Shown: piece by piece, positions 1-33,099 of the stretch
Layout: each line of letters starts with the position of its first letter
Position numbering within the stretch: the stretch's first letter is position 1
IMG/VR virus record: IMGVR_UViG_3300034791_000481
Span: 1 to 33,099 of that record
DNA from: a virus
DNA: 33,099 bases
Reading direction: 5' to 3' (one strand)
Notes under the pieces: generated by a model
Databases searched by the model: none
Told to the model about the DNA's origin: nothing
Seen by the model: the letters and a program-made list of their open reading frames with translations, nothing else
Translations under genes and position numbers: made by a program

Positions 1-2
1 TT

Positions 3-404
3 AAAGCAAATGCGATTGGTGCTACTATGACCAGAAGAGTAAAAAGGATTGGTTGTTCAACGTTAAAAGACTTAATTGGACAAAAGAAATTGCATATTAT
101 AGATGCAGAAACTATATCAGAAATGTGTACATTTGTTGCTCGTGGTAATTCATATGAAGCTCAGGCACCAAACCATGATGATTTAGTTATGAACTTAGTT
201 ATGTTTGGTTGGTTTACAACTACAGATATATTCCAAGGGATAACTAATATTGATATGAAAAACATGTTATATAGAGAACAATTAAAAGCAATACAAGATG
301 ACTTACTGCCATTCGGTATTATCAATGATGGAAGTAATAAACCAGCTCAAGAAGGAGTTGGAGACGGGGAAGGTAATGTTTGGTTTGAGTTTGAGCACCT
401 TTAA
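3..404 (+). CDS. gp17: Terminase large subunit, C-terminal part (gp17), 5' end outside window
   Basis: The reading frame is open from base 3, so this is the end of a longer gene rather than a short protein starting at the ATG at 27. It encodes the last part of the RNase H-like nuclease domain of the T4 gp17 packaging motor, which cuts the concatemer and is coupled to the ATPase that pumps DNA into the prohead. The acidic motif NHDDLVMNLVMFGW fits the last catalytic aspartate region of gp17-type nucleases. The stop is followed by a late promoter and the tail sheath gene, the usual 17-18-19-20 order. The ATPase domain and true start are not in the window, so intactness cannot be judged. Identity rests on motif plus position. 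Confidence 0.88.
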   Translation, partial: KANAIGATMTRRVKRIGCSTLKDLIGQKKLHIIDAETISEMCTFVARGNSYEAQAPNHDDLVMNLVMFGWFTTTDIFQGITNIDMKNMLYREQLKAIQDDLLPFGIINDGSNKPAQEGVGDGEGNVWFEFEHL

Positions 405-415
405 ATCTTTATTTA

Positions 416-423
416 TATAAATA
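416..423 (+). promoter_or_regulatory. T4-type late promoter box upstream of tail sheath
   Basis: An exact TATAAATA lies 64 bases before the gp18 start, in the gap after the terminase stop. This is the late -10 element recognised by T4-type gp55 sigma, and a gp55 gene is present in this window. No other -35-like element is needed for this class. Confidence 0.75.
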
Positions 424-487
424 AACTTGATTGAATATAACCGTATTATGAAAACTTATTAAAAACTCAAATTGAGAGGACACAAAA

Positions 488-2188
488 ATGGCATTTCAAG
501 TATCACCAGGCGTCCAAGTCAAAGAAATTGACGCAACGGGCGTAATTCCTGCCGTATCAACCAGTATTGGTGGATTCGCCGGGTCTTTCAATTGGGGTCC
601 AGTAGAAGAAGTTAGGACGGTTGGTTCAGAAACAGAATTAGCTAATATCTTCGGATCACCAGATTCCAATACTTTTAAGTACTTTTTAACAGCAGCATCA
701 TTCCTAAAGTATGGTAATGCACTTAAAGTAGTACGAGCAGCTTCAGGTCACTTAAACGCGACTGATGGAACTGCTAAACTAATCAAGAATGAAGGTCATT
801 ATGACTCTTTATCTCATGACGGCCGATTTGCTGCTAAGTACCCAGGTGTACTAGGCAATGCAATTGATGTTCAAATTGTACCAGCTAATGCAACAGCTTG
901 GGCGCAATTTACTAATGTAACAGCCGGCGTTTTAGATTTTCCAGCTTCTTCAAGCTTTAGTGGAATTGCAGGAACTTCAGATTCAGCTGCTGTTGGCGGA
1001 CACTCTAACGACGAATTACACATAGCTATCATAGATAGAACTGGAGCATGGACTGGCACTGCCGGAACTGTTCTAGAAACTTTTCAATTCGTTTCTCAAG
1101 CATCTGATGCTAAAAAATCTGACGGTACTACAAACTACTATAAGGATGTAATTAATACTTCTTCTAGGTATGTTTGGTGGACTGGTCATAACGCAGCATT
1201 GACTGACGGTGGCGAATCACTTGCTAGTCAAGCAAGTGCTACTGCTTATGTTACTGGAACAGCAGTTCTTACTTCGGCCATGGCCGGTGGTACTGATGAT
1301 AACGCTCCTACAGCAGGAGAAATTGCTACTGCATTTGATCTTTTATCCGATTCAGAAACTGTTGATGTAAACCTATTGTTTGCATACCCTGATGCAAATG
1401 GATCAAACGCTATTGCTACTGATCTAATTACTATTTGTAACGCAAGAAAAGATTGTATGGCTTTTGTATCTCCACCAATCGAAGATTCAGTTGGAAACGC
1501 TACTCCAGCTGCAACAGTAAAGGCTTGGGTTGACGGACTAAATTCAACTTCATATGCTTCTGCTGATTCAGGTGCTGTTTATGTTTATGACAAATATAAC
1601 GACACTTACAGATGGATCGGAGCTTCAGGACTTTGTGCTGGCCTTTGTGCTAATACAGATACTGTTGCAGATGCATGGTTCTCACCTGCAGGTGTTAATA
1701 GAGGTCAACTCTTCGGAGTTACTAAATTAGCATATAATCCTAAGAAAGCTGATAGAGACATGCTTTATAAAGCAAGAGTTAATCCTCTCGTTTCTTTCCC
1801 TGGACAAGGTACTATGTTGTTTGGCGATAAAACTTTACTTTCTAAGCCAAGTGCATTTGATAGAATTAATGTACGGAGATTATTCATTGTACTAGAGAAG
1901 GCTGTTAGCACTGCTGCTAAAGGTCAACTCTTTGAATTCAATGATGAGTTTACAAGAGCTCAGTTTAGAAATATGCTTGAACCATTCTTAAGAGATGTTA
2001 AGGGCAGACGTGGAGTAACAGACTTTAAAGTAGTTTGTGATACTACAAATAATACTGGTCAAGTAATTGATGCTAATCGATTTGTTGCTGATATCTTTAT
2101 CAAGCCTTCAAGATCCATTAACTTCATAACACTTAACTTTATTGCAACAAGAACCGGAGTTGATTTCTCAGAAATCGCCGGTAGTTAA
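488..2188 (+). CDS. gp18: Tail sheath protein (gp18)
   Basis: A 566-residue contractile tail sheath subunit. The N-terminus (MAFQVSPGVQVKEIDATG, then a GGFAGSFNWGPVEEV stretch) is the typical gp18 opening. The C-terminal part (FNDEFTRAQFRNMLEPFLRD, then a VVCDTTNN segment and an ending in FIATRTGVDFSEI) is the conserved sheath C-terminal domain that builds the interlocking mesh. The length is somewhat shorter than T4 gp18 (about 660), as is common in marine T4-like phages, where the variable outer domain is smaller. A Shine-Dalgarno sequence (GAGAGGAC) precedes the ATG. It is followed after 13 bases by the tube gene, so the two are probably co-transcribed from the late box at 416. Confidence 0.95.
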   Translation: MAFQVSPGVQVKEIDATGVIPAVSTSIGGFAGSFNWGPVEEVRTVGSETELANIFGSPDSNTFKYFLTAASFLKYGNALKVVRAASGHLNATDGTAKLIKNEGHYDSLSHDGRFAAKYPGVLGNAIDVQIVPANATAWAQFTNVTAGVLDFPASSSFSGIAGTSDSAAVGGHSNDELHIAIIDRTGAWTGTAGTVLETFQFVSQASDAKKSDGTTNYYKDVINTSSRYVWWTGHNAALTDGGESLASQASATAYVTGTAVLTSAMAGGTDDNAPTAGEIATAFDLLSDSETVDVNLLFAYPDANGSNAIATDLITICNARKDCMAFVSPPIEDSVGNATPAATVKAWVDGLNSTSYASADSGAVYVYDKYNDTYRWIGASGLCAGLCANTDTVADAWFSPAGVNRGQLFGVTKLAYNPKKADRDMLYKARVNPLVSFPGQGTMLFGDKTLLSKPSAFDRINVRRLFIVLEKAVSTAAKGQLFEFNDEFTRAQFRNMLEPFLRDVKGRRGVTDFKVVCDTTNNTGQVIDANRFVADIFIKPSRSINFITLNFIATRTGVDFSEIAGS

Positions 2189-2201
2189 TTAGGAGAAGAA
2201 A

Positions 2202-2729
2202 ATGGCAATTTTAGGCGTAGATGATTTTAAATCCAAGCTAGTTGGAGGTGGTGCACGTTCTAACATGTTTAAAGTAACATGTAACTTCCCTGCTTATGCT
2301 CAAGGTGATGTTGAACTATCTTCTTTCATGATTAAGGGTGCTCAGTTTCCTTCATCAGTCGTAGCTCCTGTTCCTGTATTATTCAGAGGCAGACAACTAC
2401 AATTGGCTGGCGACAGAACTTTTGAACCAGTAACATTAACAGTTATTAATGACACTGGTTTTGAAGTAAGAAATGCATTCGAAAGATGGATGAATGGTAT
2501 CAGCGAACATAATAACAATACAGGTCAAAGTAATCCTACCGATTATATGGCTGACATTGTTGTTGAGCAGCTAAATAAGGCAGGAGCAGTAACTAAGACT
2601 TACGATATGCGAGGTTGTTTCCCAACTAATCTTTCTACAATCGAACTTTCATACGATAATGAAAACCAGATTGAAGAATTTACAGTTGAGTTACAAGTAC
2701 AATATTGGGAGTCTGGAACTACTTCTTAG
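2202..2729 (+). CDS. gp19: Tail tube protein (gp19)
   Basis: A 175-residue tail tube subunit that stacks in hexameric rings inside the sheath and forms the DNA channel. The gp19-family hallmarks are the early KSKLVGGGARSNMFKV segment, the FRGRQLQLAGDR segment, and the C-terminal GCFPTNLSTIELSYDNENQI region followed by a VELQVQYWE strand. Length is close to T4 gp19 (163). It has a good Shine-Dalgarno (TAGGAGAAG) and lies 13 bases after gp18. A diverged second member of the same family is found at 7744-8202. Transcription probably comes from the gp18 late promoter, and the next late box (2736) restarts transcription for the portal. Confidence 0.94.
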   Translation: MAILGVDDFKSKLVGGGARSNMFKVTCNFPAYAQGDVELSSFMIKGAQFPSSVVAPVPVLFRGRQLQLAGDRTFEPVTLTVINDTGFEVRNAFERWMNGISEHNNNTGQSNPTDYMADIVVEQLNKAGAVTKTYDMRGCFPTNLSTIELSYDNENQIEEFTVELQVQYWESGTTS

Positions 2730-2735
2730 AAGGGG

Positions 2736-2743
2736 TATAAATA
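2736..2743 (+). promoter_or_regulatory. T4-type late promoter box upstream of portal
   Basis: An exact TATAAATA lies seven bases after the gp19 stop and 51 bases before the gp20 start. The expected transcription start is about 6-8 bases downstream, right at the foot of the hairpin at 2752-2772. Confidence 0.72.
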
Positions 2744-2751
2744 TATTAGAC

Positions 2752-2772
2752 GAGGGGAGACTAACTCCCCTC
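2752..2772 (+). other. Perfect 8-bp hairpin at the 5' end of the gp20 transcript
   Basis: GAGGGGAG, loop ACTAA, CTCCCCTC. There is no following T-run, so it is not a standard intrinsic terminator. Its position just after the late box suggests a 5'-end stabilising stem on the portal mRNA. It could also act as a 3' processing stem for the gp18-gp19 message. Confidence 0.7.
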
Positions 2773-2794
2773 TGATAATATTGAGGTAAATAAA

Positions 2795-4285
2795 ATGGCA
2801 GAATTTTTTGGTTTTGAGGTCAATAGAAAAGGTAAGAATGAGCCAGAGCTCCCTTCTTTTGTCCCAAATACAGATGAGGACGGTGTTGGTGTTATCAACA
2901 GTGGAGGTCACTTTGGCCAGTATGTTGATATCGATGGAGACACTGCTAAAAATGAAGTAGAACTTATTTTAAAGTATAGAGATATTGCTTCACATCCTGA
3001 GTGCGATGCTGCTGTAGAAGACATTATTAATGAAGCTATAGTAGGTGATAACAAGTCAGCACCAATAGAAATAGTAATGGATGAATTAGAAGCATCCGAT
3101 CAAATAAAGAAAGTTATGAAAGAAGAGTTTGAGAATATTATCTCACTACTTCGTTTTAATAGCTATTCACATGATATATTTAGAAAATGGTATGTAGATG
3201 GTAGATTACCATATCATATTATTATTGATAATAAAAACCCACAAAAGGGTATTCAAGAATTAAGATATATTGATCCAACTAAATTAAGAAAAGTAAAAGA
3301 GATCACTGAAGAAAAAGATCCTAGAACTGGAGCCAATATTATTAAGAAGCAAGAAGAATACTTCTTGTTCCAAGATGGAAATATGGTAGGTAATAATCAA
3401 GGATTAAAAATACATCCTGATTCTATAGCATATTGTACATCAGGTATGTTAGATCCAAGTCGTAAAAGAATATTATCTTTTTTACATAAGGCAATTAAAC
3501 CAGTTAATCAATTAAGAATGATGGAAGATTCTTTGGTAATCTACAGAATTAGTAGAGCACCAGAAAGAAGAATTTTTTATATAGATGTTGGTAACCTTCC
3601 AAAGGGTAAAGCAGAAGAGTACTTAAAAAATATCATGAGCCAGTATAGAAATAAATTGGTTTATGATGCTTCTACTGGAGATATTAAAGATGACCGTAAG
3701 CATATGTCAATGCTTGAAGATTTCTTCTTACCTCGTAGAGAAGGTGGTAGAGGTACAGAAATTACGACCTTACCTGGAGGAGAAAATCTTGGACAGATCG
3801 ATGATATTATATACTTCCAAAAGAAATTATATAAGTCTCTTAACGTTCCAGCTAATCGTTTAGAACAAGAGTCAGGATTTAACCTAGGTAGATCTACAGA
3901 GATCTCAAGAGATGAAGTTAAATTTAAGAAGTTTTTAGATAGATTACGTAAAAGATTTAGTGATTTATTCCTACAACTACTAAGAACTCAATTAATGCTA
4001 AAGGGTATTATAACTAAAGAAGATTGGGCTAAGTGGAAAGAAGATATTTACTTTGATTTTATTGAAGATAATTACTTTAGTGAATTAAAAGAATCTGAAA
4101 TAACAAGAGAAAGATTTGAAATGTTAGCTCAGATGGATGAATATGTTGGAAAATATGTTTCCAATGAATGGGTTCGTAAAAATATTTTACGTCAAACAGA
4201 TGATGAGATCGCAGACATTAAAAAGCAGATTGAAGCTGAAAAAGCTTCTGGTGAAATTGCTGATGATGATGATCTTGACATCTAA
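2795..4285 (+). CDS. gp20: Portal vertex protein (gp20)
   Basis: A 496-residue portal subunit. Twelve copies would form the head-tail connector through which DNA enters and leaves the capsid. Recognisable segments are the KYRDIASHPECDAAVEDIINEA region near residue 60, RKWYVDGRLPYHIIID near 130, LRYIDPTKLRKVKE, FYIDVGNLPKGKAEEYL, and the LNVPANRLEQESGFNLGRST stretch near 350, all characteristic of T4-type gp20. Length is close to T4 (524). The C-terminus is acidic. A GAGG Shine-Dalgarno lies about 10 bases before the ATG. It is followed by the prohead core, protease and scaffold genes, the standard assembly order. Confidence 0.95.
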   Translation: MAEFFGFEVNRKGKNEPELPSFVPNTDEDGVGVINSGGHFGQYVDIDGDTAKNEVELILKYRDIASHPECDAAVEDIINEAIVGDNKSAPIEIVMDELEASDQIKKVMKEEFENIISLLRFNSYSHDIFRKWYVDGRLPYHIIIDNKNPQKGIQELRYIDPTKLRKVKEITEEKDPRTGANIIKKQEEYFLFQDGNMVGNNQGLKIHPDSIAYCTSGMLDPSRKRILSFLHKAIKPVNQLRMMEDSLVIYRISRAPERRIFYIDVGNLPKGKAEEYLKNIMSQYRNKLVYDASTGDIKDDRKHMSMLEDFFLPRREGGRGTEITTLPGGENLGQIDDIIYFQKKLYKSLNVPANRLEQESGFNLGRSTEISRDEVKFKKFLDRLRKRFSDLFLQLLRTQLMLKGIITKEDWAKWKEDIYFDFIEDNYFSELKESEITRERFEMLAQMDEYVGKYVSNEWVRKNILRQTDDEIADIKKQIEAEKASGEIADDDDLDI

Positions 4286-4290
4286 ATTAT

Positions 4291-4306
4291 TATAAATATA
4301 TAAATA
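4291..4306 (+). promoter_or_regulatory. Two tandem late promoter boxes
   Basis: Two abutting TATAAATA octamers (4291-4298 and 4299-4306) lie just before the prohead core gene. The ATG of that gene is only 7 bases beyond the second box, so its Shine-Dalgarno (AAGGA at 4307-4311) would sit at the extreme 5' end of a transcript, or be supplied only by readthrough messages from gp20. Confidence 0.7.
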
Positions 4307-4313
4307 AGGAAAA

Positions 4314-4484
4314 ATGATGAGTGTTGAAAACTTAATAGATAACGTAAAATCAGGTAATAATGTTGAAGCTAGTAAGCAGTTTAATAGTATTATGGCCGAT
4401 AAGTTATCCGCTGCTCTTGATGCTAAGAAGATAGAAGTTGCTTCTTCTATACAAGACAGACAAGCCTCTAAAGTAGAGGACTAA
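4314..4484 (+). CDS. Small prohead core protein, gp67/gp68-like (putative)
   Basis: A 56-residue protein with adjacent ATG codons at 4314 and 4317. It lies between the portal and the protease, where T4 has the prohead core genes 67 and 68. The segment KQFNSIMADKLSAALDAKK and the following EVASSI belong to a pattern often seen in small T4-like core and assembly proteins: a helical FxxxMxxKxxxALxxxKxEVAxS motif. It is predicted to be a single amphipathic helix rich in Ala, Lys and Glu, with no membrane segment. The role as internal scaffold is inferred from position and motif. It could instead be an unrelated assembly chaperone. Confidence 0.65.
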   Translation: MMSVENLIDNVKSGNNVEASKQFNSIMADKLSAALDAKKIEVASSIQDRQASKVED

Positions 4485-4500
4485 CAACGGAAATAAGTAA

Positions 4501-5154
4501 ATGAAACTTATAGCAGAATATATGGAAAGTGACCTAACGGTCCTTGAAGAAAAAGTTAACGGTAAAAAGAGCCTAGTAATTGAAGGTGTCTTTATGCAAG
4601 CTGATGCTAAAAATAGAAATGGCAGAGTTTACGAAAGAAGTATTTTAGAAAATGCTGTTAACAAATATGTAAAAGAACAAGTAAGTACTGGTAGAGCAGT
4701 TGGGGAATTAAACCACCCTGATGGTCCTACCATTAACTTAGATAAAGTTTCACATAAGATTACTGAACTCAGATTTGAGGGCAGCAATGTTATAGGAAAA
4801 GCATCGATACTTAACACCCCAATGGGCAATATCGTAACTGGTTTGTTGGAAGGTGGAGTTAAGCTTGGTGTATCAAGTCGTGGTATGGGAAGTCTTGTAC
4901 AAAAGAATGGCGCTATGCATGTGAAGGATGACTTTATGTTATCCACTGTAGACATCGTTCAGGACCCTTCAGCTCCAGAGGCATTTGTCAATGGAATTAT
5001 GGAAGGTGTTGAATGGATATGGGAGAATGGCATTCTTTGTCCACAAGAAATTGAGAAAATTGAGACTGAAATCAAGGAGGCTCGAGGCATTAGTTCATCT
5101 GATGTTGAGATTAAAGCTTTTAAGAATTTCCTCTCTAAACTTGTAAATTCTTAA
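4501..5154 (+). CDS. gp21: Prohead core maturation protease (gp21)
   Basis: A 217-residue serine protease that cleaves the scaffold and capsid precursors inside the prohead. The herpesvirus-assemblin-type catalytic elements are visible: the histidine in GELNHPDG (about residue 72) and the serine in GVSSRGMG (125 or 126). The N-terminal FMQADAKNRNGRVYERSILE segment is typical of phage prohead proteases. Length matches T4 gp21 (212). It follows the small core protein by 16 bases and precedes the gp22 scaffold. The likely target motif, hydrophobic-X-Glu, occurs near the N-terminus of gp23 here (FMTE followed by AANN). Confidence 0.92.
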   Translation: MKLIAEYMESDLTVLEEKVNGKKSLVIEGVFMQADAKNRNGRVYERSILENAVNKYVKEQVSTGRAVGELNHPDGPTINLDKVSHKITELRFEGSNVIGKASILNTPMGNIVTGLLEGGVKLGVSSRGMGSLVQKNGAMHVKDDFMLSTVDIVQDPSAPEAFVNGIMEGVEWIWENGILCPQEIEKIETEIKEARGISSSDVEIKAFKNFLSKLVNS

Positions 5155-5168
5155 TAGGAGAATAAATT

Positions 5169-6278
5169 ATGTCTAATGACAAAATCGAAAATGAATTAGT
5201 CGAAGACGTATCAGAAACTGAAGAGCTTGAAAACGAGGAGCTCGTTGAAGACGAACAAGTTCAAGACGAAGAAATCGTAGAAGCTAAAGATGATGCTAAA
5301 GATGAGGATGAAGACGAAGAGGAAGAAGTTGAGGAGTCTGCAGATGATGAAGACGACGAAGACGAAGAGCCTGTAGTTGAAATGCCGAAAACTAAAGCTG
5401 CTATCATGGCATCAGTAAATGATATGTTGAAAAAGTCTAAAAAAGAAGGTGCACAGAAAATCTACGCTAGTGTTGTTAAATCAATAAAAGGCGGAGATGA
5501 TGTTGAAGAAACTAAGAAAGTTACTAAAGAGGACGTTGATGTTGACGTTACTCATATTGACTATTCTGAAGATTTAGAAACATTGGTAGCTGAAGAAGCT
5601 ACTCTGTCTGACGGTTTCCAAGTGAAAGCTGGGATAATCTTTGAAGCTGCTTTAAAATCTAAAGTAAGTGCAGAGATCGAAAGACTAGAATCTGAGTACG
5701 TTCAAAACCTTGAAGAAGAAGTAACTGAAATCAAGTCTGAGCTTGTAGAGAAGGTAGATTCTTACCTTAACTATGTAGTTTCTAACTGGATGACAGAAAA
5801 TGAAGCTACAGTAACTACTGGTCTTAGGACTGAAATTGCTGAAGACTTTATGACTTCTCTACAATCAGTGTTCAAAGAGCATTATATTGAAGTTCCAGAA
5901 GGTAAGGTTGATATGATCGACGAACTCGCCGAGCAGGTCGCTGAACTGGAAGAATCTTTGAATAAATCAACAGAAGAGAATATCAAGCTAACTGAGTCTG
6001 TTTCCGGATTGGAAAGAGCTGAGATAGTAAGAAAAGCTTCTTCTGGGCTAGCATTGACTGAAGCTGAAAAGCTTGCATCTTTGGTAGAAGATATTGATTT
6101 TGATTCAGCCGAAACTTTCGAAATGAAAGTTAACGTTGTTAAAGAATCATACTTCAAATCTGAAGCTCAAGAATCAGTAGATGAAGCTCAAAACTTAGTT
6201 GGTACTGATACGGTAGATGCCGGAATCAGTGATGTTATGGCTAGATACACATCTGCTATTTCAAAATATAACAAATAG
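5169..6278 (+). CDS. gp22: Prohead core scaffold protein (gp22)
   Basis: A 369-residue scaffold, identified mainly from position between gp21 and gp23 and from composition. Residues 1-75 are extremely acidic (runs of E and D), followed by a mixed-charge helical region with long coiled-coil potential (QVAELEESLNKSTEENIKL near 260). The C-terminal VDAGISDVMARYTSAISKY is the conserved gp22 tail that contacts the capsid shell. It is longer than T4 gp22 (269), mostly because of the acidic N-terminus. A Shine-Dalgarno (AATAGGAG) precedes the ATG. As the gp21 substrate it would be degraded to peptides during maturation. Confidence 0.87.
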   Translation: MSNDKIENELVEDVSETEELENEELVEDEQVQDEEIVEAKDDAKDEDEDEEEEVEESADDEDDEDEEPVVEMPKTKAAIMASVNDMLKKSKKEGAQKIYASVVKSIKGGDDVEETKKVTKEDVDVDVTHIDYSEDLETLVAEEATLSDGFQVKAGIIFEAALKSKVSAEIERLESEYVQNLEEEVTEIKSELVEKVDSYLNYVVSNWMTENEATVTTGLRTEIAEDFMTSLQSVFKEHYIEVPEGKVDMIDELAEQVAELEESLNKSTEENIKLTESVSGLERAEIVRKASSGLALTEAEKLASLVEDIDFDSAETFEMKVNVVKESYFKSEAQESVDEAQNLVGTDTVDAGISDVMARYTSAISKYNK

Positions 6279-6297
6279 TCTAATAGGGGAAACTAAA

Positions 6298-7662
6298 ATG
6301 TTTAACGCAGACAAAAACTTAATGGAAAAATGGGCTCCGGTTCTCGAGCACAGTGACGTTCCATCCATCGGAGACGCACACAAGGCAGCTTGTGTTGCAC
6401 GTCTTTTAGAGAATCAAGAAATCTCAGCAAGAGAAGAAGCACAAGCTCAGCAAGGTAACTTCATGACAGAAGCAGCAAATAACGTTGTTGGAGCTGGTAT
6501 GGGTGCAACTGCTGGTGCTATCAAAGGATTTGATCCAGTATTGATCTCTCTCGTAAGAAGAGCAATGCCTAATCTTATCGCTTATGATATTGCTGGTGTT
6601 CAACCAATGAGCGGACCTACTGGTCTTATCTTTGCAATGAAGTCACGATATACTAACCAAAGTGGTGCTGAAGCTCTTCATAACGAAGCTAATGCTTCTT
6701 TCTCTGGTGACGCTTCTGTTACTCAAGAAGCTGGACCTTCTGGTCTTGAAGCTGCTGTTGATGATGGAGATAATTCATTAGCAACTGGTGAAACTTCTGG
6801 TGAGATCGTTTCTGATGTTGCTGGTGGTCTTTCTACTGCAGCTGCAGAAGCACTTGGCGATGGTGGTGGTACTACTTTCGGCGAGATGGCATTCTCAATC
6901 GACAAAGCTACTGTTACTGCTAAGTCAAGAGCTCTTAAAGCTGAATACACTATGGAACTTGCTCAAGATCTTAAAGCAGTCCACGGTTTAGACGCTGAAG
7001 GCGAGCTTGCTAATATCCTTTCTTCTGAAATCCTTGCGGAAATCAACAGAGAAGTTGTTAGAACAGTAAACAGAAAAGCTACTCTAGGCGCTTTGCAAGC
7101 AAGTGTTGCTGTTAAAGGTATCTTTAACTTGCATACTGATTCAGATGGCCGATGGTTGGCAGAGAAGGCTAAAGGTCTTATCATGCAAATCGAAAGAGAA
7201 GCTAACGTAATTGCTAAAGAAACTCGACGAGGAAAGGGTAACTACGTTATCTGTTCTTCTGACGTTGCTTCAGTACTTGCTGCTTCTGGAATGTTGGACT
7301 ATAGTCCTGCACTATCTACTTCTTTGAATGTTGATGATACTGGTAATACTTTTGCTGGTGTTCTTAACGGTAAGTTCAAAGTATATGTAGATCCATATGC
7401 TACTGGTACTAACCCCGATTACGTAACTGTTGGATACAGAGGTAATACTCCGTACGATGCAGGTATCTTCTATTGCCCATATGTTCCTTTAACTATGGTC
7501 AAAGCAATCGGTGAGCAAGACTTCCAGCCAAAAATTGGTTTCAAGACTCGTTATGGTATGGTTGCAAATCCATTCGTAGCTACTGATGGAACTACTGGTG
7601 CTGATCGTGCTAATCCTTACTTTAGAATCTTTAGAGTTGATGGAATTATGCAAAACAGCTAA
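6298..7662 (+). CDS. gp23: Major capsid protein (gp23)
   Basis: The start at 6298 is chosen because AATAGGGGA lies 8-9 bases upstream and MFNADKNLMEKWAPVLEH is the usual marine gp23 opening. The in-frame ATG at 6217 lies inside gp22. The protein has 454 residues and an HK97-type fold is expected. Recognisable parts are the N-terminal delta region (about residues 1-55, with a likely gp21 cleavage after FMTE), the segment DPVLISLVRRAMPNLIAYD followed by GVQPMSGPTGLIFAMKSRY, and the C-terminal FYCPYVPLTMVKAIGEQDF and FKTRYGMVANPF. No gp24 vertex paralog follows, as is usual in marine T4-like phages. The gene ends in a strong terminator. Confidence 0.96.
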   Translation: MFNADKNLMEKWAPVLEHSDVPSIGDAHKAACVARLLENQEISAREEAQAQQGNFMTEAANNVVGAGMGATAGAIKGFDPVLISLVRRAMPNLIAYDIAGVQPMSGPTGLIFAMKSRYTNQSGAEALHNEANASFSGDASVTQEAGPSGLEAAVDDGDNSLATGETSGEIVSDVAGGLSTAAAEALGDGGGTTFGEMAFSIDKATVTAKSRALKAEYTMELAQDLKAVHGLDAEGELANILSSEILAEINREVVRTVNRKATLGALQASVAVKGIFNLHTDSDGRWLAEKAKGLIMQIEREANVIAKETRRGKGNYVICSSDVASVLAASGMLDYSPALSTSLNVDDTGNTFAGVLNGKFKVYVDPYATGTNPDYVTVGYRGNTPYDAGIFYCPYVPLTMVKAIGEQDFQPKIGFKTRYGMVANPFVATDGTTGADRANPYFRIFRVDGIMQNS

Positions 7663-7683
7663 TCTTTAATTAGGTTACAGTTT

Positions 7684-7712
7684 AAAAGGGACTCTTCGGG
7701 GTCCCTTTTTTT
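7684..7712 (+). terminator. Intrinsic terminator after gp23
   Basis: A GGGACTC-TTCG-GGGTCCC stem of seven pairs (one G-T) with a UUCG tetraloop, extended by flanking A/T pairs and followed by seven Ts. It closes the capsid operon. Confidence 0.92.
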
Positions 7713-7730
7713 ATCTTAAGATTTTAGATG

Positions 7731-7738
7731 TATAAATA
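7731..7738 (+). promoter_or_regulatory. T4-type late promoter box abutting the gp19-like gene
   Basis: An exact TATAAATA, with only five bases between its end and the ATG at 7744. The transcript would start at or next to the start codon, so the message would be leaderless or nearly so. Confidence 0.68.
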
Positions 7739-7743
7739 GATAT

Positions 7744-8202
7744 ATGACTACTACAAATAAAAACTTTTTAAGTCCCACAGGGTTTCAGTTCAAGCTAGAT
7801 TCTACAAAGTATTCTAATGTTGAATACTTTTGTACTTCAGTAACACTACCAGATCTAACTTTAGGAGAATCACCATCGCCTTATAAGGGATCTAATATTG
7901 CCTTTACTGGAGACAGAATTGCTTTTGGTGATTTATCAATACGTTTTAATATAACTGAAAATTTAGAAAACTATATTGAAATGTTTAACTGGATGCATAA
8001 CATAATTGAAAAGGGAGAGACCTTTAAGTCGGATGCTACATTGGCTATATTAAGTAGTCACAATAATGTAACAAAAGAAATTACTTTTAGAGATTGTTTT
8101 CCAACGAATTTATCAGCAATAGAATTCTCTACTCAACAAACTGATATTGAATATTTACAAGCTGACGTGACATTGAAATATACTTATTTTGAAATAAAAT
8201 AG
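7744..8202 (+). CDS. Second gp19-family tail tube-like protein
   Basis: A 152-residue protein of the T4 tail tube family, paralogous to gp19 at 2202. It shares the C-terminal signature: RDCFPTNLSAIEFSTQQTDI here against GCFPTNLSTIELSYDNENQI in gp19, each followed by a closing beta strand (VTLKYTYFE). The mid-region FTGDRIAFGDLSIRFNI matches the gp19 AGDRTFEPVTLTVI strand pair. T4 gp54 (tube initiator) is a gp19 relative, so this could be a gp54-type initiator, a tube cap, or a minor tube subunit. The sequence alone does not decide. No Shine-Dalgarno is seen before the ATG, and no alternative start exists before residue 80. It is the first gene after the capsid terminator and has its own late box. 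Confidence 0.8.
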   Translation: MTTTNKNFLSPTGFQFKLDSTKYSNVEYFCTSVTLPDLTLGESPSPYKGSNIAFTGDRIAFGDLSIRFNITENLENYIEMFNWMHNIIEKGETFKSDATLAILSSHNNVTKEITFRDCFPTNLSAIEFSTQQTDIEYLQADVTLKYTYFEIK

Positions 8203-8219
8203 TTAAGAGTAAAGTACTT

Positions 8220-8606
8220 ATGAGAAATAGTTTAACTTTCCTTTTATTAGTTTTTCTTAGTGGTTGTGCTGGTACTGGATATAATGATTGGACAGAAAAG
8301 GAACAAGCCAAATACAAATACTTTCTAGCCTTACAAACGGTAGACACATTGCAAACTTATGAAGGATTAAAGTGTACCAGTGATAAGCCTCTTACCGAGT
8401 GTCTAGAGGAAGTTAATCCTTTATATGGCAAGAGCCCTTCGGGCGAAAAAATTGTAGGGCTTAAACTACTGTCAAATCTGTTAATATATGCTGCGCTTAG
8501 GGCCGAACCCGACGTACTGTCTCGAGAAACAACTCTTAATGTTATGAATATGGGGATTGCGGTAGTAATAATCAATAACCAAATAGTAATTAATAGAGCG
8601 TTTTAA
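8220..8606 (+). CDS. Putative phage lipoprotein
   Basis: A 128-residue protein with a clear lipoprotein signal peptide: MRNSLTFLLLVFLSGC, positive N-terminus, hydrophobic core and lipobox LSGC with Cys16. The mature part has a charged segment (NDWTEKEQAKYK), then ALQTVDTLQTYEGL, a CTSDKPLTEC pair of cysteines that could form a disulfide, a VNPLYGKSPSGEK turn, and two moderately hydrophobic stretches. It would be membrane-anchored in the periplasm. The order (D..Q..EGL..NP..G..PS) resembles small two-helix membrane proteins, but no family can be named with confidence. A spanin is not supported, as no inner-membrane partner overlaps it. Superinfection exclusion or an envelope role is possible but unproven. 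Confidence 0.7.
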   Translation: MRNSLTFLLLVFLSGCAGTGYNDWTEKEQAKYKYFLALQTVDTLQTYEGLKCTSDKPLTECLEEVNPLYGKSPSGEKIVGLKLLSNLLIYAALRAEPDVLSRETTLNVMNMGIAVVIINNQIVINRAF

Positions 8607-8623
8607 GTACCTTCTCCACGCCT

Positions 8624-8631
8624 TATAAATA
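8624..8631 (+). promoter_or_regulatory. T4-type late promoter box upstream of uvsY
   Basis: An exact TATAAATA lies 46 bases before the uvsY start, followed at once by the 12-base tandem repeats at 8639-8674. Confidence 0.65.
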
Positions 8632-8638
8632 AATATAT

Positions 8639-8674
8639 ATTAGAATATACATTAGAATATACATTACTGGATAC
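8639..8674 (+). repeat. Three tandem 12-base units in the uvsY leader
   Basis: ATTAGAATATAC occurs at 8639-8650 and 8651-8662, followed by a degenerate copy ATTACTGGATAC at 8663-8674, directly before ATTATG of uvsY. The leader has no clear Shine-Dalgarno. The array may be simple AT-rich slippage or a translational control site. Confidence 0.7.
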
Positions 8675-8677
8675 ATT

Positions 8678-9124
8678 ATGAATAACCTAGAAACAATACT
8701 TGAGATGTGGAAAAAAGATTCTATTATTGATGAACTTCAATTAGACCAATCCGCTAGAGACTCAGCAAAACTTCATTCGAAGTACTTAGAACTATACTCG
8801 ATAAATAAACTTAGATTTAGAAAATTAGATCTTGAATTTAAGGTATTATTACGAGATAAGTTTATGCATTATAATGGTAAACTAACTCAAATGGAAATGG
8901 ACTCAAAAGGATGGCCCTATGATCCATTGAATGGTCTTACAGTACTTAAAGGCGATATGGATAAATGGTACGATGCAGATCCATTAATACAAGAACATCA
9001 AGCTAAGATGCATTATACGCAAGAGCTCATTGATACATTAAAAGAAATTTTAGAGAATGTTAAATGGCGTCACCAAAATATTAAAAATATTATTGAATGG
9101 AATAAATTTACTAGCGGGATGTAA
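8678..9124 (+). CDS. uvsY: UvsY recombination mediator
   Basis: A 148-residue UvsY homolog, close in length to the T4 protein (137). UvsY loads the UvsX recombinase onto gp32-coated single-stranded DNA. The N-terminal LEMWKKDSIIDELQLDQSAR and HSKYLELYSINKLRFRKLD pattern matches the T4 opening (KKDVFID, then SKWLNKHSSIK). The protein is helical, and the C-terminal WRHQNIKNIIEWNKFTSG corresponds to the T4 IKHIQDMRAFEAG tail. It overlaps the uvsW start by one base (TAATG), so translation is coupled. UvsX is not in the window. Confidence 0.88.
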   Translation: MNNLETILEMWKKDSIIDELQLDQSARDSAKLHSKYLELYSINKLRFRKLDLEFKVLLRDKFMHYNGKLTQMEMDSKGWPYDPLNGLTVLKGDMDKWYDADPLIQEHQAKMHYTQELIDTLKEILENVKWRHQNIKNIIEWNKFTSGM

Positions 9125-10632
9125 TGGAACAAATTATTGTTAAAAAGAAGAATGAAGTCTTCTTAAGTTTAGCTACGGAACCAGGGATAGAGATGGAATT
9201 GACAGAGCACTTCTGTTTCTTTGTTCCGGGTTATAAATTTATGCCAGCTTACAAAAATAGGATGTGGGATGGCAAAATACGCCTATTTGACCTTAGAAAG
9301 AAGGTAATATATGGTGGTTTGTTTAAGTATCTGAAGGAATTTGCCCTAGCTAGGGACTATGAATTGATTATTGAGGACAATTCGACGTTTGGAAGGCCTG
9401 ATACTGAGGAATTGCATGACATAGAAAGCTTCCTTAAGACTATATCACTCAGCGTGAATGGGGATGATATATCCCCCAGGCACTATCAGTTGGATGCACT
9501 CTCGCGCACTCTGACAGATAAAAAGGCTTTATTATTGAGCCCTACGGCATCAGGTAAGAGCTTAATCATATATCTAGCAATTAGATACTATTTAGATATA
9601 TACGATAAAAGTGTATTACTAATAGTGCCAACAACTTCTTTAGTCGAACAAATGTATTCAGATTTTGGTGATTATTCAAAGAAAGACGAATGGAACAGTC
9701 AAGAGAATTGTCATAAGATATATGCAGGAAAAGAAAAGTACAATATTAAAGAACGGATCATAATCACTACCTGGCAATCAATATATAAATTACAAAGTAA
9801 TTGGTTCCAAGATTTTGGTATGGTTATTGGTGATGAAGCACATAATTTTAAAGCTAAGTCACTTACGTCTATCTTAGAAAAGTGTGCAAATGCTGAATAT
9901 AGAATTGGAACTACTGGAACTTTAGATGGAACACAAACACATCAATTAGTATTAGAAGGTTTATTTGGTCCAGTTTATAAAGTTACAACTACTAAGAAGT
10001 TAATTGAAGAAAATTCGTTAGCACAATTAGATATATTTGTATTGTTATTAAAGTATAGCGATGAATATTGTAAATTGGTATCTAAGATGAAATACCAAGA
10101 TGAAATAGATTTTATTGTAAAGTATGGACCTAGGAATAATTTTATATCAAATTTAGCTATGGATCAAGATGGTAATACACTTATACTGTTTCAGTTTGTT
10201 GAAAAACATGGTAAACCATTACATGATATATTACAGAAGAAATTTGAAGAATTACCAAGAAATACTAGGAGGTTATTTTATGTCTCAGGTGAAACCGATG
10301 TGGACACGCGGGAAGAGATACGAGCAATCACAGAAAAACAAGATAACGCGATTATTGTGGCTAGCATGGGCACTTTCTCTACAGGTATTAATATTAAGCG
10401 TTTACATAATATTGTCTTTGCATCACCTAGTAAGTCACAAATCAGAGTCTTACAAAGTATCGGAAGAGGTTTAAGAAAATCATCTGATGGTATGAATACT
10501 AAGGTGTTTGATATTGCAGATGATTTACATTGGAAAAGCAAGAAAAACTATACGTTATTACATGCGGCAGAAAGAATCAGAATATACAGCAGAGAAAAAT
10601 TCGATTACAAAGTACACGATATAAGGATATAA
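9124..10632 (+). CDS. uvsW: UvsW RNA-DNA and DNA helicase
   Basis: A 502-residue superfamily 2 helicase matching T4 UvsW (about 503-587 depending on annotation). It unwinds R-loops and branched recombination intermediates and so switches replication from origin-dependent to recombination-dependent. Visible motifs are an N-terminal DNA-binding domain (WDGKIRLFD near 48), Q/Ia region PRHYQLDAL (about 118), Walker A SPTASGKS (139-146), DEAH (237-240), TGTLDGTQTHQ, GMGTF/INIKRLHNIVFASPSKS, and motif VI QSIGRGLRKS. Start by TAATG overlap with uvsY. The stop overlaps the late box serving the next gene. Confidence 0.93.
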   Translation: MEQIIVKKKNEVFLSLATEPGIEMELTEHFCFFVPGYKFMPAYKNRMWDGKIRLFDLRKKVIYGGLFKYLKEFALARDYELIIEDNSTFGRPDTEELHDIESFLKTISLSVNGDDISPRHYQLDALSRTLTDKKALLLSPTASGKSLIIYLAIRYYLDIYDKSVLLIVPTTSLVEQMYSDFGDYSKKDEWNSQENCHKIYAGKEKYNIKERIIITTWQSIYKLQSNWFQDFGMVIGDEAHNFKAKSLTSILEKCANAEYRIGTTGTLDGTQTHQLVLEGLFGPVYKVTTTKKLIEENSLAQLDIFVLLLKYSDEYCKLVSKMKYQDEIDFIVKYGPRNNFISNLAMDQDGNTLILFQFVEKHGKPLHDILQKKFEELPRNTRRLFYVSGETDVDTREEIRAITEKQDNAIIVASMGTFSTGINIKRLHNIVFASPSKSQIRVLQSIGRGLRKSSDGMNTKVFDIADDLHWKSKKNYTLLHAAERIRIYSREKFDYKVHDIRI

Positions 10633-10635
10633 ATA
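10628..10635 (+). promoter_or_regulatory. T4-type late promoter box overlapping the uvsW stop
   Basis: An exact TATAAATA covers the uvsW stop codon, with only five bases between its end and the next ATG (10641). This is the same close spacing as at 7731-7744. A TAAGGA at 10622-10627 could serve as a distant Shine-Dalgarno on readthrough messages only. Confidence 0.62.
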
Positions 10636-10640
10636 TATAA

Positions 10641-11018
10641 ATGGAAACTATAAAAGAAGTAGATATTAGACACTTCAAGCTTACGAGCGGTGAAGATATA
10701 ATTTGTTATGTTCAAAGTTCAAATGATAAATCTTTTATTGTTGAACGTCCTGCGGCCGTGAGGATCTCACTCTCTGGAGTGTATACATTTGTCGATTGGT
10801 TTCCTTTCTCTGATAGTAAAGTATTTAAGATAATGAAAAGGTTTGTCATCAATCATACTCCAGTAATAACAGAGACAAAAGAATCCTACGTAAGATATTC
10901 ATTACAAGATGATTCTAAAGAATTTCCAGCATTCGATGATCTTGAATATGAAGCTGAAGAGTACGAACTAAAAGAAGATATCTTTCCCACCGATGAATCG
11001 AGTACTACAATACATTAA
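10641..11018 (+). CDS. Sm-like beta-barrel protein, paralog 1 (function unknown)
   Basis: A 125-residue protein whose N-terminal 80 residues look like a small SH3/Sm-type barrel: alternating beta strands in HFKLTSGEDIICYVQ, FIVERPAAVRIS and VYTFVDWFPFSD, then a helix-like VFKIMKRFVINHTPV. It shares its opening pattern (KL.SGEDIICYV) and strand order with the gene at 25099 (RLISGDEVICNV), so the two are paralogs. The C-terminus is a separate acidic tail (DDLEYEAEEYELKEDIF). Small Sm-like proteins are common in marine T4-like phages. An RNA- or polymerase-binding role is possible by fold analogy but not shown. A minus-strand promoter at 11057-11085 points into this gene. Confidence 0.6.
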   Translation: METIKEVDIRHFKLTSGEDIICYVQSSNDKSFIVERPAAVRISLSGVYTFVDWFPFSDSKVFKIMKRFVINHTPVITETKESYVRYSLQDDSKEFPAFDDLEYEAEEYELKEDIFPTDESSTTIH

Positions 11019-11056
11019 TAATATAGTATACCCCTTACCTCCCCGGCAGTATCTAT

Positions 11057-11085
11057 ATTATATCACATTTCTCACTGAATGTAAA
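11057..11085 (-). promoter_or_regulatory. Minus-strand promoter of the TTTACA-N17-TATAAT class
   Basis: On the minus strand, TTTACA (11085-11080), 17 bases, then TATAAT (11062-11057) preceded by TGTGA, the same extended -10 as in the six + strand copies. It fires away from gp55 and into the 3' end of the Sm-like gene. No minus-strand gene is recognised downstream; the first minus-strand ATG opens only a 14-codon frame. Confidence 0.65.
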
Positions 11086-11130
11086 CGGCCAGAGTGAAAT
11101 AAATTGAAAATAAATTAATTAAAAATAATT

Positions 11131-11160
11131 GTTTACTTTTGCAGTAAACTGTGATATAAT
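11131..11160 (+). promoter_or_regulatory. Promoter with inverted repeat, upstream of gp55
   Basis: TTTACT (11132-11137), 17 bases, TATAAT (11155-11160) with extended -10 (TGTGATATAAT). A perfect inverted repeat, GTTTACT-TTTGC-AGTAAAC (11131-11149), covers the -35 and half the spacer. AT-rich sequence upstream could be an UP element. The 40 bases 11122-11161 are identical to 25037-25076. Confidence 0.85.
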
Positions 11161-11185
11161 AGATATATTATTTTAGGAGATATAT

Positions 11186-11761
11186 ATGACTGAAAAAATT
11201 AAACCAAAAGCTAAACCACATTATGTGAATAACAAGGAGTTTTCCCTTGCAGTTGTTGAGTATGTTCGAACAGCAAATGCTGCTAGAGAAGCTGAAGTAG
11301 AAGTACCTAAAGTTACTAATTATATTGCTACTTGTTTCATGAAAATATCTGAAGGACTGTCTCACAGACCGAACTTTGTTCGGTATACTTATCGTGAAGA
11401 AATGGTTATGGATGGTGTAGAAAACTGTTTAAGAGCAATTAATAACTATAAGATAGAAACTGCTACACGTACTGGTAATCCTAATGCATTTTCATATTTT
11501 ACTCAGATTTGTTATTTTGCTTTTATTAGGCGTATAACCAAAGAGAAGAAGCAACAAGATATTAAGTTTAAATTCATTGAAAAAATGGGTATTGAAGATT
11601 TTGCTGCTATGGGTATGGATGATTCAGGTGCTCAACAAACTATGGCATACGTAGATACATTAAGAAGCAGAATAGATCAGATCAGAACCAAAGATGCAAA
11701 GATCAAAGAGTTTGCTAAGATAGAAAAAGAAAAAGAAAAACTAGAATTATTTATGGTATAA
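11186..11761 (+). CDS. gp55: Late-transcription sigma factor (gp55)
   Basis: A 191-residue gp55-type sigma, very close to T4 (185). It replaces host sigma70 on RNA polymerase and directs it to TATAAATA late boxes with the sliding clamp as activator. The core pattern is visible: FVRYTYREEMVMDGVENCLR (sigma region 2-like helix), then NAFSYFTQICYFAFIRRITK, the aromatic segment that contacts the melted -10. The C-terminal LELFMV ends in hydrophobic residues, like the clamp-binding tail of T4 gp55. A Shine-Dalgarno (TAGGAGA) precedes the ATG. Nine TATAAATA boxes in this window are its probable targets. It leads a tight operon with gp47, the small unknown and gp46. Confidence 0.93.
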   Translation: MTEKIKPKAKPHYVNNKEFSLAVVEYVRTANAAREAEVEVPKVTNYIATCFMKISEGLSHRPNFVRYTYREEMVMDGVENCLRAINNYKIETATRTGNPNAFSYFTQICYFAFIRRITKEKKQQDIKFKFIEKMGIEDFAAMGMDDSGAQQTMAYVDTLRSRIDQIRTKDAKIKEFAKIEKEKEKLELFMV

Positions 11762-11763
11762 TT

Positions 11764-12825
11764 ATGAAAGTAGCAATATTAAATGATACACATTGTGGTG
11801 TAAGAAATTCTTCTGATATATTTTTAAATTATCAGGGTAGATTTTACGAAGAAATCTTTTTTCCGTATCTTAAAGAACATAATATAACTAACATATTACA
11901 CTTAGGTGATTATTATGAACACCGAAAGTTCGTTAACTTCAAAGCCCTCAACGCGAATCGTAAGCATTTTCTTGAGCCTATGCGTGATATGGGGATCACA
12001 ATGGACATTATACCAGGGAACCACGACGTATATTTCAAGAATACGAATGAATTATGTTCACTCAAGGAATTACTCGGCTACTTTACTTCAAATATAAACA
12101 TCATAATGAAACCTACTGTTCTTGATTATGATGGTTGTAAAGTTGGTGTTATACCATGGATTAATAATGCCAATTATGAAGAATACACTAAGTGGGCTAT
12201 GTCGTGTAAAGCTTCTATTCTTGGTGCACATCTTGAATTAAAAGGTTTTGAATTAATGGCTGGTATTACCAATCCACATGGTATGAATGCTGATATATTT
12301 TCTAGATTTGAAACTGTTTTAACAGGTCATTTTCATACTAAATCAAGTCAAGGGAATGTTCATTACCTAGGTGGTCAAATGGAATTTACTTGGTCTGATT
12401 GTGATGATCCTAAGTATTTCCATATCTTAGATACCGAAACTAGAGAAGTTATTCCGGTTCGTAATCCTATTACTATATTTAAAAAAATAATCTATGATGA
12501 TACTAAAACTGATTATAATGATATTGATGTATCTGAATTTGAACACAAGTTTATTAAGTTGATTGTTTTAAATAAAAGTGATCTATACATGTTTGATAGA
12601 TTTGTTGATAGACTACAAAGTATTAATACGTATGAACTTAAAATTGCTGAAAGCTTTGAAGAATATCTAGGTGAAAGCGTTGAAGATTCTAAAGTATCTC
12701 TAGAAGATACAGGTGAATTATTAGATACTTATGTTGATGCTGTAGAGACTGACCTTGATAAAGACCACATTAAGGTCGAATTGAGAAAACTATATACTGA
12801 AGCACAAAACTTGGAGGTGGTGTAA
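11764..12825 (+). CDS. gp47: Recombination nuclease subunit (gp47, Mre11-like)
   Basis: A 353-residue metallophosphoesterase, the nuclease half of the T4 gp46-gp47 complex that resects DNA ends for recombination-dependent replication. Metal-binding motifs are all present: LNDTHCG (D8, H10), HLGDYYEHR, PGNHDVYF and GHFHTK. Length matches T4 gp47 (339). It begins two bases after the gp55 stop, and its own stop overlaps the next start by one base (TAATG). The C-terminal domain (after about residue 240) is acidic and helical, expected to bind the gp46 ATPase. Confidence 0.95.
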   Translation: MKVAILNDTHCGVRNSSDIFLNYQGRFYEEIFFPYLKEHNITNILHLGDYYEHRKFVNFKALNANRKHFLEPMRDMGITMDIIPGNHDVYFKNTNELCSLKELLGYFTSNINIIMKPTVLDYDGCKVGVIPWINNANYEEYTKWAMSCKASILGAHLELKGFELMAGITNPHGMNADIFSRFETVLTGHFHTKSSQGNVHYLGGQMEFTWSDCDDPKYFHILDTETREVIPVRNPITIFKKIIYDDTKTDYNDIDVSEFEHKFIKLIVLNKSDLYMFDRFVDRLQSINTYELKIAESFEEYLGESVEDSKVSLEDTGELLDTYVDAVETDLDKDHIKVELRKLYTEAQNLEVV

Positions 12826-13109
12826 TGTATCAACAGCATTTAGACTTACAATTCCCGCTTACACAACAACTAGGTCTTAACTTAGATGTTCCTGTAGATC
12901 AGCGACTAAAATTTTACGTTGACAATAATCTGGTCACAACAATTGATGGTCTCTCTAGCGACAATACGATGACTTCATATCTTACAGTGAGTAATTCTAA
13001 CGGAGCTGAGACTGCAAGGATAGACGATACAGGCATCAGTCTTAGAATGGAAAACAAATCTTGGATAAAAACTAAGGTTGCTAATTGGTTAGGAGTTAAG
13101 TACCTATGA
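12825..13109 (+). CDS. Small protein between gp47 and gp46, unknown
   Basis: A 94-residue protein locked between the two nuclease subunits by overlaps at both ends (TAATG with gp47, ATGA with gp46), so it is certainly translated as part of the same operon. There is no signal peptide or membrane segment. The N-terminal two thirds is rich in polar residues and short beta-type strands (QRLKFYVDNNLVTTIDG, MTSYLTVSNSNG, ETARIDDTGISLRM). The C-terminus (SWIKTKVANWLGVKYL) could form an amphipathic helix suited to protein binding. I do not recognise a family. Its position suggests an accessory role with gp46-gp47, but insertion of an unrelated cargo gene is equally possible. Confidence 0.75.
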   Translation: MYQQHLDLQFPLTQQLGLNLDVPVDQRLKFYVDNNLVTTIDGLSSDNTMTSYLTVSNSNGAETARIDDTGISLRMENKSWIKTKVANWLGVKYL

Positions 13110-14827
13110 TAAATTTTAAATCGGTTTCATGGAAGAACTTTCTTTCAACTGGTAATGATACAATTAAAATACAATTAGATAGAACACCTTCAACACTTAT
13201 CGTAGGCTCAAATGGAGCTGGAAAATCCACGATGCTAGATGCGTTATCATTTGGTCTATTTGGAAAATCTCATAGAGATATTAAAAAAGATCAATTGATC
13301 AATAGTATCAATAAGAAAGGTACTGAAGTTGAAGTTGAGTTTGATGTTGGTAATTCTGAGTTTAAGATCATTCGTGGTATTCGTCCAGGTAAGTTTGAAA
13401 TCTGGCAAAACGGTAATCAAATAAACCAAGCTTCTAATGCTCGTGATTTCCAAAAGTACTTAGAACAAAACATTCTTAAGTTAAATCATAAATCATTCCA
13501 TCAGGTTGTAGTTCTAGGAAGTAGTTCTTTTATTCCCTTTATGCAATTACCTGCATGGTCAAGAAGATCTGTTATTGAAGATTTGCTTGATATTAATATA
13601 TTTAGTAAGATGAATACTTTATTGAAAGAACGTAATTCTAAAATCAAAGAAGAACTTTCTGAGATCAACCATTCATTAGATTTATTTAAAACTAAAATTG
13701 AGTCACAGACTAAATATATTAGAAATCTACAAGCTGTTACTAAAGATATGGTTGATAGCAAAGAAGAATCTATAGTAGACTATAAGGTAGAAATTGAAAG
13801 TTTATTTAAGCAATCTCAGGATCTTGGTCTTAATTTGTCTACATATATACAGCTTGAAACTAATAAAACTGCAGAGTTAAAGAACAAAGAATCTAGTCTA
13901 AAATCATACGACATAAATTTTAAATCAAAAATTAAAGATCTAGTTGAGCAATCTAAGTTCTTTGATAATAATGAACATTGTCCTACATGTGATCAAGATA
14001 TCGATGAAGATATTCGTAATGAAAAGATTAAAGGAATAAAAGCTTCTGCTGCTGAAATACAAAAAGGTATGACAGATCTAAAAACAGAAATGGATCAAAA
14101 TGATCAGGATTATGCTAATGTTTTTACTAGTATGAATGGTTTATTGGACAAGCAACGTACAATCAATTCTAACAACGATAAAATCGGGCTTATTCAAAAA
14201 GAAATAGATAAGATTCAAAAAGAGATTAAATCTCTAGGAGATTCAAGCGGAGATATTAAAACCGCTAAAACTGAATTAGAAGATTTAAGAGATTCAAAAG
14301 ATAGTGTAACTGAAAAGAAATTAGCTTATGTTGAAGAAAGAACATATAATGAAGTAATTGGAGAAATGTTAAAAGACACTGGAATTAAAACTAAAGTCAT
14401 TAAGCAATATTTGCCAGTGATGAATAAACTTATTAATAGTTATCTTCAAACATTAGATTTTTTTGTAGCATTCCATCTCGACGAAGCATTTAATGAAACC
14501 ATTAGATCAAGACATCGCGATGCATTTAACTATGCATCTTTCTCTGAAGGAGAAAAGCAAAGAATTGATTTATCTTTGTTGTTTACTTGGCGTCAAATTG
14601 CTAAGATGAAAAACTCAGCAGCAACTAATCTTTTGGTTTTAGATGAAACATTTGATTCTAGCCTTGATGTAGACGGTGTTGAAAATCTAACTAAGATTTT
14701 AAGTACTTTGGAAGAAGGAACTAATGTATTTATCATTTCTCATAAAGGTGATATACTTGAAAATAAGTTTAGGTCTAAAATAGAATTTGTAAAATCTAGG
14801 AATTTCTCTAAAATAAAAGCAGCTTAA
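13106..14827 (+). CDS. gp46: Recombination ATPase subunit (gp46, Rad50-like)
   Basis: A 573-residue SMC/Rad50-type ATPase, close to T4 gp46 (560). Walker A GSNGAGKST (34-42) is near the N-terminus, a coiled coil runs on both sides of a zinc-hook CPTC (292-295), and the C-terminal half has the signature FSEGEKQRIDLSLLF and Walker B LLVLDETFDSSLD (around 513). It would pair with gp47 to process double-strand ends. The start overlaps the preceding gene by ATGA. The operon that began at the gp55 promoter ends here, and the next gene has its own promoter. Confidence 0.95.
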   Translation: MINFKSVSWKNFLSTGNDTIKIQLDRTPSTLIVGSNGAGKSTMLDALSFGLFGKSHRDIKKDQLINSINKKGTEVEVEFDVGNSEFKIIRGIRPGKFEIWQNGNQINQASNARDFQKYLEQNILKLNHKSFHQVVVLGSSSFIPFMQLPAWSRRSVIEDLLDINIFSKMNTLLKERNSKIKEELSEINHSLDLFKTKIESQTKYIRNLQAVTKDMVDSKEESIVDYKVEIESLFKQSQDLGLNLSTYIQLETNKTAELKNKESSLKSYDINFKSKIKDLVEQSKFFDNNEHCPTCDQDIDEDIRNEKIKGIKASAAEIQKGMTDLKTEMDQNDQDYANVFTSMNGLLDKQRTINSNNDKIGLIQKEIDKIQKEIKSLGDSSGDIKTAKTELEDLRDSKDSVTEKKLAYVEERTYNEVIGEMLKDTGIKTKVIKQYLPVMNKLINSYLQTLDFFVAFHLDEAFNETIRSRHRDAFNYASFSEGEKQRIDLSLLFTWRQIAKMKNSAATNLLVLDETFDSSLDVDGVENLTKILSTLEEGTNVFIISHKGDILENKFRSKIEFVKSRNFSKIKAA

Positions 14828-14832
14828 TCCCA

Positions 14833-14871
14833 TATTCACCAGAGTTATATTGACTATAACGAAAATAAATG
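14833..14871 (+). repeat. 39-base upstream repeat, copy 1
   Basis: This matches 17053-17091 at 36 of 39 positions. Its core is a perfect inverted repeat GTTATA-TTGAC-TATAAC (14844-14860), followed by GAAAATAAAT. It lies just upstream of the promoter for the metalloprotease/vWA gene. Confidence 0.85.
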
Positions 14872-14880
14872 GTAAAAGGG

Positions 14881-14909
14881 TTTACTTTGCGCCTAGAATG
14901 TGATATAAT
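14881..14909 (+). promoter_or_regulatory. Promoter upstream of the metalloprotease/vWA gene
   Basis: TTTACT (14881-14886), 17 bases, TATAAT (14904-14909) with extended -10 TGTGATATAAT. Unlike most copies, the spacer (TTGCGCCTAGAATGTGA) lacks the inverted repeat, so if that repeat is an operator this copy should escape it. Confidence 0.85.
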
Positions 14910-14934
14910 ATACATATATTGAAAAGGAGTAGTT

Positions 14935-17052
14935 ATGTATCATAATTCAAGTTTGCCAAAATTACTAGCTAAAGAGAATATCTCTATTAGACATGGTAAC
15001 TATAAAACCCCATGGTTTGACATTAAAAATAGAGTCTTAGGCCTTCCTATGTGGAAAGATATGGGTAAAGATGTCTATGATTTATTTGTTGGTCATGAAG
15101 TTGGTCATGCATTAGAAACTCCTTATGAAGGTTGGCATGATAGTCCTGAAAAATTACAAGGTTGCCCTAGGTCTTACATTAATGTTATTGAAGATGCTAG
15201 AATTGAAAGAAAGGTTAAGTCTAGGTATCCTGGTCTTGTTGGTCCTTTTTCACGAGCTTACTCAAAGCTTTATAATGATAACTTCTTTGGTACAGAAACA
15301 ATCGATATGGATAGGCTTAAAGTTATCGATAAAATAAATCTTCAAGCTAAAGTTGGTTCTCATATTGAAATCGATTTTACTGAAGAAGAACAAGTTTTTA
15401 TGGATAGAGCTATGACTACTGAAGACTTTCAAGAAGTCTTAGAATTAGTTAAAGATGTAGTAGCATATGATAAGGCTAACGAAGAAGAGGAAGATCCTCA
15501 AACTTCAGAGCCAGACAATAGTGAAACGCCTGAAGAACAAGATCAAGGTGATTCAAGCGGTGATTCTGAAGAATCAAGTGACGAAGATAATACTCCTACA
15601 GAATCATCTGAATCTGATAGCGAAGAAGAGGATTCAGATGAAGAGGATGATCAACAATCTTATACAAAATCAGCAGGTGGCGAGGATATCTGTGAAGCAC
15701 TTACTGATAACGCTTTTAGAGAAAACGAAAGTTCTTTACTAGATATGGATGAAGGCGGTTTTCAAGTTCAAGCATATGAAGATATCAGTAAACCACTAAG
15801 AGAAAAAATTATTATTAGCTATAAGCAACTTAAAGAAGAAAGACTTCAAGCCTTAGATATAGCCAGTAGTTATGTTCATGATAAGATTAATGAAGCGATG
15901 ATTGAATATCCTACCTTTATGAAAGGTGTAAAAAGAAGTGTTGCGATTGCAACTAGAGAATTTGAAATGAAAAAAGCTGCCACACAATGGGCTAAAGCTA
16001 CTACAGCAAAAACCGGTGTGATTGATGTTAACAAGCTGTTTTCTTACAAAACTAATGATGATATCTTTAAACAAAATACTAGACTTCACGATGCTAAAAG
16101 CCATGGAATGATAATGCTAATTGATTATTCAGGTTCTATGTATGATTCATTACCTGAAGTTTTAGAGCAATTGATTCACTTAGTTTTATTCTGTAAGCAA
16201 GTTCAAATTCCTTTTGATGTGTATGCATTCACTTCAACAAATAAAAACCTTGATTGGTATGAAATGCGCCACGAAGGTTTATTATGTGATGGTGATATTG
16301 ACTTAGATATGTTAGCTATGCCTAATCTAGTATCTTCTAAAATGAAAAAGGCTGACTTTGAAGATGCAATTAAAAACTTATACTTAAGAAGCAAAGTTGA
16401 TAGATATGTTGCTCGCGAGATGTGTGGACAATCTGAAGACTTTGGTTCAACTCCTTTAGATCAAGCTTTAATTGTAGCGCATCATTTAATTAAAGAATTC
16501 AAAAGTAAAAATCAAGTTGAAGTTATGAATTTGGTAACGTTTACAGATGGCGATGCTAATGGAATATCATCGTATCATGATGAAAGCTTAAGTGATAACA
16601 AACTTCCTGCTATGAGTCGATGGAAAGGTGGTTGCACATTTAGAATCGATGGAAAAATTGTTAGTAGTTCTAGTAGAGATATAACAGCATCTTTATTATC
16701 AAATATTAGAAAAAGATATTTTACAAACACAATCGGATTCTTTATGGCTGACGATAATAAACACTTCAATGAAAAGGTCGACCACGTGTTTAATAAAAGA
16801 TGGTCTGGTCAAGAAAGACAAAATGCTCAAAAAGAATATAGAAAAAACAAATGTGTTGTTTACACGGATGTTCTTGGCTATAATGACTTCTACTTAATTA
16901 AAGGTGGTAGTAACCTATCTACTCAAGATGCTGAATTTGAAGTTTTTTCAGATCAAAGTAGAGGACAGATGGCATCTGCGTTTAAGAAATACTCTAAAAG
17001 CAAAAAGCAAAACAAAGTACTTATGACTACGTTTGGGAGGGCTGTAGCATAG
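14935..17052 (+). CDS. Metalloprotease-like and von Willebrand A domain protein (CobT-like)
   Basis: A 705-residue protein. The N-terminal region has a zinc-protease motif HEVGH (54-58) in the context FVGHEVGHALETP, with a following VIEDARIERKVKSRYPG segment typical of phage CobT/VWA-type peptidases. A very acidic Ser/Glu/Asp-rich linker covers roughly residues 180-245. The C-terminal half is a vWA domain with an intact MIDAS, DYSGS (D397, S399, S401), plus TFTDGDANG. Proteins of this form pair with MoxR-type AAA+ ATPases, and one lies directly downstream behind a matching upstream module. The cobalamin name is only by homology to cobaltochelatase CobT; a metal-dependent unfolding or maturation machine is the better inference. 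Shine-Dalgarno AAAAGGAG. Confidence 0.88.
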   Translation: MYHNSSLPKLLAKENISIRHGNYKTPWFDIKNRVLGLPMWKDMGKDVYDLFVGHEVGHALETPYEGWHDSPEKLQGCPRSYINVIEDARIERKVKSRYPGLVGPFSRAYSKLYNDNFFGTETIDMDRLKVIDKINLQAKVGSHIEIDFTEEEQVFMDRAMTTEDFQEVLELVKDVVAYDKANEEEEDPQTSEPDNSETPEEQDQGDSSGDSEESSDEDNTPTESSESDSEEEDSDEEDDQQSYTKSAGGEDICEALTDNAFRENESSLLDMDEGGFQVQAYEDISKPLREKIIISYKQLKEERLQALDIASSYVHDKINEAMIEYPTFMKGVKRSVAIATREFEMKKAATQWAKATTAKTGVIDVNKLFSYKTNDDIFKQNTRLHDAKSHGMIMLIDYSGSMYDSLPEVLEQLIHLVLFCKQVQIPFDVYAFTSTNKNLDWYEMRHEGLLCDGDIDLDMLAMPNLVSSKMKKADFEDAIKNLYLRSKVDRYVAREMCGQSEDFGSTPLDQALIVAHHLIKEFKSKNQVEVMNLVTFTDGDANGISSYHDESLSDNKLPAMSRWKGGCTFRIDGKIVSSSSRDITASLLSNIRKRYFTNTIGFFMADDNKHFNEKVDHVFNKRWSGQERQNAQKEYRKNKCVVYTDVLGYNDFYLIKGGSNLSTQDAEFEVFSDQSRGQMASAFKKYSKSKKQNKVLMTTFGRAVA

Positions 17053-17091
17053 TATTCACCAAAGTTATATTGGCTATAATGAAAATAAATG
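17053..17091 (+). repeat. 39-base upstream repeat, copy 2
   Basis: The second copy of the element at 14833-14871, with three substitutions. The inverted repeat core is reduced to TTATA-TTGGC-TATAA. It begins one base after the stop codon of the vWA gene. Confidence 0.85.
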
Positions 17092-17099
17092 AAATAATT

Positions 17100-17129
17100 G
17101 TTTACATTCGCTGTAAACTGTGATATAAT
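17100..17129 (+). promoter_or_regulatory. Promoter with inverted repeat, upstream of the MoxR-type ATPase
   Basis: TTTACA (17101-17106), 17 bases, TATAAT (17124-17129), extended -10. A perfect inverted repeat GTTTACA-TTCGC-TGTAAAC (17100-17118). Compared with the gp55 copy the innermost pair changed from T-A to A-T, so symmetry is kept although the sequence differs. Confidence 0.87.
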
Positions 17130-17160
17130 ATACCTATATTAAATGATAAGGAACTACATT

Positions 17161-18300
17161 ATGAAAGATTTGAAAATATCAACACAGAACATTTTAAGTG
17201 AACTGTCTAAGAACTTCCCAGATCAAACAGCATTTAGAAAAAATGTTATTGAGTCTACTGGTAGATCTATGGGCTTTACAGGTAAAGATTGGAAAGATCT
17301 TATGACTTTAGACAATCGAGTAAAGATTGGAACATATGATCTTGGTGGTATGTTACAACCAGTTCAAACAAACAATAGTATCGTTAATATTGCTCCAGTA
17401 GCTAATATGCAATCTATAGTTAACCAAGAAAAAACATATGCTAAAGCAGATCCTACATTTGTGCCATGGGGTGCTTTTAGTGACGTAGTTAAAATAGTTA
17501 AATGTGGTATGTTCTACCCAGTATATATTTCTGGACTATCTGGTAACGGAAAGACCTTTATGGTAGAACAAGCTTGTTCAAAACTTAATAGGGAGTTTAT
17601 TCGTGTCCAAATCAATCCAGAAACAGATGAAGACGATCTTATCGGTGGCTTTAGACTTATTAATGGAGAAACAGTATTCTCTAAGGGACCAGTTCTCAAG
17701 GCAATGGAAAATGGCGCAATCTTATTGCTCGACGAAATTGATCGTGCTACAAATAAGATTATGTGTCTACAGGGTATACTTGAAGGTAAACCTGTACTGG
17801 TTAAGAAAACAGGTGAAACGATCTCTCCTAAAGCTGGCTTCAATGTTATAGCTACAGCCAATACTAAAGGTAAAGGATCTGAAGATGGTAGGTTTACAGC
17901 TGCTTCGATTATCGATGAAGCATTCCTTGAAAGATTTACAGTTGCTATTGATCAGAAGTTTCCATCACCTAGTGTTGAAACTAAAATTCTAAACAATCAC
18001 ATGGCTAAGTTTGGAGTTGAAGATACAGATTTTGTCGACAAGCTTGTAACTTGGGCTGATATTATTCGTAAGACTTTTTATGATGATGGAGTTGATGAAG
18101 TTATTTCTACTCGTAGGCTTTGTCATATTGCTCAAACATTCTCTATCTTTAACAACCGGTCTAAATCAATAGACATGTGTATTGCACGGTTTGATGAAGA
18201 TACTAAAGAAGCCTTTCTTGATTTATACAGCAAGGTAGATGCAGGTGTTTCGTTTGGTGATGGTACAAACGAAACAACTCAAGAAGCTTCATATGAGTAA
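17161..18300 (+). CDS. MoxR-type AAA+ ATPase (CobS-like)
   Basis: The start at 17161 is chosen over the ATG at 17143 because AAGGA lies 8 bases upstream. The protein has 379 residues: an N-terminal helical region, then an AAA+ core with Walker A GLSGNGKT (125-132), NPETDEDDLIGGFRL, Walker B LLLDEID (188-194), sensor 1 VIATANTKGKG, and DEAFLERF with the arginine-finger region. This is the CobS/MoxR family known from marine T4-like phages. It forms the motor of a two-component machine with the vWA protein upstream. The substrate is unknown; a cobalt-chelatase function would also need CobN, which is not seen. The last 8 bases overlap the next gene. Confidence 0.93.
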   Translation: MKDLKISTQNILSELSKNFPDQTAFRKNVIESTGRSMGFTGKDWKDLMTLDNRVKIGTYDLGGMLQPVQTNNSIVNIAPVANMQSIVNQEKTYAKADPTFVPWGAFSDVVKIVKCGMFYPVYISGLSGNGKTFMVEQACSKLNREFIRVQINPETDEDDLIGGFRLINGETVFSKGPVLKAMENGAILLLDEIDRATNKIMCLQGILEGKPVLVKKTGETISPKAGFNVIATANTKGKGSEDGRFTAASIIDEAFLERFTVAIDQKFPSPSVETKILNNHMAKFGVEDTDFVDKLVTWADIIRKTFYDDGVDEVISTRRLCHIAQTFSIFNNRSKSIDMCIARFDEDTKEAFLDLYSKVDAGVSFGDGTNETTQEASYE

Positions 18301-18580
18301 ACCAGATTACAAATTTAACGAAGGAACTCTTATCAAAGAGTTCCACGCGTATATCGATTCTACATACGGAGCACATTATGGTCAAGGAGGACTTCAATCA
18401 TCTGAAGTTATTGTTGATCGAGGGCATGGCCTAGGATTTTTCTTAGGTAATGTTGATAAGTATAATGCTAGGTATGGTAAGAAAGGTGGTCCTGAAGATC
18501 ACAGAAAAGATCTAATGAAGGTACTACACTACGCCTTATTAGCATTATACGAACATGACAGAATTAACCAAGGGAAATAA
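18293..18580 (+). CDS. DUF3310-like small protein
   Basis: A 95-residue protein. The ATG at 18293 overlaps the end of the ATPase gene by 8 bases. The C-terminal half carries the pattern GFFLGNVDKYNARYGKKGG, then an EDHRKDLMKVLHYALLALYEH helix, matching the DUF3310 signature (FxLGNxxKYxxRxGKKG..EDLxKxxxYL) seen in many phage nucleotide-metabolism proteins, including the C-terminal part of T7 gp1.7. The N-terminal 40 residues (EFHAYIDSTYGAHYGQGG) are specific to this group. It is probably co-translated with the ATPase and followed within two bases by the clamp gene. The enzymatic role is unproven. Confidence 0.72.
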   Translation: MSKPDYKFNEGTLIKEFHAYIDSTYGAHYGQGGLQSSEVIVDRGHGLGFFLGNVDKYNARYGKKGGPEDHRKDLMKVLHYALLALYEHDRINQGK

Positions 18581-18582
18581 TT

Positions 18583-19248
18583 ATGCAAATATCAAGTGAA
18601 ACTATTAACATCCTGAAAAACTTTTCAGGCATTAACGCAAATCTAGTCTTTAAGCCTGGAAAGGAACTTAAGACTATTTCTGAAGCAAAAACCATTATGG
18701 CTAATGTATCAATTCTAGAGGACTTCCCTGTTGAGTTTGGTGTATATGATCTTAATGAATTTTTGTCTTTATTTAGTCTTATGGATAATCCAGAACTCGA
18801 CTTTAGTGATAAATGGCTAGTGATGACTGATGGATCTCAAAAGATTAAATATTTTTATTCTGAAATTGAAATTCTTACGCAACCTAGTAAAGATATCAAT
18901 ATGCCTGATTGTGAAGTTGTTTTAGATCTATCATCTGATAATCTAGATAAGATACGAAAAGCAGCTGCAGTACTAGGTCATTCAGAATTATCCCTTAGTA
19001 GTACTGGTAACGAGGTTGTAGCTTCTGTATTTAATGAAAAAGATGCAACAGCAAATACATTTGATATTAATCTTGGTACAACATCTACTGAAACCTTTAA
19101 TTACGTGTTTAGTATTTCTAATCTAAAAATGCTACAAGGTAATTATAAGGTATCGATTTCTTCTAGGCTCATTTCTAATTGGAGAAATGCTGATAATCCA
19201 TTGGATTATTTTATCGCTTTAGAGAAATCGTCAAGTTTCGGTGTATAA
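18583..19248 (+). CDS. gp45: Sliding clamp (gp45)
   Basis: A 221-residue DNA polymerase processivity clamp, similar in length to T4 gp45 (228). It forms a trimeric ring and doubles as the activator of late transcription with gp55. Typical features are ETINILKNFSGINANLVFKPG at the N-terminus, the FPVEFGVYDLNEFLSLFSL segment, the VLDLSSDNLDKIRKAA domain repeat, and YKVSISSR near the C-terminus. A weak GGGA Shine-Dalgarno precedes the start. It follows the DUF3310-like gene by two bases, and its stop codon overlaps a late promoter box for the next transcript. Confidence 0.93.
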   Translation: MQISSETINILKNFSGINANLVFKPGKELKTISEAKTIMANVSILEDFPVEFGVYDLNEFLSLFSLMDNPELDFSDKWLVMTDGSQKIKYFYSEIEILTQPSKDINMPDCEVVLDLSSDNLDKIRKAAAVLGHSELSLSSTGNEVVASVFNEKDATANTFDINLGTTSTETFNYVFSISNLKMLQGNYKVSISSRLISNWRNADNPLDYFIALEKSSSFGV

Positions 19249-19251
19249 ATA
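19244..19251 (+). promoter_or_regulatory. T4-type late promoter box overlapping the gp45 stop
   Basis: An exact TATAAATA containing the gp45 stop codon. The predicted transcript carries a leader of about 100 bases with the structured element at 19299-19320 before the small gene at 19355. Confidence 0.72.
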
Positions 19252-19298
19252 AATATGCACAGGAAAAATTCTCATTATAATATGAGGATAATAAAAGA

Positions 19299-19320
19299 AG
19301 ATGCCGGATTCGCCGGGTCT
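19299..19320 (+). other. Structured 5' leader element, copy 1
   Basis: The layout is AGA, TG, CCGG, loop ATTCG, CCGG, G, TCT. An outer stem (AGA/TCT) and an inner stem (CCGG/CCGG) are separated by a TG/G internal loop. The same layout with compensatory changes recurs at 21716-21739 in the hsp20 leader. It lies about 35 bases before the start codon at 19355. Confidence 0.6.
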
Positions 19321-19354
19321 CTTACAATTAGTCTACTTTGCAAAGGAGAAATAT

Positions 19355-19627
19355 ATGACTGAAGAAACTAACGCACCACAAGGTGCAGAGGAGCAAACAG
19401 CTCCACAACTATCCCTTAAGGATATCTCAACTTTCGTACAGATTATTGATATCTGTTCTAAAAGAGGTGGATTTGAAGGACCGGAAATGGAAGCCATTGG
19501 TGGCTTGCGAAATAGAACAGTAGCGTTTTTAGAAGCTGCATCTAAAGAGCAAGGAGAACCAGCACCAGAAGGTATGGTTCCTGCAGGCGCTGATTTGCCT
19601 GAAACAGTTGAAGGCGACGTAGTCTAA
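19355..19627 (+). CDS. Conserved small protein of marine T4-like phages, unknown role
   Basis: A 90-residue protein. The start at 19355 is preferred because AAGGAGAA lies a few bases upstream; the in-frame ATG at 19301 lies inside the leader hairpin and has no Shine-Dalgarno. The centre, LKDISTFVQIIDICSKRGGF followed by EGPEMEAIGGLRNRTVAFLE, is a helical pattern seen in a small conserved protein of cyanophages and related phages, usually next to replication genes. Both ends are low-complexity and acidic, rich in Glu, Pro and Ala. No membrane or catalytic motif is visible. It is the only gene between a late box and a strong terminator, so it is probably an abundant monocistronic late message. 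Confidence 0.8.
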   Translation: MTEETNAPQGAEEQTAPQLSLKDISTFVQIIDICSKRGGFEGPEMEAIGGLRNRTVAFLEAASKEQGEPAPEGMVPAGADLPETVEGDVV

Positions 19628-19644
19628 TACTGAACTAGCTTAAC

Positions 19645-19670
19645 GTGGAGGTCGCTCCTCCACATTTTTT
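19645..19670 (+). terminator. Intrinsic terminator after the small late gene
   Basis: A GTGGAGG-TCGCT-CCTCCAC stem of seven perfect pairs, followed by A and six Ts. Confidence 0.92.
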
Positions 19671-19693
19671 AATTTTATTATGAAGGATATATT

Positions 19694-19951
19694 ATGGATC
19701 GCAATGAATGTGCTCGTTTAATTGAAGCATTAAAAAAGGGAACTGTTACAGTGACCTTTCAAAAAATTGACTCAGATGAAATACGAGTCATGCCATCAAC
19801 TCTCAATCAAAATGTTTTAAATGCTTATGGACAAAAAGTAATAATCGAATCAGTTAATCCTGACTCTGATCACTTGGCCGTTTGGTCTCTTGATAAAGAG
19901 GCATGGAGATCTTTTCGTGTAGAAACAGTTATTGGTTGGGAGGTACTATAA
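19694..19951 (+). CDS. WYL_2/DUF2693-type SH3-barrel protein
   Basis: An 85-residue protein with the pattern LKKGTVTVTFQKIDSDEIRV, MPSTLN, then DHLAVWSLDKEAWRSFRVET and VIGWE, which matches the small Sm-like/SH3-barrel family known as DUF2693 (WYL_2) in phages. It is all-beta in prediction, with no catalytic residues visible. It is preceded by AAGGA and overlaps the clamp-loader start by one base (TAATG), so it is co-translated with gp44. It is the third small barrel protein in the window, but not evidently related in sequence to the pair at 10641 and 25099. A nucleic acid-binding or regulatory role is inferred from fold only. Confidence 0.75.
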   Translation: MDRNECARLIEALKKGTVTVTFQKIDSDEIRVMPSTLNQNVLNAYGQKVIIESVNPDSDHLAVWSLDKEAWRSFRVETVIGWEVL

Positions 19952-20886
19952 TGTCAGAGTTTCTTTGGGTTGAAAAATATCGTCCACAAAAAATTCAAGA
20001 TTGTGTTTTACCTAAACAGATTAAAAAAACTTTTGAAGATATTGTTAAAGGAGGTGACCTACACAATATGCTTCTTACCGGCACAGCCGGCCTAGGTAAA
20101 ACCACAGTTGCGAAAGCTTTGTGTAACGAACTTAACTTAGATTTTCTTTTGATTAATGGATCCGAAGAATCTGGTATTGACACTCTACGTAATAAGATTA
20201 AGCAGTTTGCGTCTTCTGTTTCTCTCCAAGGTGGCTATAAAGTAGTCATCTTGGATGAGGCAGATTACTTAAATGCTCAATCAACGCAACCAGCATTACG
20301 TGGATTTATTGAAGAATTTTCAAACAATTGTAGGTTTATATTAACCTGTAACTTTAAAAATCGCATTATTGAACCATTACATTCTCGTTGTACAACAATT
20401 GAATTTAATGTTTCAAAGAAAGATGCTGCTCCTCTTTGTGGACAGTTTCTAAAACGTTGTACCACTATCTTAAATGCTGAAGGTATAACATATAATGAAA
20501 AAGTAGTTGCTGAACTTATTATGAAGCACATGCCAGATTGGCGTAAAGTTCTTAATGAGTTACAACGTTATGGATCAAGTGGTACTATTGATACTGGCAT
20601 TTTAGTGTCACTATCTGAGGTTTCTCTTAATGATCTTATGATTCATCTTAAGGAAAAAAACTTTAAGGGTATGAGACAATGGGTTGCTAACAATATTGAT
20701 TCTGAACCTGCTGCAATTTATCGTAAGATTTATGATAACATGAATGACTATATTGATGGATCAAGTATACCACAACTGGTACTCATACTTGCGGATTATC
20801 AATATAAGAATTCCTTTGTTGCCGATCATGAACTTAATACAGTTGCGTGTCTTACTGAGGTAATGGCCGGAGTTCGATTCAAATGA
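19951..20886 (+). CDS. gp44: Clamp loader large subunit (gp44)
   Basis: The start at 19951 (TAATG overlap) gives MSEFLWVEKYRPQKIQD, the standard clamp-loader opening. The earlier in-frame start at 19903 lies inside the preceding gene. The protein has 311 residues, against 319 in T4. It is an AAA+ ATPase with Walker A GTAGLGKTT (44-52), DEAD (102-105), sensor 1 LTCN and the SRC arginine-finger motif (145-147). Four copies with one gp62 would open the gp45 ring and load it at primer-template junctions. It overlaps gp62 by ATGA. Confidence 0.95.
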   Translation: MSEFLWVEKYRPQKIQDCVLPKQIKKTFEDIVKGGDLHNMLLTGTAGLGKTTVAKALCNELNLDFLLINGSEESGIDTLRNKIKQFASSVSLQGGYKVVILDEADYLNAQSTQPALRGFIEEFSNNCRFILTCNFKNRIIEPLHSRCTTIEFNVSKKDAAPLCGQFLKRCTTILNAEGITYNEKVVAELIMKHMPDWRKVLNELQRYGSSGTIDTGILVSLSEVSLNDLMIHLKEKNFKGMRQWVANNIDSEPAAIYRKIYDNMNDYIDGSSIPQLVLILADYQYKNSFVADHELNTVACLTEVMAGVRFK

Positions 20887-21260
20887 ACCCTTTCGATTAC
20901 TTGAATGCTATTAATACAACCAAAAAGGATATTATGGTTGATGACATTTCTGAAAAAGGATATTCGCCATTTATGGTTAATAGAGGACTATCATATTTTC
21001 CAGACACTATACTTTATGCAAATGAAATGAATTTAAATCATCATATAGACCACCGTCTTCAATTTGATTTTTTTATAAATATAATCAAGAAGAAGAAAAG
21101 ATTTTCAAAATGGGCTAAGCCAGTTGATATTGAAAATTTAGAATTAATAAAAGAATATTATGGGTATAGTAATGTAAAAGCTAAATCTGTATTGTCATTA
21201 TTAAATGATGAACAAATAAACGAATTGAAATTGAGGATTTATAAAGGTGGAAAACGATAA
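20883..21260 (+). CDS. gp62: Clamp loader small subunit (gp62)
   Basis: A 125-residue protein, shorter than T4 gp62 (187), as is common in marine relatives. The opening NPFDYLNAINTTKKDIM and the central MVNRGLSYFPDTILYANEMN, followed by DHRLQFDFFINIIKKKKRF and FSKWAK, are conserved gp62 features. It sits in the fixed 45-44-62-regA-43 order and overlaps gp44 by ATGA and RegA by 14 bases, so stoichiometry is probably tuned by translational coupling. There is no ATPase motif, as expected, because this subunit is the non-ATPase arm of the loader. Confidence 0.9.
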   Translation: MNPFDYLNAINTTKKDIMVDDISEKGYSPFMVNRGLSYFPDTILYANEMNLNHHIDHRLQFDFFINIIKKKKRFSKWAKPVDIENLELIKEYYGYSNVKAKSVLSLLNDEQINELKLRIYKGGKR

Positions 21261-21669
21261 CGCAGAAGTGAAATGGTCTCCAGCATCTATGCTAGAGATA
21301 ACACTCAACGAACCAGATGACTTTCTCAAGATACGAGAAACATTAACAAGAATTGGAGTAGCATCTAGAAAAGATCAGAAGCTATATCAATCATGTCACA
21401 TATTGCACAAACAAGGTAGATACTTTATTGTGCATTTCAAAGAATTATTCTTACTAGATGGTAAGCCATCAAATTTACTGTTAAATGATATTCAGCGTAG
21501 AAATACAATATCAACATTGTTATCTGATTGGGGACTTGTAACTTTTGTTACTTCTGATCAGGCTACAGATCTCGCACCATTAAGACAAATTAAAGTTATT
21601 CCTTATAAAGAAAAAAGCGAATGGCAACTATGTCCTAAATATAATATCGGAAACAGTAATAAAGAATAA
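21247..21669 (+). CDS. regA: RegA translational repressor
   Basis: RegA binds the start regions of phage early mRNAs and blocks translation. From residue 15 the protein is collinear with T4 RegA: MLEITLNEPDDFLKIRETL, then RIGVAS, LYQSCHILHKQGRYFIVHFKE, and the C-terminal EWQLCPKYNIGN. Two starts are possible. GTG at 21247 has GAGGA 9 bases upstream and gives 140 residues. ATG at 21289 matches the T4 start exactly but has no Shine-Dalgarno. I give the GTG start, so the protein may carry a 14-residue N-terminal extension. It overlaps gp62 by 14 bases. Confidence 0.9.
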   Translation: MENDNAEVKWSPASMLEITLNEPDDFLKIRETLTRIGVASRKDQKLYQSCHILHKQGRYFIVHFKELFLLDGKPSNLLLNDIQRRNTISTLLSDWGLVTFVTSDQATDLAPLRQIKVIPYKEKSEWQLCPKYNIGNSNKE

Positions 21670-21703
21670 TTACAGAATTTATTTAAACTGGTTTAAAAAC
21701 TTG

Positions 21704-21711
21704 TATAAATA
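21704..21711 (+). promoter_or_regulatory. T4-type late promoter box upstream of hsp20
   Basis: An exact TATAAATA lies 63 bases before the hsp20 start. The predicted transcription start falls at the foot of the structured element at 21716-21739. Confidence 0.73.
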
Positions 21712-21715
21712 AATG

Positions 21716-21739
21716 TGGATGCCGAATTGGTCGGGTCCA
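21716..21739 (+). other. Structured 5' leader element, copy 2
   Basis: The layout is TGGA, TG, CCGA, loop ATTGG, TCGG, G, TCCA. It is the same two-stem form and the same TG/G internal loop as at 19299-19320, but with one pair in the inner stem (G-C to A-T) and one in the outer stem (A-T to G-C) changed in a compensatory way. It would lie at the extreme 5' end of the hsp20 mRNA. Confidence 0.62.
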
Positions 21740-21774
21740 TATATTAACCTTGCTATATATAGGAGGAGCAAAAA

Positions 21775-22230
21775 ATGGTAAGAAATACTATGAACGTACC
21801 GCGTTCTTTGTTTATTGGATTTGATCCAATACTAAACGAACTTGAAAGAATCCACACAGCTGGAAGAGCTCAAGATAATTATCCACCACATAATGTTGTG
21901 AAGGTCGATGCTGAAAATTTCAACATTGAGTTAGCAGTTGCTGGATTTGCAGAAGAGGATATTTCTGTAGGTGTCAAGGATGGCATTCTTTTAGTAAAAG
22001 GTGAAAAGTCTCATGATGATGATCGTGAATATGCGCACAAAGGGATTTCGTCCCGCAAATTTGAGAAGTCCTTCCGACTCTCAGAATTTGTCGTAATAGA
22101 CGGGGCCGATCTTAAGAACGGAATACTTGTGGTGAATGCCAGAGTTGAAGTTCCAGAAGAAAGGCGTCCTCGGAAGATCGAAATCGGGTCTGCTGGGGCA
22201 TCAAAGAAGAAGGAATTTATTCAAGATTAA
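21775..22230 (+). CDS. hsp20: Small heat shock protein Hsp20
   Basis: A 151-residue alpha-crystallin-type chaperone. The N-terminal arm MNVPRSLFIGFDPILNELER is the usual IbpA-like start. The crystallin domain runs about 40-130, with VKVDAENFNIELAVAGFAEED, VKDGILLVKGEK, ISSRKFEKSFRLSEFV and the A-DLKNGILVVNARVEVPEE strands. A short basic C-terminal tail carries RKIEI, similar to the I-x-I anchor. It is commonly found next to regA and 43 in marine T4-like phages, where it is thought to protect proteins during assembly. A late box and a structured leader precede it, with a strong Shine-Dalgarno (TAGGAGGAG). Confidence 0.95.
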   Translation: MVRNTMNVPRSLFIGFDPILNELERIHTAGRAQDNYPPHNVVKVDAENFNIELAVAGFAEEDISVGVKDGILLVKGEKSHDDDREYAHKGISSRKFEKSFRLSEFVVIDGADLKNGILVVNARVEVPEERRPRKIEIGSAGASKKKEFIQD

Positions 22231-22290
22231 ATTCCGGTGAGCAGCGAAAACTCAGTGGATTGTGTAAAATCAATTTACTGGAGTAAAGTT

Positions 22291-22410
22291 ATGGGTTACA
22301 TACGTAAGCACAAAGCTGATCTCAGATCTGGATTCGAAGCTATTTTAATTATAGGAATAACTCTAATGTTATCTCCAATTCTTATTGTAGTTCACGCATC
22401 CACATTCTGA
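22291..22410 (+). CDS. Small single-pass membrane protein, unknown
   Basis: A 39-residue protein that begins with MGYIRKHKADLRSGFEA, basic, followed by AILIIGITLMLSPILIVVHA, a clear transmembrane helix. GGAGTAAAG lies at proper distance before the ATG. It sits between hsp20 and a strong terminator, so it is the last gene of the hsp20 late unit. It is too small for family assignment. The positive-inside rule predicts the N-terminus in the cytoplasm. Confidence 0.72.
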   Translation: MGYIRKHKADLRSGFEAILIIGITLMLSPILIVVHASTF

Positions 22411-22426
22411 TATCATTAATAGAGAA

Positions 22427-22455
22427 GGGAGCTTCGGCTCCCGGATCTTTTTAAT
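22427..22455 (+). terminator. Intrinsic terminator before gp43 promoter
   Basis: A perfect GGGAGC-TTCG-GCTCCC stem with a UUCG tetraloop, then GGATC and five Ts. It separates the hsp20 unit from the DNA polymerase promoter. The short spacer between stem and T-run makes it a little less canonical. Confidence 0.85.
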
Positions 22456-22462
22456 AAAGTCC

Positions 22463-22491
22463 TTTACATTACGCGTAAACTGTGATATAAT
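22463..22491 (+). promoter_or_regulatory. Promoter upstream of DNA polymerase
   Basis: TTTACA (22463-22468), 17 bases, TATAAT (22486-22491), extended -10 TGTGATATAAT. The inverted repeat is shorter here: TTTAC-ATTACGC-GTAAA. Confidence 0.87.
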
Positions 22492-22521
22492 ATATACCTA
22501 TTATTTGGTAATGACTATACT

Positions 22522-25038
22522 ATGAATCTAAAATTCTACACAAATATTTCAAGATATGGCAATAATCTTCTTTATAGAGGTTATTCTAACGGTAAAAAAA
22601 TACAAACAAAAATTAAGTACAAACCGACATTTTATGTCAACACTACTAATCAAACTCCATTTCAAGCTTTAGATGGAACAAAAGTTGCACCTATTAAATT
22701 TGAAGATATGCGTGAAGCTAAAGATTGGCTTGCGACAAATCAGCATACGGCTGGCAGACATATATTTGGTAACAACAAACATATTCCAGCGTATATCAAT
22801 GAGGCATTCCCTGGTAATATCAAGTTTGATCGTAACATCATTAATGTAACAACAATCGATATTGAAGTTCAATCAGATGCTGGTTTCCCTGAGCCTGAAG
22901 AAGCTGCTCATGAAGTAACCGCAATCTGTATGAAAAACAATATTGATAACACATTCTATGTCTGGGGTCTTAAAGAATATGACGTAGAAAAGACATACAT
23001 GAAAGATAATCGTGTAGTATACGAAAAGTGTATGACTGAATCAGAACTTCTATTAAAATTCATTGCACATTGGTCTTTACCATCGCAGTGTCCGGATGTA
23101 ATCACTGGGTGGAATTCAAGGTTCTTCGATATACCATACCTCGTTAATCGTATTATTAAAATCCATGGTGAAGAGTTTGTGCGTAGATTATCTCCCTGGG
23201 GTTTGATCGATCGCCGCGACGTCAATACAATGCAGCGTAAACAATGCGCATATGAAATTCAAGGTATCGCTCAAATGGATTACCTTGATCTATTTCGAAA
23301 ATTTGGTTACTCGTATGGTCCACAAGAATCATATAAGCTTGACAATATTGCTAACGTAGTACTTGGAGAACGTAAACTTTCTTATGAAGAACATGGTAAC
23401 CTCCACACTCTTTACATACATGATCATCAAAAGTTTATTGACTACAACATTAAAGACGTAGACTTAGTAGATCGTTTTGAAGATAAGATGGGTCTTATTA
23501 CACTAGCTCTTACTATGGCTTATCGTGGTGGTGTTAACTATGGCGATGTTATGGGTACTACTGCTATATGGGATTCTATTATCTTTCGCAATCTACATGC
23601 AAATAATGTCATTGTTCCATTCGGTGAAGAAAAGTTTAAATCACCATATCCAGGCGGCTTTGTAAAAGATCCTCAAGTTGGTATGCACGAATGGGTCGTT
23701 TCTTTTGATTTAAACTCACTGTATCCATCACTTATTATGCAGTATAATATGTCGCCTGAAACTATTATTAACGGTAAAGTTGCTAATGTCAATGTTGATA
23801 GTCTTCTAAGTGGTGAAGTTAAACCTAGGCTAGAAAATAATGAATGCGCTGCAGCATCAGGCCAGTATTTTGCTACTGATAATCAAGGTATCTTACCAAA
23901 AATCATTAGTGAAATGTATAGTGAACGTGTTATTATTAAACGCGCTATGATTAATGCACAGAAAGAACTTGAAAAGATAGATAAAACTAATAAGACTGAA
24001 TTGTATCGTGTTCAAAGAGATATCAGTATTGCTGAAAATCAACAAATGTCTATTAAGATTCTTCTTAACAGTTTATATGGTGCCTTAGGTAATAAGTACT
24101 TTAGATTCTTTGATCAGCGTATAGCAGAAGGTATTACACTTTCTGGACAGCTCACTATACGATGGGCTGAGAAGGCTGTGAATGATTATCTTAATGGCAT
24201 CCTTAAAACTAAGAAAGATTATGTAGTAGCAATTGATACTGATTCTGTTTATGTTGTACTAGATGATCTTGTAAAAGCTGTGAATCCTAAAAATCCATTG
24301 GAATTTCTTGACACAGTTTGTAAAGAAAAGCTTGAAGCTGTACTTGAAAAAAGCTATGCAAATCTATTTGATATTATGGGTGGCATCGAAAATCGTATGG
24401 TTATGAGTCGTGAAGCAATCGCTGATCGTGGAATATGGACTGCTAAGAAAAGATATATTCTAAATGTTCTTGATAACGAAGGTGTTAGATATGCACAGCC
24501 TAAGCTTAAGATTATGGGTATTGAAGCAATTAAGTCTTCTACACCAGCTCCATGTCGAGAAGCACTTAAACAAATGTTTAAAACGATTATTAGTGGCTCT
24601 GAATCCAAAGTTCAGCATGATATCGAAGCATTTAGAACGTACTTTAAAACTCTACCACCTGATGAAATTGCCTTTCCACGAGGTATAACTAACCTTACTA
24701 ACTATATGGATAATCAAACTATATACAAAAAAGGTACACCGATTCATGCTCGTGGCAGTATCATGTATAACAAACTACTTGTAGATAAATCGCTTACTAA
24801 GCAATATAACAAGATTCAGAATGGCGAAAAGATTAAGTTTATCTACCTTCGAACTCCTAATCATATGAAGGAAAATGTAATATCCTTCCTTGATTATCTG
24901 CCTGAAGAGTTTGGTTTACATCGCCATATTGATTATGACACTCAGTTTGAAAAAACATTCTTAGGTGTTATTGATCCAATACTTCAAGCTGTTGGCTGGA
25001 ACTCAAAAGATATAGCAACACTTGATGAATTTTTTTAA
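22522..25038 (+). CDS. gp43: DNA polymerase, family B (gp43)
   Basis: An 838-residue replicative polymerase with proofreading, somewhat shorter than T4 gp43 (898). The exonuclease domain has Exo I TIDIEV (D113, E115) and VITGWNSRFFDIPYLVNR (Exo II). The polymerase motifs are motif A SFDLNSLYPSLIMQYNMSPE (D396), motif B KILLNSLYGALGN, and motif C AIDTDSVYV (D572, D574), all intact. The C-terminus, ATLDEFF, ends in an aromatic clamp-binding peptide like that of T4. It has its own promoter, and there is only a weak Shine-Dalgarno (GGTAAT) upstream, so expression may be limited by translation, possibly by RegA as in relatives. It is not split or interrupted. Confidence 0.96.
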   Translation: MNLKFYTNISRYGNNLLYRGYSNGKKIQTKIKYKPTFYVNTTNQTPFQALDGTKVAPIKFEDMREAKDWLATNQHTAGRHIFGNNKHIPAYINEAFPGNIKFDRNIINVTTIDIEVQSDAGFPEPEEAAHEVTAICMKNNIDNTFYVWGLKEYDVEKTYMKDNRVVYEKCMTESELLLKFIAHWSLPSQCPDVITGWNSRFFDIPYLVNRIIKIHGEEFVRRLSPWGLIDRRDVNTMQRKQCAYEIQGIAQMDYLDLFRKFGYSYGPQESYKLDNIANVVLGERKLSYEEHGNLHTLYIHDHQKFIDYNIKDVDLVDRFEDKMGLITLALTMAYRGGVNYGDVMGTTAIWDSIIFRNLHANNVIVPFGEEKFKSPYPGGFVKDPQVGMHEWVVSFDLNSLYPSLIMQYNMSPETIINGKVANVNVDSLLSGEVKPRLENNECAAASGQYFATDNQGILPKIISEMYSERVIIKRAMINAQKELEKIDKTNKTELYRVQRDISIAENQQMSIKILLNSLYGALGNKYFRFFDQRIAEGITLSGQLTIRWAEKAVNDYLNGILKTKKDYVVAIDTDSVYVVLDDLVKAVNPKNPLEFLDTVCKEKLEAVLEKSYANLFDIMGGIENRMVMSREAIADRGIWTAKKRYILNVLDNEGVRYAQPKLKIMGIEAIKSSTPAPCREALKQMFKTIISGSESKVQHDIEAFRTYFKTLPPDEIAFPRGITNLTNYMDNQTIYKKGTPIHARGSIMYNKLLVDKSLTKQYNKIQNGEKIKFIYLRTPNHMKENVISFLDYLPEEFGLHRHIDYDTQFEKTFLGVIDPILQAVGWNSKDIATLDEFF

Positions 25039-25045
25039 AATAATT

Positions 25046-25075
25046 GTTTACTTTTGCAGTAAACTGTGATATAAT
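25046..25075 (+). promoter_or_regulatory. Promoter with inverted repeat, upstream of Sm-like paralog 2
   Basis: TTTACT (25047-25052), 17 bases, TATAAT (25070-25075). The inverted repeat GTTTACT-TTTGC-AGTAAAC is identical to that before gp55. The identity spans 40 bases (25037-25076 equals 11122-11161), including the upstream AT tract. Confidence 0.87.
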
Positions 25076-25098
25076 ATATACATTAAAGGAGAAAAATA

Positions 25099-25371
25099 AT
25101 GAAAATAGTAAGACTTATATCGGGTGACGAAGTTATCTGTAATGTTAAAGAAAATGATGATACTATAACTATATCAGACGCATTTTCTATGGTATCAACA
25201 GAACCTGGTAAAATCGGATTTATTCCATTTATGGCATATGCTAAAAATAATGAATTTGTATTTAATAGAAATCATGTTATTATGATAGTAGATCCAGTAG
25301 AAGAACTAGTAGATCAAATTAGATCTATAACTAGTGGTATAGTAACTCCATCTCAAGGTATTATTATATGA
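25099..25371 (+). CDS. Sm-like beta-barrel protein, paralog 2 (function unknown)
   Basis: A 90-residue protein aligned in pattern with the N-terminal domain of the gene at 10641: VRLISGDEVICNVKEND, TITISDAFSMVSTEPG, IGFIPFMAYAKNNEFVFNRN, then HVIMIVDPVEELVDQIRS. Four to five beta strands are predicted, followed by a short helix, as in small Sm/SH3 barrels. It lacks the acidic C-terminal tail of paralog 1. It starts the accessory operon behind a strong promoter, with Shine-Dalgarno AAAGGAGA, and overlaps the MazG-like gene by ATGA. The function is unknown; RNA binding is a possibility by fold. Confidence 0.68.
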   Translation: MKIVRLISGDEVICNVKENDDTITISDAFSMVSTEPGKIGFIPFMAYAKNNEFVFNRNHVIMIVDPVEELVDQIRSITSGIVTPSQGIII

Positions 25372-25772
25372 GCCAAGACTGGGTAAAAGATATTGCTGAA
25401 ATGCATGATAAATATGGTGTACAAACTTGGGTCGCAAATAATCCTGAAAAACTAGAACAATTACTACATTTTAGAATAGCCTTTCTTCAAGAAGAATATA
25501 ATGAAACATTTAAAGCTGCTGGTGAAAAAGATCCAGAAGAAATTGTAGATGGCTTAATTGATTTATGTGTAGTAGCAATTGGCACTTTAGATGCTATGGG
25601 TGTAGATCCATACAAAGCATGGGATGAAGTCCATAAAGCTAACATGGCTAAAGAAGTTGGCGTGAAAGAATCACGTCCGAATCCTTTGGGATTGCCTGAT
25701 CTAATCAAACCTGAAGGCTGGCAAGCTCCATCACACACAGGCAATTATGGTCTCCTTAACAATATTCGATAG
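25368..25772 (+). CDS. MazG-like NTP pyrophosphohydrolase family protein
   Basis: A 134-residue all-alpha NTP pyrophosphohydrolase-type protein. The metal-binding helices are visible: LQEEYNETFKAAGEKDPEEI (ExxE type) and VDGLIDLCVVAIGTLDAMGV (ExxD-like second pair), followed by DPYKAWDEVHKANMAK, a segment typical of phage MazG/HisE-like enzymes. It would hydrolyse a nucleoside triphosphate to the monophosphate, feeding the dNTP pool or removing unwanted nucleotides. The C-terminal 35 residues are Pro- and Gly-rich. It overlaps the Sm-like gene by ATGA and the following primase-like gene by 26 bases, so it is translationally coupled. Confidence 0.83.
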   Translation: MSQDWVKDIAEMHDKYGVQTWVANNPEKLEQLLHFRIAFLQEEYNETFKAAGEKDPEEIVDGLIDLCVVAIGTLDAMGVDPYKAWDEVHKANMAKEVGVKESRPNPLGLPDLIKPEGWQAPSHTGNYGLLNNIR

Positions 25773-26664
25773 TATATACGATAACAAAACCGTCAAAAGA
25801 GTTGATTATAATTCATTTGATGATTTTGAAAAAGTTTTATACAAATTGGCAAACGGTGATAAGTATCAAAAGAAAACTGATGCTCCCTTAATATCACCAG
25901 CCACATATAAGACCGAAACCACCCGAGCTAACGCAAATGTTACAAGCTGGGGTGGTTTCGGCATTGTCGATGTAGATGATTATGAAGGCTCAATTGAAGA
26001 CATACATGAAAAGTATTCTAACTATAAGTATGTATGTTACTCAACAGCAAGTTCAACAAAAGAACACCCAAAATTTAGATTAGTATTTCCATTAACACAA
26101 TCTGTAAATGCAGATCAGATTAAACATTTTTGGTTTGCACTTAATAAAGAAATAGGAGACATTGCAGATGCCCAAACAAAAGATCTTAGTAGAATGTACT
26201 ACGTCCCTTCAAAATATAAAGGGGCCTACAACTTCATATTCACTCACGACGGATCAATCATGGATCCAAACAAGCTTATGGAAAGACACCGATATGTTGT
26301 CACAAATGAATCTTTTTTCGATAAGCTTCCAGAATCTATCAAAGCCGGACTTATTGAACATAGAAAAGAACAACTTAACAACACTAACTTTTCATGGACT
26401 GGATATAGAGACTGCCCTTTTGTAAATAAAAAGCAAGTTGAAGAATATAAAGGTATTACTGGTTCGGGTTGGTATTTACAGATGTATAAGATTATGGTAT
26501 CTACTGCTGGTAACGCAATGCAAAGAGGTTATCCAATCTCGTCTCGTGAAGTTGCTTGGATTTGTTCAGACTTAGACAATGAAACTGGTGGATGGTATGG
26601 AAAGCGAGATATGATTAAAGAAGCAGAAAGAGCAATTGACTTTGTATTTAGAAATAATATATAA
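25747..26664 (+). CDS. Candidate archaeo-eukaryotic-type primase/PrimPol domain protein
   Basis: A 305-residue protein. The pattern of the AEP (PrimPol) fold can be seen in order: FGIVDVDDYEG with an acidic DVD pair (75-77), YVCYSTASSTKEHPKFRLVF (the second motif, T-S-x-H-P-x-x-R), PLTQSVNADQIKHFW, then TKDLSRMYYVPSKYKG (third motif with D146). A C-terminal helical region (GSGWYLQMYKIMVSTAGNAM, then REVAWICSDLDNETGGWYG) resembles the PriCT-type helices often following such domains. T4 itself uses a TOPRIM primase (gp61), which is not in this window. It begins with ATG inside the end of the MazG-like gene. Replication or repair priming is inferred. Confidence 0.55.
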   Translation: MVSLTIFDSIYDNKTVKRVDYNSFDDFEKVLYKLANGDKYQKKTDAPLISPATYKTETTRANANVTSWGGFGIVDVDDYEGSIEDIHEKYSNYKYVCYSTASSTKEHPKFRLVFPLTQSVNADQIKHFWFALNKEIGDIADAQTKDLSRMYYVPSKYKGAYNFIFTHDGSIMDPNKLMERHRYVVTNESFFDKLPESIKAGLIEHRKEQLNNTNFSWTGYRDCPFVNKKQVEEYKGITGSGWYLQMYKIMVSTAGNAMQRGYPISSREVAWICSDLDNETGGWYGKRDMIKEAERAIDFVFRNNI

Positions 26665-26750
26665 TAATGTATTATTACGATGCTAGACAATATGCTATGA
26701 CACCGGAATATAAAAAATTAATAGAAGACTCACTAAATTGGAGAAATAAA

Positions 26751-27017
26751 ATGAGCATTAAAATGTTACATAATCAGGTTCTAGTAACCTCAACTGAAGA
26801 AGATAAAACATCTGCTGGAGGAATTATTCTTACTGCAGATACAACAAAAGGATCTAAACCAGCCTTAGTTTTGGCTGTTAATGATCAAATAGAATCTGAG
26901 TGGGTTAAAGTAGGTGATAGAGTATTCCTTGATTGGACTAAAACTATGCCTGTAGATGTTGATGGTAAAGCTGCTGCTATTATTGATGCTGAACATATTA
27001 AAGCTGTGTTAGGCTAA
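26751..27017 (+). CDS. GroES-like co-chaperonin (gp31 analog)
   Basis: An 88-residue protein if started at 26751, where GGAG lies 7 bases before the ATG. The GroES fold is recognised by MLHNQVLV at the N-terminus (the RPLxDRVLV strand), the mobile-loop region STEEDKTSAGGIILT (GGI(I/V)L is diagnostic), KPALVLAVND, and VKVGDRVFLDW, and it ends HIKAVLG. T4 gp31 replaces GroES to fold the gp23 capsid protein in GroEL, and this is probably its counterpart. The frame stays open upstream to an ATG at 26667, which would add 28 residues (MYYYDARQYAMTPEYKKLIE and on) but has no Shine-Dalgarno. Confidence 0.85.
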   Translation: MSIKMLHNQVLVTSTEEDKTSAGGIILTADTTKGSKPALVLAVNDQIESEWVKVGDRVFLDWTKTMPVDVDGKAAAIIDAEHIKAVLG

Positions 27018-27118
27018 TGATAGAATTATTAATTTGGATAGTTTTTATTGCATGGGCAACATTTGGTATGTACACAATGAAAGAGTTTATGAAACATAAT
27101 TGGAATATATTTAAATGA
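27017..27118 (+). CDS. Small membrane protein, unknown
   Basis: A 33-residue protein, MIELLIWIVFIAWATFGMYT followed by MKEFMKHNWNIFK: one hydrophobic helix and a basic C-terminus. Its ATG overlaps the stop of the GroES-like gene (TAATG), and its own stop overlaps the next start (ATGA), so it is held tightly in the operon. No homolog can be named. Such tiny single-pass proteins are frequent in T4-like accessory regions. Confidence 0.65.
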   Translation: MIELLIWIVFIAWATFGMYTMKEFMKHNWNIFK

Positions 27119-27615
27119 GCAAGGAACTATTTACGAAGCTAAGTAATCATATCAGCAACTTGGAATATATTGTTGATGATTGGTTTATAAAAGCTTTAGA
27201 CGACGAATATAGGTATGGCAACTACAGTAACAGAAAAAATGTAGATGCCTTAGCCTTAGAATTTATTTTATATAAAACACTTGGTTACAAAAAACCAAAA
27301 TCCTGGAGATATGACTTAAAACTAAGTAATAGCATTTTCTTAGATTTTAAAAGAAGGCCTAAGATATCTAATAATGCTTCTTTATCTACTAAGGGAAATC
27401 TAGAAGCTTCAGCTAAAATGGGTTGTCTAACTCATATTGCTATGTTTACTCAAAATATAGAACATGATTATAAGATTGGTGATATACTTACTTTTAATGT
27501 TGATGGCTATATAAAAATTCAAGATGCGTTTGAACAAGCTTTTACTATGACAGGCCTAAAAAGTTTTAAATTATTATCAAAAAACAGTTTACATTCAGCT
27601 GAAACTGTGATATAA
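27115..27615 (+). CDS. Unknown protein, possible PD-(D/E)XK-type fold
   Basis: A 166-residue protein. It has a helical N-terminal half (LSNHISNLEYIVDDWFIKAL, then DALALEFILYKTLG), followed by a mixed alpha/beta part in which YDLKLSNSIFLDFKRRPK gives a strand with D-x-K spacing, and CLTHIAMFTQNIEHDYKIGD a second strand. That order (acidic helix, strand with (D/E)xK, strand) is reminiscent of the PD-(D/E)XK nuclease fold, but the match is weak and no family is claimed. The last eight codons (about NSLHSAETVI) are encoded by bases that also form the -35 to -10 region of the promoter at 27588-27616. Confidence 0.6.
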   Translation: MSKELFTKLSNHISNLEYIVDDWFIKALDDEYRYGNYSNRKNVDALALEFILYKTLGYKKPKSWRYDLKLSNSIFLDFKRRPKISNNASLSTKGNLEASAKMGCLTHIAMFTQNIEHDYKIGDILTFNVDGYIKIQDAFEQAFTMTGLKSFKLLSKNSLHSAETVI

Positions 27616-27616
27616 T
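27588..27616 (+). promoter_or_regulatory. Promoter inside the end of the preceding gene
   Basis: TTTACA (27588-27593), 17 bases, TATAAT (27611-27616), extended -10. The symmetry differs from the other copies: CAGTTT (27585-27590) pairs with AAACTG across an 11-base centre that itself contains the palindrome TTCAGCTGAA. The stop codon of the upstream gene lies within the -10 box. Confidence 0.85.
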
Positions 27617-27642
27617 AGATCTATATTATAAAGGACAACAAC

Positions 27643-27951
27643 ATGGCTAAATTTGACAATGGTAAATCACCTCTTGGTTTAATCCCACCAGAAGCTTTAC
27701 TTCAAATCTCTGAAGTTTTTGGCTTTGGCGCAGAAAAATATGGTATGAACAATTGGCGTGATGATGGTCATAACACTAGTTGGATACGAACTTATTCTTC
27801 AGTACAAAGACATTTAAATAAATGGCATGCCGGCGAAGATATAGATCCTGAATCTGGATATACACATTTATCTCATGCAACAACTCAAATCATGATTCTT
27901 ATGATGCACGCAATTGAACATCCCGAAGTTGACGATAGGTATGGAAAATGA
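27643..27951 (+). CDS. dATP/dGTP diphosphohydrolase family protein (DUF5664 type)
   Basis: A 102-residue protein with the signature FGFGAEKYGMNNWR near the N-terminus and IRTYSSVQRHLNKWHAGEDI, then ESGYTHLSHATTQIMILMMH, matching the N-terminal dATP/dGTP diphosphohydrolase family (formerly DUF5664) common in phages. The family belongs to the all-alpha NTP pyrophosphohydrolases, and relatives act in phage purine pool control. The Shine-Dalgarno AAAGGAC precedes the ATG, and the promoter inside the preceding gene drives it. It overlaps the dCMP hydroxymethylase-like gene by ATGA, tying it to deoxynucleotide metabolism. Exact substrate is not proven. Confidence 0.82.
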   Translation: MAKFDNGKSPLGLIPPEALLQISEVFGFGAEKYGMNNWRDDGHNTSWIRTYSSVQRHLNKWHAGEDIDPESGYTHLSHATTQIMILMMHAIEHPEVDDRYGK

Positions 27952-28607
27952 ATACAACTATAGATAATATACGAGGCTTATTTAAAGCTAGGCTTTTAAA
28001 TGATATGTTTACCGAAGATAGAAATGGTGGTAAAACTATTGAGTTGATTGGTGCATCATTTGTTGCTGATCGACCTGCTATTTTTGGAACTCCTAATCAG
28101 GAATATATTGATGTAGAACTAGATTGGTATCATAGTCAATCTACAAATATTAATGACATTTATCGTAATGACCGTGAGCCACCGGCTGCATGGATAATGA
28201 CTGCCAATGATCATGGAGAAATCAATTCTAACTATGGTCATTTAATTTTTGGTGAAAAGTATTATAATCAGTTTGATCAGTGCGTTATGGAATTAACAAG
28301 AAATCCAGATTCTCGTAGAGCTTCAATGATATATACACGCCCTTCTATTTGGATGGAGTATAATGAAAATGGTAAGAATGATTTTATTTGTACTAACGCA
28401 GTCACATATTATATTCGAGATGATAAACTAAGTTGTGTAGTACAAATGCGCTCTAATGATGTAATCTTTGGCTATCGTAATGACTATGCTTGGCAAGAAC
28501 ATGTTCTTGGCGAATTGGCCGATGAACTAAGATGTGATACAGGTGAAATTCACTGGCAAGTTCAAAACTTACATGTTTATGAACGCCACTTTGATTTGGT
28601 GAAATAA
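27948..28607 (+). CDS. dCMP hydroxymethylase-like protein (thymidylate synthase fold, gp42 type)
   Basis: A 219-residue member of the thymidylate synthase superfamily. Conserved parts are VELDWYHSQSTNINDI, NSNYGHLIFG, NPDSRR (phosphate-binding arginines), the nucleophile in FICTNAV (C148), VQMRSNDVIFGYRND and NLHVYERHF. In thymidylate synthase the base-reading residue in GxPFNIA is Asn; here the aligned residue in GYRNDYA is Asp (D179). T4 dCMP hydroxymethylase also uses Cys148 and Asp179, the same numbers. This favours conversion of dCMP to 5-hydroxymethyl-dCMP over dTMP synthesis. It is shorter than T4 gp42 (246). The dCMP deaminase gene follows by one base. Confidence 0.78.
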   Translation: MNTTIDNIRGLFKARLLNDMFTEDRNGGKTIELIGASFVADRPAIFGTPNQEYIDVELDWYHSQSTNINDIYRNDREPPAAWIMTANDHGEINSNYGHLIFGEKYYNQFDQCVMELTRNPDSRRASMIYTRPSIWMEYNENGKNDFICTNAVTYYIRDDKLSCVVQMRSNDVIFGYRNDYAWQEHVLGELADELRCDTGEIHWQVQNLHVYERHFDLVK

Positions 28608-28608
28608 T

Positions 28609-29073
28609 ATGAGTTGGGAATCAGCAAAAAGTTACAAATGGGACAAGAGATTTATAGCTTTAGCTCAACATATAGCATTGTGGTCTAAAGATCCATCACG
28701 AAAAATTGGAGCAATCGCAGTAGGATCTAAAGGTCAAGTTTTAGCTCAAGGATATAACGGATTTCCTCGAGGAATATCTGACGATGTATCAATGTATAAT
28801 AATAAAATTACTAAATATCAACACGTTGTACATGCTGAAATGAATTGCATTTATAATGCTACATACAATGGAACATCACTTGATAATTCAACACTATATA
28901 TACATGGTCTTCCAGTTTGTTCTGAATGCGCTAAAGGTATTATACAAGTTGGAGTTAAAAGAGTAGTAACAAAGGAGATCGATGATTCAATGCCAGAAAG
29001 ATGGATTGAATCGACTGCACTAACTAAGAAAATGTTTGATGAAGCTGGTATTGTATACGACTTTATCGATTAA
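28609..29073 (+). CDS. cd: Deoxycytidylate (dCMP) deaminase
   Basis: A 154-residue zinc deaminase, shorter than T4 Cd (193). Zinc ligands and the catalytic glutamate are clear: HAE (H75, E77) in YQHVVHAEMNCIYNA and PVCSEC (C104, C107). The N-terminal WSKDPSRKIGAIAV and GYNGFPRGISDD are dCMP-deaminase hallmarks. It converts dCMP to dUMP, the precursor of dTMP, and competes with the upstream hydroxymethylase-like enzyme for dCMP, as in T4. It starts right after that gene's stop, so it is in the same operon. A tRNA gene follows five bases after the stop. Confidence 0.93.
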   Translation: MSWESAKSYKWDKRFIALAQHIALWSKDPSRKIGAIAVGSKGQVLAQGYNGFPRGISDDVSMYNNKITKYQHVVHAEMNCIYNATYNGTSLDNSTLYIHGLPVCSECAKGIIQVGVKRVVTKEIDDSMPERWIESTALTKKMFDEAGIVYDFID

Positions 29074-29078
29074 ATGAA

Positions 29079-29155
29079 GCGTCCTTAGCTCAGCTGGATA
29101 GAGCAACGGCCTTCTAAGCCGTAGGTCGGAGGTTCGAATCCTCCAGGACGCACCA
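29079..29155 (+). tRNA. tRNA-Arg (anticodon TCT)
   Basis: A complete cloverleaf. The acceptor stem GCGTCCT pairs with AGGACGC, the D-arm is AGCTCAGCTGGATAGAGC, the anticodon stem CGGCC/GGCC-type arm has loop CTTCTAA with anticodon TCT (29113-29115), and the T-arm is GGAGGTTCGAATCCTCC. The 3' ACCA is encoded. It reads AGA, a codon used heavily in this AT-rich phage. It is the only tRNA in the window. Confidence 0.96.
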
Positions 29156-29172
29156 AAATTTAGGAAATAACA

Positions 29173-29403
29173 ATGGAATATATAGGTTACAAATTTAAAA
29201 TGTCAGAAGATGGATTAATATTCCACGACATTAATACTGTACTAGAGCCTTACAGAGTAAATATAAACAATACACCATTTAATGTTGGAGATACATTTAT
29301 GTTAACAACATCTCCAGAAGGCTGCATGTTTTTTAAGAGAGTTGATATCATTATTAACGGAGCTGAAGTTAAATGCCCTCGTTGCGTGGAATATGAAGAA
29401 TAA
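29173..29403 (+). CDS. Small protein with CxxC motif, unknown
   Basis: A 76-residue protein. It has a strand-rich body (YIGYKFKMSEDGLIFHDIN, VGDTFMLTTSPEGCMFFKRV, IIINGAEVKCPRCVEYEE). The terminal CPRC looks like half of a zinc site or a redox pair, with one more Cys at the GC of EGCMFF. No family recognised. AGGAAAT gives a Shine-Dalgarno eight bases before the ATG. It follows the tRNA by 17 bases and precedes another small gene by one base. Confidence 0.65.
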   Translation: MEYIGYKFKMSEDGLIFHDINTVLEPYRVNINNTPFNVGDTFMLTTSPEGCMFFKRVDIIINGAEVKCPRCVEYEE

Positions 29404-29404
29404 C

Positions 29405-29605
29405 ATGGCTACTAAGAATGACATTACTGGTGATAGTATACAGTCTAAGGCTTTATCTAAACAGGGTAGAGATAACTGGGATACTATATTTGGTAAAAAA
29501 AATCCAGTTAAGAAGAACATGGACAAACTCCATAAGCCTTCTACACATGCTGATAAGACAAAATATCAGCGCAAAAATAAACATAAGATAACAGATGATG
29601 AATAG
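29405..29605 (+). CDS. Small conserved phage protein (ITGDxIxSK type), unknown role
   Basis: A 66-residue protein if started at 29405 (MATKNDITGDSIQSKALSKQ). Earlier in-frame starts lie within the preceding gene. The opening NDITGDSIQSK, followed by RDNWDTIFGKK, is a pattern common to small phage proteins of unknown function, in which a lysine-rich tail follows. The protein is very basic overall (KKNPVKKNMDKLHKPSTHAD), suggesting nucleic acid binding or a disordered chain. Its stop overlaps the next start region by 11 bases. Confidence 0.72.
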   Translation: MATKNDITGDSIQSKALSKQGRDNWDTIFGKKNPVKKNMDKLHKPSTHADKTKYQRKNKHKITDDE

Positions 29606-29903
29606 TATTATGGCAGACTTTGATCCAAAAGAATTAAAGAACAGTAAAAGAATTTTTAAGAGTGCTACTCCTAAGTATACTTTAGATTGGTATATTAAAT
29701 GGGTAGCTTCTATATTTGTACTTAGTGCAATGTCTCTAAGAGGCATTGACGGATTGCAAATGTTTGATTTAGGATTATCTGCAATAGGCATTATGCTATG
29801 GTTGTGGGTTTCTATTATATGGAAGGATCGTGCACTGATTCTTTTAAATGGAGTTGGACTAATGTTCTTAATTAAGAATTTGGTCACAACTATTTACACT
29901 TAA
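29595..29903 (+). CDS. Three-helix membrane protein, unknown
   Basis: A 102-residue protein with a charged, soluble N-terminus (MADFDPKELKNSKRIFKSA) followed by three hydrophobic segments: WYIKWVASIFVLSAMSL (about 48-64), LGLSAIGIMLWLWVSIIW and ILLNGVGLMFLIKNLV. The pattern IKW-x-A-x5-SAMSLRG then D-LGLS-IG-x-LWLWVSIIWKDRA resembles small inner-membrane proteins found in marine phages and bacteria. An internal ATG at 29610 is an alternative start; neither has a strong Shine-Dalgarno. Its stop lies in the palindrome upstream of the inositol operon. Confidence 0.68.
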   Translation: MMNSIMADFDPKELKNSKRIFKSATPKYTLDWYIKWVASIFVLSAMSLRGIDGLQMFDLGLSAIGIMLWLWVSIIWKDRALILLNGVGLMFLIKNLVTTIYT

Positions 29904-29978
29904 GTGCAAACTAGAATTAAAACTACTATAACTACTATAAGTGAGCTACTCTTAATCCAGTCAAATACTCACTATAAT
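29893..29978 (+). promoter_or_regulatory. Regulatory region before the inositol-phosphate synthase operon
   Basis: Three features lie close together. TTTACACTTAAGTGCAAA (29893-29910) is a near-perfect palindrome with a perfect 10-base core CACTTAAGTG. A 9-base direct repeat ACTACTATA occurs at 29922-29930 and 29931-29939. AGTGAG (29940-29945) pairs with CTCACT (29968-29973), which runs into a -10-like TATAAT (29973-29978). No good -35 is found at 17 bases, so the promoter call is tentative; an activator-dependent or middle-type promoter is possible. Confidence 0.45.
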
Positions 29979-30001
29979 AAACTGATATAAAGGAGAAAAT
30001 T

Positions 30002-31282
30002 ATGTCTAAAATTAATATCGCAATCGCCGGCGTCGGCAACTGTTCATCAGCACTCGTTCAGGGTGTTCAATACTATAACGAAAATCCAGAAGATACAATT
30101 GGTCTAATGTTTGAAGACATTGGTGGATATTCATCTCCAAACTTTAACTTTGTAGTTGGCTTTGATGTTGATTCACGTAAAGTTGGTCAACGATTAAATA
30201 AAGCAATCTATGCTAAACCAAATTGTAACATGGAAGTATTTCCTCCAGGTCATGATATGAGCTGTATTGCTAACGAGTCTACTGTGTATAGATCACCAAC
30301 ACTTGATGGCATTGCACCACACATGCATGATTTAGATGAGAACATTTCGTTTTTAGAAGATACAGAAACAACTCCAATCTCAGCAGCTAAATACCGTGAG
30401 ATTCTTAAAAATCGTAAAGTTGATGTTTTACTTAATTATATGCCAGTAGGTTCAGAAGAAGCAGCAAGATGGCATATTGAAAATGCTATTCGAGCTGGAG
30501 TGCATATTGTTAATTGCATGCCAACTTATATTTCTACTAAAGATGCTATGGAATTAGAAGAACTTGCTATTGAAAATGGTGTAACAATCGTTGGTTCTGA
30601 TATGCGTTCTGATTATGGAGCATCACGTTTATCTGAAGTTCTTCAAGGGTCTATTATGGATTCTGGTTTATTAGTAACTCAGCACATTCAAGAAAATAAA
30701 GCTTGTGGAGCAACTCAAGGCGATATGCGTAGAACAGGTCGTACTGCTAATACTGATTTCTTAAATATGGCTACTAAAGATCGCTTAAAGAATAAGCATA
30801 TCTCTAAAGAAAACGTATTGAATGGTCAAGCAGTTGTACGTGGTAAAGATATTGCTGGCCTTACAATGTATGCAGGGCCATCACTTACAGTTTTCCAAAA
30901 ACCAGGCGATAAGTATATTGGTTCTGATAACAAGATTGCTAACATTGATATGGTATTCTGGGGTTGGGCAGGAGCACGTTATGAACTTACTGCTCGTTTA
31001 TCTGTTCAAGATTCTCCAAATAGTGCTGGTATTGTTTATGATGCTATTAGATTCTGTAAAGTTGCTTCTGAAATGGGTCTTGTTGGTTACCTTCGTGGTC
31101 CATCAGCATGGTCTCAAAAGACTCCACCACAACAGCTTAAAACTGCAGATGCTAAGTTCGAATGCGATGCTTTAGCTCGTAGAGTTTTGACTGATATTAC
31201 ACGCCCTCAACTTAAAGAAAATAAGCCAAAAGTTGAAGACTTAACTTATACATTCCAATCAGGTGAAAATGACTATGCCTAA
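30002..31282 (+). CDS. Myo-inositol-1-phosphate synthase family protein
   Basis: A 426-residue protein of the myo-inositol-1-phosphate synthase (Ino1) family, closest in form to the short bacterial and archaeal enzymes (about 360-400). The enzyme isomerises glucose-6-phosphate to inositol-1-phosphate with bound NAD. Seen: N-terminal Rossmann motif IAIAGVGNCSSALVQG (10-16), GFDVDSRKVG, LLNYMPVGSEEA, VGSDMRSDYGA, NTDFLNM (250-256), DSPNSAGIVYDAIRF (337 on) and GPSAWSQKTPPQQL near the C-terminus. These are the conserved catalytic-domain segments. Shine-Dalgarno AAAGGAG is good. Downstream genes overlap, indicating an operon. In a phage this is an unusual metabolic gene; the end use is unknown. 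Confidence 0.9.
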   Translation: MSKINIAIAGVGNCSSALVQGVQYYNENPEDTIGLMFEDIGGYSSPNFNFVVGFDVDSRKVGQRLNKAIYAKPNCNMEVFPPGHDMSCIANESTVYRSPTLDGIAPHMHDLDENISFLEDTETTPISAAKYREILKNRKVDVLLNYMPVGSEEAARWHIENAIRAGVHIVNCMPTYISTKDAMELEELAIENGVTIVGSDMRSDYGASRLSEVLQGSIMDSGLLVTQHIQENKACGATQGDMRRTGRTANTDFLNMATKDRLKNKHISKENVLNGQAVVRGKDIAGLTMYAGPSLTVFQKPGDKYIGSDNKIANIDMVFWGWAGARYELTARLSVQDSPNSAGIVYDAIRFCKVASEMGLVGYLRGPSAWSQKTPPQQLKTADAKFECDALARRVLTDITRPQLKENKPKVEDLTYTFQSGENDYA

Positions 31283-31655
31283 AATTAACACATTTGATAT
31301 TGATGGTGTAATTTATTTTGGTGAAGATTTTACAGGAGTTAGGCCTTGTGAAGAAGATATTATCATCACGGGCCGCTCCTTTGAGCAAAGAGAAGAAACT
31401 ACCGAAATGTTACATTCTAGAGGCATATATAATAGAGTGCTTATGAATCCATTAACACGAGAAGATTCTAGATATTCTCGTTTATCGTCTGGATATCATA
31501 AGGCTCAAACAATTTGGGATTTAAAAGAAAAAGGATACGAAATAGGATTACACTTTGAAGATGATCCTATTCAAATAGAGGCTATTAGAGAAGCACATCC
31601 CAATTTACAAATTATACATATGATAAGAGAAGGTGAAGATTTAATTGGCTACTAA
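31275..31655 (+). CDS. HAD-superfamily phosphatase-like protein
   Basis: A 126-residue protein. The ATG at 31275 is taken because AGGTGA lies 8 bases upstream; ATG at 31269 and GTG at 31263 are alternatives. HAD motifs are in order: motif I FDIDGVI (D8, D10), motif II ITGRS (T32), a lysine in YHKAQTIWDLK (K76), and motif IV HFEDDP (D96, D97). The small size means there is no separate cap domain. It probably hydrolyses a phosphate ester, and inositol-1-phosphate from the upstream synthase is an attractive substrate, but that is inference. It overlaps the synthase by 8 bases and the next gene by 11. Confidence 0.8.
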   Translation: MPKINTFDIDGVIYFGEDFTGVRPCEEDIIITGRSFEQREETTEMLHSRGIYNRVLMNPLTREDSRYSRLSSGYHKAQTIWDLKEKGYEIGLHFEDDPIQIEAIREAHPNLQIIHMIREGEDLIGY

Positions 31656-32703
31656 TTTATGGAAATATGTTGATCAAAGCGTAGCAGATGATATATCTTA
31701 TTTTTGGAAGCGTGTTATTGAAGGCTTTGATTACCGTGCAGGATTGACTGACTTCTTTAATGGTGCTGATCCAGCTATACAATGGAACACAGAATACTTT
31801 GGCCCCAATGTAACTATGGATGATCGATTACGATATATAGCAGAAAATATATCAACAAACAAAAATATATCAGATGTAAATCGTGCACTTAACTTTGTAA
31901 TTACTCACTTTTATGGAGGTAGAGACTGCCATAGAGTTCTTAACGCAGAATTAGACCCTAAGAAAGCGTATACAGATTTTGAACGAGCATTAATTGATCC
32001 AGAATATGTAGGTCAGATTAAATCTAATTTAGATAGAGCTAGATCTCTTGGATATTCTATTTGGTCTAGGACTGAGTTACATACATCTTTAATGGGTGCA
32101 TCAAATAAATATGCTAAACAGGAATTTGGATTTGATACTCATTCTGTTAATATGATTGCATGGCTAGCAGGTTGGATTAAAGATGGAACGGTTGATAAGA
32201 TACTTAATGCTAAAACTTTAAAAGAGTGCGCTGGTGTATTACTTTCTAAAGAAGGTATTGGTCCTTACTACGGATATCATGGAGCAACTGACCAATCGAC
32301 TAATCCATCTATGGCATTTACTCATGATGAACCATTTGTTTTACCTGGACCAGGATGTCAACACACGCTTAAAATGTTATTTCCAACTCTAACTAATAAA
32401 GAATGTTCGCCTGGAAATCAGGTTGTTTGGGTTAGAGAAAATCAAGAAAAGTTATTTGGTAAAATGCATTTTAATGATTATTGGCATAATATTAAAGTAG
32501 ATGGTATTGATGTATATTCATTTGCTCAAAACGAATTAACATGTTATACTGCAGAAGTTGCGTTATGCCAGTATGGAGTATATTGTGATATGCAACAAAA
32601 TCCATCTAGAATTGAAAAAAGACAAATAGCAAAGGTTGATGTCACTTCAATCGTAGAAAGTTTACAAACAGAACCATCCTCTATAGAAGAATTTTTTCTA
32701 TGA
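31645..32703 (+). CDS. Helix-hairpin-helix-type protein, possible base-hypermodification enzyme
   Basis: A 352-residue protein with a TTG start (AGGTGAA seven bases upstream; no in-frame ATG before about residue 58). The C-terminal region EGIGPYYGYHGATD (204-216) followed after a loop by LPGPGCQHTLKMLFP (234 on) follows the layout of the helix-hairpin-helix, DNA-glycosylase-like fold: a GIG-x-Y turn, then D, then a GPG turn. This layout recalls the alpha-glutamyl/putrescinyl-thymine pyrophosphorylase family, which attaches groups to hydroxymethyl-pyrimidines in hypermodified phage DNA. The N-terminal half (residues 15-170) is helical and does not show that family's usual PWT motif. The match is suggestive only. 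Confidence 0.4.
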   Translation: MATNLWKYVDQSVADDISYFWKRVIEGFDYRAGLTDFFNGADPAIQWNTEYFGPNVTMDDRLRYIAENISTNKNISDVNRALNFVITHFYGGRDCHRVLNAELDPKKAYTDFERALIDPEYVGQIKSNLDRARSLGYSIWSRTELHTSLMGASNKYAKQEFGFDTHSVNMIAWLAGWIKDGTVDKILNAKTLKECAGVLLSKEGIGPYYGYHGATDQSTNPSMAFTHDEPFVLPGPGCQHTLKMLFPTLTNKECSPGNQVVWVRENQEKLFGKMHFNDYWHNIKVDGIDVYSFAQNELTCYTAEVALCQYGVYCDMQQNPSRIEKRQIAKVDVTSIVESLQTEPSSIEEFFL

Positions 32704-33099
32704 AAAACATATTGAATTGTCCATTTATTCCTGTAGCTAAACGAGCAGCTTCTCATAGAGGAGCTCAAGGTGTTATATATGGAGATGAAGTAAAGCAAAA
32801 GTACGGTAATTGCGATGTTAATTACGGTGGGCAAATAGAAGACCATAATGAATATGATAATCTTTGGGTATATCATGGAAGCGATTTTAGTGGTGGTCTT
32901 AATATGTTTGGTGGTGTTTATGGGTTTCCGTATGTAAAGAACACAGTAAACTTTTCTAAGTTTAAAGGCCAAGTATACTCCATTGGAATTGATTTTCCAG
33001 AGTATCACACTATGATAAAAGATAAATTAGCATCAGCCAAAAAAGAAGTACAACCAGAATGGAATGATGTAGATTTAGTAAATCTTGAAAGAATGTATA
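32700..33099 (+). CDS. Unknown protein, 3' end outside window
   Basis: Open from an ATG at 32700, which overlaps the preceding stop (ATGA), to the window end; 133 codons are visible. It begins MKNILNCPFIPVAKRAASHR and has alternating short strands and glycine-rich turns: DNLWVYHGSDFSGGLNMFGG, then VNFSKFKGQVYSIGIDFPEY. A strand, then GG turn, then strand order is compatible with an N-terminal Rossmann-like domain such as in GT-B glycosyltransferases, but this is a guess from pattern. Because it is the fourth gene of the inositol operon, its identity is central to the pathway; the remainder of the gene is needed. Confidence 0.65.
   Translation, partial: MKNILNCPFIPVAKRAASHRGAQGVIYGDEVKQKYGNCDVNYGGQIEDHNEYDNLWVYHGSDFSGGLNMFGGVYGFPYVKNTVNFSKFKGQVYSIGIDFPEYHTMIKDKLASAKKEVQPEWNDVDLVNLERMY

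Follow-up and report, generated by a model that had tools for sequence, protein, structure and literature searches.

The window analysed here, a 33,099-nt stretch of viral DNA, is a fragment of a T4-like phage that ends within a run of overlapping genes on the plus strand. Four open reading frames lie at the positions given in the initial annotation: a MIPS-family gene (30002..31282), a small capless HAD phosphatase (31263..31655 with a GTG start, or from an ATG at 31275), a gene termed g3 (31645..32703, TTG start), and the first 133 codons of a gene termed g4 (32700..33099, ATG start). The overlaps measure 8 bases for MIPS/HAD (20 with the GTG start), 11 for HAD/g3 and 4 for g3/g4, and spacing is similarly tight in relatives, where the commonest gaps are -20 for MIPS-HAD, -14 or -11 for HAD-g3 and -4 for g3-g4. 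Since each frame has homologues in many independent contigs, all four are regarded as real genes. The end of the window truncates the operon, and a complete version is visible in relatives: dCMP hydroxymethylase, dCMP deaminase, MIPS, HAD phosphatase, g3, g4, and g5, the usual next gene after g4, which lies beyond the window end and was hence absent from the initial annotation. The fourth gene does continue past the window, as had been stated, and its complete form in relatives is a protein of 316-402 aa.

The hydroxymethylase-like gene noted earlier does end 1.4 kb upstream of this run (27948..28607, plus strand), and its best PDB match is the T4 dCMP hydroxymethylase, of gp42 type (1b49, E=2.2e-68). 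Aligned to 1b49, the window protein keeps both the dCMP-specifying Asp (RSNDVIFGYRNDYAW) and the catalytic Cys, which are found in 136/138 and 137/138 aligned family members, respectively; the two Asp exceptions are the thymidylate synthase of phage 44RR and a misaligned protein. On homology and active-site residues only, the window enzyme is predicted to supply 5-hydroxymethyl-dCMP. The adjacent dCMP deaminase (28609..29073, plus strand; PF00383, 3.6e-19), a usual neighbour of the hydroxymethylase by synteny, is assigned to nucleotide-pool support.

The first gene of the overlapping run had been called a myo-inositol-1-phosphate synthase, and this identity holds: the protein matches TIGR03450 (4.6e-58) and PF01658 (30.9 bits, cut-off 27), keeps the catalytic-residue set, and has Mtb Ino1 as its best PDB match (1gr0, 1e-48). 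Its TIGR03450 score of 197 bits does not reach the equivalog cut-off of 638 bits, and it is therefore not filed as a mycothiol equivalog. Four family lysines and the Asp of the DSPN motif, the catalytic residues of MIPS, are invariant in 119/119 phage homologues, and the Gly of the NAD-binding motif is likewise present in all 119. The enzyme thus resembles actinobacterial MIPS (Ino1, TIGR03450, 1gr0) in sequence family and catalytic lysines, but the latter has a mycothiol/lipid role, whereas the phage genes sit in a DNA-modification operon and most of their products carry an active-site loop insertion. Conversion of glucose-6-P to inositol-3-P is inferred, as is catalysis itself. If the operon modifies DNA, as argued below, it remains possible, if unlikely, that another cyclitol is made or that inositol is further altered (O-methylated, acylated or phosphorylated) before or after attachment. 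The MIPS relatives in the PDB include a five-membered-cyclitol-phosphate synthase (6k96), most phage enzymes have ∼15 additional residues close to the GGN loop of the active site, and the Lys of the DDxKS motif is replaced by Arg in 112/119; against a different cyclitol stand the invariant lysines and Asp of true MIPS and the best PDB match, an inositol-3-phosphate synthase at 169 vs 96 bits. Alteration of inositol would fit the resemblance of the g4 fold to O-acyl esterases and the FkbM-type methyltransferase genes that many cassettes carry as insertions (L014, L017, L020, L029, L051, L072, L078), but the visible part of the window's own cassette contains no FkbM gene.

The second gene retains the DxD, T-R, K and EDD motifs in 111-120 of 120 relatives and is, as proposed, a HAD phosphatase, with a match to PHROG 415 (7e-11) and no useful match in a sequence search of the PDB. 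Its inferred role is to release free inositol from inositol phosphate, the substrate being an inference. Among PHROGs it is closest to the phosphatase part of T4 polynucleotide kinase, which would suit a DNA 3'-phosphatase or an enzyme active on a phosphorylated base; this is considered improbable, as the gene also accompanies MIPS in Caulobacter phage Cr30 and in Stenotrophomonas phage Mendera, could not be found in 44RR or phiAS4, where g4 is present and MIPS absent, and never encodes the C-terminal clamp tail described below (0/122).

Linkage was counted in 48 non-redundant viral loci comprising MIPS with 3 kb of flanking sequence at either end; many of these are related, and the counts do not represent independent events. 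Both g3 and g4 occur in 48/48, HAD in 46/48 and the hydroxymethylase in 41/48, while two loci lacking a local hydroxymethylase (L180 and L186) encode a close homologue in another part of the record. Searches seeded with g3 recovered MIPS in 22/22 cases. The gene order of the window was found again in many phages, and the carriers of the gene set form a group of bacterial viruses widespread in marine and fresh waters. Because the order varies between MIPS-HAD-g3-g4 and g4-MIPS-HAD-g3, the linkage survives rearrangement. Where g4 lies beside the hydroxymethylase without MIPS, a PALP/threonine-dehydratase-like enzyme and a putative ADDT-like transferase are present instead, and MIPS-HAD therefore occupies the slot of a moiety-making enzyme. 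The initial annotation had held that an inositol-linked cytosine would be refuted by finding the operon in relatives without any hydroxymethylase. No such case was met among MIPS+g3+g4 loci on long records (two have distant TS-family homologues only), but Cr30 and Mendera, in which g3/g4 and a T4-type dCMP hydroxymethylase were sought and found absent, do carry MIPS-HAD without that enzyme. No kinase or nucleotidyltransferase that might activate hmC or inositol is recognisable in the cassette, which leaves an activation role to g4 or g5 by elimination.

The third gene had been likened to base-hypermodification enzymes on its helix-hairpin-helix (HhH) layout, and placement in an unrelated family was to count against the idea. 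The profile search instead matched the helical product to PF18723 (HMUDK_hel; 3.5e-15), within the hydroxymethyl-pyrimidine transferase (HMUDK_hel/PUGT) superfamily, as do 15/15 diverse relatives. An AF2 model (pLDDT 89.6) has 8z2n as its top PDB match in Foldseek, with a probability of 0.99 but an E of only 0.012, followed by OGG1; 8z2n is PUGT, gp46 of phage PaMx11, an enzyme that attaches glycine to an activated hydroxymethyl-pyrimidine in DNA. A profile search of the PDB gave no match of g3 to PUGT at the sequence level, and the similarity, which rests on a predicted model, is structural only. Thymidine hypermodification, in which a 5-hmdU DNA kinase works with transferases such as PUGT, shares with the window the domain family of g3, whose predicted fold is also similar. 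It differs in its base, which is cytosine here, in its moiety, an amino acid or amine where the window operon would supply a cyclitol, and in its hmdU-type kinase, of which the cassette has no recognisable counterpart. With fold and superfamily established, g3 is a candidate inositol:hmC-DNA transferase; its substrate is inferred from the MIPS linkage, and transfer is itself an inference.

The g4 proteins of relatives are ∼330 aa long and are assigned an SGNH/GDSL fold from an alignment (A1) and from a model of a complete relative (L006:12706-13692; AF2, pLDDT 85.4), whose Foldseek matches are SGNH hydrolases (2hsj, E=1.5e-5); a sequence search of the PDB gave no useful match. The GDSH Ser of block I, an Asp and the block V His are invariant in 122/122, while the catalytic Asp of DxxH is missing, position -3 being K, Q, H, R, G or S and never Asp, and the predicted activity may be other than hydrolysis. 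Identity with T4 β-glucosyltransferase was considered and rejected: PF09198 scored E=0.02 and 15 bits against a cut-off of 27, with a match in 3/13 members, and T4 β-GT, of GT-B fold, is not among the 50 listed Foldseek matches, the fold being SGNH instead. Across 84,980 genomes g4 gave 14 matches, and the 8 of these that were inspected were all on phage-like contigs; the family looks phage-confined. The protein is interpreted as an SGNH-fold enzyme acting on DNA, its exact activity being inferred.

The g5 protein matches PF00145 (2.2e-15) and shares with C5-cytosine methyltransferases (M.HhaI, M.HaeIII, DNMT1) the Pro-Cys, Glu-Asn and QxRxR motifs, kept in 77-78 of 78 members, with the catalytic Cys, the Glu and both Arg (motifs IV, VI and VIII) in 78/78. 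It differs from them in that SAM motifs I-II are not recognisable: motif I reads PL[IV]GG (P, G and G in 78/78), unlike the canonical FxGxG, motif II has Y/F/W where an acidic residue would be expected, and profile matches start after the SAM motifs, near motif IV. Identity as a plain methyltransferase was rejected on this ground. The gene is missing near some loci.

The C-termini of these proteins bear on where they act. In T4, the tails of gp43, gp55 and gp33 bind the gp45 clamp (PMC2988020), and in the window the DNA polymerase gp43 (22522..25038, plus strand) and the homologue of the late sigma factor gp55 (11186..11761, plus strand) end in the two reference clamp-binding tails, ...ATLDEFF and ...KLELFMV, respectively. 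The window g3 ends in SSIEEFFL and complete g4 relatives in TLEEFF. Clamp-like C-terminal motifs occur in 96/129 g3, 99/132 g4, 69/81 g5 and 53/66 DNA polymerases, and in none of the MIPS (0/136), HAD (0/122) or TS (0/107) proteins; the rate among other ORFs is 6/1085 (0.6%) vs 74-85% in g3/g4/g5. The tail also co-varies with the polymerase, reading SLLSF in a jumbo phage polymerase, SLLEF in its g3, TLLSF in g4 and SLLSF in a GT, while in the L201 record, whose polymerase is outside the region examined, g3 and g4 share SGPTLF. Because these tails match the polymerase tail and change with it between lineages, g3, g4 and g5 are placed on DNA, and MIPS, HAD and the hydroxymethylase on small molecules. 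By resemblance and co-variation the tails are putative gp45-clamp ligands, binding being inferred. The tails on g3, g4 and g5 make the lipid, capsid and solute roles raised in the initial annotation less likely. Inositol has roles of this kind in cells, and here it might serve as an osmolyte, as a lipid precursor or to decorate the capsid, with g3-g5 as incidental neighbours; this is considered very improbable, since the core is conserved with DNA-acting partners across divergent phages and inspection of the cassettes revealed no recognisable phosphatidylinositol-synthase gene.

Taken together, the operon is probably one for phage DNA cytosine hypermodification, yielding hmC that carries a cyclitol, most likely myo-inositol, as an ether. 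Each testable step of the earlier inositol-linked cytosine proposal came out in its favour (the PF18723/PUGT fold, the dCMP hydroxymethylase and the 48/48 linkage of MIPS to g3/g4), while attachment of inositol to the base is still an inference; the chemistry is unproven, and there are no biochemical or mass-spectrometric data. In the proposed pathway, the gp42-type enzyme would make hm-dCMP for incorporation into DNA as hmC, MIPS would produce inositol-3-phosphate from glucose-6-phosphate, and HAD would remove the phosphate, these enzyme families being supported and their substrates inferred. As a base-flipping HhH-type transferase, g3 would then link inositol, through one of its hydroxyls, to hmC in DNA by an ether bond at the hydroxymethyl carbon. 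Both g4 and g5 would also act on DNA, independently of the moiety: either could activate hmC, and g4 might instead attach or remove an acyl group. Tethering to the clamp would allow DNA to be decorated during synthesis, as reported for T4 α-glucosyltransferase, which interacts with gp45 (PMC6024577), and the decoration would likely serve to shield the DNA from host nucleases active on C- or hmC-DNA. A more specific, and doubtful, proposal is that g5, derived from a C5-methyltransferase but no longer able to bind SAM, activates hmC in a kinase-free manner, with Cys adding to C6 and water expelled to give an exocyclic 5-methylene, to which g3 or g5 adds a hydroxyl of inositol; sister cassettes would use a nucleophile of amino-acid type instead.

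Cultured phages bear on whether inositol is the moiety. In Cr30, MIPS-HAD has amino acid:DNA-transferase and hmC-GT-like genes as neighbours, and in Mendera its neighbourhood is a different one, QueC/QueE/GCH1; in both phages the pair sits next to other DNA-modification genes. Aeromonas phages 44RR and 31 carry a g4-g3 fusion without MIPS, adjoined by a sugar/inositol-type Na+ symporter. The Mendera neighbourhood and this fusion would suit a genuine g3-g4-g5 DNA modification in which MIPS-HAD makes inositol for another use (solute, lipid or signalling), but MIPS and g3 are linked in every locus counted from either side, the 44RR g3 domain nests with a MIPS-linked g3 (support 100/100; 48% identity), and in 44RR import by the symporter could substitute for MIPS; we regard that reading as unlikely to be correct.

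Inositol-hmC also compares with known hmC decorations. T4 shares the gp42-type hydroxymethylase, post-replicative decoration of hmC and a reported clamp interaction of its α-GT (PMC6024577), but the window operon has free inositol and a PUGT-like transferase in place of a UDP-glucose transferase. RB69 is likewise a gp42-positive T4-like phage without the T4 glucosyltransferases and with another hmC decoration (PMC6024577, PMC2993671). That decoration, arabinosyl-hmC, is a pentose. The RB69 system is not known to involve MIPS, g3 or g4. Nothing relevant on inositol in phage DNA was found in the open literature searched, which did not include a 2013 computational survey of DNA base modification (10.1093/nar/gkt573).

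Gene 42 is present in Aeromonas phages 44RR, 31 and 25, which lack glucosyltransferase genes, and the means by which they protect their hmC was recorded as unknown in 2010 (PMC2993671); the present analysis offers a candidate answer with named candidate genes, and as 44RR and 31 are cultured and carry the g4-g3 fusion and symporter, the inositol-hmC idea is testable now. Inositol and glucose are isomers, and inositol-hmdC (C16H25N3O10, calculated mass about 419.15) therefore weighs as much as glucosyl-hmdC. The mass match suggested in the initial annotation would thus not distinguish the two, and hmC adducts whose assignment as glucosyl-hmC rests on mass only may merit re-examination. A clamp-like tail matching a phage's own polymerase may serve as an annotation rule that flags DNA-acting enzymes among unknown phage genes. 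The kinase-free g5 route, if true, would be a natural counterpart of the artificial coupling of thiols to hmC reported for engineered M.SssI (PMC7176277), would represent a new logic of DNA hypermodification, and would leave a cyclitol ether stable to acid and glycosidase. If the overall reading is true, a cyclitol would be added to the known natural chemistry of DNA and a new protection route to those of phage genomes.

Four overlapping open reading frames (ORFs) occupy the positions at which the initial annotation placed them, and its family assignments for the first two held. The first (30002-31282) encodes a myo-inositol-phosphate synthase (MIPS) family protein, matching TIGR03450 at 4.6e-58 and M. 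tuberculosis Ino1 (1gr0) at 1e-48, and the second (31263-31655) a small HAD phosphatase with the family motifs conserved in 111-120 of 120 relatives; the two genes overlap by 8 bases (HAD start ATG 31275) or 20 (GTG 31263). The substrates of both enzymes are inferred, and a cyclitol other than inositol as their product is not excluded. The third gene (g3) spans 31645-32703, and only the beginning of the fourth (g4, 32700-33099) precedes the window end, the source being one 33-kb virus record with no further sequence. T4-like genes for tail sheath, portal, polymerase, and gp55 were read from the other ORFs. A tRNA-Arg (TCT) gene (29079-29155) lies just 3' of the dCMP deaminase gene, and a small DUF6552 protein (29595-29903), kept in many close relatives, is encoded between deaminase and MIPS.

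Searching IMG/VR with MIPS gave 122 related stretches, including a 360-kb jumbo phage, of which 80 were kept. The gene order recurs in most close relatives, as dCMP hydroxymethylase, dCMP deaminase, MIPS, HAD, g3, g4 (∼330 aa), and a fifth gene, g5 (∼400 aa). Independent searches with g4 (at least 592 relatives) and g3 (281) extend to deeply diverged phages. A non-redundant set of 48 MIPS loci, each flanked by 3 kb or more in both directions, contained g3 and g4 in 48/48 cases, HAD in 46, and the hydroxymethylase in 41. Of the seven without a nearby hydroxymethylase, two (L180, L186) encode a close homologue (47-54% identity) farther away on their records, two (L081, L185) have only distant homologues of the thymidylate synthase (TS) family, and three are short records with no match. 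Conversely, MIPS accompanied g3 in 22/22 loci of the g3-seeded set. Gene order varies between locus groups, and thus the linkage outlived rearrangement, though many loci are related and the counts are not independent events.

The upstream hydroxymethylase-like gene, from which an inositol-linked modified cytosine had been proposed, encodes a protein that matches T4 dCMP hydroxymethylase (2e-68) and has the same Asp at the site that separates dCMP from dUMP enzymes. This Asp is present in 136 of 138 aligned homologues, the exceptions being one misaligned row and a second TS-family protein of phage 44RR, judged by its Asn to be a thymidylate synthase. On this match and residue, the modified base would most likely be cytosine, not thymine.

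The helix-hairpin-helix (HhH) character suggested for g3 is supported by profile and predicted fold. It matches PF18723 ("5-hmdU DNA kinase, helical domain") at 3.5e-15, as do 15/15 diverse g3 proteins, and the best three PDB matches (Foldseek) of its AlphaFold2 model (pLDDT 89.6) are chains (8z2n/8z2m; top probability 0.99, E 0.012) of PUGT, the 5-phosphomethyl-dU glycinyltransferase of phage PaMx11, followed by many OGG1-type HhH glycosylases. No match between g3 and PUGT was found at the sequence level; the modeled fold, at a modest E-value, is consistent with a transferase that flips out hydroxymethyl-pyrimidine bases of DNA to act on them. The g4 model (pLDDT 85.4) adopts an SGNH/GDSL fold, its best Foldseek matches including O-acetylesterases and PAF-acetylhydrolases; the GDSH Ser and C-terminal His are invariant (122/122), and the usual DxxH Asp is absent from these 122 sequences. 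Because g4 also occurs in cassettes without MIPS, its role, itself inferred, is independent of inositol.

The g5 protein matches the C-5 cytosine DNA methylase family (PF00145, 2e-15), with the catalytic Cys, Glu, and both Arg invariant (78/78). Its motif I reads PL[IV]GG, motif II lacks its acidic residue, and database matches start past the SAM-binding part. Engineered M.SssI has been reported to couple thiols to 5-hydroxymethylcytosine (hmC) (PMC7176277), so coupling of nucleophiles to hmC is in principle within the reach of such a scaffold; for g5 itself this reaction is inferred, as is the attachment chemistry. In cyanophage S-TIM5 (L086:7977-9194), a g5 homologue annotated merely as hypothetical/DNA methylase shares a region with a thymidylate synthase-like gene.

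Similar hydrophobic/acidic end peptides of T4 gp43, gp55, and gp33 bind the sliding clamp (PMC2988020), with which T4 alpha-glucosyltransferase also interacts (PMC6024577). Among plus-strand ORFs >60 aa in the window, only gp43 (TLDEFF), gp55 (KLELFMV), and g3 (SIEEFFL) end in such tails. Across all loci the motif occurs in g5 (69/81), polymerase (53/66), g4 (99/132), and g3 (96/129), as against MIPS (0/136), HAD (0/122), TS (0/107), and other ORFs (6/1085). The tail varies together with that of the same phage's polymerase: SLLSF in the jumbo phage polymerase, with SLLEF in g3, TLLSF in g4, and SLLSF in a glycosyltransferase; SLEDFFG in the polymerase of another phage, with VENFFS in g4 and LSSFFD in g3. 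This distribution, in the absence of clamp-binding data, divides the operon into small-molecule and DNA-acting enzymes, a pattern that counts against roles in lipid, capsid, or solute; use of inositol elsewhere than on DNA is nevertheless not excluded.

Related cassettes exchange these modules. In relatives that carry g4 beside the hydroxymethylase and lack MIPS, the place of MIPS-HAD-g3 is taken by genes for a PALP/threonine-dehydratase-like enzyme, a 400-aa unknown, and a putative transferase whose ADDT-like label was assigned by eye, without a Pfam match; this content suggests amino-acid-linked hmC. Seven such loci (L141, L143, L145, L155, L157, L265, L266) run hydroxymethylase, 400-aa unknown, PALP/threonine-dehydratase-like enzyme, usually the ADDT-like transferase, then g4 and often g5. 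In phiAS4-type Aeromonas phages, g4 follows UDP-galactopyranose mutase and putative glycosyltransferase genes; in phiAS4 (L089:2763-6047) the three are consecutive, hinting at galactofuranose decoration of hmC. Aeromonas phages 44RR, 31, and relatives fuse g4 and g3 into one 795-aa protein; in 44RR2.8t (L084:4408-8388), which has gene 42 and no glucosyltransferase genes, an SGLT-branch (glucose/galactose) sodium:solute symporter directly precedes this fusion (ORF233c), whose g3 domain is sister to a MIPS-linked g3 (support 100/100; 48% identity). Import replacing synthesis there is a guess, as sequence does not reveal what the symporter carries. In Caulobacter phage Cr30, MIPS and HAD are accompanied by genes for an amino acid:DNA transferase (PF18724) and for a protein resembling hmC-glucosyltransferase; the tail of the latter (DLSKLF) resembles that of the Cr30 polymerase (DLSSLFD). 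Stenotrophomonas phage Mendera (L082:8098-13624) places MIPS-HAD among 7-deazaguanine genes (GTP cyclohydrolase, QueC-like, QueE-like), alongside a 404-aa unknown whose tail (SLDDLFG) matches its polymerase (SLEDLFG). FkbM-type methyltransferase genes, inserted in many cassettes (next to HAD, g3, or g4 in L014, L017, L020, L029, L051, L072, and L078), could yield O-methyl-inositol. Pseudoalteromonas phage XG4 (L088:100-6580), without MIPS, g3, or g4, encodes a hydroxymethylase, a HAD-like protein, a nucleotidyltransferase-kinase fusion, two glycosyltransferase-like proteins, and a g5 homologue.

LC-MS by itself would not identify the adduct, because hmdC bearing an inositol ether is isomeric with glucosyl-hmdC (C16H25N3O10). 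The open-access papers searched, which did not include the main 2013 survey, yielded nothing on inositol in phage DNA, and novelty is therefore provisional. On gene families, active-site residues, predicted g3 and g4 folds, linkage, and clamp-like tails, the best-supported reading is that inositol, or a close cyclitol, is attached to hmC in the DNA of these phages, where by inference it may protect against host nucleases.
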